Origin: Gammaproteobacteria bacterium
Lineage (GTDB): Bacteria > Pseudomonadota > Gammaproteobacteria > Steroidobacterales > Steroidobacteraceae
Reading direction: 5' to 3'
NCBI GenBank assembly: GCA_028293745.1
Contig: JAQGOF010000091.1
Location: 62,001 to 126,000, forward strand
Length of the DNA stretch: 64,000 nt
Positions 1-64,000 of the stretch are shown here, piece after piece. Each line of letters opens with the position of its first letter. Position 1 is the stretch's first letter. The notes beneath the pieces were generated by a model that had not been told where the DNA came from, searched no databases, and was given only the letters and a program-made list of their open reading frames with translations. The position numbers and the translations under genes are program-made.

Positions 1-113
1 ACCCACTAAAAGTAGGACGAACGAATTCACGGCAGCCGCGCACTTTTGAGCTCGGCGGCAACGGCTCGTATGGGCCGGTCTGGTGCAACCCGAAACTGTC
101 ATGGAAATCTGCT

Positions 114-2270
114 ATGCCTCGTACAACTGCTCTATCTGATATCCGCAACATCGGCATCATCGCCCACGTCGATGCCGGCAAGACGACTACGACCGAGCGG
201 ATCCTGTATTACACGGGGCGCAAGCATACGATCATCGATATCCATGACACGAAAGATCTGAAGACGTCGACGACGACTGACTACCTCGAGCAGGAACAAA
301 AGCGCGGCATCACCATTCAGAGCGCCGCGGTGTCCGCCTTCTGGCGCGACAAGAAGATCAACCTGATCGACACCCCGGGCCACGTGGACTTCACGATCGA
401 GGTCAACCGCTCGCTGCGCGTGCTCGACGGCGCCGTCGTCGTATTCGACGGTGTTGCCGGCGTGGAGCCCCAGTCCGAAACGAACTGGCGCCTCGCCGAC
501 AATTACAACGTTCCGCGCATTTGCTACGTCAACAAGATGGACCGCAGCGGCGCGAATTTCCTGCGTTGCGTCGAGATGATCAAGACTCGCCTCAATGCCC
601 GGCCGCTGCCCGTGCAGCTTCCGATCGGCTCCGAGGACAACTTCAAGGGCATGATCGACCTGGTCGAGATGAAGGCTCTCGTGTGGGATTCGGACGACAA
701 GGATGCCGAGTGGCAGATCCTGGACGTCACCCCTGACCTCGCCGACAAGTTGCACATCACCATGCCTTCGGATCGGAAGATCCTGGCGGACGTCAACAAG
801 TACCGAACCGAGCTGATTGACACGTGCCTCGAGCAGGACGATGAGGCCATGGAGGCCTACCTGAATGACGGCACCGTCCCATCGGCCGATGTGCTGCGCA
901 AGGCCCTGCGCAAAGGCACCGTCACCTCCGCATTCAATCCCGTGCTGTGCGGCTCCTCGTACAAGAACAAGGGCGTGCAGCAGGTACTCGATGCTGTTGT
1001 CGATTACCTGCCGGCACCAACGGACGTTGCGGCCATCAAGACCGTGGATGCCGACGGCAACCCGGTCGGCGAACGCAATACCGCCGATGACGAACCCTTC
1101 TCTGCACTCGCCTTCAAGGTCATCAACGATGCCTACGGCGCGTTGACCTTCGTCCGCGTGTACTCGGGTGTGCTGACCAAGGGCGCCTCAGTGCAGAACT
1201 CGACGCGCGGCAAGCGCGAGAAGATCGGCCGCATGGTCGAAATGTTCGCCAAGGAAGCCAACCCGATTGAGGAAGCCCGCGCGGGCGACATCATCGCTCT
1301 GGTCTCGCTTGCCGAGACCGAGACGGGTGACACGCTGTGCGACTCTGCCAATCCGGTGGTTCTGGAGCGCATGCGCTTCCCGGACCCGGTCATCAGTGTG
1401 TCGGTCAAATCGAAGGTCAAGGCCGAGCAGGAGAAATTCAACGCCGCGCTGGGCAAGATGGTTCGTGCCGATCCCTCGCTGCACCTCGAAACCGATCGTG
1501 AGACGGGCCAGACCATTCTGCGCGGCATGGGCGAGCTGCACCTGGAGGTTACCCTCGACCGCATGCGCACCGAGTTCGGTGTCGAAGGCACGATGGGCGA
1601 GCCGCAGGTGGCGTACCGCGAGACCATCACGAAGAAGATCCAGGAAAACTACACCCACAAGAAGCAGACGGGTGGCTCGGGTCAGTTCGCCGAAGTCTGG
1701 ATCATCTTCGAGCCTCTGGCGCGTAGTTCCGGCTTCGTGTTCGAAGACGAGACCGTGGGCGGCTCCGTACCCCGGGAATTCGTGCCGGCCGTGGAGAAGG
1801 GTCTGAAGATACAGAAGGAAGACGGCGTGCTGGCGCACTTCCCGACAGTGGACTTCAAGGCGACGCTCATCGATGGCAGCTACCACGATGTTGACTCCAA
1901 CGCGCTGACCTTCGAAATCGCGGCGAAGGCTGCTTTCCGCGAAGGTCTCAGGAAGGCCGGCCCCATCCTGCTCGAGCCCGTCATGAAGGTCGAGACGGTG
2001 ACTCCGGGCGACCACCTGGGCGACGTCATCGGCGACATCAACCGCCGCCGCGGAACGATCCAGGAGCAGATCGAGCGCGGCAACAACATCGCCGTCGTGG
2101 CCATTGTCCCGCTGTCGGAGATGTTTGGTTACATCGGACAGTTGCGCAGCATGACCAGCGGCCGCGCCTCGTACACGATGGAGTTCTCGCACTACGAGCC
2201 TGTGCCGAAGCAGGTCGCGGACGAGGTCATCGCCGAGGTGGCGAAGTTGAAGGCGGCAGCGAACGCCTGA
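114..2270 (+). CDS. fusA: Elongation factor G paralog (translational GTPase)
   Basis: A 718-residue EF-G, the GTPase that drives ribosomal translocation in the cytosol. The G domain shows G1 AHVDAGKT (17-24), the switch I end RGITI (64-68), G3 DTPGH (86-90) and G4 NKMD (140-143); domains II-V follow and end in the usual lysine-rich tail. The stretch at about 41-60 ([20 protein letters not shown]) differs from the usual switch I HDGAATMDWMEQE. None of rpsL, rpsG or tuf lies alongside, so this is probably a second, stand-alone EF-G rather than the str-operon copy. The ATG at 114 is preceded only by a weak GGAAA. A hairpin just past the stop probably ends the transcript. The family call is certain; paralog status is inferred. 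Confidence 0.93.
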
Positions 2271-2274
2271 CGCT

Positions 2275-2916
2275 TCAGGGGCGGGTCACTCGGGAACGAG
2301 TGACCCCCACCGGCAGCGTATCGATCCTGCTCATCTCCCGGTCGTTGAACCGAGCCGGATCGCGCAGATAGTCCACGGCCATGTCAAAGGCATCGTGGCC
2401 CCAGAACAGCTCGTCGCCAATAACGAATGTCGGAACGCCAAACACACCACGTTCGATTGCCCAATCCGTGTTGTTTCGCAATGTCTGCTTGACCTCAGGG
2501 TCGTTCAGCGCCACCTCCACAGCCTCGATCCCCAGCTCGCGCCCAAGATCCGCCAGTACCGCCGGGTCCGCTACATCGCGTCCCTGGCCAAACACAAAGT
2601 CGAACGCGGTCTCGACCGACCGCCGATCACTCCCCGCTGCAATCACCAGGCGCAAGGCGCTCAGAGGATTGAATGGATGTGCCGGTGGCATCTTCAGCGG
2701 CACGCCCATTTTCCGCGCCCGCCAGACGATAAACCGGTAAGTGAAGCGCCGCTTGGAAGCGATCTCCGCGGGACCGACATGTCCATGATGATTCAACAGC
2801 CCGGCAAACAGGACCGGCACGAGCTCGAGTTGCGTCCCGGCCGGCAGCAGTGGCAGTTGCTTCAGGCTCAGGTACGAATAGGGGGAGATCAGGTCGAATA
2901 CCCAGCAGATTTTCAT
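2275..2916 (-). CDS. 2-hydroxychromene-2-carboxylate isomerase family (DsbA/GST-kappa fold)
   Basis: A 213-residue thioredoxin-fold protein. The start MKICWVFDLISPYSYL carries the Ser-Pro-Tyr motif (Ser11) that replaces the CxxC of DsbA and binds glutathione in HCCA isomerases. The C-terminal half has the family cis-Pro segment GVFGVPTFVIGDELFWGHD. Known members isomerise 2-hydroxychromene-2-carboxylate in naphthalene-type catabolism, but no aromatic pathway genes are nearby, so the substrate here is open. The start at 2916 was chosen over an in-frame start 36 bases upstream because a strong GGAAGGGGAG site precedes it. The gene lies 45 bases downstream of the protease gene and could be co-transcribed with it. 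Confidence 0.82.
   Translation of the reverse strand: MKICWVFDLISPYSYLSLKQLPLLPAGTQLELVPVLFAGLLNHHGHVGPAEIASKRRFTYRFIVWRARKMGVPLKMPPAHPFNPLSALRLVIAAGSDRRSVETAFDFVFGQGRDVADPAVLADLGRELGIEAVEVALNDPEVKQTLRNNTDWAIERGVFGVPTFVIGDELFWGHDAFDMAVDYLRDPARFNDREMSRIDTLPVGVTRSRVTRP
2283..2306. terminator. Hairpin between convergent fusA and isomerase genes
   Basis: A perfect 10-bp inverted repeat (GGGTCACTCG / CGAGTGACCC) with a GGAA tetraloop starts 12 bases after the fusA stop. It lies inside the last codons of the convergent isomerase gene. It has no clear T-run, so its role as a bidirectional terminator is inferred from stem strength and position. Confidence 0.6.
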
Positions 2917-2961
2917 AGGCTCCCCTTCCTTGCCCCCGAAAGCGCCGCGCAAGACCGAAGC

Positions 2962-4095
2962 TTACCTCAGCTGCAGGAATTCCTCGTAAACGGCTTCGAT
3001 CGGAATGGCGAACCCGATTCCCTGCATGCCGCGTGCGACCATCGTATTGATACCCACAACCTGGCCGCTTTCCGTGACCAGCGGGCCGCCGCTGTTGCCG
3101 GGATTGATCGGCGCATCCGTCTGCAGGACTCTCTGTTCTCCATCGCCGCGCACGCCGGAGAACACTCCGGAAGTCACTGTGTACGCGAGACCCTGCGGAT
3201 TGCCGACGGTGTACAGGCGCTCCCCGAAGGCGAGACTCATCGAGTGCCCGGACGGGATATACGGGCAATCGCGGGTCGGAAGCTGAAACATCGCCAAGTC
3301 CACGTTCCTTGCATACTCGGCGTGCAGCGAGGTGAACTCCCTGCCGTCCACCAACGTGGCCGAGAAGCCTTCATGGCTGGACCCTTCTACCTTCTGGGTG
3401 ATGAAGTCACTGAGCCGGCCCGGGAGGTCGGCGAGCTCCTGCTGCATGGAGACGATATGTCTATCCAGCTTCAGCTGCTCCAGGTTCGTCCCTGGTTCAG
3501 TGGCCAATTGCCGGCGCAACTGTTGCTCCCGGGCGATTGCGGCCTGCAACTGCTGCGCGGTCGCGACCATACGCGCCTGCACGTCCGGATCCCGCGCGAC
3601 GTTGGTCGCGACTCTGGCGCCGTCGGTCTCCACCACGTGGCGATTAGTGATCACGTGGCAGACCTGATCGATGATGAATCCGGACCCCAATCCCCAACCC
3701 GTCCTGATGAATACCGTTGCGTTGCGCGCGGCTTCTATCGGGTTGCGTGCGGAAAGCGCACCGGCAGGCTGCGCTGCGATGGGTGCCGCTGCAGATTGAG
3801 TTAAGTTGGGAGTTCCCGTGTTTGGCTGCATAACGGCCGAAGCCGGTCGCATCGGCGGTGAGCTCGGGGTTGGAGCTGCAGGGTTGCGGGTGAAGTGAAA
3901 TACGACGACAGCTGTAAGCAAGGCCGTGACGGCCAGGGCGCCTGCACCGACACCAGGCTGCGCCGGCTCGGTACGTGGCCTGGCAGGTCTCGGTTCGGCC
4001 ACCGCCTGCTGCGGCTGAATTTTCGCGAAGTAGATCCCGCACGCCGAGCATTTGACCGTGTCATCCTGCTCGTGATTGCACTTGGGGCAAATCAT
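2962..4095 (-). CDS. Membrane-anchored trypsin-like protease with N-terminal zinc ribbon
   Basis: 377 residues. A zinc-ribbon knuckle (CPKC at 3-6, CSAC at 16-19) is followed by a proline-rich linker, one transmembrane helix at about 52-68 and a Ser/Ala-rich linker. The S1 protease domain has the catalytic His in TNRHVV (153), the Asp in NVDLAM (266) and the Ser in PGNSGGPL (335). Between His and Asp lies a Gln/Arg/Leu-rich insertion (about 165-235) that looks like a helical coiled coil. Topology suggests a cytosolic ribbon and a periplasmic protease. There is no PDZ domain, unlike DegP or DegS. The role is unknown, perhaps envelope quality control. Confidence 0.82.
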   Translation of the reverse strand: MICPKCNHEQDDTVKCSACGIYFAKIQPQQAVAEPRPARPRTEPAQPGVGAGALAVTALLTAVVVFHFTRNPAAPTPSSPPMRPASAVMQPNTGTPNLTQSAAAPIAAQPAGALSARNPIEAARNATVFIRTGWGLGSGFIIDQVCHVITNRHVVETDGARVATNVARDPDVQARMVATAQQLQAAIAREQQLRRQLATEPGTNLEQLKLDRHIVSMQQELADLPGRLSDFITQKVEGSSHEGFSATLVDGREFTSLHAEYARNVDLAMFQLPTRDCPYIPSGHSMSLAFGERLYTVGNPQGLAYTVTSGVFSGVRGDGEQRVLQTDAPINPGNSGGPLVTESGQVVGINTMVARGMQGIGFAIPIEAVYEEFLQLR

Positions 4096-4270
4096 CCGGG
4101 GCTTATATCAGCTCTCCCCAAAGCGGGCTGCTCGCCAGATCGCACTTTCAACACTACCGCGGCGCCTGCGCTTGGGCATCAGCCGATCCCCATCCCTACC
4201 CGGGCCGGGCCGCCATCATGTGGGTGTTGCGCAACACCTGTAAATCTGTGCTCCTACCCTCCCTTGCAGA

Positions 4271-4290
4271 TGTACTTTACGTCGCAAAGT
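4271..4290. promoter_or_regulatory. Dyad upstream of hpnJ
   Basis: A short dyad, ACTTT-N7-AAAGT (4274-4290), lies about 60 bases before the hpnJ start. It matches 14 of 20 positions with a dyad at 11561-11580 upstream of the 205-residue membrane protein. A shared repressor site is possible but unproven. Confidence 0.3.
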
Positions 4291-4350
4291 GTGTATCACT
4301 GCGACTTTCGAAGGCGGGCCTTATGCCCAGGCCGCTCATGGGACCATGCA

Positions 4351-5805
4351 ATGTTCAAGACGCTGTTTCTGCAAGCACCTTCGTTCGACGGCTTTGATGG
4401 CGGTGCAGGTTCCCGCTACCAGGCCAAGCGCGAGATCCGCTCGTTCTGGTTTCCCACCTGGCTGGCTCAGCCGGCCGCGCTGGTGCCGGAGTCGCGCGTG
4501 GTCGACGCACCTGCGGATGATCTGAGCGTCGCACAATGTTTGGAAATCGCTCGCGACTTCGACCTCGTGATCATGCACACGAGCACACCGTCCTTCCCCA
4601 CGGATGTGAAATTCGCACAGCTGCTGAAGGACGCCAATCCCCGCGTCAGGATCGGGCTCGTCGGTGCGAAAGTCATGGTAGAGCCGGCAGCGTCCCTGCA
4701 GGCCGCGCCGGCGGTGGATTTCGTCTGCCGTGAGGAATTCGACTACACCTGCCGGGATGTCGCGGCAGGATGGCCCCTCGACAGCATCAATGGCCTGTCA
4801 TTTCGCAGTGCAACAGGCCAGATCGTACACAACGCGCCCCGCGCGACGATCGAGGACATGGACGCGCTGCCCTTCGTCGCCCCCGTCTACAAGCGCGATC
4901 TGAAAATCGAGAACTACTTCATCGGCTACCTCAAACATCCCTACGTCAGCCTGTATACGGGGCGGGGATGCCGCTCCAAATGTACGTTCTGCCTGTGGCC
5001 GCAAACAGTTGGCGGCCATCGTTACCGGGTGCGCTCGGCCGACAACGTCATCGCGGAAGTCAAGTGGATCAAGGAGAACCTGCCGCAGGTCAGGGAGATC
5101 ATGTTTGACGATGACACCTTCACGGACTCGTCAAATCTGCCGCGAGTGGAGGCCATCGCCCGCGGCATGGGCCGGCTGGGTATGACGTGGAGCTGCAACG
5201 CCAAGGCAAATGTCCCCTATGCAACTCTCAAGGTGATGAAGGACAACGGTTTGCGGCTGTTGTTGGTGGGTTACGAATCGGGTGACGATGCCATCCTGCA
5301 CAACATCAAGAAGGGACTGCGCACTGACATCGCCAGCCGCTTTACGCATGACTGCCGCAAGCTCGGCATTCTGATCCACGGCACCTTCATCCTCGGGCTG
5401 CCGGGCGAAACCCGCGAGACGATCGAAAAGACCATCCAATTCGCCGTGCAGATCAATCCGCACACCGTGCAGGTTTCGCTGGCGGCACCCTATCCGGGCA
5501 CTTCCCTGTACCGCCAGGCGAAGGAGAACGGCTGGCTGCCTGCCGATGAGTCGCAGAGCCTCGTCGATGGCCACGGAGTGCAACTGGCCGCGATCAGCTA
5601 TCCGCACCTGTCGAGCACGGAGATCTTCCACAGCATGGAGGTGTTCTACCGCCGTTTCTATTTCCGCCCCGCAAAGATCTGGGAGATCGTCAAGGAGATG
5701 TTGGTGAGCCCGCAGATGATGCGGCGGCGGCTGCGGGAGGGAGTCGAATTCATGCGCTTCCTGCGCGCGCGCAATTCCCCATCCGCGGCATCAGCATCCA
5801 ACTGA
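4351..5805 (+). CDS. hpnJ: Hopanoid biosynthesis B12-binding radical SAM protein HpnJ
   Basis: 484 residues. An N-terminal cobalamin-binding-like region (to about 140) precedes a radical SAM core whose [4Fe-4S] motif is GRGCRSKCTFC (Cys207, Cys211, Cys214). The family acts on bacteriohopanetetrol side chains and is needed to turn the glucosamine head group into the cyclitol ether, by ring contraction. The reading frame runs further upstream, but homology starts at MFKTLFLQAP and the extension overlaps the divergent protease gene, so I take the ATG at 4351. It is followed 14 bases later by hpnI and then hpnK, all in the same direction. This gene order makes the assignment firm. Confidence 0.9.
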   Translation: MFKTLFLQAPSFDGFDGGAGSRYQAKREIRSFWFPTWLAQPAALVPESRVVDAPADDLSVAQCLEIARDFDLVIMHTSTPSFPTDVKFAQLLKDANPRVRIGLVGAKVMVEPAASLQAAPAVDFVCREEFDYTCRDVAAGWPLDSINGLSFRSATGQIVHNAPRATIEDMDALPFVAPVYKRDLKIENYFIGYLKHPYVSLYTGRGCRSKCTFCLWPQTVGGHRYRVRSADNVIAEVKWIKENLPQVREIMFDDDTFTDSSNLPRVEAIARGMGRLGMTWSCNAKANVPYATLKVMKDNGLRLLLVGYESGDDAILHNIKKGLRTDIASRFTHDCRKLGILIHGTFILGLPGETRETIEKTIQFAVQINPHTVQVSLAAPYPGTSLYRQAKENGWLPADESQSLVDGHGVQLAAISYPHLSSTEIFHSMEVFYRRFYFRPAKIWEIVKEMLVSPQMMRRRLREGVEFMRFLRARNSPSAASASN

Positions 5806-5819
5806 GAGTCAGCCGCATA

Positions 5820-6989
5820 GTGTTCCTCTCAATCATTCGCATGGCGGCCGGACTCACGGGCCTGGTATGCCTGTGCCTGTCATGCGCCTATGCTCTCCTG
5901 GCCGTAGTTGCAACGGCCTGGCGCAAGCGCGAGCGCCCTCATCAGCCGCAGCCGGCGGGGCCCGCGGTCTCGATGCTCAAACCTCTGTGCGGAGCGGAAC
6001 CCGGCCTGTACGCCAATCTTCGCTCGTTCTGTCTGCAGGACTACGCCCGCTTTCAGCTGGTGTTCGGAGTGCGCGATTCGGCAGACCCGGCCCTGGCTGT
6101 CGTGGAGCGGCTGGTGGCAGAATTTCCGCACCTGTCGATCGACATCGTGGTCAACGCTCAACAGCATGGCGCCAACCGCAAGGTCAGCAATCTGATCAAC
6201 ATGCTGGAGTGCGCCCGTCATGACGTGCTGGTGATTTCCGACAGCGACGCATTCGTAGGCCCCGACTATCTGTCCACCGTAACTGCGCCGCTGCAGGATG
6301 AGACAACCGGTCTCGTGACGTGTCTGTATCACAGCGTGCCGGCGCGAACCCGCTGGTCGCGGCTTGGCGCGATGTACGTCAATGAGTGGTACATGCCATC
6401 CGTACTGCTCGCCCGGCTGTTCGGAAACCGGGAATTCGCCTCCGGCCAGACGCTGTGCCTGCGCCGGCAGACGTTGACGGCCATTGGTGGCCTGCGGTTG
6501 ATCGCCCATCACCTGGCTGACGATTATCAGCTCGGCGCTTTGGTTCGTGAGCTCGGAAGGGAGATCGTCCTGTCATCGTACGTGACCACCGCACGGCAGT
6601 ACGAGCCTTCCCTTGGCGAGCTCATTCGGCACGAGACCCGGTGGATGCGAACCATACGCGCACTACGTCCGCATAGCTTTCCTTTCCTGTTGATCACCTT
6701 TAGCCTGCCACTGGCGGTCGTCGGCTTCGCATTGACTGCCGCGCAGACGTCTTTTTCCGCGGCCGGACTCGCATTGCTGCTGATTTGCGTCACTGCCAGA
6801 GTCATATTGCATCATCTGTCGCCGACGCCTGACAATGTGCGCCGGCGTAGTGGACTATGGCTTCTGCCCTTGCGTGACTTGTTGATCTGCTGGGTATGGT
6901 GCCGCGCGTTTCTTACATCACGTGTTACGTGGCGCGGGACAGAGTTCGAGGTCGACGTTCACGGTGTGATGCGCGGCGGCCAACTCTGA
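5820..6989 (+). CDS. hpnI: Hopanoid biosynthesis glycosyltransferase HpnI
   Basis: A 389-residue GT2/GT21-type (ceramide glucosyltransferase-like) enzyme. It has an N-terminal membrane anchor (about 8-33), a DSD metal/nucleotide-sugar motif (141-143), the acceptor/processive motif RHETRW (270-275) and two or three C-terminal membrane helices. Known HpnI adds N-acetylglucosamine to bacteriohopanetetrol at the inner membrane. The start is a GTG; an ATG 21 bases later (5841) would also serve. The gene sits 14 bases after hpnJ and 11 bases before hpnK in an apparent operon. Confidence 0.9.
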   Translation: MFLSIIRMAAGLTGLVCLCLSCAYALLAVVATAWRKRERPHQPQPAGPAVSMLKPLCGAEPGLYANLRSFCLQDYARFQLVFGVRDSADPALAVVERLVAEFPHLSIDIVVNAQQHGANRKVSNLINMLECARHDVLVISDSDAFVGPDYLSTVTAPLQDETTGLVTCLYHSVPARTRWSRLGAMYVNEWYMPSVLLARLFGNREFASGQTLCLRRQTLTAIGGLRLIAHHLADDYQLGALVRELGREIVLSSYVTTARQYEPSLGELIRHETRWMRTIRALRPHSFPFLLITFSLPLAVVGFALTAAQTSFSAAGLALLLICVTARVILHHLSPTPDNVRRRSGLWLLPLRDLLICWVWCRAFLTSRVTWRGTEFEVDVHGVMRGGQL

Positions 6990-7000
6990 CGCCCGCGCAC

Positions 7001-7873
7001 ATGAAGCTCCAGCGGCGCAAGTTCCTGATCGTAACCGCTGACGATTTCGGGCTCCATGCGGCGGTCAACGCTGCCGTCGCGGAGGCGGCAGACACCGGCA
7101 TACTGACGGCCGCCAGCCTCATGGTTGCAGCACCGGCCGCAGCCGAGGCGATCGGCGTGGCTCGCCAGTTACCCCGCCTCCGTGTTGGTCTGCACCTGGT
7201 GTTGACCGACGGATGGCCGGTGCTCCCGCAGCGCGAAATCCCTGACCTGGTCGGACAGGATGGGCGCTTTGCGGACCAGATGGTGCTGGACTCGTTTCGC
7301 TATTGTGCTTCTGCCCGGATGCGCAGCCAGCTTCGTGCCGAGATCCGCGCTCAATTCACCCTGTTTGCCCGTTCGGGGTTGCGCCTCGATCATGTCAACA
7401 CCCACAAGCACTTCCACCTGCATCCGGGCATACTGAATGAAATATTGCAGATCGGTCGTGACTTCGGCATGTCGGCACTGCGCGTGCCGGATGAGCCGCT
7501 GTGGTTTTCGGGCAGCCAGGGTTTTGCGAATTATCTGACCGCGCCCTTGCTGACACCCTGGCTCGGCCTGATGCGGCGGCAGCTACGCAGCCGAGGCCTG
7601 GCCTGCAACGATAGAGTGTTTGGAATGGCCTGCAGCGGGGATCTCAATGAAACCAGGTTGCTAGCCATCCTGGGCAGACTCCCGGAAGGTGTCACGGAGA
7701 TCTACCTGCACCCGGCAGTCCAGACGCGAGACCCGCTCACCCCTTCGATGCAACAATATCGACATGCCGATGAGCTCGCAGGCCTGTTGAGCCCGCGGGT
7801 TCGGGCGGCAGTGGCCGCCAGCAACGCGATCTGTGGTGGCTACGCGGACTTGGCGACGCCTGCAGAGGCTTGA
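7001..7873 (+). CDS. hpnK: Hopanoid biosynthesis deacetylase HpnK (YdjC/ChbG family)
   Basis: 290 residues. The ChbG/YdjC carbohydrate deacetylase fold is marked by TADDFG (12-17, metal-binding Asp), the histidine-containing LRVGLHLVL strand and the HKHFHLHP metal-ligand motif. HpnK removes the acetyl group from the N-acetylglucosaminyl-bacteriohopanetetrol made by HpnI. The ATG at 7001 fits the family N-terminus; the longer reading frame overlaps hpnI and was not used. This is the last gene of the hpnJIK unit, and a tandem repeat tract follows it. Confidence 0.9.
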   Translation: MKLQRRKFLIVTADDFGLHAAVNAAVAEAADTGILTAASLMVAAPAAAEAIGVARQLPRLRVGLHLVLTDGWPVLPQREIPDLVGQDGRFADQMVLDSFRYCASARMRSQLRAEIRAQFTLFARSGLRLDHVNTHKHFHLHPGILNEILQIGRDFGMSALRVPDEPLWFSGSQGFANYLTAPLLTPWLGLMRRQLRSRGLACNDRVFGMACSGDLNETRLLAILGRLPEGVTEIYLHPAVQTRDPLTPSMQQYRHADELAGLLSPRVRAAVAASNAICGGYADLATPAEA

Positions 7874-7894
7874 CGGCCGGGACGCGGCCCGCAC

Positions 7895-7974
7895 AGTGGC
7901 CACACGGACCCGCAGCGGCCACACGGACACCGCCGCGGCCCACGCGGACCCGCCGCGGCTACGCGGGCCTCACG
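7895..7974. repeat. Four imperfect ~20-bp GC-rich tandem units
   Basis: Between the convergent hpnK and pentaheme cytochrome genes lie four degenerate copies of a unit like GCGGCCACACGGACCCGCC, with units starting near 7895, 7914, 7935 and 7955. They encode nothing plausible in the frames of the flanking genes. They may arise by slippage. Confidence 0.6.
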
Positions 7975-8021
7975 TCGACGAGGAAACCTAACGCCGGCCG
8001 CGCGTCCTCGACGCGACTCCA

Positions 8022-9653
8022 CTACTGGCTCGTTGCCACCGCCGTCGCCAGCAGCGTCGCGGTCGCGGCTCCCGCCGACTCGAAATAACCCGAGAAACGC
8101 TGGATTTCGCGGGCATCGTAGGCCTTCAGATTCTGCGCCCACCGGTATCCAATGGGCTGATACCACAACTGCGCCTCAATCTCGAATGGGCCCGCGCCGC
8201 CACCCGCATCAACCGAGTACCGCAGGCGCTGCCCACGATCCGTGAAGCCTTGATCAGTCAACGCGCCGCCGTGAACCGCAATCTCCGCAGTCGCGGTCGT
8301 CTTGTCAAAACCATGCGGCAGCAGGCGATTGTCCTTCGCATAGCCAACAGCCGACAGCAGTCCGGTTGTCACGCCCCCCTTGGAATCCTGCAAGATCGAC
8401 TCGTAGATCTGCACCTGGTCAGGCTCACGGATCTCGCTGTAGTGCGGCTCGTAGCTCGCCGGGTCCTTATCGTTCGCATTTCCCTGTATCGAGCCATCCG
8501 CGTTCAGTGCGCCCGACTCGAAGACTACGCGATGCGAGCTGTCGCGCACTGTAACGTGCAGCCACGCCCTCCGGGATGGGAAGCCCGTGGGCATCTTGTG
8601 ACCACCCAGATTCTCCACAGTAACGTCCGCTTGCAGCCGCTTGTTGATGACTCGCGGCGCCGAAACTGACAGCCGCACCGCCTGCGACTGCAGGTAGCTG
8701 ACCGTCCGCTCCGCCGCGGCCGCGAATTCTTCGGATGAGGCTACCGCCGCCAGCTCATCACGATGACTGCTGAACACCCGCTGCATCATGAAATTGGCTG
8801 CAACGAATTGGTGCCGCGCGACACCCTCTCTTTCTTCACCCAATACGCGAGTAATGGGCGCCGTCCCGCGCACTGCGGGCATATGGCAGGACTGGCAACT
8901 CCGCTGATCACGGTACTCGCTATGGAGCCACTCCTGGTAAGGAACTTGTTCGGGAAGTGATCCAATGACGGTTCCATCCGGAGCAAGCGCCTTGGTGATC
9001 AGAGTATGGCAACTCGCGCACAGCTCCGAACTACGTATCTGATCACCGCGCGTCGGCTGATATCCGTCCGTTGACGTACGCATGACCTGCATCAGCCCGG
9101 TATCGATGTCGAAGGGTCCGAACTCCGCGTGGGCGCCCTGAGAATCGGGGTTGGCTATTACGAACTGGCCGTTGAAGCTCTCGGTCTTACCCAGATTCTG
9201 GGGAGTAATCTGATGGCACACGGAGCACGAGACGCCATCCGAAGCCTTCCGGTCCCCGTTCGCCTGCAGAGGAAGATGAGCGAACACCGCCGCGGGATGG
9301 CCGGCGAGTTTCGCCTCGTACCGCGGGATCGGCATGTGGCATACGGCACATTCGTCTTCGATCGATCCGCCGGCGACGGAATGTTCGATCGTCTCCCGCC
9401 GCACACTGGCCTGCCAGTACGGATCACGAGATGAGTTGGCCATGAGACTGGTGCGCCAGTCCGCACCGATGGATACGTTTTCCCCCGCCGCGCTGGTCAG
9501 GCCGTTGTGACACGCCAGACAGCGGTCGGAGGTCTGGAAAGTGGGCATGCCCGACTGCCCATGGGGGTCGGAGCCCGCAACCGCGACCGCGACCGGCAGC
9601 GCAGCCAGCAGGACGAGGCTACAGAGGGCGCGCAGCGGCGAGGCGGTGTTCAC
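8022..9653 (-). CDS. Secreted multiheme (five CxxCH) cytochrome c
   Basis: 543 residues. After a signal peptide (LCSLVLLAALPVAVAVA) there are five heme c motifs: CLACH, CAVCH, CSVCH, CASCH and CQSCH, all in the N-terminal half. The C-terminal half is beta-rich and has no heme site. The redox partner is unknown. The start is a GTG whose first base is the last base of the upstream gene's TAG stop, with GGAGGG just before it, so the two genes are translationally coupled. The in-frame extension upstream lacks a signal peptide and was rejected. The gene acts in the periplasm or at the outer membrane, probably with the cytochrome/barrel protein encoded before it. Confidence 0.82.
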   Translation of the reverse strand: MNTASPLRALCSLVLLAALPVAVAVAGSDPHGQSGMPTFQTSDRCLACHNGLTSAAGENVSIGADWRTSLMANSSRDPYWQASVRRETIEHSVAGGSIEDECAVCHMPIPRYEAKLAGHPAAVFAHLPLQANGDRKASDGVSCSVCHQITPQNLGKTESFNGQFVIANPDSQGAHAEFGPFDIDTGLMQVMRTSTDGYQPTRGDQIRSSELCASCHTLITKALAPDGTVIGSLPEQVPYQEWLHSEYRDQRSCQSCHMPAVRGTAPITRVLGEEREGVARHQFVAANFMMQRVFSSHRDELAAVASSEEFAAAAERTVSYLQSQAVRLSVSAPRVINKRLQADVTVENLGGHKMPTGFPSRRAWLHVTVRDSSHRVVFESGALNADGSIQGNANDKDPASYEPHYSEIREPDQVQIYESILQDSKGGVTTGLLSAVGYAKDNRLLPHGFDKTTATAEIAVHGGALTDQGFTDRGQRLRYSVDAGGGAGPFEIEAQLWYQPIGYRWAQNLKAYDAREIQRFSGYFESAGAATATLLATAVATSQ

Positions 9654-10807
9654 TACCAACCCTCCAGAAGTCCGCCATCGAACCAATCCCAGAGAACATA
9701 AAACTCGATCTGGCGAGGCCGTCCCGCCGTGTTATTCACGGGGATGAGATACCCAAGAGCCGCGCGCACGTGCTGGCGTCGATTCACGGTAACCTGAAAT
9801 TCCGGCATCACATCGAAATCAGTGACAGCTCCACGGGTGAAATCCCGGTTTGCGATGACTTCGAGCATCGGGCTCCAGAGGCGCCGCCCAATCTCGCCCC
9901 CTTCGACAAACGTCTTTCCGACGGCCGTGCGCACAAAAGCGGAACGCGCAACATGCGTCGTCCGCAGCGGCAAATCAACACCGGCCTGCACCTGCGCGAA
10001 CGTTTGAGCTGGCAACACCTGATCATAAGCTGCAAACAGGCCCAAACCGAATTGGCCGCTGCCAAAGCCGTGGGCCGTGCTGCCCGTCGGCAGGTGGACT
10101 TCGCCCTGAACACTCAAGATCGAGCCAGTGCTGTCGCTGAACGGTCCGTCACGGGGAGGATGCACATTGGAGAAGAGCACGTGCTTCACACCAGCAGCGA
10201 TATCGCCCAGTCCGCCGGCAGAGCCACCCCCATCCTGGCGCGCCCATTGAAAGGGAACGGCAATCTCCAACTGGTCGTGTTTGCCCAGAATTTTCTCGTA
10301 AACGAGCTCATTCGTGATGCCGGCGGGACCCTGCGTGTTGATCGCGCTGGTCACGACCGTTTCGCTTTCGGGGAAAGCCTTCTCGGTGAGGAGCGCCCGC
10401 GGAACATTCAGCTCACCCACCGGCCACGACTTATCCGGGCACAAGCTGCGCAGGTACGCAACCAGCTCGTCCGCCTGCTTCGAAGTCAACACGCCCCTGA
10501 AGGAAGGCATGATGTGGGAGAAGCCGCGGGCGGCGCCGCCTCCCAGGATGACCGCTTTCCAGTCACGCGTGTATTCGGGCGTCGTCTCGTCGCATTTGTT
10601 GAAGTGCGGAAACGTGTCCGGCTGATCGAAACCGGCCACGTCCGTCGGCGTGCCTTCGCCTTGATGGCCGTGGCAGGCTGCGCACGCGGCCTCGTAGATA
10701 CTGCGCCCACCGTGCAGCCCCAGCTTCTCGGGCAGATTCCCGGCGAAGACGACCGGAACCCACACCCAGAGCAGGAGCAACAGGAAGGGACTAGGCCGGC
10801 GTTGCAT
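9653..10807 (-). CDS. Monoheme cytochrome c fused to an outer-membrane beta-barrel-like domain
   Basis: 384 residues. A signal peptide (SPFLLLLLWVWVPVVFA) precedes a class I cytochrome c domain with one CAACH heme site and a distal Met candidate in SHIMPSFRG. From about residue 140 the chain becomes a series of alternating amphipathic strands ending in W, like the transporter barrels related to the phenol-degradation MetA family. Such a fusion could place a heme at the mouth of a pore, but this is inferred. The ATG at 10807 is favoured because it gives the signal peptide; the 79 upstream codons overlap the next gene. It is coupled to the pentaheme cytochrome. Confidence 0.75.
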   Translation of the reverse strand: MQRRPSPFLLLLLWVWVPVVFAGNLPEKLGLHGGRSIYEAACAACHGHQGEGTPTDVAGFDQPDTFPHFNKCDETTPEYTRDWKAVILGGGAARGFSHIMPSFRGVLTSKQADELVAYLRSLCPDKSWPVGELNVPRALLTEKAFPESETVVTSAINTQGPAGITNELVYEKILGKHDQLEIAVPFQWARQDGGGSAGGLGDIAAGVKHVLFSNVHPPRDGPFSDSTGSILSVQGEVHLPTGSTAHGFGSGQFGLGLFAAYDQVLPAQTFAQVQAGVDLPLRTTHVARSAFVRTAVGKTFVEGGEIGRRLWSPMLEVIANRDFTRGAVTDFDVMPEFQVTVNRRQHVRAALGYLIPVNNTAGRPRQIEFYVLWDWFDGGLLEGW

Positions 10808-10851
10808 CGTAGGCAAAGGGGGCCACGACCACCTCGTCAGGTCCCTTGCAT

Positions 10852-11469
10852 TCAACCTTCCGCAACGCAATCCCCATAACCAGACTGTAACACGGAGGCT
10901 ACCAGCAGCTGTCCGACGCCGAACGGAACACCCATCGCCCAAGGCGACAGCGTCTGCTGGCCGCTCTCGACCGCGAGACAAGCGAGGCCCGCCGCGAGAT
11001 ACCACAAGCCAACGCCAAATATCCGCCGCGGCAGAAAGCGGCACGAAGCAAAAATTCCCAGGCTGAATATGAGCTCCCAGAGACCCGGCAACATCCAGGT
11101 CACCTCTGGCGCGGTCCTCACCAACACGACCGTCAGCAGGACCCCGGCCACGACCGCCGGCAGAAACTGCTCGACCGCGGCGTGAGTCATCTCCTTAGCG
11201 AAACCGTCATGGACGCGGCGTGCCCGCGTCACGGTCTCCCAGGCGGACATGAAAACGGAGAGTGCCGCCGTCGCCACCCAGACAACGAGAAATTCGGATA
11301 GGTCATGTCCCGCGCCACTGAACCAATGCGCCTGGACAGCAGCGACGCCCAGCGCCAATACACCGCTGGCCGCAATGGATCTCGGACCGTAACCGCGAAA
11401 TTGGGTTCCGCGCGCTACATGAGTGCGGATGGCCCGGATCTCAGCCAGTGCTTGGCGCAGCTCGGTCAT
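10852..11469 (-). CDS. Uncharacterised multi-pass membrane protein
   Basis: 205 residues, starting at MTELRQALAEI with AAGGTG upstream. A short cytosolic N-terminus is followed by about six hydrophobic segments, beginning near residues 30, 60, 110, 130, 155 and 175. I recognise no catalytic motif. Similar small membrane proteins often sit beside a winged-helix repressor, but none is present here. The gene is 44 bases upstream of the cytochrome operon and in the same direction, so it may be its first cistron. Confidence 0.7.
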   Translation of the reverse strand: MTELRQALAEIRAIRTHVARGTQFRGYGPRSIAASGVLALGVAAVQAHWFSGAGHDLSEFLVVWVATAALSVFMSAWETVTRARRVHDGFAKEMTHAAVEQFLPAVVAGVLLTVVLVRTAPEVTWMLPGLWELIFSLGIFASCRFLPRRIFGVGLWYLAAGLACLAVESGQQTLSPWAMGVPFGVGQLLVASVLQSGYGDCVAEG

Positions 11470-11560
11470 AGCACACCTTGGGTTTGGCGAAGAAAAAGTA
11501 TACGCGAAGCTCAGGGCAGCCGACATCCAGCCCGTGAGAGTTATTGCGCTTTGCCGTGTT

Positions 11561-11580
11561 TATACTTTAAGCTGTAAAGC
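11561..11580. promoter_or_regulatory. Dyad upstream of the membrane protein gene
   Basis: CTTTA-N5-TAAAG (11565-11579) lies about 95 bases before the start at 11469. It resembles the hpnJ upstream dyad at 4271-4290. This is a candidate operator only. Confidence 0.3.
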
Positions 11581-11682
11581 AACCGCGCCGCGGGGCACAC
11601 CGCAAGTTGTAGCGCGCCGGCAAGCGGTCGCCGATTCGCGCGACAATAGTGGCCGTTCATCGTAGGGCGCGAGGAGTCTTTG

Positions 11683-12693
11683 GTGCGAAGCTCCACATCG
11701 ATGTCTGCCATGCGGCTGCATGGCGCCGGATCGGCGCTATCGCTCGATTCGGTGGAACGCCCCGCTCCTCGCGACCATGAGATTCTGCTCGAGGTCCTGG
11801 CCTGTGGCGTCTGCCGCACGGACCTGCACATCGTTGACGGCGAACTACCCGACACGCGCTATCCGATCATCCCGGGTCATGAGGTTGTCGGGAGAGTCGT
11901 CGAGTGCGGAAGCTCCGCCACCAACGTAAGGGTCGGTGACCGTGTTGGTGTGCCGTGGCTCGCACACACCTGTGGCGTCTGCCGCTATTGTCGCGCTGGG
12001 ATGGAGAATCTGTGCGACTTCGCCCGATTCACCGGTTACACCGTCGATGGGGGCTACGCGCAATTCGCCGTGGCCGATGCCCGCTATTGCCTTGCCCTAC
12101 CTGCTTGTTACGCGGATGCCGAAGTCGCGCCCTTGCTCTGTGCCGGGCTCATCGGCTACCGAGCGTATCGAGCAGCAGGGGCGGCAACTAATCTGGGCCT
12201 GTATGGTTTTGGGGCATCGGCGCATCTTCTCGCGCAGGTCGCGCGCGCCGAAGGTCGAAATGTATTCGCCTTCTCCCGTCCCGGCGATCTCGAGAGCCAG
12301 CAGTTTGCACGCACGCTGGGTGCCGTCTGGGCAGGCGGCTCGGACGAGAGGCCTCCAGAGCCTCTCGATGCGGCGATTATTTTCGCCGCCGTGGGCGCAC
12401 TCGTGCCGGCTGCATTGGCAGCCACCCGCAAGGCTGGCCGCGTCGTCTGTGCTGGCATCCACATGAGCGACATTCCCAGCTTCCCGTACAGCCTGCTGTG
12501 GGGTGAGCGGTCGATCTGCTCGGTAGCGAACCTGACGCGCAGTGATGGCCAACAGTTCATGGAGGTCGCAGCACGGGTGGAGCTGCGGCCCACGGTCGAA
12601 ATATTCGATCTGCACGCCGCCAACACTGCCCTGGAGCACCTGCGGCGTGGAAAACTGACCGGCGCCGCGGTATTGAAGCCACCACCAGTTTGA
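11683..12693 (+). CDS. Zinc-dependent alcohol dehydrogenase
   Basis: 336 residues of the medium-chain dehydrogenase/reductase family. The catalytic zinc site is in CGVCRTD (Cys44) and PGHEVVG (His66). The structural zinc cysteines are in TCGVCRYCRAGMENLC (97, 100, 103, 111). The NAD-binding loop GLYGFGAS follows near residue 175. It resembles AdhA-type enzymes that oxidise or reduce small alcohols and aldehydes in the cytosol. The GTG at 11683 has AGGAG six bases upstream; an ATG at 11701 would give a version six residues shorter. It stands alone, convergent with nagZ. Confidence 0.87.
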   Translation: MRSSTSMSAMRLHGAGSALSLDSVERPAPRDHEILLEVLACGVCRTDLHIVDGELPDTRYPIIPGHEVVGRVVECGSSATNVRVGDRVGVPWLAHTCGVCRYCRAGMENLCDFARFTGYTVDGGYAQFAVADARYCLALPACYADAEVAPLLCAGLIGYRAYRAAGAATNLGLYGFGASAHLLAQVARAEGRNVFAFSRPGDLESQQFARTLGAVWAGGSDERPPEPLDAAIIFAAVGALVPAALAATRKAGRVVCAGIHMSDIPSFPYSLLWGERSICSVANLTRSDGQQFMEVAARVELRPTVEIFDLHAANTALEHLRRGKLTGAAVLKPPPV

Positions 12694-12725
12694 TCACGAA
12701 AGGTTGCTCGCGCCGGCGGCGGGCG

Positions 12726-13823
12726 CTAAATGACCTCGGCAGTCTCCGCCGTGAACAACGGCCCTGCCCCTCGATGCCGCTCGAAGACATCGGCCGAGAG
12801 CGGCACTACCGCATTTTGCGGCGCTCGCAACAACAGCGAATCGATGCGCTCGCGCGATTGCGCGGCGGCATCAGGAGAAATGGTTCCTTGCCGCTGCGCC
12901 AGGATCATGGCCTCCGCAAAGCCGCGGCAGCGGTCCGTGTCCGTCCAGTAAGCACAAACCATCATCAAGTCGGTTCCCGCAAGCAACAACCGGACGGCGG
13001 CCGCCGGATCATCGAACATACGCGACACCGCGTGCATTCCGATGTCATCCGACACAACGACACCCTTGAATCCCAACTCCCCGCGCAGCAGCTCCTGACC
13101 GAACCGGCGCGACAGTGTCACAGGTTCCCTCGGATCGAGCTTCGGCAGCAGCAGATGACTCGTCATGATCATCGGAATGCTGGCCGCGATAGCAGCCCGA
13201 AATGGCTGCAGCTCCCGTGCCCGCAGGCCGGCGAGGTCCTGGTTGAGAACCGGCAGCTCGCGGTGCGAATCCGTGTCAGTGTCACCATGCCCGGGAAAGT
13301 GTTTGCCGCAGGCGAGCACCTTCTCGGCCTGCATGCCGGCCATGAACGCCAGGGCCGCCGCCGTTACCTGCTCACTCGTGGTGCCCAAAGCCCGCGCACC
13401 GATCACGGGATTGGCAGGATTGCTGTGAATGTCGAGCACCGGTGCAAAGTTCAGATTCACACCGAGGGAGGCCAGCTCCACTCCCATTGCGTGTCCTACC
13501 GCGCCCGCCTCGGCCGCCCAGCGCGCCGCATACGAAAATCGAGTAATGGGAGCTGGCGTGCGGCACACCCGCCCGCCCTCGTGATCGATGCCGATGAAAA
13601 TTCGGTCCCGGCCAATGGTGGCACGTACTTCGTCGATCAGGTTGCTGTGCACCTCGAGCCACCGCTCGTACGGCTGATCGTGCAGAAAATTGCTTTTGAA
13701 AAGAACGACCCCGGCCGGCCGCAGATCCGCGAGCAAGGCGCGGTCGCGTTCGTGCAGCTGCGGCGCAGGCCGCAGCCCGACCAGAAAGTGGTGTCCCGCC
13801 GCGCTGATGTCTATGCTGCTCAT
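12726..13823 (-). CDS. nagZ: Beta-N-acetylhexosaminidase NagZ (GH3)
   Basis: 365 residues, a single-domain GH3 enzyme. The catalytic loop KHFPGHGDTDTDSH (174-187) holds the Asp-His acid/base dyad, and SDDIGM (258-263) holds the nucleophile Asp. IDHEGGRV (79-86) lines the sugar site. NagZ removes N-acetylglucosamine from anhydromuropeptides in the cytosol during cell-wall recycling, and in related bacteria its products influence AmpC beta-lactamase induction. The start at 13823 fits the family N-terminus. It is slightly longer than typical Gram-negative NagZ (about 340). Confidence 0.94.
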   Translation of the reverse strand: MSSIDISAAGHHFLVGLRPAPQLHERDRALLADLRPAGVVLFKSNFLHDQPYERWLEVHSNLIDEVRATIGRDRIFIGIDHEGGRVCRTPAPITRFSYAARWAAEAGAVGHAMGVELASLGVNLNFAPVLDIHSNPANPVIGARALGTTSEQVTAAALAFMAGMQAEKVLACGKHFPGHGDTDTDSHRELPVLNQDLAGLRARELQPFRAAIAASIPMIMTSHLLLPKLDPREPVTLSRRFGQELLRGELGFKGVVVSDDIGMHAVSRMFDDPAAAVRLLLAGTDLMMVCAYWTDTDRCRGFAEAMILAQRQGTISPDAAAQSRERIDSLLLRAPQNAVVPLSADVFERHRGAGPLFTAETAEVI

Positions 13824-13863
13824 GGGGTCGCGATCGTACTACATGACCACGTAGACTCCAGTG

Positions 13864-14064
13864 ATGAACCGCTTACTCGTCGGCCTGGGCGCGATCCTGA
13901 TCCTGCTGGGCCTTTCATGGCCCTGGGTCAGAACGCTGCCGCTGTTCCGCTTGCCCGGCGATATCGTCATCGACCGGCCCGGCTTCAAGTTCTTCTTTCC
14001 GATCACCACCATGCTGTTACTCAGTGCAGTGGTGTCGATTATCGCCTGGCTGTCGCGCAAGTAA
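13864..14064 (+). CDS. Small DUF2905 membrane protein
   Basis: 66 residues with two transmembrane helices (about 3-20 and 45-62) around the conserved centre FRLPGDIVIDRPGFKFFFPI, which is diagnostic of DUF2905. The function is unknown across the family. An in-frame GTG lies directly before the ATG. It is 40 bases from the divergent nagZ start and precedes hdeD. Confidence 0.87.
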   Translation: MNRLLVGLGAILILLGLSWPWVRTLPLFRLPGDIVIDRPGFKFFFPITTMLLLSAVVSIIAWLSRK

Positions 14065-14150
14065 CCTGCGCGCGCGTGCAACGTGGATTAAGAATCAAAC
14101 GCACCAGATGGTGTACCGTTGGCGCAGTTGCTCCACGGAGGTCATGAATC

Positions 14151-14741
14151 ATGGCAACCACTGAGTCCGAGGCTCGGGCGATACACTCAGCCGTCAGCGC
14201 GGCCATTCATCGCCACTGGGGACTGTTTCTGCTCGAAGGGATCCTGCTCATCGTTCTGGGCAGTCTCGCGGTCCTGGTCCCGGCCGTAGCCTCTGTCGCG
14301 GCGACCATCGTCTTCGGATGGATTCTGCTGTTGAGCGGGGTGATCGGGCTGATCACGACGCTGCGCGCCCGCCAGGCACCTGGATTCGGGTGGTCGTTGC
14401 TGTCAGCCATCATCGGGATCGCAGCCGGTCTCGTCCTGCTGGCAATGCCAGTGCAGGGAACTCTTTCGCTGACGGCAGTACTCATAGCCTTCCTGCTCGT
14501 CGAAGGCGTCGTGTCCATCCTGTATGCATTCGAGCATCGCAAGGGCCTGTCGGGCCGTTGGAGTTGGATGCTCGCCAGCGGCATCATCGATGTCGTGCTG
14601 GCACTGATCCTCATGGCAGGATTGCCGGGCACAGCCGTGTGGGCACTGGGGCTGCTCATCGGAATCAACATGATCTTCGGCGGATGGGCGCTGGTCTGGA
14701 TGGCCCTGCACGCGCGCTCAGAAGCCACTGCGACTGCGTAG
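14151..14741 (+). CDS. hdeD: HdeD-family (DUF308) membrane protein
   Basis: 196 residues with six predicted transmembrane helices in three DUF308 pairs (about 24-45, 50-68, 77-97, 103-121, 134-153, 160-180). HdeD is an inner-membrane protein tied to acid resistance in E. coli; its molecular action is unknown. A GGAGG site is nine bases upstream of the ATG. It probably stands alone between DUF2905 and a convergent lipoprotein gene. Confidence 0.87.
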   Translation: MATTESEARAIHSAVSAAIHRHWGLFLLEGILLIVLGSLAVLVPAVASVAATIVFGWILLLSGVIGLITTLRARQAPGFGWSLLSAIIGIAAGLVLLAMPVQGTLSLTAVLIAFLLVEGVVSILYAFEHRKGLSGRWSWMLASGIIDVVLALILMAGLPGTAVWALGLLIGINMIFGGWALVWMALHARSEATATA

Positions 14742-14746
14742 TCCCG

Positions 14747-16471
14747 TTAGTATCCCGTCGCAATGGCCGTTGGATGAAGTCCCGAGCTCACTGTCGGATT
14801 GGTCATCGGTGTCAGTGCCCCGTTTGTTCCGATCTTGAACTGCGAGATCGTCGCCGTGCCGCGATTCGTCGCATAGAGGAATTGACCGGTCGGGTCGATC
14901 GTCACGTCGCCCACGGCATTACCTGCTGCAACAGTCGGAAGCGCCATCGGAACGAGATCGCCGGTCGCGCCGATGGTGTATTGCGAGATCGTATTGTCCG
15001 TAGCATTCGCCACATAGACATGGTGGCCCAGCGGATCGATGGTGATGCTCACAGGCTTCGTGCCTGATGGCACGGTAGAAGCCGCCATGGCGGCCAGCGA
15101 GCCATCAGCATTGATCGTATATTGCCCAATATCGTTGTCCCCCAGGTTCGCCACATACAGGTATTTGCCGGCGGGATCGGTGATCAGCGCATTGGGGCCG
15201 TTACCGCTTGCAACCGTGGGTGAGCTCATCGGAGTGAGTGAGCCGTCCGCCCCGATGGAATACTGCGAGATCGTGCTGGGGCCTGGCGGAGGCACGTAAT
15301 TGTTGGCACCGAAGTTCGCCGCATAGGCGAAATGGTTTGTGGGGTCCACCACCAGCGCGGCCGGGCTGTTGCCGCTGGCAACCTTCGGTGTCGCCATGGG
15401 CATGAGCGCACCGTCCAGGCCAATCTTGTATTGCGAGACGGTGCTTTCGCCCAGGTTGGCGACATAGGCAAACCGGTCGGCGTGATCGATCGTCACGGCA
15501 TTCGGATATTGGCCGGAGGCGACGGTACCTGAGCCAATGGCACTCAACGTGCCGTCACTTCCGATTCTGTATTGAGAAACGGAGCTTGAACCAAAATTGG
15601 AAACGTAGACGTATTCGCCCGTCGGCTCAACCGAGATGCTGAAAGGGAAGCGACCTGCCGATACCGTCGGTACGCTGAGCGGAGTCAATGAGCCATCGCT
15701 CCCCACGACATATTGAGAGACCGAGTCGTCATCGAAGTTCGTCGCATAGGCGTATATCGTCGCAGTCACCGTCATCGGGACTGGTGACGCGGACACGCCC
15801 CCGGACGATGCGCCGATTTGAGTGGTTCCGAGCGCCACTGCGGTTGCAATGCCACCCGAGTTCGAACCCGTACTGATCGTGGCTGTCGCCGCGTCCGATG
15901 AGGTCCAAGCCACGCTGTTGGTCAGGTCCTGCGTCGAACCGTCCGTATAGCTGCCTATGGCTGAGAACTGCAGCGTCCTGTGCACCGGGACGGTCGGTTT
16001 GTTTGGGGAAAGGACGATGGATAACAGGTTGGGCGGCTTGACGGTCAGAGTGACATTCCCCGTTACACCGCTCAATGTAGCACTGACCGAGCTCGTTCCA
16101 GCGGCGAGCCCGGTTGCAAGGCCGGCTGGCGAGACTGTCGCCATGGTGGTAGCACTCGAAGCCCACGTTGCAGTCTGTGAGACGTCCTTTTGACTGCCGT
16201 CGCTGTAGACGGCGGTGGCTGTCAATTGAACGGTGAGTCCTGCGGCTACACTGGCACTTGCCGGCCCCACGGTGATCGAAGATACGGTCGGAGCCGGAGG
16301 CGGATTCTGCGTGCCGCCGCCACCCCCACCTGCACCTCCACCACCACCGCCTCCGCACGCGCTCAGCAGACTCCCAAAGGCCACTAGCATGATCGCCATC
16401 ACGCGAGCCGCACTCGAAACCCTCAGCAATCCATTCGGAGCCAGCAAACTATTCATGAACAATGGCTTCAT
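14747..16471 (-). CDS. Lipoprotein with two Ig-like domains and a beta-propeller
   Basis: 574 residues. A lipobox (LLSAC, Cys near 39) is followed by a Gly-rich linker. Two bacterial Ig-like (BIG_2) domains follow (about 62-145 and 150-235). The rest is a series of about 45-residue repeats (Y-x-Y-V/A-x-N-x-x-D-x-x-x-x-S-Q-Y plus G-x-D/N-G-x-L-x-P-M), making a seven-bladed lactonase/YVTN-type propeller. It is probably tethered in the envelope and binds a ligand or surface partner. The Gly tract is encoded by a GGC/GGT-rich repeat that may vary in length. Catalytic activity is not evident. Confidence 0.82.
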   Translation of the reverse strand: MKPLFMNSLLAPNGLLRVSSAARVMAIMLVAFGSLLSACGGGGGGGAGGGGGGTQNPPPAPTVSSITVGPASASVAAGLTVQLTATAVYSDGSQKDVSQTATWASSATTMATVSPAGLATGLAAGTSSVSATLSGVTGNVTLTVKPPNLLSIVLSPNKPTVPVHRTLQFSAIGSYTDGSTQDLTNSVAWTSSDAATATISTGSNSGGIATAVALGTTQIGASSGGVSASPVPMTVTATIYAYATNFDDDSVSQYVVGSDGSLTPLSVPTVSAGRFPFSISVEPTGEYVYVSNFGSSSVSQYRIGSDGTLSAIGSGTVASGQYPNAVTIDHADRFAYVANLGESTVSQYKIGLDGALMPMATPKVASGNSPAALVVDPTNHFAYAANFGANNYVPPPGPSTISQYSIGADGSLTPMSSPTVASGNGPNALITDPAGKYLYVANLGDNDIGQYTINADGSLAAMAASTVPSGTKPVSITIDPLGHHVYVANATDNTISQYTIGATGDLVPMALPTVAAGNAVGDVTIDPTGQFLYATNRGTATISQFKIGTNGALTPMTNPTVSSGLHPTAIATGY

Positions 16472-16651
16472 CCCCCACGCCAGGTGCTACCCCATGAGTA
16501 AACCTAACTGCAGCGCAGCGGAACTGTGTACACCGGCATTTGTTAAAATTCTGAGAAGCCGGTCGCAACAGTTTGTGGATTAAGTCATCTTCAGGCTGCG
16601 GGACTTAGGTCCCGATCACGCCCGCGCAGCTCGGATTCGCCCTGTGTTGAA

Positions 16652-18235
16652 TCAGTGCAGGTAGATGGGATTACCGATCAGCGCCAGGTGAGAGTCGCCA
16701 TCGCGCACGTCAACACGAATCCAGTGTCGCTTGCCATCCGCGCGCCACGGAAACGCGAAGGACTGCGCGCTCGACAGAATGTGCGAGTCTTTGAGCAGGA
16801 ATGTGCGCTGGCCGTCGAGAATGACCTCCACGTCTCCGCCTGCGACGCCGCCCACGGTGCCCTCGAAACGGACATTGGCACCTCGTGGCACACGCAGCAC
16901 TTCACCCATATGCACAGTGCGCTCGTCCACGCTCGCCACCAGATCAAGCGAACGATCGCGAGTACCGGCGACATCAATGAAGACGCGGCCACGTCGGATG
17001 GCTGCAGCGATTCCGGCTTGCGACAACATGTCGGCATATACCACCGTAGTGGGCGTACCGATCGCGCCGCTGCCGCGTCGAAGTCTCGAAAGCGTCTCCG
17101 AGGATGGGTTATCGGCGTCGTGCGGCTGACGCAGCTCGCTCACATTCACAGCCGGCAGGAGCGCATCGTGATTGTCACTACCACCCAGTGCGGTGAGCTG
17201 ATATCCCTCATCGAGCAGATGCTCCCAGAATTTCACCCCGGTGAAGGGAGTGTCCGCGTCGAGACCATTGACTACTTCAACTGCCTGCATGCGTCCATAG
17301 TCGACGGTTCCCCGAGGAGTCCAGCCGCATCCCATGCATTGCTCGCCGGAAGGGCGGATGGGATGATTGATCGAGATCACCCCGCCGGCGTGGTCGATGT
17401 TTGCCAGCAACGCATTCCAATCGGGCACGTCTGCGCTGGTCACTCGGAAATCGAGCGTTGCAACGCTTCCGAACAGATTTGCATGACCTTGGAACGTGGT
17501 GATCTCGCGCCCCGGGATCAGGAGCAGGTCGTCGAAGTACGGCTGCAACTCCCGCATGGCATCCGCCTGTGAGAAGGTGTTGTGATCGGTGATCGCGATA
17601 AAGTCCAGTCCGCGCTCACTGGCGGTCTTTGCAGTGAGAAACAGCGGACACGGCACACGCTGTTGCCGCCGACTCAGGCACGAGCCATCGCTGTGAGCCG
17701 TATGCATGTGTAAGTCGCCCCGATACCAGCCCGGCTCCGCTCGCAGAACTGGCTCGGATTGCACGAGTCCCGCGCCACCCCCACCCGCGCGCTCAAAACG
17801 GACACCCGCCGTGAATTCCGCTTTCGTGTCAGGGCGAATGTTGGGAATGCCGAGCAGCAGATTCCACGTACCTGGACGTATGGGTCCAGGCAAGTACGAG
17901 GGCGTCGCGTCCGAGGCCGAAACCGTGAAGCCACGTTTGTTGCCACCGCTCCAGCCCCGGAACCCATCCTGGCCGCGAAAGCCATCCGGCCCCAGAAGGC
18001 CAAGATCGACGGTCGTGTGCGCGTCGCGCGTCGTGTAGTCGAAGTCGACGGTTATCCGCGTCGTTCCCGCAGGGACCTCAAATGGCACGAGCCGCCATGT
18101 CTGATTGTCCTCCCCGGTCAGTACTCCCCGTAATACCACGTCGGCTTGCGGTTTTGTCTCCGCCAAGGCTCCCGCAGCCACTGCTTCGACGAAAATCCCA
18201 CACATGAGAGCAATCAAACACAGCGGAAGACGCAT
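16652..18235 (-). CDS. Secreted CehA/McbA-family (PHP-like) metallohydrolase
   Basis: 527 residues. A signal peptide (LCLIALMCGIFVEAVAAGALA) is followed by a beta-sandwich region. The PHP-like domain then begins with the metal motif YRGDLHMHTAHSDGS, continues through DFIAITDHNTFS and ISINHPIRP, and ends with GGSDNHD. Family members hydrolyse carbaryl or phosphoesters, but the substrate here is unknown. The ATG at 18235 has AGGAG upstream, and the longer frame lacks support. It starts 54 bases after the TonB receptor gene in the same direction, suggesting that the receptor imports, or senses, the substrate or product of this enzyme. Confidence 0.84.
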   Translation of the reverse strand: MRLPLCLIALMCGIFVEAVAAGALAETKPQADVVLRGVLTGEDNQTWRLVPFEVPAGTTRITVDFDYTTRDAHTTVDLGLLGPDGFRGQDGFRGWSGGNKRGFTVSASDATPSYLPGPIRPGTWNLLLGIPNIRPDTKAEFTAGVRFERAGGGGAGLVQSEPVLRAEPGWYRGDLHMHTAHSDGSCLSRRQQRVPCPLFLTAKTASERGLDFIAITDHNTFSQADAMRELQPYFDDLLLIPGREITTFQGHANLFGSVATLDFRVTSADVPDWNALLANIDHAGGVISINHPIRPSGEQCMGCGWTPRGTVDYGRMQAVEVVNGLDADTPFTGVKFWEHLLDEGYQLTALGGSDNHDALLPAVNVSELRQPHDADNPSSETLSRLRRGSGAIGTPTTVVYADMLSQAGIAAAIRRGRVFIDVAGTRDRSLDLVASVDERTVHMGEVLRVPRGANVRFEGTVGGVAGGDVEVILDGQRTFLLKDSHILSSAQSFAFPWRADGKRHWIRVDVRDGDSHLALIGNPIYLH

Positions 18236-18289
18236 CGTGCTCCTGGCGCCGGCGGCCAGTATGCCAGCCAGCAGAATGACCACGTCTGT

Positions 18290-21214
18290 TCAGAACCGGT
18301 ACATCAATGACACGCGGAAGGCGCGCCCGAGGATCGGCCGGGCGATGAACGTATTCGCGCCCGTGTCAGCATTCTGCAACTCTCCAGCGCGCGGATTGCC
18401 CTCCGTCAGCCCGAGCGAGTTCGTGACATTGTCGACATAACCGTACACATCGAAGTGATCTGTGATCGAGAAGCGCGCACTCGCGTTCAGCACGTCATAG
18501 TGAGGCAGAACCACAGAATTGGCCATATCAACGTAGCGAGCGCCCTCGTACTCCCAGGCAACCTGCAGCCGCAGCCGCTGGCCGAACAGATTGACACCGG
18601 GGACGACGCGCACGCTCGCCTTCGGCACGCGGATCAGCTGGTTGCCGTCATAGTCGCGAAATACGGGCTTGCCGTTGACATTGTCCGTGAAGGTCAGCCC
18701 GCGGTATTGGGGCTGCTCCAGTGTCGCATTGAAGGTAAGATCGAACCATTCTACCGGGTAGAAGCCGCCCTCGAGCTCCAGGCCGTACGTCCGCGTGTCC
18801 GTGTAGCGTTGCTCCTGGTAAGGAGGCTCGCTGGTATTCAGGTTGAATACGTTGTTCTTATAGCCGACGTTGTTGTACTTCGTCCAGAACGCGGTGGCGT
18901 ACAGATTGGTCCACTGGTTGGCGTACTTATAGCCGAGCTCGCCGAGGTCCATTGTCTGAATGATGGGCTTGTCCACCGTGGGATTCGTGATCGAAGGCGT
19001 GGCCGTAGTGTAGTTACCCAGGTTCGGCAGGCGAAAGGCGGGGGTATAGCGGGCGAACAGGCCCGAGCGGTCCGTAAACTGCCAGTTAGCTCCGAGGGTC
19101 CAGCCCACTTTGCTGAATGTCTGGTCGAAATACTCGAACTGACCCGTACCCGCCAACATCTGCGAGAGAACCGGTGTTTGCGAGGGGACCGTCTGCCTCA
19201 CCTCCGCGTTGGCCGTAAGGTGCACCTGCTCCCAGCGCGCGCCTGCATCGATTCGCAGCCTGTTGGCGACCTGCCACTCATCCGAGAGGTAGAGGGCCGT
19301 GGTGGTCGACTGTCCCTTGTCGTTTGCCCATTCGTAACCGTAGTGATAGATGCCGTGATCGGTCAGCGAGCCCAACACGTTACCCGCCGGGTCCACCGCA
19401 ACCATATCGAGCAACCGGGCATTGTCCCGCACATCGAGCAAGGCGGTTGACGAATAGCGGCTGAAGTCCATCGAGACATCGGCAACATAGAAGCCGAGAG
19501 TGGCATCGTGGGATTGGCTGCCCACCTGGAATTTGTGCATCAGGCGCGCGTCGTTCATGAACTCCCGTATCGGGGCGTTAACGCTTCGCAGGCCGCCGAC
19601 GGTGATCAGACCGTTACCGTTTTGGTTGAGCACGTCATACACGGTACCCGGTGAGTCCGTGTAACGCAGTTGCAGTGCCGTCCCGGCTGGGTAGGGGGCG
19701 AGCAATCCATTCGACCCCTTCAGAAAGCTCGCCGCACTTTGAAGCAGGTTGGGGTACACGCCGTTGCGGACTGTACCGGTGTCGTCATAGCGCAGTCGAT
19801 CGCTGAGCGTGTAGTGCTCGGCGAGCTCGAACTCGAGATTCAACGTCGCCTGCGTGCGCTTGACCTGGGTCCCGATTGTGTTGTCGAAGAGGAAATCGCT
19901 TCCGGACGCCGTCTTCATCCGGATCAATGCGGTCTCGGGACCTGAGATCGTCCCATAGTTACCGTCAAAGCCAGGAACGGCCCGGATCTTCCCGTCCGCA
20001 TAAGTGCGCATCGGAATGCCGAGATCCAGCGCCACAGTGTCGTCCAGGCGCTTGAGGTCGAAGGAGACCTTGCCTCCCTCAAAATCGCGGGCGAGTGACA
20101 CCCGGAACTGGCCGCCGTTATCCCCACGAAAACCGGGATCGCGGACACCGTCGTCGTAGCGATAGAACCCACCCATCGAGAGCTTCCAATCGCCGACGGG
20201 GGCGCCATACCACGCATCGATGCGATTCAAACCGTAATCGCCCACCGTGTACTTGAGAAGCCCTTCGGCATGATCGCTCACCCGGCGGGGAATGTAGTTG
20301 ACCGCGCCAGCAGGCGCGTTCGAATAAAACACCGTGGACGGGCCGCCACGTACAACTTCAATCCGGTCGATGGTCTCATCGAGGCGGAAGGCCTGGTCGC
20401 CATTCAGATAGCCCAATGCCGGATCATGTTGTACCGGCATCCCGTCTTCGAGCAGCGTGATCGACCCAAAGCCATCCACCGGGATACCGCGTGCGCGGAC
20501 GTTACCGCTAGCCTCACCACCGGAAGCCTCGACCCAGAAGCCCGGAACCGACTTGAGCGATTCGGTGACGCTCGTCGGACCCTGTAAACGCAGCTTCTTC
20601 TGATCGATGGTCGTGACGGAGTAGCTTGTTTCTTCCTTCGTACGCTGTTCGACGCCAGCGCGACCGGTCACAATGACTTCCTGAAAATCCGCCATGCTCT
20701 GCGAATCGGCGCCCGACGATGAAGGACCACTGCTGCTCCTCGACGCGGGCGCAGCTGTTGGGTTTCCCGACTCCGAATTCTGAGTGGTCGATGCCGCGCC
20801 GGCCCGGGCCGAGGTCGAGTCGGGCGAGTTTCCCGGCCGGCGGATGATGACGGCATCGGGCTTCGGAAATTCAAAGGCCAGGCCGCTTCCGGCCAGCAGT
20901 CGCTCGAGCGCCTGGTCCTTGGTGAAACTACCCTGCAGCCCGCCCGTCCTCATGCCTGCGACATCGGACTCGGAGAACAGCAGCTGCAAACCCGCCTGCG
21001 CGGCGAATTCCTGCAGCGCCGTGCCCAGAGTCTGAGCAGGGATATGGTAGGTCCGCGCCTGTGCATCGCTCACAGCTGTGCCCGCCTGACCTATCGCTGG
21101 CCCGCCGGTGACGCACCCGAGGTAGCCCAACAGAACTGACGTTGCAAGCGCGCCACGCCACTTCACGGTGCGACGCATGCGTCGCACGGCTTCTACATGG
21201 ATCATTGCATTCAT
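18290..21214 (-). CDS. TonB-dependent transducer/receptor with STN signalling domain
   Basis: 974 residues. A signal region is followed by a secretin/TonB short N-terminal (STN) domain at about 55-125 (YHIPAQTLGTALQEFAAQAG...). A Ser/Ala-rich linker leads to the TonB box region (EVIVTGRAG), a plug with GNVRARGIPVDGF, and a 22-strand-type barrel ending in MYRF. STN domains contact a FecR-type anti-sigma factor, and a FecI/FecR pair is encoded divergently, so this receptor should both import and signal its ligand. The ligand is not evident; the downstream metallohydrolase is a hint. The ATG at 21214 is preferred over an upstream TTG. The 20-bp palindrome at 21168 lies inside the first codons. 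Confidence 0.9.
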   Translation of the reverse strand: MNAMIHVEAVRRMRRTVKWRGALATSVLLGYLGCVTGGPAIGQAGTAVSDAQARTYHIPAQTLGTALQEFAAQAGLQLLFSESDVAGMRTGGLQGSFTKDQALERLLAGSGLAFEFPKPDAVIIRRPGNSPDSTSARAGAASTTQNSESGNPTAAPASRSSSGPSSSGADSQSMADFQEVIVTGRAGVEQRTKEETSYSVTTIDQKKLRLQGPTSVTESLKSVPGFWVEASGGEASGNVRARGIPVDGFGSITLLEDGMPVQHDPALGYLNGDQAFRLDETIDRIEVVRGGPSTVFYSNAPAGAVNYIPRRVSDHAEGLLKYTVGDYGLNRIDAWYGAPVGDWKLSMGGFYRYDDGVRDPGFRGDNGGQFRVSLARDFEGGKVSFDLKRLDDTVALDLGIPMRTYADGKIRAVPGFDGNYGTISGPETALIRMKTASGSDFLFDNTIGTQVKRTQATLNLEFELAEHYTLSDRLRYDDTGTVRNGVYPNLLQSAASFLKGSNGLLAPYPAGTALQLRYTDSPGTVYDVLNQNGNGLITVGGLRSVNAPIREFMNDARLMHKFQVGSQSHDATLGFYVADVSMDFSRYSSTALLDVRDNARLLDMVAVDPAGNVLGSLTDHGIYHYGYEWANDKGQSTTTALYLSDEWQVANRLRIDAGARWEQVHLTANAEVRQTVPSQTPVLSQMLAGTGQFEYFDQTFSKVGWTLGANWQFTDRSGLFARYTPAFRLPNLGNYTTATPSITNPTVDKPIIQTMDLGELGYKYANQWTNLYATAFWTKYNNVGYKNNVFNLNTSEPPYQEQRYTDTRTYGLELEGGFYPVEWFDLTFNATLEQPQYRGLTFTDNVNGKPVFRDYDGNQLIRVPKASVRVVPGVNLFGQRLRLQVAWEYEGARYVDMANSVVLPHYDVLNASARFSITDHFDVYGYVDNVTNSLGLTEGNPRAGELQNADTGANTFIARPILGRAFRVSLMYRF
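21168..21187. repeat. Perfect 20-bp palindrome, copy 1
   Basis: GTGCGACGCA followed by its exact reverse complement. It lies within codons 10-16 of the TonB receptor gene, about 30 bases after the start. Identical copies lie at 21363 and 60359. Confidence 0.9.
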
Positions 21215-21336
21215 TCCCAAAGAGGTTCGTCGAGCCCTTTAGGACGAGATGCATCAATCGACCCGCAACGTTGTCACCAAAGGTTCATGAAAGGGATCGA
21301 TAAGGTATCCGGCGAGCGAGTCATAAGGGCAACTAC

Positions 21337-21960
21337 GTGTCGAGTGCTGATAACCTGGCGGCGTGCGACGCATGCGTCGCACCGGCGGCCATCTGTGGGT
21401 GCGACCCGGGCGAGAGCTGCGCTCATCGCCGTGGAGTCGAGCTGGAGCGCATGGCCATCCGCTACTACGACCGCCTGGTCCGCTTCCTGAAGCGTCGCAG
21501 TCACTCCATGGAGGATGCGGCCGATCTCGCCCAGGACACATTCGCCCGTCTTTCGTCAACGGATTTCCGACAGATCAACAAACCCGAGTCCTTCTTGTTC
21601 ACGACTGCACTGAACCTGTTGCGTGACCATGCGCGCTCCGCGCAGGCGCGGCATGCGGCATTCACGGTTCCTGTCGAAGAAACGCAGCTGGTTTGCCCTG
21701 CACCCCACGCCGAGCGCGTGCTCGATGGCGAACAGCGAATGCGCGTGGTGGAAGCGGCATTGCTCGAGCTCAGTCCCAAGTGCCGCGCGGTCTTCGTATT
21801 GTTTCATTTTGATGGACTATCGCAGCGGGACATTGCGGATCAGCTGCGCATTTCCGTCTCCATGGTGGAGAAGTATGTCAAGCAGGCCGTGAATCATTGC
21901 GAGAAGCGGCTGGCTGAGTTGCACGTTGAGGCGGCCGACAACGGAGGTTGCGCACCTTGA
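21337..21960 (+). CDS. ECF sigma factor, FecI-like
   Basis: 207 residues from the GTG at 21337 (AAGGG seven bases upstream). Region 2 starts near RYYDRLVRFLKRRSHSMEDAADLAQDTFARL and region 4 carries the helix-turn-helix LSQRDIADQLRISVSMVEKYVKQAV. FecI-type sigmas drive a cognate TonB receptor gene when FecR signals ligand binding. The first 38 residues are Cys-rich (CDACVAPAAICGCDPGESC), unlike known FecI, and partly encoded by a palindrome. The true start may therefore be the ATG at 21451, which begins exactly at region 2. The stop overlaps the fecR-like start. Confidence 0.86.
   Translation: MSSADNLAACDACVAPAAICGCDPGESCAHRRGVELERMAIRYYDRLVRFLKRRSHSMEDAADLAQDTFARLSSTDFRQINKPESFLFTTALNLLRDHARSAQARHAAFTVPVEETQLVCPAPHAERVLDGEQRMRVVEAALLELSPKCRAVFVLFHFDGLSQRDIADQLRISVSMVEKYVKQAVNHCEKRLAELHVEAADNGGCAP
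21363..21382. repeat. Perfect 20-bp palindrome, copy 2
   Basis: Identical to the copies at 21168 and 60359. It is 195 bases from copy 1, start to start. It falls in the sigma gene's 5' leader if translation starts at 21451, or in codons 9-16 if it starts at 21337. Confidence 0.9.
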
Positions 21961-22850
21961 AAACAACGCGGGACGAGTTGTCGACTGCACTGGAGGCATT
22001 GCGTGATCGCCCCATCGTGAGCGAGAGCCGCGACTACGCGCGCCGGTGGGCCCGGGCACGCGCTCGGGCAGCTTCCTTGCGCAATCTAATGTTCGGTCCA
22101 GCGGGCGCGATCGCCGCAGCCTGCGTGACCGCGTACATCGTCTTTGCGCTCGTCTTTGAGTTGGCCGGTGTGGGGATCAATCGCGTTGCGAAGAATCTGA
22201 TCGAGACAGGTATTGAGGAAACCCGGGTAGTAGCCCTGGAAGACGGCTCGCGGATAGTGCTGGACAGACAGTCTCGGTTGCGGGTTGTTTTTACACCCGC
22301 GGCCCGCGATGTCGAGCTGCTCGACGGCCAGGCGCACTTCGAGGTCGCGAAGAATCCCAACAGGCCGTTTCGTGTGCGGACCCGGTCAGCCGAAGTGGTC
22401 GCAGTTGGCACGATGTTCGATGTAGCCACTGTGCCGGCGCGCACCACCGTGACACTCATTGAGGGCCGCGTGAACGTGCGCACGATTTCAGGCCCTGCGC
22501 AGGCCGAGCCGAAATTTGAAGCTCTCGTGCCGGGCCAACAACTGGGGATCGCGAGCGACGGGCAATTCCTGGACAAGCGGGTTGTGAAGATCGAGAACGT
22601 GACCGCATGGCAAAGGGGCACGATCATCCTCGACGACATGCCGCTTCCAGAGGCCTTGACGGCAATGAATCGCTACTCGGTGACGCAGATCGTCATCCGC
22701 GGCCCCGCGTTGCAATCCCGGCGCGTCAGCGGTGTGTTTCGTATCGGCGATGTTGAGACGGAAGCCATCGCCCTGGAGCGGTACTTCAACCTCCGGGAAA
22801 CCTCACGCTCGGAACGCGCCATCGTTTTGGAGCGCCAGGCGTCACCCTGA
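21957..22850 (+). CDS. FecR-like transmembrane anti-sigma sensor
   Basis: 297 residues. A cytosolic N-terminus (about 45 residues) that should bind the sigma factor is followed by one transmembrane helix (about 50-70). The periplasmic FecR domain contains EDGSRIVLDRQSRLRVVFTPAARDVELLDGQAHFEV and FRVRTRSAEVVAVGTMFDV. A C-terminal STN-like segment (ILDDMPLPEALTAMNRY) comes last. I place the start at a TTG that overlaps the sigma stop (TTGA), nine bases after GGAGG, which implies translational coupling. It relays occupancy of the divergent TonB receptor to the sigma factor. Confidence 0.87.
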   Translation: MKTTRDELSTALEALRDRPIVSESRDYARRWARARARAASLRNLMFGPAGAIAAACVTAYIVFALVFELAGVGINRVAKNLIETGIEETRVVALEDGSRIVLDRQSRLRVVFTPAARDVELLDGQAHFEVAKNPNRPFRVRTRSAEVVAVGTMFDVATVPARTTVTLIEGRVNVRTISGPAQAEPKFEALVPGQQLGIASDGQFLDKRVVKIENVTAWQRGTIILDDMPLPEALTAMNRYSVTQIVIRGPALQSRRVSGVFRIGDVETEAIALERYFNLRETSRSERAIVLERQASP

Positions 22851-22986
22851 GCCGGACGCTGCGACGCGGCCAGGGCGTTGGGATGTGTGCTCCCCTGGAA
22901 ACCGGATCCAATAGCAATTCCACCTACAAGGCGTAGACTTTATCCACTGGTCAGTCACTCTCTGTACCCACCGCCAGGAGGGCGAC

Positions 22987-23466
22987 ATGAGCGCTGTGAT
23001 TCTCGCCGTTTTCGAAGATTACGAGGCCGCCGAGCTTGTGCGCGTAACACTGGTCCGGGATGGTTTCCCCACGGATCGTGTCGAGCTCACCGCATCTCGC
23101 GACATGGGCCGGGCTGGCCTCCAGCCGGCTGATTCAGCGCACGGCAAATGTGTCCAGTATTTCAGCACGTTATTGGCGCGCGAGGACGAGCGACACTACC
23201 CTGAAATGCTCGCCCAACGTGTCGGGAGCGGCGCAGCGACTGTAACCGTGCACCCGCGCGGCGCGCTCGAGACAGCGCGGGCGACTGAGATTCTTCAGCA
23301 AGCTCAGCCGGCAGACGTGGTCGAACACGAATTGGCCAATCACGGATGGGAGCGCGCGTCCGCCAAGCATGGAGGCTATTGGATCCAGCACGTCTGGCTC
23401 GAGCCCTCGCCCGACACGGACTGCATCTACTGTCGTCTGTTCCCTGACAGATCACACTCGCACTAA
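22987..23466 (+). CDS. Small soluble protein of unknown function (YflT-like N-terminus)
   Basis: 159 residues with a good AGGAGG site. The N-terminus MSAVILAVFEDYEAAELVRVTLVRDGFPTDRVELTA has the beta-alpha-beta pattern of the general stress protein 17M/YflT fold. The second half (about 85-145) is an uncharacterised domain ending in a CIYC pair. No catalytic motif is recognised and no signal peptide is present. It stands alone, convergent with the IclR regulator gene. Confidence 0.72.
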   Translation: MSAVILAVFEDYEAAELVRVTLVRDGFPTDRVELTASRDMGRAGLQPADSAHGKCVQYFSTLLAREDERHYPEMLAQRVGSGAATVTVHPRGALETARATEILQQAQPADVVEHELANHGWERASAKHGGYWIQHVWLEPSPDTDCIYCRLFPDRSHSH

Positions 23467-23486
23467 CTCCCAGCCACCCCGCTGGG

Positions 23487-24260
23487 TCAGCCCTTCCGGG
23501 ACATCCCGTATTGCAACGACTTGGAGATGTCTGCAGCCGCGCGGCAGAGTTGCTGCACGGCGTTGTCAGCCGTCATCTTCGACGCACGGCGGGCGATGAA
23601 TGGCACGGTCAGCGCGCAAATCGCGTGGTCGTGTTGTAGAACTGCAGCGGAATAATCGACGACCCCATCGACTACCTGGCTCGGCGCCGAGGCATACCCC
23701 CTGGCGCGGATCTGGTTGGCGAGCTTGACGAATTTCTTCCGGTCGAAGTGCCGGTCGTCTTCGGCGAGAAAGGTGAGCCAGCGCTCGCGGATCTCATCGC
23801 CCTGATACGCGAACAACACCTGCCCCGAGGTTGAATACGCAAGGGGCCGCCGGTGGCCGACGCGCACCACGATACTGATCTCAGTTGGTGGATCAACTCG
23901 CGCGATGACGACTATCTGTTCACGCGACGGCACGACCAGATGGCAGGGCTGCTCGATGGCCTCTGCGAGCCGATGCATAGTGGGGAGCGCTGTTTCCACT
24001 GCGCTCTTCACCGGCGGCTGTTCCATGCCCATCCGGAAGAGCCGATTCGTAAGCGTGTACCCCAAGTCGCCTTCTGTACGAGCGATGTACCCACGCTCTT
24101 CAAGCACCTGAAGCATTCGGAAGATCTCGCTGCGGGAGCGTCCGACTCCATCGGCGATCGCATTGATGCTCATGGGCGCCGTCATCGGCGCCAGGAGCTC
24201 CAGAATGTCCAGGCCTTTATCCAGCGCGGGCGCGCGGTACTTTGGAGCGGATCTAGCCAT
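23487..24260 (-). CDS. IclR-family transcriptional regulator
   Basis: 257 residues: an N-terminal winged helix-turn-helix (about 12-70, with INAIADGVGRSRSEIFRMLQVLEERGYIAR) and a C-terminal GAF-like effector domain. It is divergent from fucP and therefore the likely regulator of the L-fucose genes, with a pathway intermediate as the probable effector. The ATG at 24260 has GGAG ten bases upstream. A 7-bp-arm inverted repeat in the divergent gap is the obvious operator candidate. Confidence 0.9.
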   Translation of the reverse strand: MARSAPKYRAPALDKGLDILELLAPMTAPMSINAIADGVGRSRSEIFRMLQVLEERGYIARTEGDLGYTLTNRLFRMGMEQPPVKSAVETALPTMHRLAEAIEQPCHLVVPSREQIVVIARVDPPTEISIVVRVGHRRPLAYSTSGQVLFAYQGDEIRERWLTFLAEDDRHFDRKKFVKLANQIRARGYASAPSQVVDGVVDYSAAVLQHDHAICALTVPFIARRASKMTADNAVQQLCRAAADISKSLQYGMSRKG

Positions 24261-24278
24261 TTGCGGCCGTCTCCTCAC

Positions 24279-24299
24279 ATATGAACACTAAATTCATAT
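24279..24299. promoter_or_regulatory. Inverted repeat in the iclR-fucP divergent promoter
   Basis: ATATGAA-N7-TTCATAT is a perfect dyad, the only AT-rich patch in the 104-base gap between the divergent regulator and fucP. It is 18 bases from the regulator start. Position and symmetry suggest an IclR operator. Confidence 0.6.
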
Positions 24300-24364
24300 T
24301 TGCACATGGGACCTGACCGAAGCTACTCTTCAGCATACGCGATACGTTTGGTTGAGGGGGTCCC

Positions 24365-25669
24365 ATGCAGTCGAGCGGCGCAGCCGCGGCTTCCGCCGCC
24401 CAGATAGCCTCCCGTAACACAATCATTCCGTTTGCGTTGATCGTGACCCTGTTTTTCCTGTGGGGGCTGGCGAACAATCTCAACGACATCCTGATCACCC
24501 AGTTCAAGAAGGCTTTCACGCTCTCCGACTTTCAAGCCGGGCTCGTGCAGAGCGCGTTTTATCTTGGCTACTTCCTGCTTGCGCTCCCGGCAGCCGTATT
24601 CATGCGCCACCGCGGCTACAAGGGCGCTGTCGTGCTGGGTCTCGTCCTGTACGCGTGCGGCGCGTTCCTGTTCTGGCCGGCAGCACAGCTGCATACCTAT
24701 GGACTGTTCCTGCTGGCGCTGTTCGTGATCGCGAGCGGCCTCGCCTTCCTGGAAACTTCGGCGAATCCCTTCGTGACGGTCCTGGGCCCCGCCTCGAGCG
24801 CAGCACGCCGTCTGAACCTCGCGCAGGCCTTCAATCCACTCGGCTCGATCACCGGCATCCTGGTCGGACAACACTTCATCTTCTCCGGAGTCGAGCACAC
24901 CCCGGCCGAAATTGCTGCCATGAGCGATGCAACGCGTGCCGCTTATTTTGCCGGCGAGTCAGGCGCAGTGCAGCTGCCATATCTCGTCGTCGGCGGCGTC
25001 GTCCTCTGTTGGGCTCTGCTGATCCTCGCCACTCGCTTTCCTGAGTCATCACGCCATGCAGCGGACGCCAGCACCGGTGCGGCGCATCTAGGAAATCTCC
25101 GACGAAATCGTCGCTTCGTGCTCGCCGTGATCGCGCAATTCTTCTATGTTGGAGCACAGGTTGGCATTTGGAGCTTCCTCATCCGCTACGTGCAGGCAAC
25201 GATGCCAGGCACACCTGAAAAGATGGCAGCGAATTTCCTTACGGCTTCCCTCGTGGCGTTCATGGTCGGCCGGTTCGCAGGCGTTGCCCTTATGCGGCGC
25301 ATCTCACCAACACGACTGCTGGCGTTGTTTGCGATCGTCAACGTGGTGTTGTGTGCGGTTGCAGTCGGGATGCCAGGGCACCTCGGCGCCTATGCCCTGG
25401 TGGCGAGCAGCTTTTTCATGTCAGTGATGTTCCCGACCATCTTTGCGCTTGGTATCGATGGTCTGGGTGATGATGAGCGCAAGCTGGGCTCGGCGCTCAT
25501 CGTGATGGCGATCATCGGGGGAGCCTTCCTACCCGCGCTCATGGGCGCAACATCGGACCTCGGCGGCATACACCTGGCCATGGGCCTCCCCCTGGTGTGT
25601 TTCGCCGTCGTGCTTGCTTTCGCGACCCTGAACGCAGCCCAGGCGCGCCGCGCTGCAATGCAGATATGA
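24365..25669 (+). CDS. fucP: L-fucose:proton symporter (major facilitator family)
   Basis: 434 residues, twelve predicted transmembrane helices. The FucP-family signatures are LFFLWGLANNLNDILITQFKKAF near the N-terminus and GLAFLETSANPFVTVLGP in the fourth-fifth helix region. It imports L-fucose or a related sugar across the inner membrane by proton symport. A GAGGGGG site precedes the ATG. It is divergent from the IclR gene, and its stop overlaps the start of the GH28 gene (ATGA). Downstream enzymes of the oxidative fucose pathway support the substrate. Confidence 0.9.
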   Translation: MQSSGAAAASAAQIASRNTIIPFALIVTLFFLWGLANNLNDILITQFKKAFTLSDFQAGLVQSAFYLGYFLLALPAAVFMRHRGYKGAVVLGLVLYACGAFLFWPAAQLHTYGLFLLALFVIASGLAFLETSANPFVTVLGPASSAARRLNLAQAFNPLGSITGILVGQHFIFSGVEHTPAEIAAMSDATRAAYFAGESGAVQLPYLVVGGVVLCWALLILATRFPESSRHAADASTGAAHLGNLRRNRRFVLAVIAQFFYVGAQVGIWSFLIRYVQATMPGTPEKMAANFLTASLVAFMVGRFAGVALMRRISPTRLLALFAIVNVVLCAVAVGMPGHLGAYALVASSFFMSVMFPTIFALGIDGLGDDERKLGSALIVMAIIGGAFLPALMGATSDLGGIHLAMGLPLVCFAVVLAFATLNAAQARRAAMQI

Positions 25670-27093
25670 GCCTCATGGATGATCAAAGCTTCTCGACTGT
25701 AACGCGCCGTAAATGGCTTGCCGCCGTGTCCACTCCCGCGATTGCAGCGGCCCTTTCACCGCTGAGCTCATCGGCAGCCCAACCTGCCGGCCCGGCGACG
25801 CAAAGCGCGGGCGCACGCGTCTACAACATCCGTGATTTCGGCGCGAAGGGCGACGGCAAGACCCTCGATACCGCGGCGTTGCAGGCAGCGATTGATGCCT
25901 GCACGCGCGACGGCGGCGGCACAGTGCTCGTGCCTTCGGGCACGTTCATGGTCGGTACGACGGAACTGAAGAGCAACGTAACCCTGCATATTGCGGCCTC
26001 GGCAACGTTGCTCGGCAGTGGCAACGGAAAGGACTATCACGCGATCTCGGCGATCCCATTGAGCGGTGATTCCACCCTGGAGGATGGCAACTGGGCTCTG
26101 CTGTTCGCCCTTGAGGCGAAGAACATCACCGTCGAAGGCTCGGGCACGATCGATGGCCAGGGCCACTTGTTCAATAGCCACACCGCGGACGGAAGTCCGC
26201 CGCCAGCCGGTATCTCCGGAGCGCAGCGCCCGTATCATCTGCTGTTTCATCGCTGCCATAACATCGTGGTGCGCGACCTCGAACTGCTGCGCTGCGCGTT
26301 CCACAGCATTCGGGTGATTCAGAGCGAGCGGGTGCGGATGGAAGGCCTGTACATCCATAACCGTGTCAACACGAACAATGACGGCTTTCACTTCATCAGC
26401 GCGAAGTACGTCGCCGTCAGTAATTGCATACTGCTCGTCCAGGATGATGCCTGCGCGCTGTTCGGCAGCTGTCAGTTCGTGACTGTAACCAATTGCGTCT
26501 TCAGCACACGCTGGTCCGTCTTCCGGTTCGGCGGTGGCGACGTGAAGAACATCACGGTGTCGAACTGCATCATCTACGAGACGTATGGTTGCCCGATAAA
26601 GGTCGGGGCCGGGCGCATGACGCTCGAGAATCTGTCATTCTCAAATCTGATTTTGCAAGATGTCACCGGCCCCATCAGCGTCAATTTCAGCGGCCGCAAC
26701 CGCAACGAAGACGGCGGTGCCGACGCCGCGCCGGCCGCGTTTGTCCGCAATCTCTCGTTCAGCAACATCCGGGCCAGCGTGGTCGCCGAGCCCACCATGA
26801 GCTACAAAGACATGGGCCCGAGCGTGCACCCGTTTCCGGGCGAGCAGCACTCGTGCATTACGCTGAATGGTCTCGGCGACGCTTGGATTGAGAATGTGAC
26901 GTTTGACGACGTGCATGTAACGTATGCCGGTGGTGGCACGGCAGAACTCGCGGCCAAGCGGAATATTCCGCAGACGAGCCGTGAATACTTCAGCGTTTGG
27001 GGCGAGGGCCCCGTCGGGCCGCCGGCGAAGGCGGCCTCGCCGGTGGTCCTGAAGGGGGGCGCTACACGCGCCGCAGTGAAAGTGCGAAGCTAG
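25666..27093 (+). CDS. Tat-exported glycoside hydrolase family 28-like protein
   Basis: 475 residues. A twin-arginine-type signal (VTRRKWLAAVSTPAIAAAL) precedes a right-handed beta-helix that starts with the pectin-enzyme hallmark YNIRDFGAKGDGKTLDTAALQAAIDAC. The acidic residues are kept as NNDGF and QDDACALF. The usual GHGISIGS segment is replaced by a WSVFRFGGG stretch, so the classic GH28 His is missing and polygalacturonase activity is doubtful. It may release a fucosyl- or rhamnosyl-containing oligomer in the periplasm. The start overlaps the fucP stop; an ATG at 25675 is an alternative. Confidence 0.82.
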   Translation: MSLMDDQSFSTVTRRKWLAAVSTPAIAAALSPLSSSAAQPAGPATQSAGARVYNIRDFGAKGDGKTLDTAALQAAIDACTRDGGGTVLVPSGTFMVGTTELKSNVTLHIAASATLLGSGNGKDYHAISAIPLSGDSTLEDGNWALLFALEAKNITVEGSGTIDGQGHLFNSHTADGSPPPAGISGAQRPYHLLFHRCHNIVVRDLELLRCAFHSIRVIQSERVRMEGLYIHNRVNTNNDGFHFISAKYVAVSNCILLVQDDACALFGSCQFVTVTNCVFSTRWSVFRFGGGDVKNITVSNCIIYETYGCPIKVGAGRMTLENLSFSNLILQDVTGPISVNFSGRNRNEDGGADAAPAAFVRNLSFSNIRASVVAEPTMSYKDMGPSVHPFPGEQHSCITLNGLGDAWIENVTFDDVHVTYAGGGTAELAAKRNIPQTSREYFSVWGEGPVGPPAKAASPVVLKGGATRAAVKVRS

Positions 27094-27181
27094 GTAACGT
27101 TTCGCTGCCATCCGGGCGCGGATCCAGCTTGCCCGGCACGACTGCGGCGAGGCCTGCCGCCGCGCAGCTGCCCATTCCTGC

Positions 27182-27230
27182 TTGCCAAGATCAAATGTAA
27201 ACTGCATATTTATATACGAATTTGGCCACC
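27182..27230 (+). promoter_or_regulatory. AT-rich promoter/operator region before the dehydrogenase gene
   Basis: TTGCCA (27182-27187) and an AT-rich block with CATATT at 17-base spacing could be a promoter for the dehydrogenase-hydrolase-dehydratase genes. Read on the minus strand, AAATTCGTAT (27214-27223) differs by one base from AAATTCATAT in the iclR-fucP dyad region, so the same regulator may bind here. There are no genes in 27094-27274. Confidence 0.4.
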
Positions 27231-27274
27231 CCGCGCGCGCCACAGGCTCTTCGCCGACCAGGAGTTTCCACCCC

Positions 27275-28021
27275 ATGAGTAATCGCCTGGAGGGCAAACA
27301 CTGCCTGATCACAGCCGCCGGCGCGGGTATCGGCGGCGAAAGCGCGCTTGCCTTCGCACGCGAAGGCGCCGTGGTACTCGCCACGGACATAGATCCCCGC
27401 GCGCTCGAATCACTTGTGCTCGAGAACAGTGCAATTCGTCCGCATGTGCTCGACGTGACCGACAGTGTTGCAATCGATGCCCTGGTTGCCGGTAGCGCGC
27501 CGTTCGACGTGCTGTTCAACTGCGCAGGCTATGTACATGCTGGAACGCTTCTCGATACCGACCTCGCCAGCTGGCGGCGTTCTTTCGCGATCAACGTCGA
27601 TGCGATGTACTACCTGTGCAGAGCTGTGCTCCCCGCGATGATCGGGCGCAAGCGCGGCAGCATCATCAACATGTCCTCCGTGGCATCCAGCCTGAAAGGG
27701 GTGGCCAACCGGTTCGCATACGGTACGACCAAGGCCGCCGTCATCGGCCTCTCAAAGGCAATTGCTGCTGACTATGTGGGACTGGGAGTGCGCTGCAACG
27801 CCATATGCCCGGGAACCGTGAAGACGCCGTCGCTTGCTGGCCGTGTGGCCGCGCTTGGCGGCGATCCGGAGGCCGTATGGAGAAGCTTTGCAGAGCGACA
27901 GCCCATGGGGCGCCTCGGGACGGCGGCAGAAATCGCTGCACTTGCCGTCTATCTTGCCTCCGACGAGGCGACATTTACCACCGGAAGCGTGCACGTCATT
28001 GACGGTGGGTGGTTGAACTAG
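27275..28021 (+). CDS. SDR dehydrogenase, probable 2-keto-3-deoxy-L-fuconate dehydrogenase
   Basis: 248 residues of the short-chain dehydrogenase/reductase family. The cofactor loop is AAGAGIGG (14-21), Asp38 at the end of beta-2 favours NAD, NCAG is at 82-85, and the catalytic Ser134/135, Tyr149 and Lys153 (YGTTK) are present. ICPGTVKTPSL is typical of the group that includes 2-keto-3-deoxy-L-fuconate dehydrogenase and human DHRS6. In this pathway it would oxidise 2-keto-3-deoxy-L-fuconate to the 2,4-diketo acid. AGGAG lies upstream of the ATG. A long inverted repeat begins at its stop codon. Confidence 0.83.
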   Translation: MSNRLEGKHCLITAAGAGIGGESALAFAREGAVVLATDIDPRALESLVLENSAIRPHVLDVTDSVAIDALVAGSAPFDVLFNCAGYVHAGTLLDTDLASWRRSFAINVDAMYYLCRAVLPAMIGRKRGSIINMSSVASSLKGVANRFAYGTTKAAVIGLSKAIAADYVGLGVRCNAICPGTVKTPSLAGRVAALGGDPEAVWRSFAERQPMGRLGTAAEIAALAVYLASDEATFTTGSVHVIDGGWLN

Positions 28022-28062
28022 CCCAACTTGGGCAGTTGCCGATTTATGCCCAAGTTGGGCTA
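28019..28062. repeat. 15-bp-arm inverted repeat between dehydrogenase and hydrolase genes
   Basis: TAGCCCAACTTGGGC (28019-28033) and its exact complement (28048-28062) are separated by 14 bases. The first arm includes the dehydrogenase stop codon. Each arm contains the palindrome GCCCAA-S-TTGGGC, so the element is also two 13-bp palindromes 27 bases apart. It ends 20 bases before the hydrolase start. Confidence 0.85.
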
Positions 28063-28082
28063 GTGTGCAAGGGGACAGGATT

Positions 28083-28937
28083 ATGAAACTTGTGCGTTAT
28101 GGAGAGTCTGGCCGCGAGAAGCCGGGCTTGCTGGGAGCCGGCGGCGTGTTGCGCAGTCTCGAGCATGTCGTCGATGACATTGGCGGCGACGCGCTCAGCG
28201 CGGCAAGCCTGGCCAGGATTGCGGCGCTCGATCTCGAGCAGCTTCCACGAGTCGCGGATGTACCGCGTTACGGGCCCGCAGTCGCCCGCGTTGGCAAGAT
28301 GATCTGCGTGGGACTCAACTATGCAGATCATGCTGCCGAGTCCGGCATGCCAGTGCCCAAAGAGCCCGTGCTTTTCATGAAAGCCACGACTGCGATCACC
28401 GGTCCCAACGACCCTGTACTGATACCGCGTGGCTCCGTCAAGACTGACTGGGAAGTCGAGCTCGGGGTCGTGATCGGTGACATAGCGCGCGACGTGAGCG
28501 TGGATTCCGCGCTCGATTACGTAGCGGGATACCTGGTGGTGAACGATGTCTCCGAGCGCGAATTTCAACTCGAGCGCGGTGGGCAATGGGTCAAGGGTAA
28601 GAGCTTCGATACCTTTGCGCCGATCGGACCGTGGCTCGTTACCCGCGACGAAGTCCCCGATCCACAGAACCTGGCTATGTGGCTCGAAGTCGACGGGCAC
28701 CGCTATCAGAACGGCAACACGCGCACGATGGTGTTTGGTGTCGGCTCCTGTGTGAGCTATATCAGCCGTTTCATGACCTTGATGCCCGGGGACATCATCA
28801 GCACGGGTACTCCGCCTGGCGTCGGCCTCGGGCAGAGACCGCCTGTTTATCTGCGGCCAGGCTCGGTGATGGAGCTGGAAATCGAGGGACTGGGGCGTCA
28901 GCGCCAGGTGACGGTCGCGGCGAGAGGCAGTTCCTGA
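28083..28937 (+). CDS. Fumarylacetoacetate hydrolase-family enzyme, probable 2,4-diketo-3-deoxy-L-fuconate hydrolase
   Basis: 284 residues. The FAH fold is shown by [15 protein letters not shown], the metal ligands in [11 protein letters not shown] and [23 protein letters not shown] and the C-terminal [12 protein letters not shown]. The enzyme would split 2,4-diketo-3-deoxy-L-fuconate into pyruvate and L-lactate, the last step of the Xanthomonas-type route. An in-frame GTG 18 bases upstream is possible, but the ATG at 28083 follows an AGGGGACAGG site and matches the family. Its stop overlaps the dehydratase start (TGATG), so the two are coupled. Confidence 0.86.
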
Positions 28938-30247
28938 TGCCCGTGATTACTGCGTTGGAAACGTACGACATCCGTTTTCCAACTTCGCGGCAGCTCGACG
29001 GCTCCGATGCGATGAATCCCGATCCCGACTATTCCGCCGCGTATGTGCTGCTGAAAACTGACATCGCGGGTTTGAGCGGCCATGGTTTCGTCTTCACCAT
29101 AGGCCGCGGCAATGACGTGCAGACCGCGGCTCTGGCAGCATTACGCTATCTCGTAGTCGGCGCAGATCTCGATGAGATAACGTCGGATCTTGGCGCATTT
29201 GCGCGCAGACTGACCTACGACTCGCAATTGCGCTGGCTTGGACCCGAAAAGGGTGTCATGCACATGGCTGTTGGAGCCGTGATCAATGCCGCATGGGATA
29301 TGGCGGCACGCCGCGCCGGCAAACCGGTCTGGCAGTTGATCGCGGACATGACTCCGGAGCAACTCGTCGACCTGGTTGACTTCCGCTATATCAGTGATGC
29401 ACTGACACCTGATGAAGCGTTAACCCTTCTCAGGGACGCTGCACCCGGCCGCGCTGAGCGGATGGCGACCCTCAGGGCACGGGGGTACCCCGCATACACC
29501 ACTTCGCCCGGCTGGCTCGGGTACTCCGATGACAAGCTCGCGCGGCTTGCGAGGCAAGCGGTCGCGGATGGATTTCGCGCCATCAAGATCAAAGTGGGTC
29601 TGAATGTGGAGGACGACATACGGCGCTGCCGGATCGCGCGCGAGGCGGTTGGACCTGACGTTGCGCTCGCAGTAGACGCGAACCAGCGCTGGGATGTCGG
29701 CACTGCGATCAGCTGGCTGCGCCAATTGGAGTCCTTCAACATTGCGTGGGTCGAGGAGCCTACCAGTCCTGATGATGTACTGGCACACGCTGCAATTCGC
29801 GGCAAAGTTGCGCCGATGCCCATTTCCACCGGTGAGCACACGCACAATCGCGTGATGTTCAAGCAGCTCTTTCAGGCGAAGGCGGTGGATCTGATCCAGA
29901 TTGATGCCGCCCGCGTGGGTGGCGTCAACGAAAATATCGCGATCCTGTTGATGGCCGCCAAGTTCGGCGTGCGCGTGTTCCCACACGCGGGTGGCGTCGG
30001 CCTGTGCGAACTGGTGCAGCATCTGGCCATGGCCGACTACGTGGCTATCAGTGGGTCGATGGAGGATCGTGCGATCGAGTTTGTCGATCATCTCCACGAG
30101 CACTTCGTCGATCCGATACGCCTTCGCGACGGACGTTATCTTCCGCCATCAGCGCCCGGTTTTTCCGCCGAGATGTACCCGCAGTCAATCGAGCGACACC
30201 TTTTTCCGGATGGCGAGGAGTGGCGACCCACCCTACCGGCAGCGTGA
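28937..30247 (+). CDS. fucD: L-fuconate dehydratase (enolase superfamily)
   Basis: 436 residues. All mandelate-racemase-type catalytic residues are visible: the KxK motif AIKIKV (Lys217, Lys219), metal ligands Asp247 (VDANQRW), Glu273 (WVEEPTSP) and Glu300 (STGEHTH), and the Asp323-His350 dyad ([18 protein letters not shown]). It removes water from L-fuconate to give 2-keto-3-deoxy-L-fuconate in the cytosol. The length and the active-site pattern match the Xanthomonas enzyme. L-rhamnonate is a possible alternative substrate, but the neighbours favour fucose. Confidence 0.92.
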
Positions 30248-30249
30248 CG

Positions 30250-30624
30250 TCAGGGCGGCGCCGTTTTCTTTACGTTCCGCAACGAGTCCGTGAGCGAAAA
30301 GACACGGCGCATCAGGACCCACTTCTCGCCAGGCCGCGCCCAAGGAAGCGCCTTTTGGTAGTTCCACATCAGTGTTTCCCACGCCTGGACCCGCGGGTCT
30401 GCTGCCTCAGCGGCAGCCTTGGCGGCAGCATCAAACTCAGCGGAAACATCCAATACCAGCACGAGGCGATTGCCTGTGCGAAAGATCTCCGCCTCCTCAA
30501 TGCCGGCTGCACGCAGAGACTGCAGGATGTCCGGCCAGACCCGGTCGGCCTGGTGCCAGCGATCGTATTCGTCGATCAACACCGGGTCGTCGTGCAGATC
30601 GAGGGCGTAGAACAAGCGTGGCAT
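30250..30624 (-). CDS. L-fucose/L-rhamnose mutarotase-like protein
   Basis: 124 residues of the RhaM/DUF718 family: MPRLFYALDLHDDPVLIDEYDRWHQ at the N-terminus, the central GIEEAEIFRTGNRLVLVLDV and the C-terminal WNYQKALPWARPGEKWVLMRRVF. Family members interconvert sugar anomers so that dehydrogenases or transporters get the right form. It is convergent with fucD with two bases between the stops, and sits 13 bases downstream of the glycosidase gene, so it may be transcribed with that gene rather than with the fucose genes. Confidence 0.86.
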   Translation of the reverse strand: MPRLFYALDLHDDPVLIDEYDRWHQADRVWPDILQSLRAAGIEEAEIFRTGNRLVLVLDVSAEFDAAAKAAAEAADPRVQAWETLMWNYQKALPWARPGEKWVLMRRVFSLTDSLRNVKKTAPP

Positions 30625-30637
30625 CGATGTGATGATG

Positions 30638-32833
30638 TCAGCTTATGCTCACGACACGCAAGGGGCCCGTCCGTCCCAGAACCGTCGCTGCAACCTCACC
30701 CGAGCCTCTATGTAACTGCACGTCCAGCTGATGACCGCATAGAGAGATTCCTCGCAGACTCACCTGCTCGAGCCACTCCGGCATCACGGGGTGCTCAAAG
30801 CGCACGGCCCTGCCGGCCACATCGAACCCGAGCCCCAGGGACGCCTGCAACAGTGCCAGAGGAGCGACGGCGGCCCAGGCCTGCGGCATGCAGGCTACCG
30901 GGTACAACGTGGGTCCCCGCCCCGGACGGCGCGCAAAGCCGCAGAAGAGCTCAGGAAGTCGCCGCAGATCCATGTGTGTTGCGGCGGCGAATAGCCCATT
31001 GAAGATACGTATGACCTCGTCTTTTAGACCGTAACGAGCGAATCCGAGCGCGATCAAAGCATTGTCATGCGGCCATACCGAGCCGTTGTGATATGACATT
31101 GGGTTGTAGCGCGCTTCGCTCGTCGCGACGGTGCGGATGCCCCACCCGCAGTGAAACGAGCTGCTCATGAGCCCGGCAGCAACGCGCCGAGCGCGTTCGG
31201 AATCTGCAATCCCAGCAAAAAGAGCGTGCCCAGCGTTGGAGGAGCGCACCCGGCACGGCCGCTTGTCAGCATCCAGTGCCAGCACGTAGGTGCCAATATC
31301 TTCGCACCAGAAGTCCCTCTCAAAATTGAAACGGAGCAACTCCGCCTGCATATCGAGCTTGGCACCGTACGCCTGCTCGCCCAACGCCCGCGCCATCGTC
31401 GCCGCAGCCCGCTTGGCTGCGTAGACGTACGCCTGCACTTCGACAAGAGCGATCGGCCCATGCGCAAGCCGTCCGTCGGCGTGGAAAATAGAGTCGTGGC
31501 TATCCTTCCAACCCTGGTTGGCGAGCCCGTGTTCGCTGCGGCGACCGTATTCAACAAAGCCGTCACCGTCGCGATCGCCATAGCGGCCGATCCACTCGAG
31601 CGCCGCGCGGACGCTGGGCCAAATCGAGCGGATGGTGTCGAGATCGCCCGTGCGCTCGAGGTAGGCACCGGCAAGCATGACAAACAGGGGAGTCGAATCG
31701 ACGCTGCCGTAGTAGAGGCCAAACGGGACCTCGCCCAGCGCTGCCATCTCGCCTTGGCGCATCTCGTGCAGGATCTTCCCCGGCTCGGCATCCGTCACAG
31801 AATTCTCGTCCGTTGCTTGATGTGCGGCGAGAAAGCGCAGTACGCCGCGTGCGAGTCCTGGGTCTATCCACAGCAGCTCCAATGCGGTGATCAGCGCATC
31901 ACGGCCAAACACGGCGCTGAACCACGGAATGCCAGCGTAAGGATAGGGACCCTGTGGCGTGTCGGTAGCCAGCATGCACAAATCGGCAACGGTGCGACGA
32001 GCAATCTCGTTGAAGATCTCGTTCGAGCTCGACACCGAGGCCATGCGCAGTGAGGCATGTCGAAGCGCATGGCGCGCGTAGCGCAGGGCCGTGCGGAAGC
32101 CCCTCGCGAGCCGCTCATCTGAAACGAAATCGTCAAACACAGCTTCAAGGTGGACGGAGCAACCACCCTGAGGCGGCAGATCCAACTCGAAGAGAGCCAG
32201 CTCCTCGGACAGCCGGCTCGGTGGCGGGTCGAAGCGCAATGTGGTGGCGCGACGGACCTTGTCGAGTCCCGTGTAACTGAGGATCAGTCTATCCGGGCAG
32301 ACGACCGGCGTATGCACTATGCCACGGCGCTCGCGCCGGTTGCCGCGCACCTCGAAGAGATCGGCGAAGTCGGCGGCGAAAGAGAGCTCCAACCGGACCC
32401 GGCGCGGCTCGGTGGAGTGATTCACGATACCCAGGCGCTCGTAGCACGCACCCTCCCAGAGGAACTTCGTGCGCCGGACATGAATGACATCGCGCTCGAG
32501 AACGAGACGTCCGCGCTCGAACAGATCCGGGTTCGTCAAGTCACAGGTGAGTGTTGCATTGTCGGCGCGCAGTGTTGAGCTGAGCAGCAGCGGGCGAAGG
32601 CCTCCGAGCGTCAGCCTGCAGAGCGAAAGACGGCGCGTGTCGGCATGAAAGAGACCCTCCGGACTGCCAGGCCCCTGCAGAATGTCGCCGTTGTGATCGA
32701 ACACCGCGAAGGTGTCACCGTGCTTGAGAGTTCTCGGACGCCGCTCCTGCAAAGAGGTGGTCGCCGGGATATAGAACACGGGGACCTGACCGGCGGAAGA
32801 CGCGGCTCCGTCGAGGAACATCGGATCGGACAT
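30638..32833 (-). CDS. Glycogen-debranching (amylo-alpha-1,6-glucosidase-type) glycosidase
   Basis: 731 residues. An N-terminal beta-sandwich domain of the glycogen-debranching type (about 20-250: LKHGDTFAVFDHNGDI, GLFHADTRRLSLCRLTL) leads into an (alpha/alpha)6 barrel with GIPWFSAVFGRDALIT, NQGWKDSHDSIF, and the C-terminal YHNGSVWPHDNALIA and CMPQAWAA. Such proteins hydrolyse alpha-glucosidic or related linkages. There is no signal peptide, so it is cytosolic. The ATG at 32833 gives the expected domain start, and the 40 codons upstream look non-coding. The substrate is not certain. Confidence 0.86.
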   Translation of the reverse strand: MSDPMFLDGAASSAGQVPVFYIPATTSLQERRPRTLKHGDTFAVFDHNGDILQGPGSPEGLFHADTRRLSLCRLTLGGLRPLLLSSTLRADNATLTCDLTNPDLFERGRLVLERDVIHVRRTKFLWEGACYERLGIVNHSTEPRRVRLELSFAADFADLFEVRGNRRERRGIVHTPVVCPDRLILSYTGLDKVRRATTLRFDPPPSRLSEELALFELDLPPQGGCSVHLEAVFDDFVSDERLARGFRTALRYARHALRHASLRMASVSSSNEIFNEIARRTVADLCMLATDTPQGPYPYAGIPWFSAVFGRDALITALELLWIDPGLARGVLRFLAAHQATDENSVTDAEPGKILHEMRQGEMAALGEVPFGLYYGSVDSTPLFVMLAGAYLERTGDLDTIRSIWPSVRAALEWIGRYGDRDGDGFVEYGRRSEHGLANQGWKDSHDSIFHADGRLAHGPIALVEVQAYVYAAKRAAATMARALGEQAYGAKLDMQAELLRFNFERDFWCEDIGTYVLALDADKRPCRVRSSNAGHALFAGIADSERARRVAAGLMSSSFHCGWGIRTVATSEARYNPMSYHNGSVWPHDNALIALGFARYGLKDEVIRIFNGLFAAATHMDLRRLPELFCGFARRPGRGPTLYPVACMPQAWAAVAPLALLQASLGLGFDVAGRAVRFEHPVMPEWLEQVSLRGISLCGHQLDVQLHRGSGEVAATVLGRTGPLRVVSIS

Positions 32834-33016
32834 GGCTCGAACGCTCCTGGGTAGGTTCGATTGCCCCGAGAAACGTGAACTGGGTCGGGACGGTCTATCA
32901 TGGCTGAGCGGCATCGGCCGACGCTGATTCCTCACAGCGAAGCCGCACATCATCCAACATCATGAGAATGTGAGGAAGAGGGTCGCGTACGGCGGGTCCA
33001 GGCCCTTGAATTTGCT

Positions 33017-33035
33017 GAGCCCGTCCCTTGGGCTC
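33017..33035. terminator. Small hairpin downstream of the phospholipase C gene
   Basis: GAGCCC-N7-GGGCTC lies 33 bases past the phospholipase stop (minus strand) and 184 bases before the glycosidase start. It has no T-run on that strand, so termination is only a guess. Confidence 0.3.
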
Positions 33036-33067
33036 CCGATTCCCGGCCGACCCCGGGCCTCAGTCGT

Positions 33068-35203
33068 TCACTCCTGCGCCAACGTCCCAGTCTGAAGGTC
33101 GCTCTCCCCGGCGATTCCTCCAAAGGCGGGATCGCTGACGCTGTCCCGGCCGTTCTCCAGGTGCCCGGCCAAGCGTTGCAGGAAGCTGGGATCTGCGTCG
33201 GTCGTGACCGATAGATCGTACCAGCCGAAGGTCGATTTCAGCGGCCAGCGCTTTTCAATTGCCCGGCCCCGAGGCAACACATCGACCATCGACTTGTCGT
33301 CGTAAACGCTCGCGATGCTCACCGGGCAGGGAGTGTGTGCCTGGTTGGTAATGCGCAAGATGAGGGCATAGTCGTCTACGTCGTAGTGCACGTCGACGTC
33401 GAGATCAACTTTGGTGCTGCTGGAGACACTACCGCGGAAGTGCCGCAGAAAACCGTTGGGGCCGAAAACGGCAAAGTCGTACTGGCCCTGGCTCTGTGCG
33501 ACATTCCATGAGTTGGAAAGCGACTTGCCTGCTTCAACGGTGTAGGTCCAAGGCCCGTCCGAGGTATTACCTGAACGCACGTGGAAACACGCTCCGGCCT
33601 TCCCGGTATTCTTGAGCTCAATGCGGAACACACCGCTCGCGGCATTCGCCGTTCCATCAACGCGCAACTCGTAGGGTAGCGCGCGGGCGCGCCGCAATCC
33701 CGGCTCCTGTATCGGCAGAGATTGATTCGTCGGCGGAACCGGAACGTAGTCCGGATGCCTGTCGTGGTTGGTAGGAAGGTAAGCGGCAGTTTCCGGCAAT
33801 TCGACCGGCGTGGCATTGGGGTTCGCGAAATTGAAGGCCGACGTGAGGTCGCCGCAGACTGCGCGGCGCCACGCGGTGATATTGGTCTCGATCAGGCCGG
33901 AATGCTGCGGAGCAAAGCGCCGCTCGAGAAAGCGGATGAGCGAAGTGTGATCGAACACCTCGGAACAGACCCAGCCGCCCTTGCTCCAGGGCGAGACCAC
34001 GATCATTGGCACGCGGACGCCCAGACCATAGGGGCCGCGCGGATCGCTTGCAGTGCCGGGGAAGATTTCGTCGCTTGCGTCAACGGTCGAGGCACCCTCC
34101 GCTGCCGATCGCGGCGGCGTTGGTGGGACTACGTGATCGAAGAGGCCGTCGTTCTCATCGTAGGTAACGAACAGGGCCGTCTTGCTCCACACTTCGGGAT
34201 TGGACGTGAGCGCATCGAGCGCTTGCGCAATGTACCAGGAGCCATAGTTAGACGGCCAGTTTCCGTGTTCGGAAAACGCTTCCGGGGCAACGATCCACGA
34301 AACCTGCGGAAGCCGATCGTTGCGGACGTCATCCCGCAAGATGTCGAACAGCGCATCGAACGGCGTGCCCGGCACGGCAATGTTGGTTCCATTTCGAGCC
34401 TTTTCGTACAGCGGGCTGCCGGGTAGCGCGTTCTGATATTGGTGGAAATACAGAAGCGAGTTGTCCCCATAGTTGCCTATATAGGCGTCACTGGTCCAAC
34501 CCCAGAAGCCGGCGGCGTCCAGCCCCACGCCGCTATCCTGGTAAATTTTCCACGAGATGCCGGCTTGCTCCAGGCGCTCCGGATAGGTGGACCAGTCATA
34601 CCCCGCCTCGGCATTGTTGATGACCGGCCCGCCGCCCCGGCCATCATTGCCCACCCAGCCGGTCCACATGTGGTACCGATTCGGGTCGGTCGGGCCCAAC
34701 AGCGAGCAATGGTAACCGTCGCAGACGGTAAACGCGTCCGCCAGCGCGTAGTGAAAAGGGATGTCGCGCCGTGTGAAGTACGCCATCGTCGAGCGCCCTT
34801 TGTTCGGCACCCACTGGTCGTATTTGCCACCGTTCCACGCCGCGTGTGTATCCGACCACCCGTGCGCCAGGTCTTCCAGGAACTGCAGGCCAAGATTGTC
34901 CGCAGTCGGGTGGAATGGCAGGAGGTAGCCGCTGCCATCAGGCTGATACCACACCGGCCTTCCCGACGGGAGGTTAACCGGCCGCGGGTCGCCGTAGCCG
35001 CGCACGCCCCGCAGCGTGCCGAAATAATGATCGAACGCGCGGTTCTCCTGCATAAGAAAGACGACATGTTCAACGTCCTTGATCGTGCCGGTACGGCTGT
35101 GCGCAGGCACGGCAACCGCCCTCTCGATGCTCTTGGTAAGTGCTGAGGTGAGCGCGGTTCCGCTCATGAGACGCAGGAAAGCTCGGCGGTCGACGGGCAG
35201 CAT
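33068..35203 (-). CDS. Tat-exported phosphocholine-specific-type phospholipase C
   Basis: 711 residues. The twin-arginine signal VDRRAFLRLMSGTALTSAL is followed by the acid phosphatase/phosphoesterase domain starting IKDVEHVVFLMQENRAFDHYFGTLRGVRGYGDPRPVNLP. DENDGLFDHVVPP and GLGVRVPMIVVSPWSKGG follow. Two C-terminal DUF756-type beta domains (about 505-590 and 600-690) are typical of bacterial PlcN/PlcH enzymes. It would hydrolyse phospholipid head groups outside the inner membrane and could supply phosphate or lipids. AAGGAG stands upstream of the ATG. It is divergent from the adenosine deaminase gene. Confidence 0.92.
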   Translation of the reverse strand: MLPVDRRAFLRLMSGTALTSALTKSIERAVAVPAHSRTGTIKDVEHVVFLMQENRAFDHYFGTLRGVRGYGDPRPVNLPSGRPVWYQPDGSGYLLPFHPTADNLGLQFLEDLAHGWSDTHAAWNGGKYDQWVPNKGRSTMAYFTRRDIPFHYALADAFTVCDGYHCSLLGPTDPNRYHMWTGWVGNDGRGGGPVINNAEAGYDWSTYPERLEQAGISWKIYQDSGVGLDAAGFWGWTSDAYIGNYGDNSLLYFHQYQNALPGSPLYEKARNGTNIAVPGTPFDALFDILRDDVRNDRLPQVSWIVAPEAFSEHGNWPSNYGSWYIAQALDALTSNPEVWSKTALFVTYDENDGLFDHVVPPTPPRSAAEGASTVDASDEIFPGTASDPRGPYGLGVRVPMIVVSPWSKGGWVCSEVFDHTSLIRFLERRFAPQHSGLIETNITAWRRAVCGDLTSAFNFANPNATPVELPETAAYLPTNHDRHPDYVPVPPTNQSLPIQEPGLRRARALPYELRVDGTANAASGVFRIELKNTGKAGACFHVRSGNTSDGPWTYTVEAGKSLSNSWNVAQSQGQYDFAVFGPNGFLRHFRGSVSSSTKVDLDVDVHYDVDDYALILRITNQAHTPCPVSIASVYDDKSMVDVLPRGRAIEKRWPLKSTFGWYDLSVTTDADPSFLQRLAGHLENGRDSVSDPAFGGIAGESDLQTGTLAQE

Positions 35204-35358
35204 GAGTTGCTCCTTGCGCCGTCAATGAGAGGAAGGCGCTTGATTGTTCAAAAGGCCGTGCGCCGCAATTTGGACCAATGCCTTTGCAATCGCATGACAA
35301 CTGCGTTTCGGCGAATTCGCGGTTATTCTCGTACTGCCAAGCTATTCGAGGCTCCCAG

Positions 35359-36786
35359 ATGCGAATTCGCCCATGGATCATCGGCCTGTCCCTGACCCTG
35401 CTCGCCTCGATCGGCAACTCCCGCGCTGCCGAGCGCTGGTTCGAGGAGTTGAAGGCAACCGCCACTCCCGTACAGCTCTACACATTCCTCTATGCACTAC
35501 CCAAGGGCGGCGATCTGCACAACCACCTGGGCGGGTCAGCCCGGTCCGATTGGCTCTGGGCTGCCGCCCTCGCCCAGCAGGAAAAGGGCTACACCTACTA
35601 CACCAAGGTCCGCATCGAGAATTGCGCGGGCTATGGAACAGATGAGTTCGGCCGTAATCCGTACCTGCTGTTGTTCAAGAACCTGCAAGGCTCCGACTAC
35701 GAGAAGCTCGACTCGTGTCAAAAGTCCGAATACAAGCGGCTGCAGGACCTCAACGAGCCCGAGCATGCCGCCTGGCTGAACAGTCTGCGGCTCGACACCC
35801 CGCACGAGGGCCGCGACGAGTTCTTCGAAGCACAATGGCGCCGCATCGGCGCCCTTCTGGAGAACCCCTACCTCGTCTGTGAGATCCTCTATCGGAACAT
35901 GGATGCGTTCGGAAAGGAAGGCCTCGCCTACCTCGAGACCCAGGCGGAGCTCGATGGGCTTCGCAAGTCCGACGGCTCTGCATTCACGACCGCTGAAGTC
36001 GCCACGATCTTCAGGCAGGAGCTCGCCAGTCCGCGCGCGAAGGCAACCGGGGTGGAGGTGCGATTCCAATATGCATTGCTGCGTTTTGGCCCGCATGCGG
36101 AGCAGCGCCTGCGAGACCTTTACGCCCTCGTCGATCAGTACCGTGATCTGTATGTTGGGGTGAACATGGTCGGCCGCGAAGACAACGCGAAGGGCTATCC
36201 GCTGCGATTTCTGCCGGTACTGCGCGAGCTGCGCAAGCGGTATCCCGATATCAACCTGTCCATACACGCCGGCGAAATGGATGAGCCCGACTTTCACGTC
36301 CGGGATACCCTGCTGCTCGGTGCCAAGCGCATCGGACACGGAGTGAACCTCATCTGCGACCCCGAAACCATGGTGCTCATGCGCAATGGGCCCTACATGG
36401 TCGAGATCAACCTCATCAGCAATCTGTTGCTGGAATACGTAGCGGACTTCTCCCAGCACCCTTTCCCGGAGTACGTGCGCGTCGGCATCCCCGTCGCCCT
36501 ATCAACGGATGACCGCGGCATGTGGGACTCCAACCTGACCGATGAATATTTCGTGGCCGTGCACGAATTCAATCTGTCCTGGGAGGAGTTGGTGCAGCTC
36601 GGCCGCAACTCGCTCAAATTCTCGTTCGTGGACGACCCGACCAGGCAACGGCTGCTGGCGGCATACGAGAAACGCGTGCAGTCCTTCGCTCAGCAATTCC
36701 GGAAAGACCGCTGGTCCTCACTGCATGAAGTCAAGCCGGTGAGTTACCTCTTCATGTGCCATCACTATCAGATCTGCCTGCAATGA
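35359..36786 (+). CDS. Secreted adenosine deaminase (ADGF-like)
   Basis: 475 residues. A signal peptide (WIIGLSLTLLASIGNSRA) is followed by the amidohydrolase barrel. It has the zinc-binding HNH (54-56, GGDLHNHLGG), SIHAGE (301-306) with the catalytic Glu, GHG (326-328) and STDD (382-385). Adenosine deaminase converts adenosine to inosine, usually in the cytosol; the export signal puts this one in the periplasm or outside, like the growth-factor-type enzymes. The ATG at 35359 gives the signal peptide. Its stop overlaps the next start (ATGA). It converges on the purine uptake operon, so it probably prepares purine nucleosides for cleavage and import. Confidence 0.9.
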   Translation: MRIRPWIIGLSLTLLASIGNSRAAERWFEELKATATPVQLYTFLYALPKGGDLHNHLGGSARSDWLWAAALAQQEKGYTYYTKVRIENCAGYGTDEFGRNPYLLLFKNLQGSDYEKLDSCQKSEYKRLQDLNEPEHAAWLNSLRLDTPHEGRDEFFEAQWRRIGALLENPYLVCEILYRNMDAFGKEGLAYLETQAELDGLRKSDGSAFTTAEVATIFRQELASPRAKATGVEVRFQYALLRFGPHAEQRLRDLYALVDQYRDLYVGVNMVGREDNAKGYPLRFLPVLRELRKRYPDINLSIHAGEMDEPDFHVRDTLLLGAKRIGHGVNLICDPETMVLMRNGPYMVEINLISNLLLEYVADFSQHPFPEYVRVGIPVALSTDDRGMWDSNLTDEYFVAVHEFNLSWEELVQLGRNSLKFSFVDDPTRQRLLAAYEKRVQSFAQQFRKDRWSSLHEVKPVSYLFMCHHYQICLQ

Positions 36787-37691
36787 AAGACGTCAAGCCC
36801 TGGGTCATCGCAGGCCTGGGCGAACAGGGCTTTGCTGCCCTCGCGGAAGGAATGCCTGCCTCGCAGGTCTGGTCACTGCTGCTCAGTGTGATCGAGCGCA
36901 GGTCAATGAGCCGCACGCCCGCGACAGTCCTGCAACAGTGGGAAACTGATCGCTTCGTACTTCCCGCTCCGGTCGATCAACGGACGTTCGTGGAACTGGA
37001 CAGCCACCTGTTGGCGGCAGCAAAAGGCTTCGAGGCGTTGGAGCTATCTCCCCTGGCGCCCCTCGCGGCCTGTTCGAGCGTTGCACTCACGAGTCAGAAC
37101 CGGACAGTCGCCACGATCCGGGGAACCGAAGTCGTATCCGATCCCACCAACGTCCTGGCGCTCGAAAGCGCCCGCCGTTTGCGGCAGGACTCGCGACAGG
37201 TGGTGCGACTGGCAACTTGCCATCGCTGCGTGCGCGCGCAGCCGTTCCCCAAGCTGCCCGGTTTCGCGGCACACTTTCGCATCTTCTGCATGACCACCGC
37301 CGGACGCGAGACCAAGGATCGCGCATTTCTCACCACCGCCCTGGTCGAACACATTCAAACGCACTTGAGTGCGCTGGACCGGTTGGAAAAGCACGGTTAT
37401 CACTTTCGCGAACGGCACTTGCAAATCCTCGCCACACCCGGGAACGAAGCGCTGAGCTCCCGCATCGCGGCTGCGGTTCGCAACGTGCCCGTCTCGACCA
37501 GCCCGCTGAAACAGGGTTATTACGACGGATTGCGATTCAGAATTGACGTCGGTGGCACCGCGAATGAGGCGATTCCGCTGATCGATGGCGGCGCTTTCGA
37601 CTGGCTGCGCAAGCTCACCTCCAATCAGAAACTGTCGTTGGTCGCCAGCGGCATGGGCTCGCAGTTGGCAGCCCACTTGTTCCGCGCGTGA
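36783..37691 (+). CDS. Unknown protein resembling a class II aminoacyl-tRNA synthetase core
   Basis: 302 residues, no signal peptide. I cannot name the function. Several stretches look like a degenerate class II synthetase/HisZ core: a motif-2-like RLATCHRCVRAQPF...HFRIFCMTTAG (143-174), LIDGGAFDWLRKL (266-277), and a motif-3-like LVASGMGSQLAAHLFR (286-301). A conserved-looking segment LSPLAPLAACSSVALTSQNRTVATIRGTEVVSDPTN (88-123) precedes them. The start codon overlaps the adenosine deaminase stop, so the two are co-translated although one is exported and this one is not. The relation to tRNA enzymes is a pattern-based inference. Confidence 0.68.
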   Translation: MKDVKPWVIAGLGEQGFAALAEGMPASQVWSLLLSVIERRSMSRTPATVLQQWETDRFVLPAPVDQRTFVELDSHLLAAAKGFEALELSPLAPLAACSSVALTSQNRTVATIRGTEVVSDPTNVLALESARRLRQDSRQVVRLATCHRCVRAQPFPKLPGFAAHFRIFCMTTAGRETKDRAFLTTALVEHIQTHLSALDRLEKHGYHFRERHLQILATPGNEALSSRIAAAVRNVPVSTSPLKQGYYDGLRFRIDVGGTANEAIPLIDGGAFDWLRKLTSNQKLSLVASGMGSQLAAHLFRA

Positions 37692-37724
37692 ACAGCTATG
37701 TCGGGAATGACACTCGCGCTCGCA

Positions 37725-38573
37725 TCACAGCAACTTCACCAGGTGCAACGTAAATCTCGCCGCCTCTCGCGCGGCAATCGGCCCCAAACGTAAATAGTCA
37801 TCGTTGGGAGCCTCTTGCGCCACGTTGCTGCCGGCGCGCACGACCAAGTACGGTACGCCCAACGTTTCACAAACGTGCCCGAGCGGCGCGGACTCCATCT
37901 CCATGATGTCAGTCTGAAACAGACTGCGCAGCGACTCAATCCGCTCCTTGGTCACGCCAAACAGGTCGGACGAGGAGACTACGCCGCGCCGCACGCTGAC
38001 ATGATAGGTAGCACCATTCGCGGTCACTTCCGGCCCCTGGTAGCTCGCGATGGCGCGGTCTGCGATAGCCAGCAGGGCGGCTGGTGGTGAAAATGCGTTC
38101 TCCACCTCGTTGCCGTTCACAGGGCCATTCATCGGGCGATAGACCATGCCGGTGCGAGTCAGGCTCCCATAGTCATGTTCGTGCGTTACCGTGGCAACGA
38201 TGACATCACCCGTACGCAACGCGAGATTGATACGTGCGCCCGTCCCGCTCATGACGACGACCCTGGGCTTGAATTCGCTGATGAACAGCGTCGTCGTCAT
38301 GCCTGTGAACGTCTTGCCGATGCCGGTGATGGCCACCACTACGTTCTTGCCGGCCAGCTTGCCGCGAAAATACGGAATACCCCACAAATCGCTCTTCGGT
38401 GGATTGCCCATGGCCTCGGTAAGCAAGCTGATCTCTTGCGGTACCGCGCCGAGAATCACGATGGTGTCCGTAGCTTTGTAGTGCGCAGGCTGTGGCGGCG
38501 GCTCACCGCCCAACGCCGCACTCACCTGCAGCGCCAGCATCAAAATGACGTACCTGATTTGGGCTCTCCTCAT
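37725..38573 (-). CDS. Exported nucleoside phosphorylase/nucleosidase-like enzyme with altered catalytic Asp
   Basis: 282 residues. A signal peptide (QIRYVILMLALQVSAALG) precedes an MTA/SAH nucleosidase-like fold: VILGAVPQEISLL, the GIGKTFTGM phosphate/ribose loop, VVVMSGTGA and the ribose-binding EMES (225-228). In MTA/SAH nucleosidase the catalytic Asp sits 23 residues after the second Glu (RAISD); here the residue is Asn250 (RAGSN). Asn at this place is known from 6-oxopurine-specific phosphorylases, so inosine or guanosine is a reasonable substrate. It is the last gene of the receptor-nucleosidase-permease-deaminase operon; its ATG follows the deaminase stop by one base. Confidence 0.82.
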   Translation of the reverse strand: MRRAQIRYVILMLALQVSAALGGEPPPQPAHYKATDTIVILGAVPQEISLLTEAMGNPPKSDLWGIPYFRGKLAGKNVVVAITGIGKTFTGMTTTLFISEFKPRVVVMSGTGARINLALRTGDVIVATVTHEHDYGSLTRTGMVYRPMNGPVNGNEVENAFSPPAALLAIADRAIASYQGPEVTANGATYHVSVRRGVVSSSDLFGVTKERIESLRSLFQTDIMEMESAPLGHVCETLGVPYLVVRAGSNVAQEAPNDDYLRLGPIAAREAARFTLHLVKLL

Positions 38574-38574
38574 T

Positions 38575-39945
38575 TCAGCGGTCGGTCTCACGAATCATGT
38601 CGTCTGCCAGGCGCCGGGTTTGCTGCAACAATCGCGGCAACTCGACGGTGGTCAGACACCCGCGATCCACGACTCTGCGTCCATGGATGAAGCTGTAATC
38701 CACTGCATCGAGCTGACACAGAATCAGCGCAGCCACGGGATCGTGCTCAGCACCGGCAAGCGCCGGGCGATCGAGGTTGATCGCGATCAGATCGGCGGAC
38801 ATCCCGGGAGCTATGCAGCCGATGTCATCCCGGCCGAGTACCTGGGCGCCCCCGAGTGTCGCAATCTCCAAAGCCTCCCTTGCAGTCATCGCTGCGGCAT
38901 CCAGTGCCTGCACGCGCGCCAACAGCAGGGCCTGACGGGCCTCATGAAAGAGATTCGTCGCGTCGTTCGACGCAGCTCCGTCTGTTCCAAGCCCGACTGG
39001 AACCCCGGCGTTGCGCATCTTGCGCACCGGCGCAATGCCACTCGCCAACCGCATGTTGCTGCACGGACAATGAGCAACACCTGTGCCGGTGCTGGCAAAC
39101 TTTTCGATCGAAGGATCGCTGAGCCACACGCAGTGTGCGTGCCAGACGTCCGACCCAAGCCAACCCAACGACTCGGCGTAGTCGCCCGGAGTCAGGCCAA
39201 ACTTTGACAGACTGTAGTCAACGTCGGCCTTATTCTCGGCAAGGTGGGTGTGCAGGCGCACGCCCGGATAACTGCGTGCCAGTTCCGCGGATTCGCGCAT
39301 GAGATCGCGAGACACCGAGAACGGCGAACAGGGCGCGAGCGTGATGCGAGTCATCGCATGCCGCGAGTTGTCGTGGAAAGCCTCGATCACGCGCCGGCTG
39401 TCATGCAGGATGTCAGCCTCGTCCTCTACGAGGGAGTCCGGAGGCAGACCACCCAAACTCTCCCCGACACTCATGCTGCCCCGGCTTGCATGGAATCGCA
39501 GCCCAACATCCCGCACGGCGCGTATCTCCTCGTCGAGAGTCACGTCATTGGGAAAAATGTAGAGGTGATCGCTTGCGGTAGTGCATCCGGAGAGTATCAG
39601 CTCGGCGGCGCATAACTGCGCGCTCGCGTAGACCCCTTCGGACGTCAGCCGGGACCAGATCGGATACAGCGTTTTGAGCCAACCGAACAGATCGACGTTC
39701 TGCGCGGCCGGGATCACCCGCGTGAGCGTCTGATAGAAGTGATGATGAGTGTTCACGAGGCCAGGAAGCACCACGTGCCTGCCGTTCAGATCGAGTACCT
39801 GGTCGGCGCTGGCCGGCAAGTCAGCGGTCCTACCCACCCGCTCGATGATGTGATCGCGTATCAGAACTCCGGCATCACGCAGCTCCTCGCGCGCAGCATT
39901 CATCGTGACCAGGGTGTGAATGTTCTTCAGGAGAAGCGTGGTCAT
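38575..39945 (-). CDS. 8-oxoguanine deaminase-type amidohydrolase
   Basis: 456 residues of the amidohydrolase superfamily. The metal ligands are in PGLVNTHHHFYQTLTR, the histidine of HTHLAE, the histidine of WHAHCVWLS, and the Asp of GLGTDGAASND. TTASDHLYIFP matches 8-oxoguanine deaminases rather than plain guanine deaminases or TrzN/AtzB. The enzyme would turn 8-oxoguanine (or guanine) into urate (or xanthine) in the cytosol. The ATG at 39945 overlaps the permease stop (ATGA). Its place behind a purine-type permease supports a purine substrate. Confidence 0.87.
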   Translation of the reverse strand: MTTLLLKNIHTLVTMNAAREELRDAGVLIRDHIIERVGRTADLPASADQVLDLNGRHVVLPGLVNTHHHFYQTLTRVIPAAQNVDLFGWLKTLYPIWSRLTSEGVYASAQLCAAELILSGCTTASDHLYIFPNDVTLDEEIRAVRDVGLRFHASRGSMSVGESLGGLPPDSLVEDEADILHDSRRVIEAFHDNSRHAMTRITLAPCSPFSVSRDLMRESAELARSYPGVRLHTHLAENKADVDYSLSKFGLTPGDYAESLGWLGSDVWHAHCVWLSDPSIEKFASTGTGVAHCPCSNMRLASGIAPVRKMRNAGVPVGLGTDGAASNDATNLFHEARQALLLARVQALDAAAMTAREALEIATLGGAQVLGRDDIGCIAPGMSADLIAINLDRPALAGAEHDPVAALILCQLDAVDYSFIHGRRVVDRGCLTTVELPRLLQQTRRLADDMIRETDR

Positions 39946-41294
39946 GACCGCTCTCCTGGTAAAACCGCGTTGAGGAGCAAGGCGCACAGCCCGCCCGTAG
40001 CGATTCCCGAGGACAGCGTATTCTTGAGGAGCGGCGGAAGTGCCTGGAGCAGCTCGGGAACGAAGGTAACGCCCAGTCCGAGGCCCAGAGAAAGCGCGAG
40101 GATGATGGAGTTGCGGCGATTCATGGCTACTCGCGCGAGAATACGTACTCCGGATGCCGCTACCATTCCAAACATGATCAGGGTGGCGCCCCCCAACGCG
40201 GCCGGTGGAAGTGCCTGAACGACGATTCCCACAGCCGGCACCAGTCCCAGCACCATGAGCATGCCACCGATGAAGATACCCACGTGTCGGCTCGCGACAC
40301 CGGTGAGCTGGATGACACCATTGTTCTGCGCAAAGGTTGTGCTCGGAAAGGAATTCAGGCACGCGCCTACGGCGGAGTTGATACCGTCGGCGAGCAAGCC
40401 GCCCTCGAGGCGCCTGAAGTAGCTGGGGCCCGAGATTGGCTGTCCGGTTAAGGTCGAGGTTGCCGTGAGATCACCAATCGATTCCATCACCGTGATGACG
40501 TACATGATGGCGAACGGCACGACCGCTGAATACTCGAATCGAAATCCATACCGAAACGGCACCGGCACAGTCACAAGAGGTAATCCGTGGATGGCGCCGA
40601 GGTCGATGAGCCCCAGCAGCGCCCCTGCGCCATAGCCCACGCACAGGCCCAGCACGATCGACAGCATCCGCAGGTGCCGCGACGCACAGTTGTTGAATAT
40701 CAGGATTGCCGCGATCACCAGGAACGCCAGCCCCAGATTCTGCAGGCTGCCGAAGGTGCCGCCGGCTTTTGCGCCGAATCCGCCGCCCACATTCGTTGCG
40801 CCCACCTGCAGCAGCGTGAGCCCTATCAGGGTGACCACGGTGCCGGTAACGATTGGCGTGATAATGACACTCGCGCGGCGAATGCAGCGGCTGGCTGCGA
40901 TCACGACGAAAGCGCCGGCAAAGCAGAGGCCGAAGACAGTGCCCAGCGCCTGCTGCGGGGTTGCCCCACTCGCCATTACAACACCGGCCGTTGTGATAAT
41001 CGGCGCAATGAAGGTAAAACTCGTTCCCTGAATGCTCAGCAGCCCCGAGCCGACCGGACCCCAGCGGCTGGTTTGCAGTATCGTTGCGGCGCCCGAGACA
41101 AACAGTGACATGCTGACCAGGTAGGCCGTGTCGTCCGCGCCGAGCTTGAGCGCACCGGCCACGATCAGCGGTGGCGTGATGATCCCAACGAAAACCGCGA
41201 GCACATGCTGGAGCGCGACAAACAGCGTCTCGCGCAGAGGCGGCCGGTCATCGAGACCATAGATGAGATCCGGACTCGCCGCTTCGAGGCTCAA
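39942..41294 (-). CDS. NCS2-family purine/xanthine-uracil permease
   Basis: 450 residues, about fourteen membrane segments. It has the nucleobase-ascorbate transporter signature QNNGVIQLTGVASR, the SIQGTSFTF loop in the third helix, and MYVITVMESIGDLTATS with the conserved substrate-binding Glu. It carries a free nucleobase into the cytosol with protons or sodium. The start is a TTG at 41294, ten bases after the nucleosidase stop, with no good Shine-Dalgarno site, so translation may depend on coupling. Adjacent nucleosidases would produce its substrate in the periplasm. Confidence 0.9.
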   Translation of the reverse strand: MSLEAASPDLIYGLDDRPPLRETLFVALQHVLAVFVGIITPPLIVAGALKLGADDTAYLVSMSLFVSGAATILQTSRWGPVGSGLLSIQGTSFTFIAPIITTAGVVMASGATPQQALGTVFGLCFAGAFVVIAASRCIRRASVIITPIVTGTVVTLIGLTLLQVGATNVGGGFGAKAGGTFGSLQNLGLAFLVIAAILIFNNCASRHLRMLSIVLGLCVGYGAGALLGLIDLGAIHGLPLVTVPVPFRYGFRFEYSAVVPFAIMYVITVMESIGDLTATSTLTGQPISGPSYFRRLEGGLLADGINSAVGACLNSFPSTTFAQNNGVIQLTGVASRHVGIFIGGMLMVLGLVPAVGIVVQALPPAALGGATLIMFGMVAASGVRILARVAMNRRNSIILALSLGLGLGVTFVPELLQALPPLLKNTLSSGIATGGLCALLLNAVLPGERS

Positions 41295-41304
41295 GTTGGA
41301 GCGG

Positions 41305-42390
41305 TCACTTCGGCAGCGGTGGCATCTTGTCCCGGTAGACAGGCCATTTTTTCAGGAGTTCCTCCACCACGGCGGAACCCACGCGGTAGGCCGACTCGAC
41401 GGAAGCATCGAGGCCTGAATAGCCTTCGTTTTCCTTCTGCATGTTCTCGGCGGCAGTCACTCCTGGAGGAGGCATGGAGTAGTTGCTGGCAGTGCGCAGC
41501 ACCAGGACCCGATCCTTGTTGACCTTGCCTGCAGCGCCCAGGTAAGTCAGCGCTACGAGCGTGCCGCTGTCCTCCATTGCAGTCGTAACAAAGTTGCCTT
41601 CACCGTGAGTCCAGTAGCTCACCCAGTGATTCGCCCACTCGTTGAGCAACTTCCCGTGCCAGAAAGTCATGGAGGCGAGATTGTCGCCCTTCAGAACGAA
41701 AGGCGGCTTCTGCGCATTGGGATAGCCCTTGTACCGAGCGCGGGAACGCTGCAGCTGCGGACTGTCCCCCAGATCGATGCTCCGCGTGAGCTCATAGGCC
41801 CACTCAACCAGCGCGGGCTGGAGACGGAACACCTGCCCCTCGGGCGGCTTTGCCTCCGGGTCGTAGGGACGCTTGGAGTCCAGAGGGAAGTATCCGGTCG
41901 GCCAGTCCGGAGGTATCTCCCGGGCATCGATCTCGTGCGCAAGGTCCCCATCCACCACATACTGCGCCCACGCCGCCGAACCGATCGAAGCATCCTCCGG
42001 GTCCACACCGGCGATACCCGCCACCACCCAGTAGGCATGCGAGAGGTCGAACCGGGGATCCATCCCCAGTTCCATCACCGCGGTCGCCGAGTTCGCAGTC
42101 CCCTCCCCGGTCACCATCCCCAGCACGCCCGTCTTGTCATTGAAGAACAAGTCGTGGTGGTGGGCAAACGGCAGGCGGGTGTCCAGTTTCTGGCGTGCCT
42201 TCCAGAGTTGAAACTCGCCCGCCTTGTCACCGGCATCCGCACCGATTTCAAACATCGTCACGACGACGACTTTCACCTCGATGGGCTTCACCGTGGCGGC
42301 CTCGGCACAGGCACCACCGCCACCGCCAATACCGGCAGCGGCGAACCAGATACCCGCGGTTGCAGCCGCAAAGCGGCAGACATTACGCAT
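41305..42390 (-). CDS. Exported purine nucleoside permease (NUP)-family protein, probable nucleosidase
   Basis: 361 residues. A signal peptide ending near GGGGACAEA is followed by the NUP domain: VKVVVVTMFEIGADAGDKAGEFQLW, GVLGMVTGEGTANSATAVMELGMDPRFDLSHAYWVVAGIAGVDP and the C-terminal VLRTASNYSMPP. The family is named for a fungal nucleoside permease, but the fold is that of nucleoside phosphorylases and there are no membrane helices, so cleavage of nucleosides in the periplasm is the better inference. It starts two bases after the TonB receptor stop and lies upstream of the base permease. Confidence 0.85.
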   Translation of the reverse strand: MRNVCRFAAATAGIWFAAAGIGGGGGACAEAATVKPIEVKVVVVTMFEIGADAGDKAGEFQLWKARQKLDTRLPFAHHHDLFFNDKTGVLGMVTGEGTANSATAVMELGMDPRFDLSHAYWVVAGIAGVDPEDASIGSAAWAQYVVDGDLAHEIDAREIPPDWPTGYFPLDSKRPYDPEAKPPEGQVFRLQPALVEWAYELTRSIDLGDSPQLQRSRARYKGYPNAQKPPFVLKGDNLASMTFWHGKLLNEWANHWVSYWTHGEGNFVTTAMEDSGTLVALTYLGAAGKVNKDRVLVLRTASNYSMPPPGVTAAENMQKENEGYSGLDASVESAYRVGSAVVEELLKKWPVYRDKMPPLPK

Positions 42391-42392
42391 CT

Positions 42393-44858
42393 TCAGAATT
42401 TATGCCCCAGTTGAAACAGGAAGTTGCGCGGCAGCTCCGGAAGCACGACCGACGATCCGAACAGATCGGGGAAGTTGGAGCGGAAGTAGCGCTCGTTGGT
42501 CAGGTTCTTGCCTTCTATGCCGATTTTCCAATGGTCGTTCTCGTAGTGAAAGCCCGCATTCAGCAGAGTATACGCGGGCAGTTTGACCACCTTCGAGAAC
42601 CCCGACCATGCGGAGTCCACGTGAGTCACGCCGATGCTGCCCGTGATTCCATTGAAAGCCCCATTCATCCAGCCACCGGCGACATCGTCCAGACTGAAGA
42701 TGCCATAGACGCTGAACACGTTCTCCGGAATGCCAGCCTTGCGTGCCGCGGTGTCGTTGGGAGCCAGAACGATACTGCCCACCGAACCTCCGTACATGAG
42801 GGCCGGATCGACCCCCTGCAAATCGCCCGCGCCCACAAAGGCAAACTGGCCATTCTTCTCGGCAGTCACGTTGATGACTTTGAGGTTGGTATAGGCGCCC
42901 GTCAGTGTGATGGTCGGATTCACGACCCAGCGCGCTTCGAACTCGTAGCCCGTGGACTTGGTGCTGTTGTTGCTCACCTCGTCCTGGGCGTTGAAGTCCA
43001 CGCGCTGCTGGTCGAAATAATCGAACGCGGCGTACAGATGTCCGTCCAGGAAGCTGCCCTTCACGCCATACTCGTTCAGCCTGGAAGGGGCAACGTACGT
43101 CCGGCTTTTCACTAACGACGGCTCGACTTGTCCACCCTCCCCCGTAGTCAGGGTTGCCTGTCGAGCAATCGTTACATAGGGCCGCAAGCCCAATGGCAGT
43201 TGATAGGACAGACTTGCAGACCATGAGCCCTTGGACGTGTTATCACGGGCCTGAAGCCCCGTGTTCGTGAGTGCATCCGGCCTCGAGTACGAGGAGATGT
43301 GGATGTAATCATAACGGCCACCACCGAGGAAATTCAGTCTGTCAAAAAAGGTCACGTCCATCAAATACGCGAGCGACGAGTCCGTATAAGAACCCTTGGC
43401 GTGATCGGAGTAAGGATCCTGTCCCCGCGTGGCCAGCGATCTGAGGTCGATGGGTGAGCTCGGCTGCGAGATGTCACGGCGATCGAAGAATTCCCCGAAG
43501 AAATCGTCGCCGGTATCGAAGTCCTGATGACGGATCTGCGGCCCGACCTGGAAGTTCGCCTTGACGTTCTCGCCGAACGTCGTGCCATACGTCAGGGTGA
43601 GCTGATCCTCGAAGGCCCACGTATGGGCAACCTGGGAAAACCCATAGGCATTCTCGTTGAGATTGTTCAGCTGCTCGTAGAAGCTCTTGTTCACGAGCTT
43701 CGTGCCCTCCACAGGCTCGTAGATCATGTCGAAATAAACTGTGGTGACGCCGTCGGTGAGCTTGTCGCCCGGCGCCACGAGTACCTGGCTGCCGCTGATA
43801 TGGGTCGTGCCGGGATTCACCAAGTGCAGATTCGGGTTCGACAGAGCCGCCTGGATCTGCGCCGGAGTCTTGCCGCGCGGGTTGAAGATGAAATTGGCGC
43901 CCGTCCCCAACTTGGCGGCGTTCGCCTCTGCCAGGTCCACCCGACCGTTGCCGTTGGTATCCACGGACGGCGGGCTGCCCGTAATGTAGGTGCCGTTATC
44001 AATCAGCGCCTGCGTGAGACGGTTCCAGCCCGCGACCTGGTTGCCATTGAAGTCCTGATACATCCCGCCCGCCTCGGTGCGGAAATGATCGGTGAAGTCG
44101 ATGTTGTACGAGGCCTGGAAGATGCTTTGCCGCGTGGCGCTATTCTGGTAGTAGCTGCCCGAATTCTCGAACTGGCTGTACACGTAATAGCCGGAGGGCT
44201 TGCCGAACGTCGTTGCGGGGCCACCGACTTCCGCGTGCAGGGTCTTCTCGTTCCAGGTACCCGCCGTGAAACCGATCTCGCCCTTCGCTTCCTTCATGTA
44301 CGCGCCCGATTCAGCGCGCGCGGATTTGGGCTCGAAGTTGAGATAGCCGCCCACCTTTGACGGGCCGAAAATCGGCGAGGCCGGCCCACGCACCACGTCG
44401 ATGCGATCACTGGCTGCGATCGCCTGCGGATAGTTGCCGGGATTCTCGATTCGCCTGACGCCGCGGAAGTAGTTCTCGCCAGCGGTACCGCGGATGTCGA
44501 GGGATCCCGCGACGCCGAAGAACGACTGCGTGAAAGACCCCGGCGTCAGCGCGACAAGATCATCGATGTGGGTAATGTTGACCCTGTCGAGCATCTCAGC
44601 GCTGATCGAAGTCAGTGACCGCGGAGTCTCGATGATGGTCTTGCCGAACCCAAACACCGACTCATTCGGTTGCGTCGGCAGGACGTGCAGTTTGTCCGCC
44701 GTTATCTGCACTGTCTCCAAAGAGCTGCTTGCGTCGGCTGTCGCGTCTGCCGCCGTCGGACCCTCTCCTGCGAATAGCAGCTGCGGAGCGCCGACCTCTC
44801 CGCCCAGTGTCAAAAAGCAAAACGTGCGAACGCCCAGAGCGGCCCAAGATCGCTTCAT
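42393..44858 (-). CDS. TonB-dependent receptor, probably for purine nucleosides
   Basis: 821 residues. A signal sequence and a TonB box (LETVQITADKL) are followed by a plug (FGKTIIETPRSLTSISAEMLDRVNITHIDDLVALTPG, then IRGTAGENYFRGVRRIENPGNYPQAIAASDRIDVVRGP) and a barrel ending in FLFQLGHKF. By sequence the plug resembles the siderophore receptor class, but its operon (nucleosidases, base permease, purine deaminase) argues for a nucleoside or nucleotide ligand. GGAGG precedes the ATG. It is the first gene of a five-gene minus-strand operon and is divergent from another receptor 815 bases away. Confidence 0.9.
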   Translation of the reverse strand: MKRSWAALGVRTFCFLTLGGEVGAPQLLFAGEGPTAADATADASSSLETVQITADKLHVLPTQPNESVFGFGKTIIETPRSLTSISAEMLDRVNITHIDDLVALTPGSFTQSFFGVAGSLDIRGTAGENYFRGVRRIENPGNYPQAIAASDRIDVVRGPASPIFGPSKVGGYLNFEPKSARAESGAYMKEAKGEIGFTAGTWNEKTLHAEVGGPATTFGKPSGYYVYSQFENSGSYYQNSATRQSIFQASYNIDFTDHFRTEAGGMYQDFNGNQVAGWNRLTQALIDNGTYITGSPPSVDTNGNGRVDLAEANAAKLGTGANFIFNPRGKTPAQIQAALSNPNLHLVNPGTTHISGSQVLVAPGDKLTDGVTTVYFDMIYEPVEGTKLVNKSFYEQLNNLNENAYGFSQVAHTWAFEDQLTLTYGTTFGENVKANFQVGPQIRHQDFDTGDDFFGEFFDRRDISQPSSPIDLRSLATRGQDPYSDHAKGSYTDSSLAYLMDVTFFDRLNFLGGGRYDYIHISSYSRPDALTNTGLQARDNTSKGSWSASLSYQLPLGLRPYVTIARQATLTTGEGGQVEPSLVKSRTYVAPSRLNEYGVKGSFLDGHLYAAFDYFDQQRVDFNAQDEVSNNSTKSTGYEFEARWVVNPTITLTGAYTNLKVINVTAEKNGQFAFVGAGDLQGVDPALMYGGSVGSIVLAPNDTAARKAGIPENVFSVYGIFSLDDVAGGWMNGAFNGITGSIGVTHVDSAWSGFSKVVKLPAYTLLNAGFHYENDHWKIGIEGKNLTNERYFRSNFPDLFGSSVVLPELPRNFLFQLGHKF

Positions 44859-45673
44859 TATTGTCCTCCCCGATTCCGGAATAGTGCGAGTGAAGTTGTA
44901 TGGGTCGGATCCCCTCCGTCGACACAACCTTGGAGGCAGCGGAGTGCAAGAATCATGCGCGCCACAGATGGGAGGACGGGCGCGCGCGACCCCTCCCGCG
45001 TGCGGTTGCCGGCAAACGCGCCTGCCGCGTTCAGAATTCGTCGTATGTTGCTAATACAAATGTAATTTTTTGTTCATCCCGGAAGCGGATGCATTGCGCG
45101 CCCGGGTCGCGGCTGGCAGCGCTTGGAGCCCTGCTGGTCGTACCACTGCGGGTGATGCGCCGCTGCGACGCACCAAACTTGTACGCAGGATGCCCCGTTT
45201 TTGTACACAATCGTTCGGCGCAAACGCGTCGTACACCGCGCTCAGAAGTTGGTTTGAGCCCAACAGGGTCGCCGGGCGGTTGCACTGATCGGCGTCCGGT
45301 AGCGGAACTCTCCAGCGACGTTCGTCGGTAGGAGGCGCGGCGTTTGCCAAGCCTCAGACTCATCGGCCTGTTCGTCGTTGTCGCGGAAATGACCAGAGTG
45401 ATGCCGCAGCGCAGCATGGATCGGCGCAGCTTGTGCAGGAAAACGGCCCCACTCAATCCCGCACTTGCGAGTAGATCCCAAGAGGAGTAAGGCTACGCTC
45501 CGGTGGTCGGGCGAGTCGTCCGGCCATTGTTGCTAAATAACTACAAACACGGAAACCATGTGAGTGGGGGGTTCGACAAGGACGAGTATCGCTCCGCGAT
45601 CGCGTTCAGCGCGTCGCGTGGCCGAGATCCCGTCGAAATATGCAGTCCAACGGCCAATTTAGGGAGGTCGAGT
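44859..45673. other. Long intergenic region between two divergent TonB receptor genes
   Basis: 815 bases with only short, uncharacteristic reading frames. Both ends carry good ribosome sites. AT-rich patches at 45040-45075 and 45525-45550 stand out and share TGTTGCTAA (45046-45054 and 45528-45536). TTGTAC occurs twice near 45180 and 45207. I find no riboswitch or tRNA. It probably holds two promoters and their regulatory sites. Confidence 0.6.
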
Positions 45674-48313
45674 ATGAAAGTATTGCCATTTCTAGCAGCC
45701 GCAGCCTTGGTGGCGGTTACCATCAATTCTGCCGTGGCTCAACAAAGACCGAGCGCCGCGGCAGAAAGCAGTACGGGTCCCGCAAACGAGGTCCAAGAGG
45801 TGATCGTCACGGGCACCCGGCGTCTAGACCGCACGGCAGTGGAGTCGGCGGCACCGATTGACGTGTTGAGCGGCGCCGATCTCGAGACCCAGGCTTCGAC
45901 GAACATGTTGGACACTCTGTCGAACGTGGTGCCCTCGTTCATCGTTGGACAGAATGCCATTTCTGATGCCTCGAGCTTCGTTCGCTCGCCCTCGCTACGC
46001 GGCTTACCATCGGATGAGATGCTCGTAATGCTGAACGGCAAGCGCATGAACCGGTCTGCCCTGGTCCAGGTCTTTCAAGGTGGCGAAACGGAGCTGGCCT
46101 TCGGCTCGCAGGGACCCGACCTCGCATCCATTCCGTCCATTGCCATCAAGTCGCTGGAAATTCTCCGTGACGGCGCATCGGCGCAATACGGATCCGACGC
46201 CATCGCCGGCGTCCTCAACTTCCACTTCCGCGACAACCCCTCAGGGATCGAGCTGACTTCGCGATTCGGCGAGTACTTCCCGGGCCACGGATACCCGAAA
46301 GACGGCTGGGACCGGCAGGTTGCAGCGAATGTCGGCTTACCTCTGGGCGGGCAGGGTTTCGTCAATATCAGCGCGGAATGGGCCAAGAACGCCCAGACAG
46401 TTCGCAACGTCACGCGCCCTTCGGCATTGGCGTTTGCTCAAGCCTATCCCGCCCTCGCACCGTCCTTGCCGCACTACCCGGGTCCCGTACAGGAATGGGG
46501 AACCCCTCCGTCCGAGAGCGAGAAGGTGGTCCTCAACGGCGGCATCAAGCTGGATAACGGCGACCAGTTCTATTTCTTCGGCAACTACGCCAACATCCAG
46601 ACGAACGAGAGCTTCAACTACCGTCTGCCGAAGACCGTTACGTATTCCGGCATCACAGAAAGTAACCATCCCGCATTCAACAACATTTACCTGGACCCTT
46701 GTACGTCCAACTACACGGGTTGCCCGACTGGCGGGTACATCCAGGATGCCAATACCTTCAACTTCAACTCGGTCTATCCAGCCGGGTTTACGCCGCGCTT
46801 CTTTGGCATAACGCAGCAGTTTTTCGGTACGCTCGGCTACAAGGGAGTTACGAGCTACGGAATGAACTACGATGTCTCCGGCACGACGGCCCAAAATTCA
46901 CTCGCGCTGTCCCTGAAGACTTCGCTCAATCCGTCCCTGGGCCCCGTCTCGCCCACCAACTTCTACGACGGAAAGTTCATACAGAAGGAAAACACCTTCA
47001 ATGTCGATCTGAGCTACCCCTGGACGGTACCGGGACTTGCGAGCCCGCTTTCGGTGGCCGGAGGATTCGAATGGCACGACGAGAACTACCAGCAGCTCCT
47101 GGGTGATCCTGCCTCGTATGCACAGGGACCGTATACCACTCAGCCACTCTATGCCTGCACCGGGTTCGTATGTACGCCGGCCTTGAATGCCGCGGGTAAA
47201 CAGATAGTCGCTACGCAGTCGACGGCGTCCAACGGCTATGGCGGCATCAGCACATCAATTGACGCTTCGCAGGTCAGCTACGCTGGTTACATAGACCTGG
47301 AAGCGGACGTTTTGCCGAACCTCACGCTCGGTCTCGCGGGACGCCAGGAGCACTACGCTTCCTTCGGCTCCACCACCCTTGGCAAGTTCTCGGCTCGATT
47401 CAAGGTCACGGATTGGGTGTCGCTGCGCGGCACGGCAAGCACGGGGTTTCATGCTCCCACCCCCGGCCAGTCGAATGTGGAGACGCTGAGCACCACGTTC
47501 CTACCGGGCACGGCGACCCAGGTGCAGATCGGTACTTATCCGGTGACGAGCGCGATTGCCAAATTCTATGGAGCGAAGCCGCTCAGGCCTGAAGAATCCA
47601 CGAATTTCAGCGCCGGTATCGTTCTGACTCCGTTCGAAGCGTTGCTCGTGACCCTCGACGGTTACAGCATCGATGTACGGCACCGTATCGGCATTTCCCA
47701 GCAGTTCACGGTAACGATACCGGACATCGCCAAGCTCTCTGACCTGGCCTACATTGGCCCCGGCGGCACCGTGCAGTACTTTACGAATGGATTCAGCACC
47801 AAAACAAAAGGCGCTGACCTGGTGGCCACTTACTTTTTCGACGTCGGCGGAGGCCGTTTGGCCACGACACTAGCGTATAACTACAATAAGTCCGATGTCA
47901 CGTCCTACGATCCGAAGGTCATCAACGCGGCGCGGATCATCGACATCCAACACTATGCCCCGAACCACCGCGCGAACCTGAATTTGGATTATCACCTGGG
48001 GAAGTTTGCGGCTGTGCTGCATGAGAATTATTACGGCACGTACCGCGACCAGAATGACTATCCCGGGCAGCTGTTCTCGGCGAAGTGGACCACTGACCTG
48101 GATCTGTCGTATGTGGTCTGGAACAACATCACAGCCGCCATTGGCGGCCGCAACATCTTCAATACGTACCCGGACAAGATCGCCAATAGCGCTAAGATCA
48201 CGATTTACCCGACAACGGGCGGTCTGGTCGATGGTGAGGTGTACCCTCGTACAGGCGGTCCGTTTGGTTTCAACGGCGCATTCTTCTACTTCCGGTTGGC
48301 TGCGAAGTTCTGA
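45674..48313 (+). CDS. TonB-dependent receptor
   Basis: 879 residues. A signal peptide (LPFLAAAALVAVTINSAVA) and a TonB box (EVQEVIVTGTRR) precede a plug with SPSLRGLPSDEMLVMLNGKRMNRSALVQVFQGG and IEILRDGASAQYGSDAIAGVLNF. The barrel ends in FFYFRLAAKF. The plug is of the IroN/CirA-like type often used for vitamin, sugar or nucleotide ligands; the ligand is unknown. AGGGAGG precedes the ATG; longer upstream frames are non-coding. A hairpin follows the stop, then a secreted hydrolase gene. Its location next to the purine operon suggests a related diet, by inference only. Confidence 0.9.
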   Translation: MKVLPFLAAAALVAVTINSAVAQQRPSAAAESSTGPANEVQEVIVTGTRRLDRTAVESAAPIDVLSGADLETQASTNMLDTLSNVVPSFIVGQNAISDASSFVRSPSLRGLPSDEMLVMLNGKRMNRSALVQVFQGGETELAFGSQGPDLASIPSIAIKSLEILRDGASAQYGSDAIAGVLNFHFRDNPSGIELTSRFGEYFPGHGYPKDGWDRQVAANVGLPLGGQGFVNISAEWAKNAQTVRNVTRPSALAFAQAYPALAPSLPHYPGPVQEWGTPPSESEKVVLNGGIKLDNGDQFYFFGNYANIQTNESFNYRLPKTVTYSGITESNHPAFNNIYLDPCTSNYTGCPTGGYIQDANTFNFNSVYPAGFTPRFFGITQQFFGTLGYKGVTSYGMNYDVSGTTAQNSLALSLKTSLNPSLGPVSPTNFYDGKFIQKENTFNVDLSYPWTVPGLASPLSVAGGFEWHDENYQQLLGDPASYAQGPYTTQPLYACTGFVCTPALNAAGKQIVATQSTASNGYGGISTSIDASQVSYAGYIDLEADVLPNLTLGLAGRQEHYASFGSTTLGKFSARFKVTDWVSLRGTASTGFHAPTPGQSNVETLSTTFLPGTATQVQIGTYPVTSAIAKFYGAKPLRPEESTNFSAGIVLTPFEALLVTLDGYSIDVRHRIGISQQFTVTIPDIAKLSDLAYIGPGGTVQYFTNGFSTKTKGADLVATYFFDVGGGRLATTLAYNYNKSDVTSYDPKVINAARIIDIQHYAPNHRANLNLDYHLGKFAAVLHENYYGTYRDQNDYPGQLFSAKWTTDLDLSYVVWNNITAAIGGRNIFNTYPDKIANSAKITIYPTTGGLVDGEVYPRTGGPFGFNGAFFYFRLAAKF

Positions 48314-48319
48314 TGTGCG

Positions 48320-48352
48320 GGCCCCTCGCGTCATCGGGTGACGCGAGGGGCC
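48320..48352. terminator. Strong hairpin after the TonB receptor gene
   Basis: A perfect 14-bp stem (GGCCCCTCGCGTCA and its complement) with a five-base loop starts seven bases after the receptor stop and ends 24 bases before the hydrolase start. A short TT precedes C-rich sequence, so it may terminate or attenuate. Confidence 0.7.
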
Positions 48353-48376
48353 TTCCCGCTTCGAACCGCCGCTATC

Positions 48377-49420
48377 ATGGTCTCACGTTGCGTCCTTCTG
48401 CTCGGTACCGGGCTCATGGCGACGCTGATGTCCCCTGCCAATACGCAGAACACGCAGACCGTCCCGGTCGGATTGAGGAACGGCGTGGTATTCACCGAGT
48501 ATTCCCCGCTTTCTACCAGTACGGAGCTGGTGCGACGTTTGTTCAGCCCATTGACCGCACTCCGGGTCAACCAGGAGGCAGCGCGCATGGGGAAAGCCCT
48601 GCGCGGACAGCCAATCAACCTGGCGGGTGAGAGTTTTTCAATCTATGTGCCTGCTCATACGCCACCGCATGGCTATTCACTCCTGGTGTTCGTACCGCCG
48701 TGGTCCAGAGCAGAGGTGCCATCTCAATGGATACCTGCCTTGGATCGTCATGACATGATTCTGGTCACTCCAGCCAATTCAGGCAACGAAGCCCCTACCG
48801 TGGATCGCCGTGAGCCGCTGGCATTGCTTGCGGCACAGAACGCCATGGCGCAATACCCAGTCGATCCGCAGCAGGTCTACATCGGAGGTTTCTCCGGTGG
48901 CTCACGGGTCGCCCTGCGACTCGCGCTCGGATATCCCGATGTCTTTCATGGCGCGTTGCTCAACGCCGGCAGCGATCCCATCGGCAATGCGGAAGTGCCA
49001 CTGCCGCCGGCGGAGCTCTTCCGCCGGTTTCAAGACTCGATGCGGCTTGTGTACGTGACCGGAGAACGTGACGAGGCACATCTCATCGACGACATGCACA
49101 GCCGGCAGTCGCTGGAGAAATGGTGCGTATTCGATGTGGTCACAGAGTCTGAGCCGCGGAAGGAACATGAGCTGGCGGATGCTTCGGCCTTCAGTCGCTC
49201 GCTCGACGCCTTGCTCGAGCGCCAGACCCATCTGAACAGACTTCCCGATTGCCGAGCGCGCCTCGATGCGCAGCTGAGCGCGCAGCTGAAACAAGTGGAA
49301 GACTCATTCGCGCGTAGCGAAACGAGTGCCGCGCGGCGGCTGTTGGATAAAATCGATGCACGCTACGGAGGATTGGCTGCGCCCCGTAGCGTTGAGCTTG
49401 CCGGCCACCAGGGTGGCTAG
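48377..49420 (+). CDS. Exported alpha/beta-hydrolase (esterase/depolymerase-like)
   Basis: 347 residues. The ATG at 48377 gives a signal-type N-terminus (VSRCVLLLGTGLMATLM). An alpha/beta-hydrolase core has LLVFVPPWSRAEVPSQW, the PVDPQQVYIGGFSGGSRVALRLAL nucleophile elbow (GFSGGS) and a later RDEAHLIDD that could hold the acid. The C-terminal 80 residues are helical. It resembles polyhydroxybutyrate depolymerase/feruloyl esterase-like proteins; the substrate is unknown. It lies behind the TonB receptor in the same direction. Confidence 0.75.
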   Translation: MVSRCVLLLGTGLMATLMSPANTQNTQTVPVGLRNGVVFTEYSPLSTSTELVRRLFSPLTALRVNQEAARMGKALRGQPINLAGESFSIYVPAHTPPHGYSLLVFVPPWSRAEVPSQWIPALDRHDMILVTPANSGNEAPTVDRREPLALLAAQNAMAQYPVDPQQVYIGGFSGGSRVALRLALGYPDVFHGALLNAGSDPIGNAEVPLPPAELFRRFQDSMRLVYVTGERDEAHLIDDMHSRQSLEKWCVFDVVTESEPRKEHELADASAFSRSLDALLERQTHLNRLPDCRARLDAQLSAQLKQVEDSFARSETSAARRLLDKIDARYGGLAAPRSVELAGHQGG

Positions 49421-49428
49421 ATCGTGCA

Positions 49429-50055
49429 TCAGCTTTCGCGATCCATCGCGAAGAGTATGGACACGAGAGGAATGGGTTTCTCCGGATGGTCGGGATCTTT
49501 CCCCATGATCCCTTGATAGACTCCCTGACCGCAGAAGACCCTGCCGGGCTTGTTAGGTTTCTCGAGCGCAACCCGTTTCCCGTCCTGCGCTGCCTGTTCC
49601 TCCTTTTCCAGGAAGTTTTGCATCTCAATTGCCTGCACCACGGTTCCGTCGCGCATACGCAAGAGCCACCCCTGCGTGCCTGAACCCAGACTCTTCCCCT
49701 GTTCAATCGTCCCGATGATGAATACCTCGGAGTCCTTGGCCAGCTCGTTGGGAACACCTGATGTCAGGTACACGATCTTCTTGTTGAATACGCCGCCCGC
49801 AACGTTGGGTGGCCGGTTCCACCGCAGGGCAAGCTCAAAGTCACCGCAGGTCCTGGCTTCTTCGTAATGGCTATACAGTTTGCGGCTTTTGGCTGGCGAG
49901 TCGGATGAGGACATGTAGCTGATTTTCTGCAGCTCCTGTACGGGCGGCGCCCCATCCGAGGCAGGTGCCTTGTTCCCCAGACCCAACTGGTCGCAGCCGC
50001 AAGTGAGGCTGGCCAGAACGAGGGCGGGCGCGATTCTCACGGCAGAGTGTGTCAT
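49429..50055 (-). CDS. Uncharacterised lipoprotein
   Basis: 208 residues. The N-terminus (RIAPALVLASLTCGC) gives a lipobox-like cysteine near residue 19 or 21. The rest contains no recognised domain; charged segments such as LYSHYEEARTCGDFELALRWNRPPN and VVQAIEMQNFLEKEEQAAQDGKRVALE could be helical. It is convergent with the hydrolase gene, nine bases apart, and lies 83 bases downstream of the muramidase gene in the same direction. Confidence 0.65.
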   Translation of the reverse strand: MTHSAVRIAPALVLASLTCGCDQLGLGNKAPASDGAPPVQELQKISYMSSSDSPAKSRKLYSHYEEARTCGDFELALRWNRPPNVAGGVFNKKIVYLTSGVPNELAKDSEVFIIGTIEQGKSLGSGTQGWLLRMRDGTVVQAIEMQNFLEKEEQAAQDGKRVALEKPNKPGRVFCGQGVYQGIMGKDPDHPEKPIPLVSILFAMDRES

Positions 50056-50137
50056 GGGTGAATCTCAAATAAGAACAAAGCCCAGTCCGGGTCATAGTTC
50101 CCCGGCCATCGGGCGATTCACCAAGCCTGTACTGTGC

Positions 50138-50911
50138 CTAGGCTGCCGCGCTCAGCTGCTCCAGCAGTGGATCGGTAATCTTTCCTGTTTGAGCCACGCC
50201 AGTGGACTGCTGGAAGGCGACGATGGCGCGTCGTGTCGCATCACCTGCAAAGCCATCGATCGCACCCGGGTTGAAGCCCCGGTAGGTCAGGTAGATCTGC
50301 ACAGCGCGGATTGTAGGATCGGGATTGTCGCCATCTGCGTAACGGTCGAAGAAATGCTCGAGCAGCCCGTCATAGTTGTTGGCCGCGAAGTTGGGGCCAT
50401 TGTAGCGACGGGCGAAACCGGGCCAGTCATGCGCTTTCAGCGTACCGATCATTTTCTGCTTGTCCAGGAAAGCAACCATCGCGCGCAGTTGATTGTCTTC
50501 GGAGGCGACCATGGCCTGGACCATGCCTTCGACGTCGGCGAAACCCGCGGGGCGGAAGTTCTCGCCCATGATCTGGCCGAGGCCCCAGGAGGCGCTCTGG
50601 AGCGCCGCGGAACGATCGCACTGTATGGCCGCATTCAGCCGGTCGAACTGGTTTGCTCCGCTGGGGCCGTAACCGCCTGCGGTGCGCTGACTGATGTCCG
50701 GATCGTCTTCATCGAAACGGTGATCCGTGAGGCGGCTGAAGACGTGACGCTCGAACAGGATCTTCGGGCGCCGATCGCGCAGATAACCGCAGCCGCTCGT
50801 TTCAACCGAAAGGACGGACCAGATCTCGGCAGCCTCGAGGCCTGCTGATTGCAGGATGTCACGAAATCCGTTGTCGGTGAGTGGGGTTCCTACCCCAATG
50901 AATTCCGTCAT
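50138..50911 (-). CDS. N-acetylmuramidase-domain peptidoglycan hydrolase
   Basis: 257 residues. An N-acetylmuramidase (DUF3380-type) catalytic domain spans about 15-185. It has SVETSGCGYLRDRRPKILFERHVFSRLT, which holds the catalytic Glu, then AALQSASWGLGQIMGENF. A C-terminal peptidoglycan-binding domain (about 195-255: IRAVQIYLTYRGFNPGAIDGFAGDATRRAIVAFQ) follows. No signal peptide is visible, as in phage endolysins, but no phage genes surround it. The ATG at 50911 has AAAGG upstream. It follows a membrane protein gene by 55 bases and could depend on it, or on lysis, to reach the wall. Confidence 0.85.
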   Translation of the reverse strand: MTEFIGVGTPLTDNGFRDILQSAGLEAAEIWSVLSVETSGCGYLRDRRPKILFERHVFSRLTDHRFDEDDPDISQRTAGGYGPSGANQFDRLNAAIQCDRSAALQSASWGLGQIMGENFRPAGFADVEGMVQAMVASEDNQLRAMVAFLDKQKMIGTLKAHDWPGFARRYNGPNFAANNYDGLLEHFFDRYADGDNPDPTIRAVQIYLTYRGFNPGAIDGFAGDATRRAIVAFQQSTGVAQTGKITDPLLEQLSAAA

Positions 50912-50966
50912 GGGACCTTTCCTCAATCGAGTGGTTTCAGCAGCGGACCTGGCCGTAGTTGGCCGG

Positions 50967-51917
50967 CTATGCAGTGGGCGTTTGATCAACGCCCTTGGCG
51001 CCGAGATAGCCTGCATGACTCACGCCCATCAGCGCGAGCAATCCGTCCTGCAGCAACGGCAGGCGGATGCCGGGCAAGTCGAGATCACCGTATGCGATGA
51101 GCTGAAATAGCTGAGTCCCATACGCAATTGCGACAACGATCGTGAAGAAGAACAACTGCAGCTTTGCGACATCGACCAGCTGGGCGTTGGCCAGCTCATC
51201 GCCCTGGAACATGTCCGTAAAGCGCGCAAAGGCGACACTGCTATTGCCGTAGAGGATTCCCTGACGGTTGCGCTCGACATCATCTGGATGCTCCTGAAAT
51301 CGCGTGGCCGCTTTCGTCACGAGCTCGTCCTTCCGGTCTGGCTCCTTGCCCTTCTTATTGCTGTTGAGAAGCGGCGTACCCACAAACGATGCGGTGCTGA
51401 TCCCCAGCAGCGCCCAGATTTGCCAATCGATCCCAATGGCCAGCGGCTGGGCAGCCGCCCCGCTGTGGATTCGTTCGAGGGCCATGACGAAGAAACCGGA
51501 AACGATCAGGCCCGTCCAGACCACGAGTTGAAAGCGCGAAAGACTCATCAACTTGCGCTCGTTGATGAAAATCCCAAGTACGCGGCCCGTGATCACCTTA
51601 CCGGTGATCAGGAAGAAGATGGCGATGAGAGCGATCACGACGAGCCAATTGGTCCCTGGAGGCAGATACCAGCCGGCAAGTGCAATCGCAACTGTAAGAA
51701 TGACCAGGGCACCTGCGGTTGCAACGGGGGCTCTCTCTGCGATGCCCGGTAGCTCGGGCGGAATGGGCTCGGTGCGCAGCGGGGCCCGCGGGGCGCCTTG
51801 CGGGAGCCCGTTCGCGCCTCCACGGGCGAGGATCACGTTGATGTCGGGCCGCGGAGCGGCCGGCACCGTAATGGGGGGTTCCGCCGTGTCCGGCACGGCT
51901 TGTTCCTGCGTTGCCAT
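50967..51917 (-). CDS. Uncharacterised inner-membrane protein
   Basis: 316 residues. A proline-rich cytosolic N-terminus (about 65 residues) leads to two close transmembrane helices (about 68-86 and 91-110), a further pair (about 130-148 and 165-182), a charged loop (SNKKGKEPDRKDELVTKAATRFQEH) and one or two helices around 245-265. I recognise no domain. AGGAG precedes the ATG at 51917; the upstream extension is a tandem repeat and was rejected. It directly precedes the muramidase gene, so it may help export or control it, but this is a guess. Confidence 0.68.
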   Translation of the reverse strand: MATQEQAVPDTAEPPITVPAAPRPDINVILARGGANGLPQGAPRAPLRTEPIPPELPGIAERAPVATAGALVILTVAIALAGWYLPPGTNWLVVIALIAIFFLITGKVITGRVLGIFINERKLMSLSRFQLVVWTGLIVSGFFVMALERIHSGAAAQPLAIGIDWQIWALLGISTASFVGTPLLNSNKKGKEPDRKDELVTKAATRFQEHPDDVERNRQGILYGNSSVAFARFTDMFQGDELANAQLVDVAKLQLFFFTIVVAIAYGTQLFQLIAYGDLDLPGIRLPLLQDGLLALMGVSHAGYLGAKGVDQTPTA

Positions 51918-51957
51918 AGTCGCTCTCCTGTTCGATCGATTTCCCGTGCTGGTGTTC

Positions 51958-52017
51958 TTGTCTCGTCGGCCCTTGTCTCGTCGGCCCTTATCTCGTCGGC
52001 CGTTGTCTCGTGGGGCG
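51958..52017. repeat. Four-copy 15-bp tandem repeat
   Basis: Four units of TTGTCTCGTCGGCCC (two exact, two with one to four changes) lie in the gap between the DNase II stop and the membrane-protein start. The gap is otherwise featureless. Confidence 0.85.
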
Positions 52018-52049
52018 CGCGCCGATGTCAGCACGCGGCGGGCGCGGTT

Positions 52050-53324
52050 TCACTCCGATGGCGCGGTCTCGCCGCGGATCAACTCACCGATGCTCGTTGC
52101 GAGCTTCTGGTCTTCGATCACGAAGAACAGTCCCCCGCGGCCGTTCTGACTCCTGGCGCAGTCCTTCGCATTCCCGCTGATGGCGCCCTGTTGATTGAGG
52201 TCGCCAAAGATCGCGAGGTTCGTAGCATTGGTCGACACACCGATCTTGGCGTGATTGCCGTCCGCAGACGGCCCCGCTTTCAAAGCGATTGGTGTTCCGT
52301 TCCATGTGCCGCTGGTCGCAATCTGGACGGCGGCAGGAGCCGTGGGAAGTCCACTATCCCAACAGTCGATGCTCGAGCTGGCGGTCGTCGTCGGGATTTC
52401 CGGTCGAGTCCACCATGTCGCGGTTCGCAGAGGCACGCCACCCAGGAGAGATGACAGCAGTTGCCAGGGCGGAACATGCAATGCGGACGGCTTTGAGACG
52501 ACCCGAACATGCGTCGAGAGCTCTTCGATCGTCGCCGTCGTACTGTTGGATTTCTGTCCCAGCTTGGCTACCAGCGCTTGCACATCAGCGGGCCCGCCGC
52601 TGCTCACGATCTGGGGATTGCCGGGATCGGTGACGATGCTTGCGTTGCCGAGCGCTTGCAGAACTTTGAGTAAGTCCTCGTGTGTCAGACTCAGCGCGAA
52701 GAAGTGCTGACTGAACTTCACGTTGTTATTCACGATGCAACCGAGGCTATTGTCGCCGTTGGTGCGCGGATGGGCGCTGCTGCCCGCGCCAGGCCAGGAG
52801 GGCGTCGTGACCTGCAGCACCAGGCCATCGCCCGCATCATTCCACACCAGCATCCCCTTGGAATGACCCCAGGGTGAGGGACACGAGTCGCCGCTGCAAT
52901 TCTGCAGGTCAGGATCCTGGTAAAACTGATCGTTCCAAACGACGTAGTGAAAGCTGCCGTGATAGATCTCATCGAACGTCGCACCAACGGGATCAGTCGT
53001 GGTGTCTCCGGAACAGCCCTCACCTTGCTGGAGTTCTGGGTGTGCGTTGCTCGCAAAGACGTACTGCTGACTGAAATTCGTATAGGGCTGGACAGCCCCA
53101 CCGAACGGACAGGCGCGCACGGCGTGAGCGGCGCAGCCCGGAAACTTGCCTGCGTTGAGTTTGAAGACAAACCACCACTGCACCGGCTGCCCCGCAGAGA
53201 CTACTGGTGTAGGCTCGTCCGCGCCTGCCGTACTCGCCAGAGCAACGGCAACCAGGAAAAGGCCGATCCGGTGCACGAGCGACACCACGCGCGAGTGCGT
53301 GCCGCCTTGGGCGAATACTTTCAT
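52050..53324 (-). CDS. Exported deoxyribonuclease II-family nuclease
   Basis: 424 residues. A signal peptide (IGLFLVAVALASTAGA) is followed by a DNase II fold: VQWWFVFKLNAGKFP at the N-terminus and both HxK catalytic motifs, His154-Ser-Lys156 (GHSKGMLVW) and His358-Ala-Lys360 (GNHAKIGVS). The family is metal-independent and cuts DNA to 3'-phosphate ends; it is best known from animal lysosomes and rarer in bacteria. Many Cys (64, 72, 104, 143, 148, 196) fit a periplasmic or secreted protein. A TGCGATAAA-N13-ACAG element lies upstream, shared with the lipase and S1/P1 nuclease genes. Confidence 0.82.
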   Translation of the reverse strand: MKVFAQGGTHSRVVSLVHRIGLFLVAVALASTAGADEPTPVVSAGQPVQWWFVFKLNAGKFPGCAAHAVRACPFGGAVQPYTNFSQQYVFASNAHPELQQGEGCSGDTTTDPVGATFDEIYHGSFHYVVWNDQFYQDPDLQNCSGDSCPSPWGHSKGMLVWNDAGDGLVLQVTTPSWPGAGSSAHPRTNGDNSLGCIVNNNVKFSQHFFALSLTHEDLLKVLQALGNASIVTDPGNPQIVSSGGPADVQALVAKLGQKSNSTTATIEELSTHVRVVSKPSALHVPPWQLLSSLLGGVPLRTATWWTRPEIPTTTASSSIDCWDSGLPTAPAAVQIATSGTWNGTPIALKAGPSADGNHAKIGVSTNATNLAIFGDLNQQGAISGNAKDCARSQNGRGGLFFVIEDQKLATSIGELIRGETAPSE

Positions 53325-53380
53325 ATGCTGTCCCCTGACACGGGCCTCTGCTAAGTCCGATTGGGCCCTTCTGTACTAAC

Positions 53381-53406
53381 CTGTGTGCAGCTCTGCGTTT
53401 ATCGCA
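53381..53406 (-). promoter_or_regulatory. TGCGATAAA-N13-ACAG element before DNase II gene
   Basis: Read toward the DNase II gene, the element starts TGCGATAAACGC and ends ACAG, 56 bases before the ATG. It matches 21 of 26 positions with the copy before the S1/P1 nuclease gene. It is the only occurrence in this 120-base gap. Confidence 0.6.
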
Positions 53407-53444
53407 ACGACACGCGCTGCTACGGCGTGCCCAGTGCCAGCCCC

Positions 53445-54554
53445 TCAGCGAGGCGCCGAAGGATGTTCTTGCGCCGCCTCGCAGGGTGTGCCCCGGGCAA
53501 TTCGGTTCGTGTTGACAATGGGGATGGCATTCGCCCCTGACAGCAACTGTTGCGCGAGATTGCCCGGAGCATAGCTCAGCCCGTCCAGGTGAAGTCTGTC
53601 GATCACGGACTGGTGGATCTGCTCGCCGTGTTGCCGGTGCTCGCCGACGGGACGGTGATATCTTCCCAGCAGCCGGTAAAGCGCGTTCATCGAATCATCC
53701 AGGGTGGAATTGAAACACGGCCGGAAATGCTCGAGGTACTCCGAATCGACCTCGAGCCCGAGGCTTTCCGCTTTTTCGACGAGCCAATGCAGTGCTTCGT
53801 TCGCGAGACCGTCAGGCGCGTACCCACCTCCGACGTTGCCATGGACACCGCAGAACCAGGTCTGCTCGAGACGGCCGGTCCAGGTGGGGGGTCGGGTCCA
53901 GAGACTGGGTTTGAAGGGAACACGCTGTTCGTCGAGTGCGAGCGCGTGGTAGGCATTCTGGACGTTCGGGTTCAGTTCGATGTCGTGATACGTGAATCGA
54001 TTGCCGTTGATCAGGTCGCCCAGCGGACCCGGTGCTCCGAGCGCACCCACCGTGTCCCAGACGCCTAGAAATTTGATGGGAGGACACGCCTTGACTTCGT
54101 GCAGATTATTGAACTTCGGGTCCGCCTTGATGGCCTCGAGATCTTTGCGGTCTTCGTATCCCTTGAAGAGCTCCGGCACGAAGAAATCGTCGCACTTCTG
54201 CAGCAGGTGGAAGTGGTGCATGAATCCGGCGAGCGTGCGGACGGTATAGGCGCCGCGGCTGAATCCAAAAAAGTAGAGCTCATCGCCCTCTACGTAGTTG
54301 TAGGCGATTGAGCGATACAAGTCGCGAATGTTGCCTTCGATACCTTCCCCGGTGGCGCCCCCGAGCAGATGATCCACACCCTTTTGAGTTCCGACGCCGT
54401 CGTGGTAAATAACGACCTGGTGGGTACCGTCACTGGCGCGCGGGAGAATGGCGCGAGCAATCTTAGTGACGTTGGTGGCGTGGCGATGCCTGGTATCGTC
54501 CTGTTGGTCACGGAAGTTCCAAGTGCCGTCTGCGCAGATTATGAGTCTTTTCAT
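53445..54554 (-). CDS. DUF2235 alpha/beta-hydrolase (putative phospholipase)
   Basis: 369 residues, no signal peptide. The DUF2235 domain covers nearly the whole protein: KRLIICADGTWN at the N-terminus, TNVTKIARAI, the nucleophile elbow LYFFGFSRGAYTVRTLAGF (GFSRG), FLGVWDTVGALG and the C-terminal WFCGVHGNVGGGY histidine region. Related domains include Tle1-type phospholipase effectors, but no secretion-system genes are present here. It is divergent from the S1/P1 nuclease gene and shares an upstream element with it and with the DNase II gene. Confidence 0.85.
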   Translation of the reverse strand: MKRLIICADGTWNFRDQQDDTRHRHATNVTKIARAILPRASDGTHQVVIYHDGVGTQKGVDHLLGGATGEGIEGNIRDLYRSIAYNYVEGDELYFFGFSRGAYTVRTLAGFMHHFHLLQKCDDFFVPELFKGYEDRKDLEAIKADPKFNNLHEVKACPPIKFLGVWDTVGALGAPGPLGDLINGNRFTYHDIELNPNVQNAYHALALDEQRVPFKPSLWTRPPTWTGRLEQTWFCGVHGNVGGGYAPDGLANEALHWLVEKAESLGLEVDSEYLEHFRPCFNSTLDDSMNALYRLLGRYHRPVGEHRQHGEQIHQSVIDRLHLDGLSYAPGNLAQQLLSGANAIPIVNTNRIARGTPCEAAQEHPSAPR

Positions 54555-54612
54555 GCGTTTCTCGTTGCTGCGACGCAGCAGTCACGCTATCGTCCGAGCT
54601 GGCTGGATAGCA

Positions 54613-54638
54613 CTGTGCGAGGAACGCGATTTATCGCA
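54613..54638 (-). promoter_or_regulatory. TGCGATAAA-N13-ACAG element before DUF2235 gene
   Basis: Read toward the DUF2235 gene, it begins TGCGATAAATCGC and ends ACAG, 58 bases before the ATG. The spacing between the two halves is the same 13 bases as in the other two copies. The left half GCGATTTATCGC is nearly palindromic. Confidence 0.6.
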
Positions 54639-54672
54639 GCCCCACAACGGCGAATGCGATTTAGCGTTGTTC

Positions 54673-54698
54673 TGCGATAAACGCCTGGCCGCAAACAG
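54673..54698 (+). promoter_or_regulatory. TGCGATAAA-N13-ACAG element before S1/P1 nuclease gene
   Basis: Begins TGCGATAAACGC and ends ACAG, 39 bases before the ATG at 54738. A related TGCGATTTAGCG lies just upstream at 54655-54666. Confidence 0.6.
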
Positions 54699-54737
54699 AC
54701 TCAGTCACTGCCTCAATAGCCTTGAAAGGAATCGGGT

Positions 54738-55739
54738 ATGCACTCTGTTCGATCCTGGTCACTCGTTGCGATTGCGATAGCTTTCATCCACCCAGCATTC
54801 GCGTGGGGTCCGGACGGACATCGCACCGTAGGGACGCTGGCGGGGAAACTGATTGCAGGGTCCAACGCGGCAACACAGGTCCAGGCCATTCTGGGCAATG
54901 AAAGCTTGGCCGACGTCGCCGTATGGGCGGACTGTGCCAAGGGCGTAAATCAGTCGACGTTCAAATACGAGCATCCGGGCGTGTATCCGGAGTGCAAGAT
55001 CTTCGAGACCCCCGCCGGGGAGGCGGCCATGGAGGATTTCGTACGCCGCAATGCCACCAATTGCCCGCTCAAACCGGGCGAGGAAATCTGCCACAAGCAG
55101 TACCACTACACGGATGTAGCGATCCAGCACCAAACCTACCTGCGTGGATTCGTGGGTACGCGCGACGATGACATCGTAGCCGCGGTTATTGCAACTACCC
55201 ACGTGCTCAAGGGAGATCCGGCGCCCGCGCCCTTCAACATCAAGGACAAAGCGGAGGCACTGCGACTGCTCGTGCACTACGTTGGTGATCTCCATCAGCC
55301 CCAGCACGTTGGTGCGGTGTATCTCGATGCACGAGGTAACGAGGTCAACCCCGATACCGGCACATTCGATCCAGGCACGGCGACGCGAGGCGGCAATAGC
55401 ATCATCGTGAAGTCAACCAAAAAGAATCTGCATGCAACATGGGATGCAGTACCTGTTTCACTGACGCCATCGCATGTGACAACGGCATGGGTAACGTCAG
55501 CGCATGCGATTGCGCCAACCAGTGGGTCTGATTTCGACTGGCCCAAGCGCTGGGCGTCTCAGTCCGTGGCGCAAGCCAACCTGGCCATGTCCACCCTCAG
55601 GTTCGGACCCCAGACCGGGACTCATTGGACCGTCGTTTTGCCTGCAGGCTACAGCGCCAAAATGAGCTCCATCAAGAAAGTGCAATTGACCCGCGGCGGT
55701 GCCCGGTTGGCGCAACTGCTCCAGGACATTTGGCCGTAG
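54738..55739 (+). CDS. Secreted S1/P1-family nuclease
   Basis: 333 residues. The signal peptide is cut to leave the N-terminal Trp that binds zinc (AFA then WGPDGHR; Trp23, His28). The other trinuclear-zinc ligands are visible: Asp65 (VWAD), His123 (YHYTD), His180, Asp184 and His186/190 (LLVHYVGDLHQPQH), and the GGNS loop (218-221) with HATWD. The family cuts single-stranded DNA and RNA and can dephosphorylate 3' mononucleotides, giving nucleosides or 5' nucleotides. GAAAGG precedes the ATG. With the DNase II it would digest external nucleic acid for the nucleoside uptake genes upstream. Confidence 0.93.
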   Translation: MHSVRSWSLVAIAIAFIHPAFAWGPDGHRTVGTLAGKLIAGSNAATQVQAILGNESLADVAVWADCAKGVNQSTFKYEHPGVYPECKIFETPAGEAAMEDFVRRNATNCPLKPGEEICHKQYHYTDVAIQHQTYLRGFVGTRDDDIVAAVIATTHVLKGDPAPAPFNIKDKAEALRLLVHYVGDLHQPQHVGAVYLDARGNEVNPDTGTFDPGTATRGGNSIIVKSTKKNLHATWDAVPVSLTPSHVTTAWVTSAHAIAPTSGSDFDWPKRWASQSVAQANLAMSTLRFGPQTGTHWTVVLPAGYSAKMSSIKKVQLTRGGARLAQLLQDIWP

Positions 55740-55769
55740 GGCCGCAGTTGGCGCAGGGCACACGGCCTC

Positions 55770-56126
55770 TCAAACCTGCCCGCGCACAACCTGCTCATAA
55801 ACTTCGGGTGTAAAGCCAACCAACAGCCGTTTGCCGTACTCCAGCACGGGCCGCTTGATCATCGAGGGTTGCGCAACCATCAGGGTCATGGCCTTTCGCT
55901 CATTCATGTTTTGCTTCTGATTTTCCGGTAACTTGCGGAAAGTCGTGCCCGCGCGATTCAGCAATGTCTCCCAACCGACCTCGCTGCACCAATGTGCCAG
56001 CACGGCCGGATCGATCCCTGCCGCCTTGTAGTCATGAAACGCGTATTGCACCTCATGAGCGTCGAGCCATGAGCGCGCCTTCTTCATGGTGTCGCAGTTC
56101 TTGATGCCGTAGAGCGTGATCGTCAT
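55770..56126 (-). CDS. ArsC/Spx-family reductase (YffB-like)
   Basis: 118 residues of the thioredoxin-fold ArsC family: MTITLYGIKNCDTMKKARSWLDAHEVQYAFHDYKAAGI, WETLLNRAGTTFRKLPENQK, and the C-terminal PSMIKRPVLEYGKRLLVGFTPEVYE. The NCDTMKKA motif has one Cys, as in YffB-type proteins, which are thought to be thiol reductases rather than arsenate reductases. The start at 56126 fits the family; the long upstream extension does not. It is convergent with the S1/P1 gene. Confidence 0.89.
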   Translation of the reverse strand: MTITLYGIKNCDTMKKARSWLDAHEVQYAFHDYKAAGIDPAVLAHWCSEVGWETLLNRAGTTFRKLPENQKQNMNERKAMTLMVAQPSMIKRPVLEYGKRLLVGFTPEVYEQVVRGQV

Positions 56127-56347
56127 GGCGCGAAACCCTTTTGCAGCGATTTGGCTCTTGTAGCTAAAACTCGGCAGTCGTGCAACCTCGGAAAATGTCG
56201 CCCATTGGGCTGCCACTTTGATGCATGTCAATTCGAAAGCACGCCGCGGCAGGTATGCTCCTGACGTCGCGCGAAGGTGTCGGCAGCGCTGAGCTACTGT
56301 CTCGAGCACGACAACCCTTAGCTGCTGCGCAGATCCAGGATTTCGCC

Positions 56348-56908
56348 ATGGACCAAGCCGACCGTGGGGCGGGTAAAATTTCCTCTGCAACGGTCGTCGA
56401 TCCGCGGCAGGCGCTCGTCCGACTGCTCAATTCAACACGCGACTTCGCAGCGGCAGTGAGTTTCATCAAGCGCGCAAAGCAATATGATGGATCGACCATC
56501 CAGCACGCAGCCCTCTACCTCGGAGCACTCATCTGTTACTCACGTCCGTTCAGAGCTCGTGACGGGTTTGAACTCGACGAGACTCTGGATCAGAGCCCGG
56601 TCTTTTTGGCCCTGGCAACGGACATCGGCGCGGACCTGGAATTGCATGCAACTGTGGTCGGCTTGAGCATACAGGCGATGGCGTGTACAGAACCCCTGTG
56701 CGAGACCATGCAACGCGCTGCGAACGTCAGCAAGTGCAAAGTTCTCAGCTTCTCCTTCCCCTATCAATTTGCACCCACTTTCCCCAAGCAGTTGGATCTC
56801 GAAGCCTTCGAGCGCATCGCAAACCTGATGCGGCTGGCATGTGTGTTCACTCTCTCAGAAATTGCCGACCCCAAGAGACGGCATAAAACCGCCCATTCTC
56901 GGGACTGA
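56348..56908 (+). CDS. Hypothetical protein
   Basis: 186 residues from the ATG at 56348 (AGGA nine bases upstream); an ATG at 56225 would add 41 residues. No signal peptide or recognised domain. Mixed alpha/beta character with LNSTRDFAAAVSFIKRAKQYDGSTIQHAALYLGALICYSRPF near the N-terminus and a Cys-rich centre (CTEPLCETMQRAANVSKCK). Coding is supported by its length and by the absence of a competing gene. The function is unknown. Confidence 0.55.
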   Translation: MDQADRGAGKISSATVVDPRQALVRLLNSTRDFAAAVSFIKRAKQYDGSTIQHAALYLGALICYSRPFRARDGFELDETLDQSPVFLALATDIGADLELHATVVGLSIQAMACTEPLCETMQRAANVSKCKVLSFSFPYQFAPTFPKQLDLEAFERIANLMRLACVFTLSEIADPKRRHKTAHSRD

Positions 56909-56939
56909 GCCGATTCGCAAAGGTTTCCCCGCGGGCGGA

Positions 56940-57398
56940 CTAGGGCTCCGGCCATGACTCCGTCGGCACCGTGGGCGGCACGGGAAGTGAGCGGATGTAC
57001 GTGACGAGCGCCCAGACACCATCAACACCTAATGCGCCACCGAAGGCTGGCATACCCTTGGGCCGACCGTAGTAGATGGAGTTGAAGACCTCGGAATCCG
57101 CGCCGCCATAGCGCCAGCGTCCGTCAGAAAGGCTCGGCCCGACCCATCCGGATGCATCGCCTCCATGACAGCCGTCGCAATTCATGGCGGTAAACATCAG
57201 CGCCCCTCTCTTTGCGACGGCCGGATCAGCGTTGTGCGGGTTGGTCAGTTCAACCCCATGCGGCGCAACATTACCGGCGACAATGTGCGCCTCGTAGCGG
57301 ACCGCCGGCAAATTGGAATCAGACGGTGGCGCGGGAGCAACCTGACGTCCGCAGGACACCGCCGCCAGACACGAGAGGAATGCGATCCAGCGACTCAT
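56940..57398 (-). CDS. Cytochrome c lipoprotein, partner of the PQQ dehydrogenase
   Basis: 152 residues. The N-terminus FLSCLAAVSCGRQ carries a lipobox (AVSC, Cys16). A class I cytochrome c domain has one heme site (CDGCH) and a distal Met in KGMPAFGG. Its start overlaps the dehydrogenase stop (ATGA), so it is almost certainly the electron acceptor for that enzyme, passing electrons to the oxidase chain. Confidence 0.88.
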   Translation of the reverse strand: MSRWIAFLSCLAAVSCGRQVAPAPPSDSNLPAVRYEAHIVAGNVAPHGVELTNPHNADPAVAKRGALMFTAMNCDGCHGGDASGWVGPSLSDGRWRYGGADSEVFNSIYYGRPKGMPAFGGALGVDGVWALVTYIRSLPVPPTVPTESWPEP

Positions 57399-59179
57399 AG
57401 ACCGAAGATCCAGATCAGGCCACCCTGACTCGTATGCCGTGCGATGTTCTTCATGAAATCCGCCGGAGGTCTCACGTCAGCCGGATCATCCGAGCGCACG
57501 TCGCCCGAAAGTAGCGCCCAATCGCCACCGATACCCGCATACACGGCCACGTACTGCCGACCGTCCGGCCCTCTGTAGGTCATGGGATTGCCCACCACCC
57601 CCGAGCCGACCTTGAATTTCGACAGCACCTTGCCCGTCTTCGCGTCAGCGGACTTGAACCATCCGTCGAGCGTACCGTAAAAAACGACATCCCCCGCGGT
57701 AACGAGGGCGCCGCTCCAACTCGGAAATTCCTCCTTGTTCTCCCACACCTTTTTGCCAGTCACAGCATCCCACGCTATGAAGGCGCCGAGATTTCCCCCG
57801 GGTCCCGCAGTGTAAGGGCTGTTGGCGCCGATGAACGGCGTACCCTTCAGATGGCTGGTCCTCGCCGCGGCGTAATCCATGCAAAGGTTGTTCGTGGACG
57901 TGTAAAACAGGTGGGTGCGTGGCGAAAACGCCGCCGGTGATGCCGGACTCACACCGCCCTCGAGACTCGGACAGACACCCCGGACATTGCCCCTGGAAAC
58001 GCCGGTCTGCTTGTCGGGATCCAACACGGGCCGCCCCGTGGCGAGGTCAACGGATTTGGCCCATGTGACGTGCGCAAACGCCTCGGCGGAGATCAGCCGC
58101 CCCGTCGCTCGATCGAGCATGTAGGCAAACCCATTCTTGTCGAAATGCACGAGGGCCTTGGTGTTCTTCCCACCGACCTTGAGGTCGGCCAGAATCATCG
58201 CACCCGTCGCGTCGTAGTCCCAATTGTCGTGAGGCGTAAACTGATACGCCCAGACGAGCGCGCCGTCGCCCGGCTTGCGCGCCAGGACGCTGGCGGTCCA
58301 CTTGTTGTCACCGACCCGCTGCTCCGGGTTATAGGGAGACGGGTTGCCGGTGCCGTAGTAAATCAGATCGAGCTCGGGGTCATAGGACACCCAGCCCCAC
58401 ACAGGTGCCCCGCCGACCTTCCAGGTGTCGCCGTCCCAGCTGTGTGCGCCCGAGTCAACACCGCTGTCGTACGGCGGCTTGAACGTATCCTGGCGAATCA
58501 ACATGTCCGCGTCGGGACCGATATTCCGCGCCGTCCAGACTACCTTACCGGTCTTCGCGTCCAGACCCTTGATCCATCCGTAGATGCCGAATTCGCCCCC
58601 CGATGCGCCGACAATGACCCGATCCTTGACGACCATCGGCGCCATGCTGACGGTTTCTCCGTTAGCGACGTCGGCGATGTGGGTGTTCCACACTTCCTGG
58701 CCCGTGGCGGCGTCAACCGCGACCGTGTGACCGTCGAGCAGGTTGTAGAAGAGCTGGCCGTCCGCGTAGAAGGCTCCGCGATTTACGGTGTCGCAGCAGG
58801 ACACGCCGATTGCATTCGGGCTCACGTCCGGCCGGTATTTCCACTTTAGCGGATACCCTTCCTTCGAGAGATCGAACGCGTACAGCACGTTCGGCCAAGG
58901 GGTGACTACGTACATGACACCGCCCACCACGAGCGGCTGGCCCTCATGTCCCCCGAGAACGCCGGTGGAGAATGTCCAGACAGGGTGCAGTGACGGCGCC
59001 TTCTGTGGCGTGATATCGGCGAGAGCGCTGAAGCGAGTACCGGCGAAGTCCTTCGCCGGCATCCTCCATTCACCGTCCTCGCCGACCGGACCGGGCCGAT
59101 CCGCGGCATGCGACGTGCCGCAAAAAAGGGCGCCTGCACCCATGCAGACCAGAATCGCGACGCGGGAGATCAACGGCAT
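57395..59179 (-). CDS. PQQ-dependent alcohol dehydrogenase with lanthanide-type active site
   Basis: 594 residues. A signal peptide (VAILVCMGAGALFCGTSHA) precedes the eight-bladed quinoprotein propeller. The vicinal disulfide that stacks on PQQ is Cys128-Cys129 (GVSCCDTVNRG). Metal ligands are Glu196 (ASGGEFGIYGW) and Asn279 (GTGNPSPYN). The catalytic Asp is Asp321 in HDNWDYD, and Asp323 two residues on matches the extra lanthanide-binding Asp of XoxF/ExaF enzymes, where calcium types have Ala or Ser. The alcohol substrate is unknown. It is translationally coupled to the cytochrome c gene. The ATG at 59179 gives the signal peptide. Confidence 0.9.
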   Translation of the reverse strand: MPLISRVAILVCMGAGALFCGTSHAADRPGPVGEDGEWRMPAKDFAGTRFSALADITPQKAPSLHPVWTFSTGVLGGHEGQPLVVGGVMYVVTPWPNVLYAFDLSKEGYPLKWKYRPDVSPNAIGVSCCDTVNRGAFYADGQLFYNLLDGHTVAVDAATGQEVWNTHIADVANGETVSMAPMVVKDRVIVGASGGEFGIYGWIKGLDAKTGKVVWTARNIGPDADMLIRQDTFKPPYDSGVDSGAHSWDGDTWKVGGAPVWGWVSYDPELDLIYYGTGNPSPYNPEQRVGDNKWTASVLARKPGDGALVWAYQFTPHDNWDYDATGAMILADLKVGGKNTKALVHFDKNGFAYMLDRATGRLISAEAFAHVTWAKSVDLATGRPVLDPDKQTGVSRGNVRGVCPSLEGGVSPASPAAFSPRTHLFYTSTNNLCMDYAAARTSHLKGTPFIGANSPYTAGPGGNLGAFIAWDAVTGKKVWENKEEFPSWSGALVTAGDVVFYGTLDGWFKSADAKTGKVLSKFKVGSGVVGNPMTYRGPDGRQYVAVYAGIGGDWALLSGDVRSDDPADVRPPADFMKNIARHTSQGGLIWIFGL

Positions 59180-59522
59180 GAGACCTCGGGGTTCAATCTT
59201 GGCCGATCGCAATCTGGGACACAGAGCCGCCGAGGTCAAGACCCGGCCGGAATCTGTGGGCTCAACCTTACCCGCGGTTGCCACGGTACTTGCAGGCCAA
59301 TCGGCCGCCTTACTAGGGCTCCTTGCTCCGAAGGCGCAAGCCGGACGGGGCACCCACGGGAGCCAAGCCACCTGAGATCTCTCTCAGAGTCGGCGAAAAC
59401 CACCCAGACAGTGTCTCGGCCGCGAGGTGAAGCCCTCGACAGGACTCGTGCGCTCCGCGCGCTCAGGTCCCCTGCGCCGCTAGTTCGGCCGGGACGCTGT
59501 TTTACAAACAGGAATTGATCAA

Positions 59523-59632
59523 GGGCTCTCACCCTTGCATCGCATTTGCGCGCGGCGTTCGCCAGACGCGCGGCACGCATGCGCGTCCAACACGCGCTGT
59601 TGAGTTGTATGCGACGTGAAGGGTGAGAGCCC
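59523..59632. repeat. Inverted-repeat element with 14-bp perfect ends
   Basis: GGGCTCTCACCCTT (59523-59536) pairs exactly with 59619-59632, and the pairing continues inward through ATGCGA with a bulge. The 82 bases between are GC-rich and self-complementary. It could be a small non-autonomous element or a structured RNA. Confidence 0.6.
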
Positions 59633-59702
59633 CGGGCCAGTGAAACTTTGAAGCACGTGGAAGCGTGAGGGTCTCACTCGCTCCAAAATTTGCCACTCGC
59701 GC

Positions 59703-59764
59703 GCCGCGTTAGCACTCGCCTGTTGAGCGGGAGGTCGCGGGTTTGATTCCCGCACGCGGCGCCA
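59703..59764 (+). pseudogene. tRNA-like pseudogene lacking the D arm (Asn-type GTT anticodon)
   Basis: A perfect 7-bp acceptor stem (GCCGCGT / ACGCGGC) ends in G-CCA. The anticodon stem CTCGC/GCGGG has loop CTGTTGA (anticodon GTT), and the T stem GCGGG/CCCGC has loop TTTGATT. Only TAGCA separates the acceptor from the anticodon arm, so the whole D arm (about 14 bases) is gone, as if deleted between short GC repeats. C56 of the T loop is T and base 37 is G. The total is 62 bases. A functional tRNA is unlikely. Confidence 0.65.
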
Positions 59765-59767
59765 TTG

Positions 59768-59794
59768 CGCGAGGCGGCCGTGAGCCGCCTCGCG
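59768..59794. terminator. Strong GC hairpin after the tRNA-like remnant
   Basis: An 11-bp stem (CGCGAGGCGGC and complement) with the five-base loop CGTGA starts four bases after the CCA. It lies 25 bases from the stop of the convergent EF-hand gene. It has no T-run. Confidence 0.55.
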
Positions 59795-59818
59795 ATAGGT
59801 CAGGTCATCCGCATTCGA

Positions 59819-60121
59819 TTACTGCGGTCCTGCTTTGAAGGCGGAGAGGAATTCTTCCTTCGACACTGTACCGTCATGATCACGATCTGCGGCCGCAAAA
59901 TTCGTCGCGACCGTTGGCGCAGCTTGGGCTTCTTCCTGACTAAGTTTTCCGTCGTGGTTCGCATCGAGCTTGTCAAAGATCTCCGACAGGCCAGGGGAAA
60001 CACTGGAAGGCGGTGGCGTGGTCGCGGCATTGGTCGACGCCGGTGGATCCTTAGGCTCCTGCTGAGCAAATGCCGCCGTGGAGACAAGCGCGGCAGCCAG
60101 GAATGCAATGTATGTCTTCAT
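59819..60121 (-). CDS. Exported EF-hand calcium-binding protein
   Basis: 100 residues. The signal peptide MKTYIAFLAAALVSTAAFA is followed by a Pro/Ala/Thr-rich linker and two EF-hand loops, DANHDGKLSQEE and DRDHDGTVSKEE, each with the full set of oxygen ligands and a final Glu. It is probably a periplasmic calcium-binding protein. GGAGAG precedes the ATG. The role is unknown; proximity to the PQQ dehydrogenase is noted but not evidence of a link. Confidence 0.87.
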   Translation of the reverse strand: MKTYIAFLAAALVSTAAFAQQEPKDPPASTNAATTPPPSSVSPGLSEIFDKLDANHDGKLSQEEAQAAPTVATNFAAADRDHDGTVSKEEFLSAFKAGPQ

Positions 60122-60445
60122 TAAACGACTCTCCGTAAAAGGAATACGTAAGCACTACGATTAAAGGGCTCGGCCGTACCGAAGTTCCGCCGAGATGCGC
60201 CGCATTTTCGTGCGCGTCCATGGTGCAAAGCTGTGCCTCCCGCTTGGCAAGCTTCCTGTCGGGCCAGCCAGCGGCCTCGTGAGCCGGCCATCGACGCTTC
60301 GAATCCATCCTGCACAACTATTCATGACAGTGGCATCCCGCCGTGGTTCAACAATAAAGTGCGACGCATGCGTCGCACGGACAACCCGCGAGGGTTGCCC
60401 CGAACCCAAGGCCGGGCTCTATTCCTGTTGAATATCAGGCCCGCA
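60122..60445. other. Intergenic region with palindromes
   Basis: 324 bases upstream of the EF-hand gene and downstream of the flavin oxidoreductase gene. It contains the third copy of the 20-bp palindrome (60359-60378) and a small GNRA-loop hairpin (60382-60397). No gene is seen. Confidence 0.6.
60359..60378. repeat. Perfect 20-bp palindrome, copy 3
   Basis: Identical to the copies at 21168 and 21363, but 39 kb away and intergenic. It is immediately followed by the hairpin CAACCC-GCGA-GGGTTG (60382-60397), which the other copies lack. Confidence 0.9.
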
Positions 60446-62482
60446 CTACAGGTCTTTGACCAACCTCAATGCATCATAAATCGCCGCATGCGTATTGCGA
60501 GCCGAAACCGCATCACCGATCCGGAACAGCTGATAAGCCCCCTGTGGGTTGGCGCAACTGTCCTGCGGCAAGCCGGCAATGAGCCGCGTGTGATCCACCG
60601 CACCCAAGTTGAGTGAGCCCGGCTTGAGGGCGAAATACAGATCGTCGTTCGGAAGCGTTCCGTGGTTGACCACAACTTGATCGACCCGACGCTCCTTGCG
60701 CACACCCCCATAGTCGCTGCCGACGGAAGCGACCAACTCCACGCCGTCCCGGCTAACCTGTTCCAGCCGGAATGTGACCGTGAAGGTCACATCCAGCTTT
60801 TGCAGGCTGCGCATATAAGGCACGAGGTTCATGGCCATGACCTCCGGTGCAAAGGTTCGGTCAGGCGTCATGACCTCGAGTTTCGCACCGCCCGCGGCGA
60901 TGACCTCCGCCGCTTGCAGGGCTGCGTGATCACCAGCATCGTCGAACAGCAGCACGTTCGAGCCCGGCGGTACGCTACCTGAAATGATGTCCCAGCTGGA
61001 CACAACAAGGTCGTTACCTGTCTCGAGGACCTCCGTGTGCGGATAACCTCCCGTCGCCACGAGCACTACACCCGGCTTCTCCTTAAGCACGTCTCCCACG
61101 TCCGCCCAGGAATCGAACCGAAACTCCACACCCGCAGCCGTGCATTGCTGCATACGCCAGTCGATGATTCCGATCATCTCCTGCCGCCGCCGGCTCCGCG
61201 CCGTCAGGCGAACCTGCCCGCCGGGCTCACTGCCCGCTTCAAACACGACGACCGAGTGCCCCCGTTCTGCCGCAACACGCGCCGCCTCCAGCCCCGCGGG
61301 TCCGGCGCCGACGATCACCACCTTACGCTTCACCGCCGCAGGCGCAACCTCGTGAGGTATGAATAGCTCCCGCCCAGTGGCGGGATTGTGAATGCAGTAG
61401 GCCGCACCTCCCTGGTAGATGCGGTCCAGGCAATAGTTGGCACCGACACAGGGACGAATCTGATCCTCCTGCCCTGACTTGATCTTTCGCACGATGTGCG
61501 GGTCAGCGATGTGCGCACGCGTCATTCCCACCATGTCTACCTTGCCGGCCGAGATCGCGTAGCGCGCCGTGGCCACATCCTGGATCCTGGCTGCATGGAA
61601 CGTCGGAAACCGGGTGGCGGCGCGGATCTCGCCCGCGAAATCCAGGTGCGGTGAGCTGGGCATGCCCTGTATCGGGATCACATCGGTCAGCCCCGCATCG
61701 GTGTCGATATGGCCGCGGACGATATTCAGGAAATCGACCATGCCGCTGTCTTTCAGACGCCGCGAAATCTCGAGGCCATCCTCCTTGGTGAGGCCGCCCT
61801 CGAGCGCTTCATCCGCTGTGTAGCGTACCCCGACGATGAAGTCCGGCCCCACCCGCTTGCGAACGGCCGACAACACTTCAAATGTAAAACGCAGCCGGTT
61901 GTCCAGCGAGCCACCATGGTCACCGTCGAGAGTGTTGGTCAGAGGGGACCAGAACTGGTCCATCAAATGTCCGTACGCCTGCAATTCGAGTCCGTCGAGA
62001 CCGGCGGTACGCATGCGTTCGGCCGCATCGGCGTAGTCCTTGATGATGCGCTCGATGTCCCAGTCCTCGAGCTTCTTCGGAAAGGCACGATGGGCAGCCT
62101 CCTTATGGTGCGAGGGTGAGACGACCGGCAGCCAGTAACCCTTGTCCCAACGCGTACGCCGACCGAGGTGGGTCAGTTGGATCATGACCGCGGCGCCGTG
62201 TTCGTGGCAGGCATCGGCGAGGTCCTTCATCCACCGAACGACCTCGTCCTTGTAGACGAGGATGTTGTCGAAAACCGGGGGACTGTCACGCGAGACCGCC
62301 GCAGACCCTGCAGTCATCGTCAAGGCAATACCGGCCTTTGCCCGCTCCGCGTGATAGGCGCGGTAGCGTGCCTTAGGCATGCCGTCCTCAGGATACGCAG
62401 GCTCATGCGCCGTGGTCATAATCCGATTTCTGAGCGTCAGGTGCTTCAATCGGAAAGGCTGCAGGAGCGGGTCGGTCGGCAT
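60446..62482 (-). CDS. DgcA-like flavin/iron-sulfur demethylase (old yellow enzyme family)
   Basis: 678 residues. An FMN barrel of the old yellow enzyme type (about 1-340: LTLRNRIMTTAHEP, IQLTHLGRRT, GLDGLELQAYGHLMDQFWSP) is joined to a 4Fe-4S region and a FAD/NAD-type domain beginning KRKVVIVGAGPAGLEAARVAAERGH (386-410). This is the trimethylamine dehydrogenase/2,4-dienoyl-CoA reductase layout, closest to DgcA-type N-demethylases of dimethylglycine or N-methylproline. Cluster cysteines are Cys345, Cys351 and Cys363, and position 348, Cys in trimethylamine dehydrogenase, is Ala. The AraC regulator gene upstream is the likely controller. Confidence 0.83.
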   Translation of the reverse strand: MPTDPLLQPFRLKHLTLRNRIMTTAHEPAYPEDGMPKARYRAYHAERAKAGIALTMTAGSAAVSRDSPPVFDNILVYKDEVVRWMKDLADACHEHGAAVMIQLTHLGRRTRWDKGYWLPVVSPSHHKEAAHRAFPKKLEDWDIERIIKDYADAAERMRTAGLDGLELQAYGHLMDQFWSPLTNTLDGDHGGSLDNRLRFTFEVLSAVRKRVGPDFIVGVRYTADEALEGGLTKEDGLEISRRLKDSGMVDFLNIVRGHIDTDAGLTDVIPIQGMPSSPHLDFAGEIRAATRFPTFHAARIQDVATARYAISAGKVDMVGMTRAHIADPHIVRKIKSGQEDQIRPCVGANYCLDRIYQGGAAYCIHNPATGRELFIPHEVAPAAVKRKVVIVGAGPAGLEAARVAAERGHSVVVFEAGSEPGGQVRLTARSRRRQEMIGIIDWRMQQCTAAGVEFRFDSWADVGDVLKEKPGVVLVATGGYPHTEVLETGNDLVVSSWDIISGSVPPGSNVLLFDDAGDHAALQAAEVIAAGGAKLEVMTPDRTFAPEVMAMNLVPYMRSLQKLDVTFTVTFRLEQVSRDGVELVASVGSDYGGVRKERRVDQVVVNHGTLPNDDLYFALKPGSLNLGAVDHTRLIAGLPQDSCANPQGAYQLFRIGDAVSARNTHAAIYDALRLVKDL

Positions 62483-62617
62483 CACGAGCGTCTTCCTTCG
62501 ACAGGCCGGTTGATGGAATTGAGAACGATAGCCGCGATCGCCCGTAACGGGCTTCGCGGGTGTGCGCACTTGCTAGGAGTTCAGCCGTTTCCTCCCGCCA
62601 CCGATGGAATGGTCTGT

Positions 62618-63700
62618 TTATTCGCGAGGCTTGACCCGCCTCACGTCGATGGGCCGCATGCCAAAATGACGGCGGAAGGCAGTAGTGAAGGAGGTGGGAT
62701 GGGAATAGCCCACCGCCTCGCTGACCTTAGCCACCGACCAGGACTGGTCGCGCATCAACGTCAGCGCGTGGCGCATCCGGCAGCGCAGACTGAACTCGAA
62801 TATGGTCTCGCCGAAAACCGCCTTGAAGCCCTGAGTCAACGTTGATTTGGCCATCCCGACGGAGCGCGCGAGCTTGGTGATCGTAGGCGCAGGCGCCAAC
62901 TGCCGAATGAGAGTGTTGCGCGCCGCATGCAGGCACCGAAGCTCGCGATCGGTGTATTCCTCGCTCGGGGCGCCGGTCAATGAAGCAAAGCTCCCGACGG
63001 CGCAGCACAGGAGCTCGAGTGCGAGAGCCTCGGTGTACACCAGTCCCAGCGGTCCGCTGAACTGACTATTGATCAGCCGCGTGGCAACATCGAACGTCTG
63101 TGCGGAAAGGGGGCGCTGGCAGAAATTGATTTTTTCGGGCATCGGGGCCGCAAAGGCCTGCAACTGCTCCGGCACGTCTACGCTCGATGTCAGGAAATGC
63201 TCGGCGAGGAACTCGGGCCGTATGCTGATGATGATGAAGCGCTCGCGTGCGCTTGGCGCAGTCCACTCGCTGATGTCGACTCCGGTCGGTTGGGCCCAAA
63301 CCAGCAGCGAGGGGCGGTTCCAGCGCAGCGGCTCCGTGCGGCTGACGGCCAGGGACATGTCTCCGGAGATCTTGAAGTTGAACTGCACCAGCCCGTCGCC
63401 CGGCACGAGCTCCACCCGAGGATCCTTGTAGGCAAAGTTGGCCACCACGACATAGATGTCATCGCGAATGCGGGTGAAGTCCCAGTAGCCTTCTCCCTCA
63501 TCCGGCGGCAACGTGACCCGTGCGCCCAGTAAGCCCCGTTTCAAGTGGCGCGCCATGCGCTCGACCTGGGGCGCCTGCTCCAGGTTCGCGAATGCGTCCG
63601 CGAGCGTATGGCCGGGTCCCGCGAGAATGGCCCTGAACAGCCCGTCATTGCGCACCCGACTCTCATCTTTCGGCTCTGTCTTGCGATTGGTTGAGCTCAT
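62618..63700 (-). CDS. AraC-family transcriptional regulator
   Basis: 360 residues. The C-terminal 100 residues hold two helix-turn-helix motifs (ITKLARSVGMAKSTLTQGFKAVFGETIFEF and VAKVSEAVGYSHPTSFTTAFRRHFGMRP). The N-terminal 250 residues are a sensing domain similar to the PchR-like regulator group, with beta-rich character (YVVVANFAYKDPRVELVPGDGLVQFNFKISG). It precedes the DgcA-like gene by 135 bases in the same direction, so it probably regulates that gene in response to its methylated-amine substrate. Confidence 0.88.
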   Translation of the reverse strand: MSSTNRKTEPKDESRVRNDGLFRAILAGPGHTLADAFANLEQAPQVERMARHLKRGLLGARVTLPPDEGEGYWDFTRIRDDIYVVVANFAYKDPRVELVPGDGLVQFNFKISGDMSLAVSRTEPLRWNRPSLLVWAQPTGVDISEWTAPSARERFIIISIRPEFLAEHFLTSSVDVPEQLQAFAAPMPEKINFCQRPLSAQTFDVATRLINSQFSGPLGLVYTEALALELLCCAVGSFASLTGAPSEEYTDRELRCLHAARNTLIRQLAPAPTITKLARSVGMAKSTLTQGFKAVFGETIFEFSLRCRMRHALTLMRDQSWSVAKVSEAVGYSHPTSFTTAFRRHFGMRPIDVRRVKPRE

Positions 63701-63709
63701 GGGATGGCC

Positions 63710-64000
63710 CTACTCAAGTAGATGACTCCCCGTGCCGCTCCTTGCGATGCTTGTATCCCCTTGCGATCCAGCCCGGCCCTTCAGCACCTCCTCGAGCCAA
63801 CCCGGCCGCATTTGCGGCGCCGAGGCCATCAGCCTTGCGAAGTACGGGTGACCGGGACGGTCAAAGATGTCAGCGACCGCGCCTTGCGCGACTATCGATC
63901 CATCCAACATAACGACCACGCGGTGGGCAACGCGGCGCACCGTACCCAGGTCATGAGTGATGAACAGATATGCAACCGCGAGATCTTCCTGCAGACGGCG
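63710..64000 (-). CDS. ABC transporter ATP-binding protein, peptide type (C-terminal fragment)
   Basis: The last 96 residues of an ATPase whose start lies beyond the right edge. The H-loop AYLFITHDLGTVRRVAHRVVVMLDG is followed by the oligopeptide/dipeptide C-terminal domain (VADIFDRPGHPYFARLMASAP). Such subunits energise Dpp/Opp-type importers of peptides, nickel or small solutes. It ends nine bases upstream of the AraC gene in the same direction, so that regulator may be transcribed with the transporter. Confidence 0.87.
   Translation of the reverse strand, partial: RRLQEDLAVAYLFITHDLGTVRRVAHRVVVMLDGSIVAQGAVADIFDRPGHPYFARLMASAPQMRPGWLEEVLKGRAGSQGDTSIARSGTGSHLLE

Follow-up and report, generated by a model that had tools for sequence, protein, structure and literature searches.

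A candidate ECF sigma-factor promoter element shared by nuclease, lipase and TPR-CHAT protease loci in gammaproteobacterial genomes

A two-part element, TGCGATAAA-N13-ACAG, occurs in three exact copies in the 64,000-nt stretch of DNA analyzed here (the window), where the copies face genes for a DNase II family protein, a Tle1-like lipase (DUF2235) and an S1/P1 nuclease (Table 1). The element is best explained as the -35 and -10 parts of promoters that would be read by one autoregulated ECF (group IV) sigma factor, encoded on contig C222 of the source genome; we put the probability of this reading at roughly 0.83. The motif is real, its spacing is fixed, it stands at three orthologous genes in two genomes and it accompanies an ECF locus in three genomes from two genera, and from these patterns we infer that the C222 ECF factor binds it. 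S1/P1, DNase II and Tle1-like (DUF2235) proteins are known families with domain matches above cut-off, and their proposed joint ECF-type control alone is new here. In this way, a promoter read off raw sequence is tied to a probable sigma factor and a regulon.

Table 1 Features of the window and of other motif-bearing loci. Positions are window coordinates unless a contig or locus is named.
Feature	Position	Strand	Details
Putative ECF-type promoter, DNase II gene	53381..53406	-	-35 TGCGATAAA 53406-53398, -10 ACAG 53384-53381; exact match
Putative ECF-type promoter, DUF2235/Tle1-like gene	54613..54638	-	-35 54638-54630, -10 54616-54613; exact match
Putative ECF-type promoter, S1/P1 nuclease gene	54673..54698	+	-35 54673-54681, -10 54695-54698; exact match
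N-acetylmuramidase with peptidoglycan-binding domain	50138..51016	-	PF11860 3.6e-55, PF01471 4.5e-11
Membrane protein behind DNase II, four hydrophobic segments	50967..52034	-	Hydropathy; no Pfam match
DNase II family protein	52050..53324	-	PF03265 5.6e-15; hydrophobic N-terminus (hydropathy)
DUF2235/Tle1-like hydrolase, predicted phospholipase	53445..54554	-	PF09994 (T6SS_Tle1-like_cat) 3.5e-76
S1/P1 nuclease	54738..55739	+	PF02265 8.5e-30; sequence matches to P1 and S1 nuclease in PDB
Target: 271-aa protein, no assigned function	L001		Site 27 and 29 nt before ATG in the two genomes
Target: 91-aa protein (MELEDALNLGLPPHHV...)			Site 78 and 102 nt before start in the two genomes
Target: large protein with weak cytochrome-c matches, then GMC oxidoreductase			Site 31 nt before start in G009
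Motif-variant cluster	G000 C222: sites 3142, 5182, 11868; G009 C22: 81222, 89131, 95127
ECF sigma-factor gene	G000 C222, L133:3604-4353; G009 orthologue, L131:7379-8032		82% identical
C13-type (legumain/caspase-like) protease	L133:9458-10261		PF01650 1.7e-07 (G000); GHGG and QCFSGG motifs by eye
Signal peptidase, ECF locus			PF10502 (G000)
TPR protein, ECF locus			Scanned in G009
Patatin, ECF locus of G009			PF01734 1.3e-06

The preliminary description of this DNA had reported the three copies, each 39-58 bases from the start codon of its own gene, with agreement of the DNase II and S1/P1 copies at 21 of 26 positions. All of this was reproduced: the copies are exact in position and strand, ACAG lies 56 nt (DNase II), 58 nt (DUF2235) and 39 nt (S1/P1) from the start codon, and the two nuclease copies are identical at 21/26 positions (81%). 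The preliminary description had found no other TGCGATAAA upstream of a gene in the window; only three of the 23 occurrences in the source genome fall there, and no fourth copy of the element was found in it even with two mismatches allowed. Shuffled windows contained a mean of 0.75 matches with up to two mismatches, and at least three were reached in 3 of 100 shuffles. The DUF2235 and S1/P1 promoters are placed back to back with 34 nt between their -35 elements. Between them, at 54656-54666, part of the core occurs once more (GCGATTTAGCG), and the DUF2235 copy contains a near-palindrome, GCGATAAATCGC.

The hydrophobic N-terminus of the DNase II protein is probably a signal peptide, and a PDB search with this protein gave no match. 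The N-terminus of the S1/P1 nuclease resembles a signal peptide by eye, yet it falls below the hydropathy threshold used; hydropathy analysis found no hydrophobic segment in the DUF2235/Tle1-like hydrolase. The gene for the four-segment membrane protein begins 15 nt behind DNase II at the listed GTG, or ~130 nt behind it at a likelier ATG (MATQEQ), and is presumably co-transcribed with DNase II. Its end is overlapped by the N-acetylmuramidase gene, a possible further member of the DNase II operon. Elsewhere in the window (33068-42390), phospholipase-C-, adenosine-deaminase-, nucleosidase- and nucleoside-permease-like genes were recognized by eye; these lack the motif, and together with the trio they possibly form a neighborhood for scavenging nucleic acids and lipids.

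The source genome (G000) is a 6.9 Mb draft of 259 contigs with 2.5% contamination, in which the window corresponds to C252:62001-126000. It was compared with G009, the one other large genome of the same genus (7.9 Mb draft, 50 contigs, 6% contamination), and the pattern written backwards served as the control for motif counts. TGCGATAAA occurs 23 times in G000, versus 15 for the control. It is followed by ACAG at N13 in 6 of these 23 cases; of all other spacings between 0 and 39, only N23 is seen, once. The binomial probability of at least 6 of 23 at N13 is 7.6e-11, with a background of 1/329 per position for ACAG that was measured on the window and L072-L074 only; when the three copies in the window, from which the motif was derived, are left out, 3 of 20 remain (P = 3e-5). 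The preliminary description had named a motif common throughout the genome and indifferent to gene starts as the outcome that would speak against it, and the scan showed the opposite. There are six exact copies in 6.9 Mb (none for the control), five of them upstream of a gene according to the automatic gene calls made for this analysis. The sixth (L043) is placed by an orthologue: it lies in an antisense ORF, which we judged to be spurious, 78 nt before an orthologue-supported start. Called ORFs contain 14 of the 17 occurrences of TGCGATAAA that lack ACAG at N13 (13 antisense, and some of these ORFs may be spurious); of the remaining three, two are in other positions and one is upstream. The difference in upstream position between occurrences with and without ACAG at N13 is significant with the automatic classes (Fisher p = 0.001). 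Because the motif is rare in G000 and its ACAG is fixed at N13, its sharing by the trio is not due to chance.

Relaxation of the pattern quickly reaches the background. Sites with up to one mismatch number 14 versus 6 in G000, so that those with exactly one mismatch (8 versus 6) are close to background, and seven of these eight overlap a called ORF. The corresponding counts in G009 are 10 versus 1; two of its seven one-mismatch sites overlap a called ORF and five, including the patatin site, lie outside ORFs. With up to two mismatches, the counts equal background in both genomes (70 versus 69 in G000, 87 versus 85 in G009), and 16 of 20 further two-mismatch sites fetched after selection by eye (7/56 in G000 and 13/77 in G009) overlap a called ORF. 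A relaxed pattern, TGNGAYRAAY-N12-ACAG, gave 16 matches in the two genomes versus 1 for the control.

Among 148 genomes including G000, 12 exact copies were found (versus 1 for the control): six in G000, three in G009 and one each in G089, G094 and G101. The three G009 copies stand at orthologues of the three non-window target genes of G000. At the 271-aa and 91-aa pairs the motif is intact and the sequence upstream of it differs between the two genomes. At the cytochrome pair, the motif is intergenic and reversed between the genomes (L074:9654-9679 on C154 of G000 versus L076:9502-9527 on C4 of G009), and the C154 copy (L074:9679-) therefore points away from the gene faced by its counterpart, the sole exception among the nine exact sites of G000 and G009. 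This C154 site points instead toward an outer-membrane beta-barrel gene (PF25183) that looks 5'-truncated and was not seen there in G009. A PsiF-repeat gene (L077:9706-10002) ends just upstream of the motif facing the 91-aa gene. The 271-aa protein has no Pfam or PDB match, and in 146 genomes it has its G009 orthologue plus two marginal partial matches.

The expectation that orthologous promoters keep the motif was thus borne out for the three non-window copies, which are matched one for one in G009 (one reversed). For the trio, 59 other genomes offered no usable orthologues: they yielded no DNase II match except one marginal fragment, and only partial, distant S1/P1 matches in 14 of them, with no site of at least 14 bits in the loci concerned. 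Three S1/P1 homologues with 58-61% identity in other genomes also lack the motif. A distant S1/P1 homologue of G009 has a 12.2-bit, two-mismatch sequence nearby (L017), which was not counted as a site. The lack of the motif at these homologues argues against deep conservation at the trio. When 370 genomes across the class were scanned with Y at position 10, genomes other than G000 yielded 11 single copies against 5 for the control, a slight excess at best; nine of these copies exceed 14 bits, with a maximum of 24.4.

The same comparison bears on the idea that the element is a dispersed repeat or an insertion target that lies upstream of genes by accident. The very rigid core with few near variants would suit such an origin. 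However, non-orthologous copies share no extended similarity beyond the 26 bp, the same genes carry the motif in two diverged genomes, and both direction and distance to the start codon are constrained, which makes a repeat scarcely plausible. Separately, two unrelated called ORFs on the minus strand of G000 (L073:8703 and L074:388) both begin with VSGQRPRKRS, which suggests a short dispersed repeat in this genome.

The fixed 13-bp spacing, asymmetry and directionality of the element, the short leaders behind it, and the lack of a sigma-70-like promoter around the three window copies point to a -35 element (YGCGATRRN) and a -10 element (ACAG). At five sites ACAG is followed by the nearest start codon after 27-31 nt, and a purine-rich Shine-Dalgarno-like run can be made out by eye in the interval. 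With such leaders, the transcription start could only be just downstream of ACAG. A plain sigma-70 promoter reading was dropped, as none was found around the window copies. Sites for sigma-28, LexA, CRP/FNR, PvdS and HrpX did not fit and were also dropped.

Genes that resemble histidine kinases and response regulators by eye are located near the cytochrome operon (L074:4149-7537 and L076:10366-13829). Their conservation beside the C154/C4 target in both genomes is an arrangement often seen for regulators and the genes they control, and the element might accordingly be the binding site of an activator, for example a NarL-type response regulator, acting on ordinary sigma-70 promoters. We regard this as improbable, since the element is asymmetric and directional without an internal repeat visible by eye, no sigma-70-like promoter accompanies the window copies, the position weight matrix (PWM) finds no site at the regulator genes within L074 and L076, and the ECF-locus copies described below would be left unexplained. 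A variant of the PhoB (phosphate-starvation) site was considered as well. The PhoB half-site consensus is TGTCATAAA, which TGCGATAAAY resembles; nucleases and phospholipases would suit phosphate scavenging, and the L077 site has the PsiF-repeat gene directly upstream. Nevertheless, the nine exact copies show no tandem second half-site, the window has no more Pho-box-like sequences than chance would give (11 versus 14.4 expected), and the ECF, TPR-CHAT and cytochrome operon targets do not fit, so that a PhoB site is very unlikely.

The reading as an ECF promoter is linked to a particular sigma factor by a syntenic locus of G000 and G009, in which variants of the form YGCGATRRN-N13-ACAG sit before an ECF sigma-factor gene and its neighbors. 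The locus was found by looking for clusters in the background-level lists of sites with up to two mismatches, together with one one-mismatch site of G009. A nearly identical site, CGCGATGAACTCAGGA[GC]TC[AG]TGACAG, is located upstream of the ECF gene in both genomes, 436 nt from its start in G000 and 130 nt in G009; it is a two-mismatch variant in both, in the layout of autoregulation. The remaining sites of the locus precede the MSHFLTIP gene (both genomes), the TPR-CHAT gene (G000) and the patatin gene (G009); in G009, no site immediately precedes the TPR-CHAT gene. The locus encodes the ECF factor, a one-helix protein, the TPR-CHAT protein (~1,160 aa), a small protein, a C13-type protease, a signal peptidase and a TPR protein.

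All three ECF homologues, including one from the third genome described below, exceed the TIGR02937 cut-off of 42.9 bits (52.2, 57.3 and 43.0, the last one barely), with almost the entire model covered. The Pfam model for sigma-70 region 2 scores under its own cut-off (18.9 versus 24 bits), and a profile of the three proteins matched RpoS chains only, weakly, in the PDB (E 0.003 and 0.008). By these sequence matches the protein classifies as an ECF sigma factor, that is, a sigma-70 family member with regions 2 and 4 only. The adjoining protein has one hydrophobic helix at residues 77-100 in all three genomes according to hydropathy and is probably an anti-sigma factor; the one candidate scanned belongs to no Pfam or NCBIfam family and gave no meaningful PDB match.

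G089, from another genus, carries one exact and one variant copy of the motif beside homologous ECF, anti-sigma-like and TPR-CHAT genes. Its exact copy was found before the ECF locus was known, and it therefore provides a more independent test. This copy lies 315 nt before the TPR-CHAT gene (42% identity over 905 aa), and the ECF homologue is ~2.9 kb behind that gene. The variant site (21.5 bits) is located between the ECF gene (52%) and the anti-sigma-like gene (36%), that is, behind the ECF gene and not before it, unlike the autoregulation layout of G000 and G009. When the 18-32 kb around the exact copies of G089, G094 and G101 were searched with tblastn, the ECF locus was present in G089 only. 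The suggestion in the preliminary description that one activator or alternative sigma factor controls these genes is supported in its second form, as the motif is found at the ECF locus of G000 and G009 and near the ECF homologue of G089.

It is conceivable that a different ECF factor of G000 reads the element and that the C222 ECF gene is only one of its targets. The sigma70-ECF model has 63 matches in G000, genes for ECF factors can be under the control of other sigma factors, and one or two positions of the ECF-locus copies deviate from the consensus of the window copies. Against this, the motif accompanies the homologue of the C222 ECF factor in a second genus. In addition, 30 sigma-factor loci (of 163 matches in G000 and G009) contain no site of at least 15.7 bits, the best being 14.6, and this also means that the motif is not a generic ECF promoter. 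We consider control by another ECF factor quite improbable.

The PWM was built from 15 sites, six of which come from the ECF locus. Across 11 stretches (259 kb), the 15 sites score 23.5-37.2 bits and the next best sequence 13.1, and the reversed control gave none of at least 11. Leave-one-out scores range from 15.7 to 35.5 bits and are inflated by the orthologous pairs among the 15 sites; in the window they are 23.1 for the DNase II copy, 23.0 for S1/P1 and 16.7 for DUF2235, the second weakest of the 15. Exact matches in genomes without the ECF locus, which are probably due to chance, reach 24.4 bits (L093), and some sites within genes attain 16-21 bits (L083, L137 and L143). Since such sequences score as high as some of the sites, the PWM alone proves little for any single site.

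The TPR-CHAT protein combines TPRs with a CHAT domain (PF12770, 9.6e-53), in which both His residues of RLIHxAxH and the Cys of VVLSACDTA are invariant in all three homologues and would be the catalytic residues. Its N-terminus is hydrophobic in G000 and G089 and under the hydropathy threshold used in G009; with such an N-terminus in two of three homologues, the protein is probably exported. A study on type III-E CRISPR systems describes a TPR-CHAT protease, Csx29, which cleaves Csx30, an inhibitor of the ECF-like sigma factor CASP-sigma, and motif copies of CASP-sigma in its own locus (Strecker et al., 2022, PMC10028731). The locus described here likewise links an ECF-like sigma factor to a TPR-CHAT protein and a candidate sigma inhibitor, with motif copies inside the locus. 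Unlike in type III-E CRISPR, the TPR-CHAT protein is ~1,160 aa long with a hydrophobic N-terminus in two of three homologues. It scores 16.2 bits with the NCBIfam model for Csx29, far below the cut-off of 300. The 10 ECF-locus proteins scanned with Pfam contain no Cas family, the Cas7-11 effector included, and PADLOC assigned a generic TPR model to only one of the 10. In this locus a caspase-like TPR-CHAT protease neighbors an ECF factor and the protein that probably inhibits it, and the scanned proteins give no hint of CRISPR.

The Csx29-Csx30 precedent makes cleavage of the anti-sigma factor by the TPR-CHAT protease an attractive step, and we speculate by analogy that it may occur. In a wider CRISPR-free, Craspase-like scheme, the exported TPR-CHAT protein would sense an envelope or extracellular cue and cut the anti-sigma factor, and the freed ECF factor would induce the hydrolases and the protease locus (including the C13-type protease) in a program of digestion, defense or self-lysis. 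As a whole, this scheme is tentative and rather unlikely. Should the protease indeed act on the inhibitor, a more general signaling design would emerge, with the Csx29-Csx30-sigma pathway as one instance of it.

For the ECF regulon itself, the following course may be proposed. The ECF factor would be made from its own motif-bearing promoter (positive autoregulation) and probably held by the one-helix membrane protein encoded after it; a signal, probably derived from the envelope, would inactivate this candidate anti-sigma factor, and the freed ECF factor would allow nucleases, lipases and other proteins to be made together. The two-part promoter with fixed spacing, the ECF gene beside a single-helix membrane protein, and the presence of the motif upstream of that gene in two genomes resemble ECF regulons of the sigma-E/RseA type. 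Well-studied ECF factors use promoter elements of the GGAAC/CGTC type, from which YGCGATRRN and ACAG differ. Among the papers listed in literature searches, none describes the motif as a promoter or an ECF/TPR-CHAT regulon free of CRISPR, and among the matches listed for TGCGATAAA, judged from titles and the beginnings of abstracts, none concerned bacterial promoters. On the best-supported description, this ECF regulon is new but belongs to a general kind that is already known, and it is unusual in its link to a TPR-CHAT caspase-like protease.

The preliminary description had proposed a nucleolytic and lipolytic regulon. This theme is real but partial, and the regulon is wider: its candidate members extend to the sigma factor itself, the TPR-CHAT protein, a cytochrome/oxidoreductase operon and proteins without assigned function. 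It may serve feeding on released nucleic acids and lipids, digestion of neighbors, defense or self-lysis. The strong candidates in G000 are the genes for DNase II (with a possible muramidase-containing operon), the Tle1-like lipase, the S1/P1 nuclease, the 271-aa and 91-aa proteins, the cytochrome operon or its neighbor, the ECF factor, the TPR-CHAT protein and the MSHFLTIP protein. Those in G009 are the orthologues of the 271-aa, 91-aa, cytochrome, ECF and MSHFLTIP genes together with the patatin gene, and four one-mismatch sites (L082, L085, L086 and L087) mark weaker candidates in that genome.
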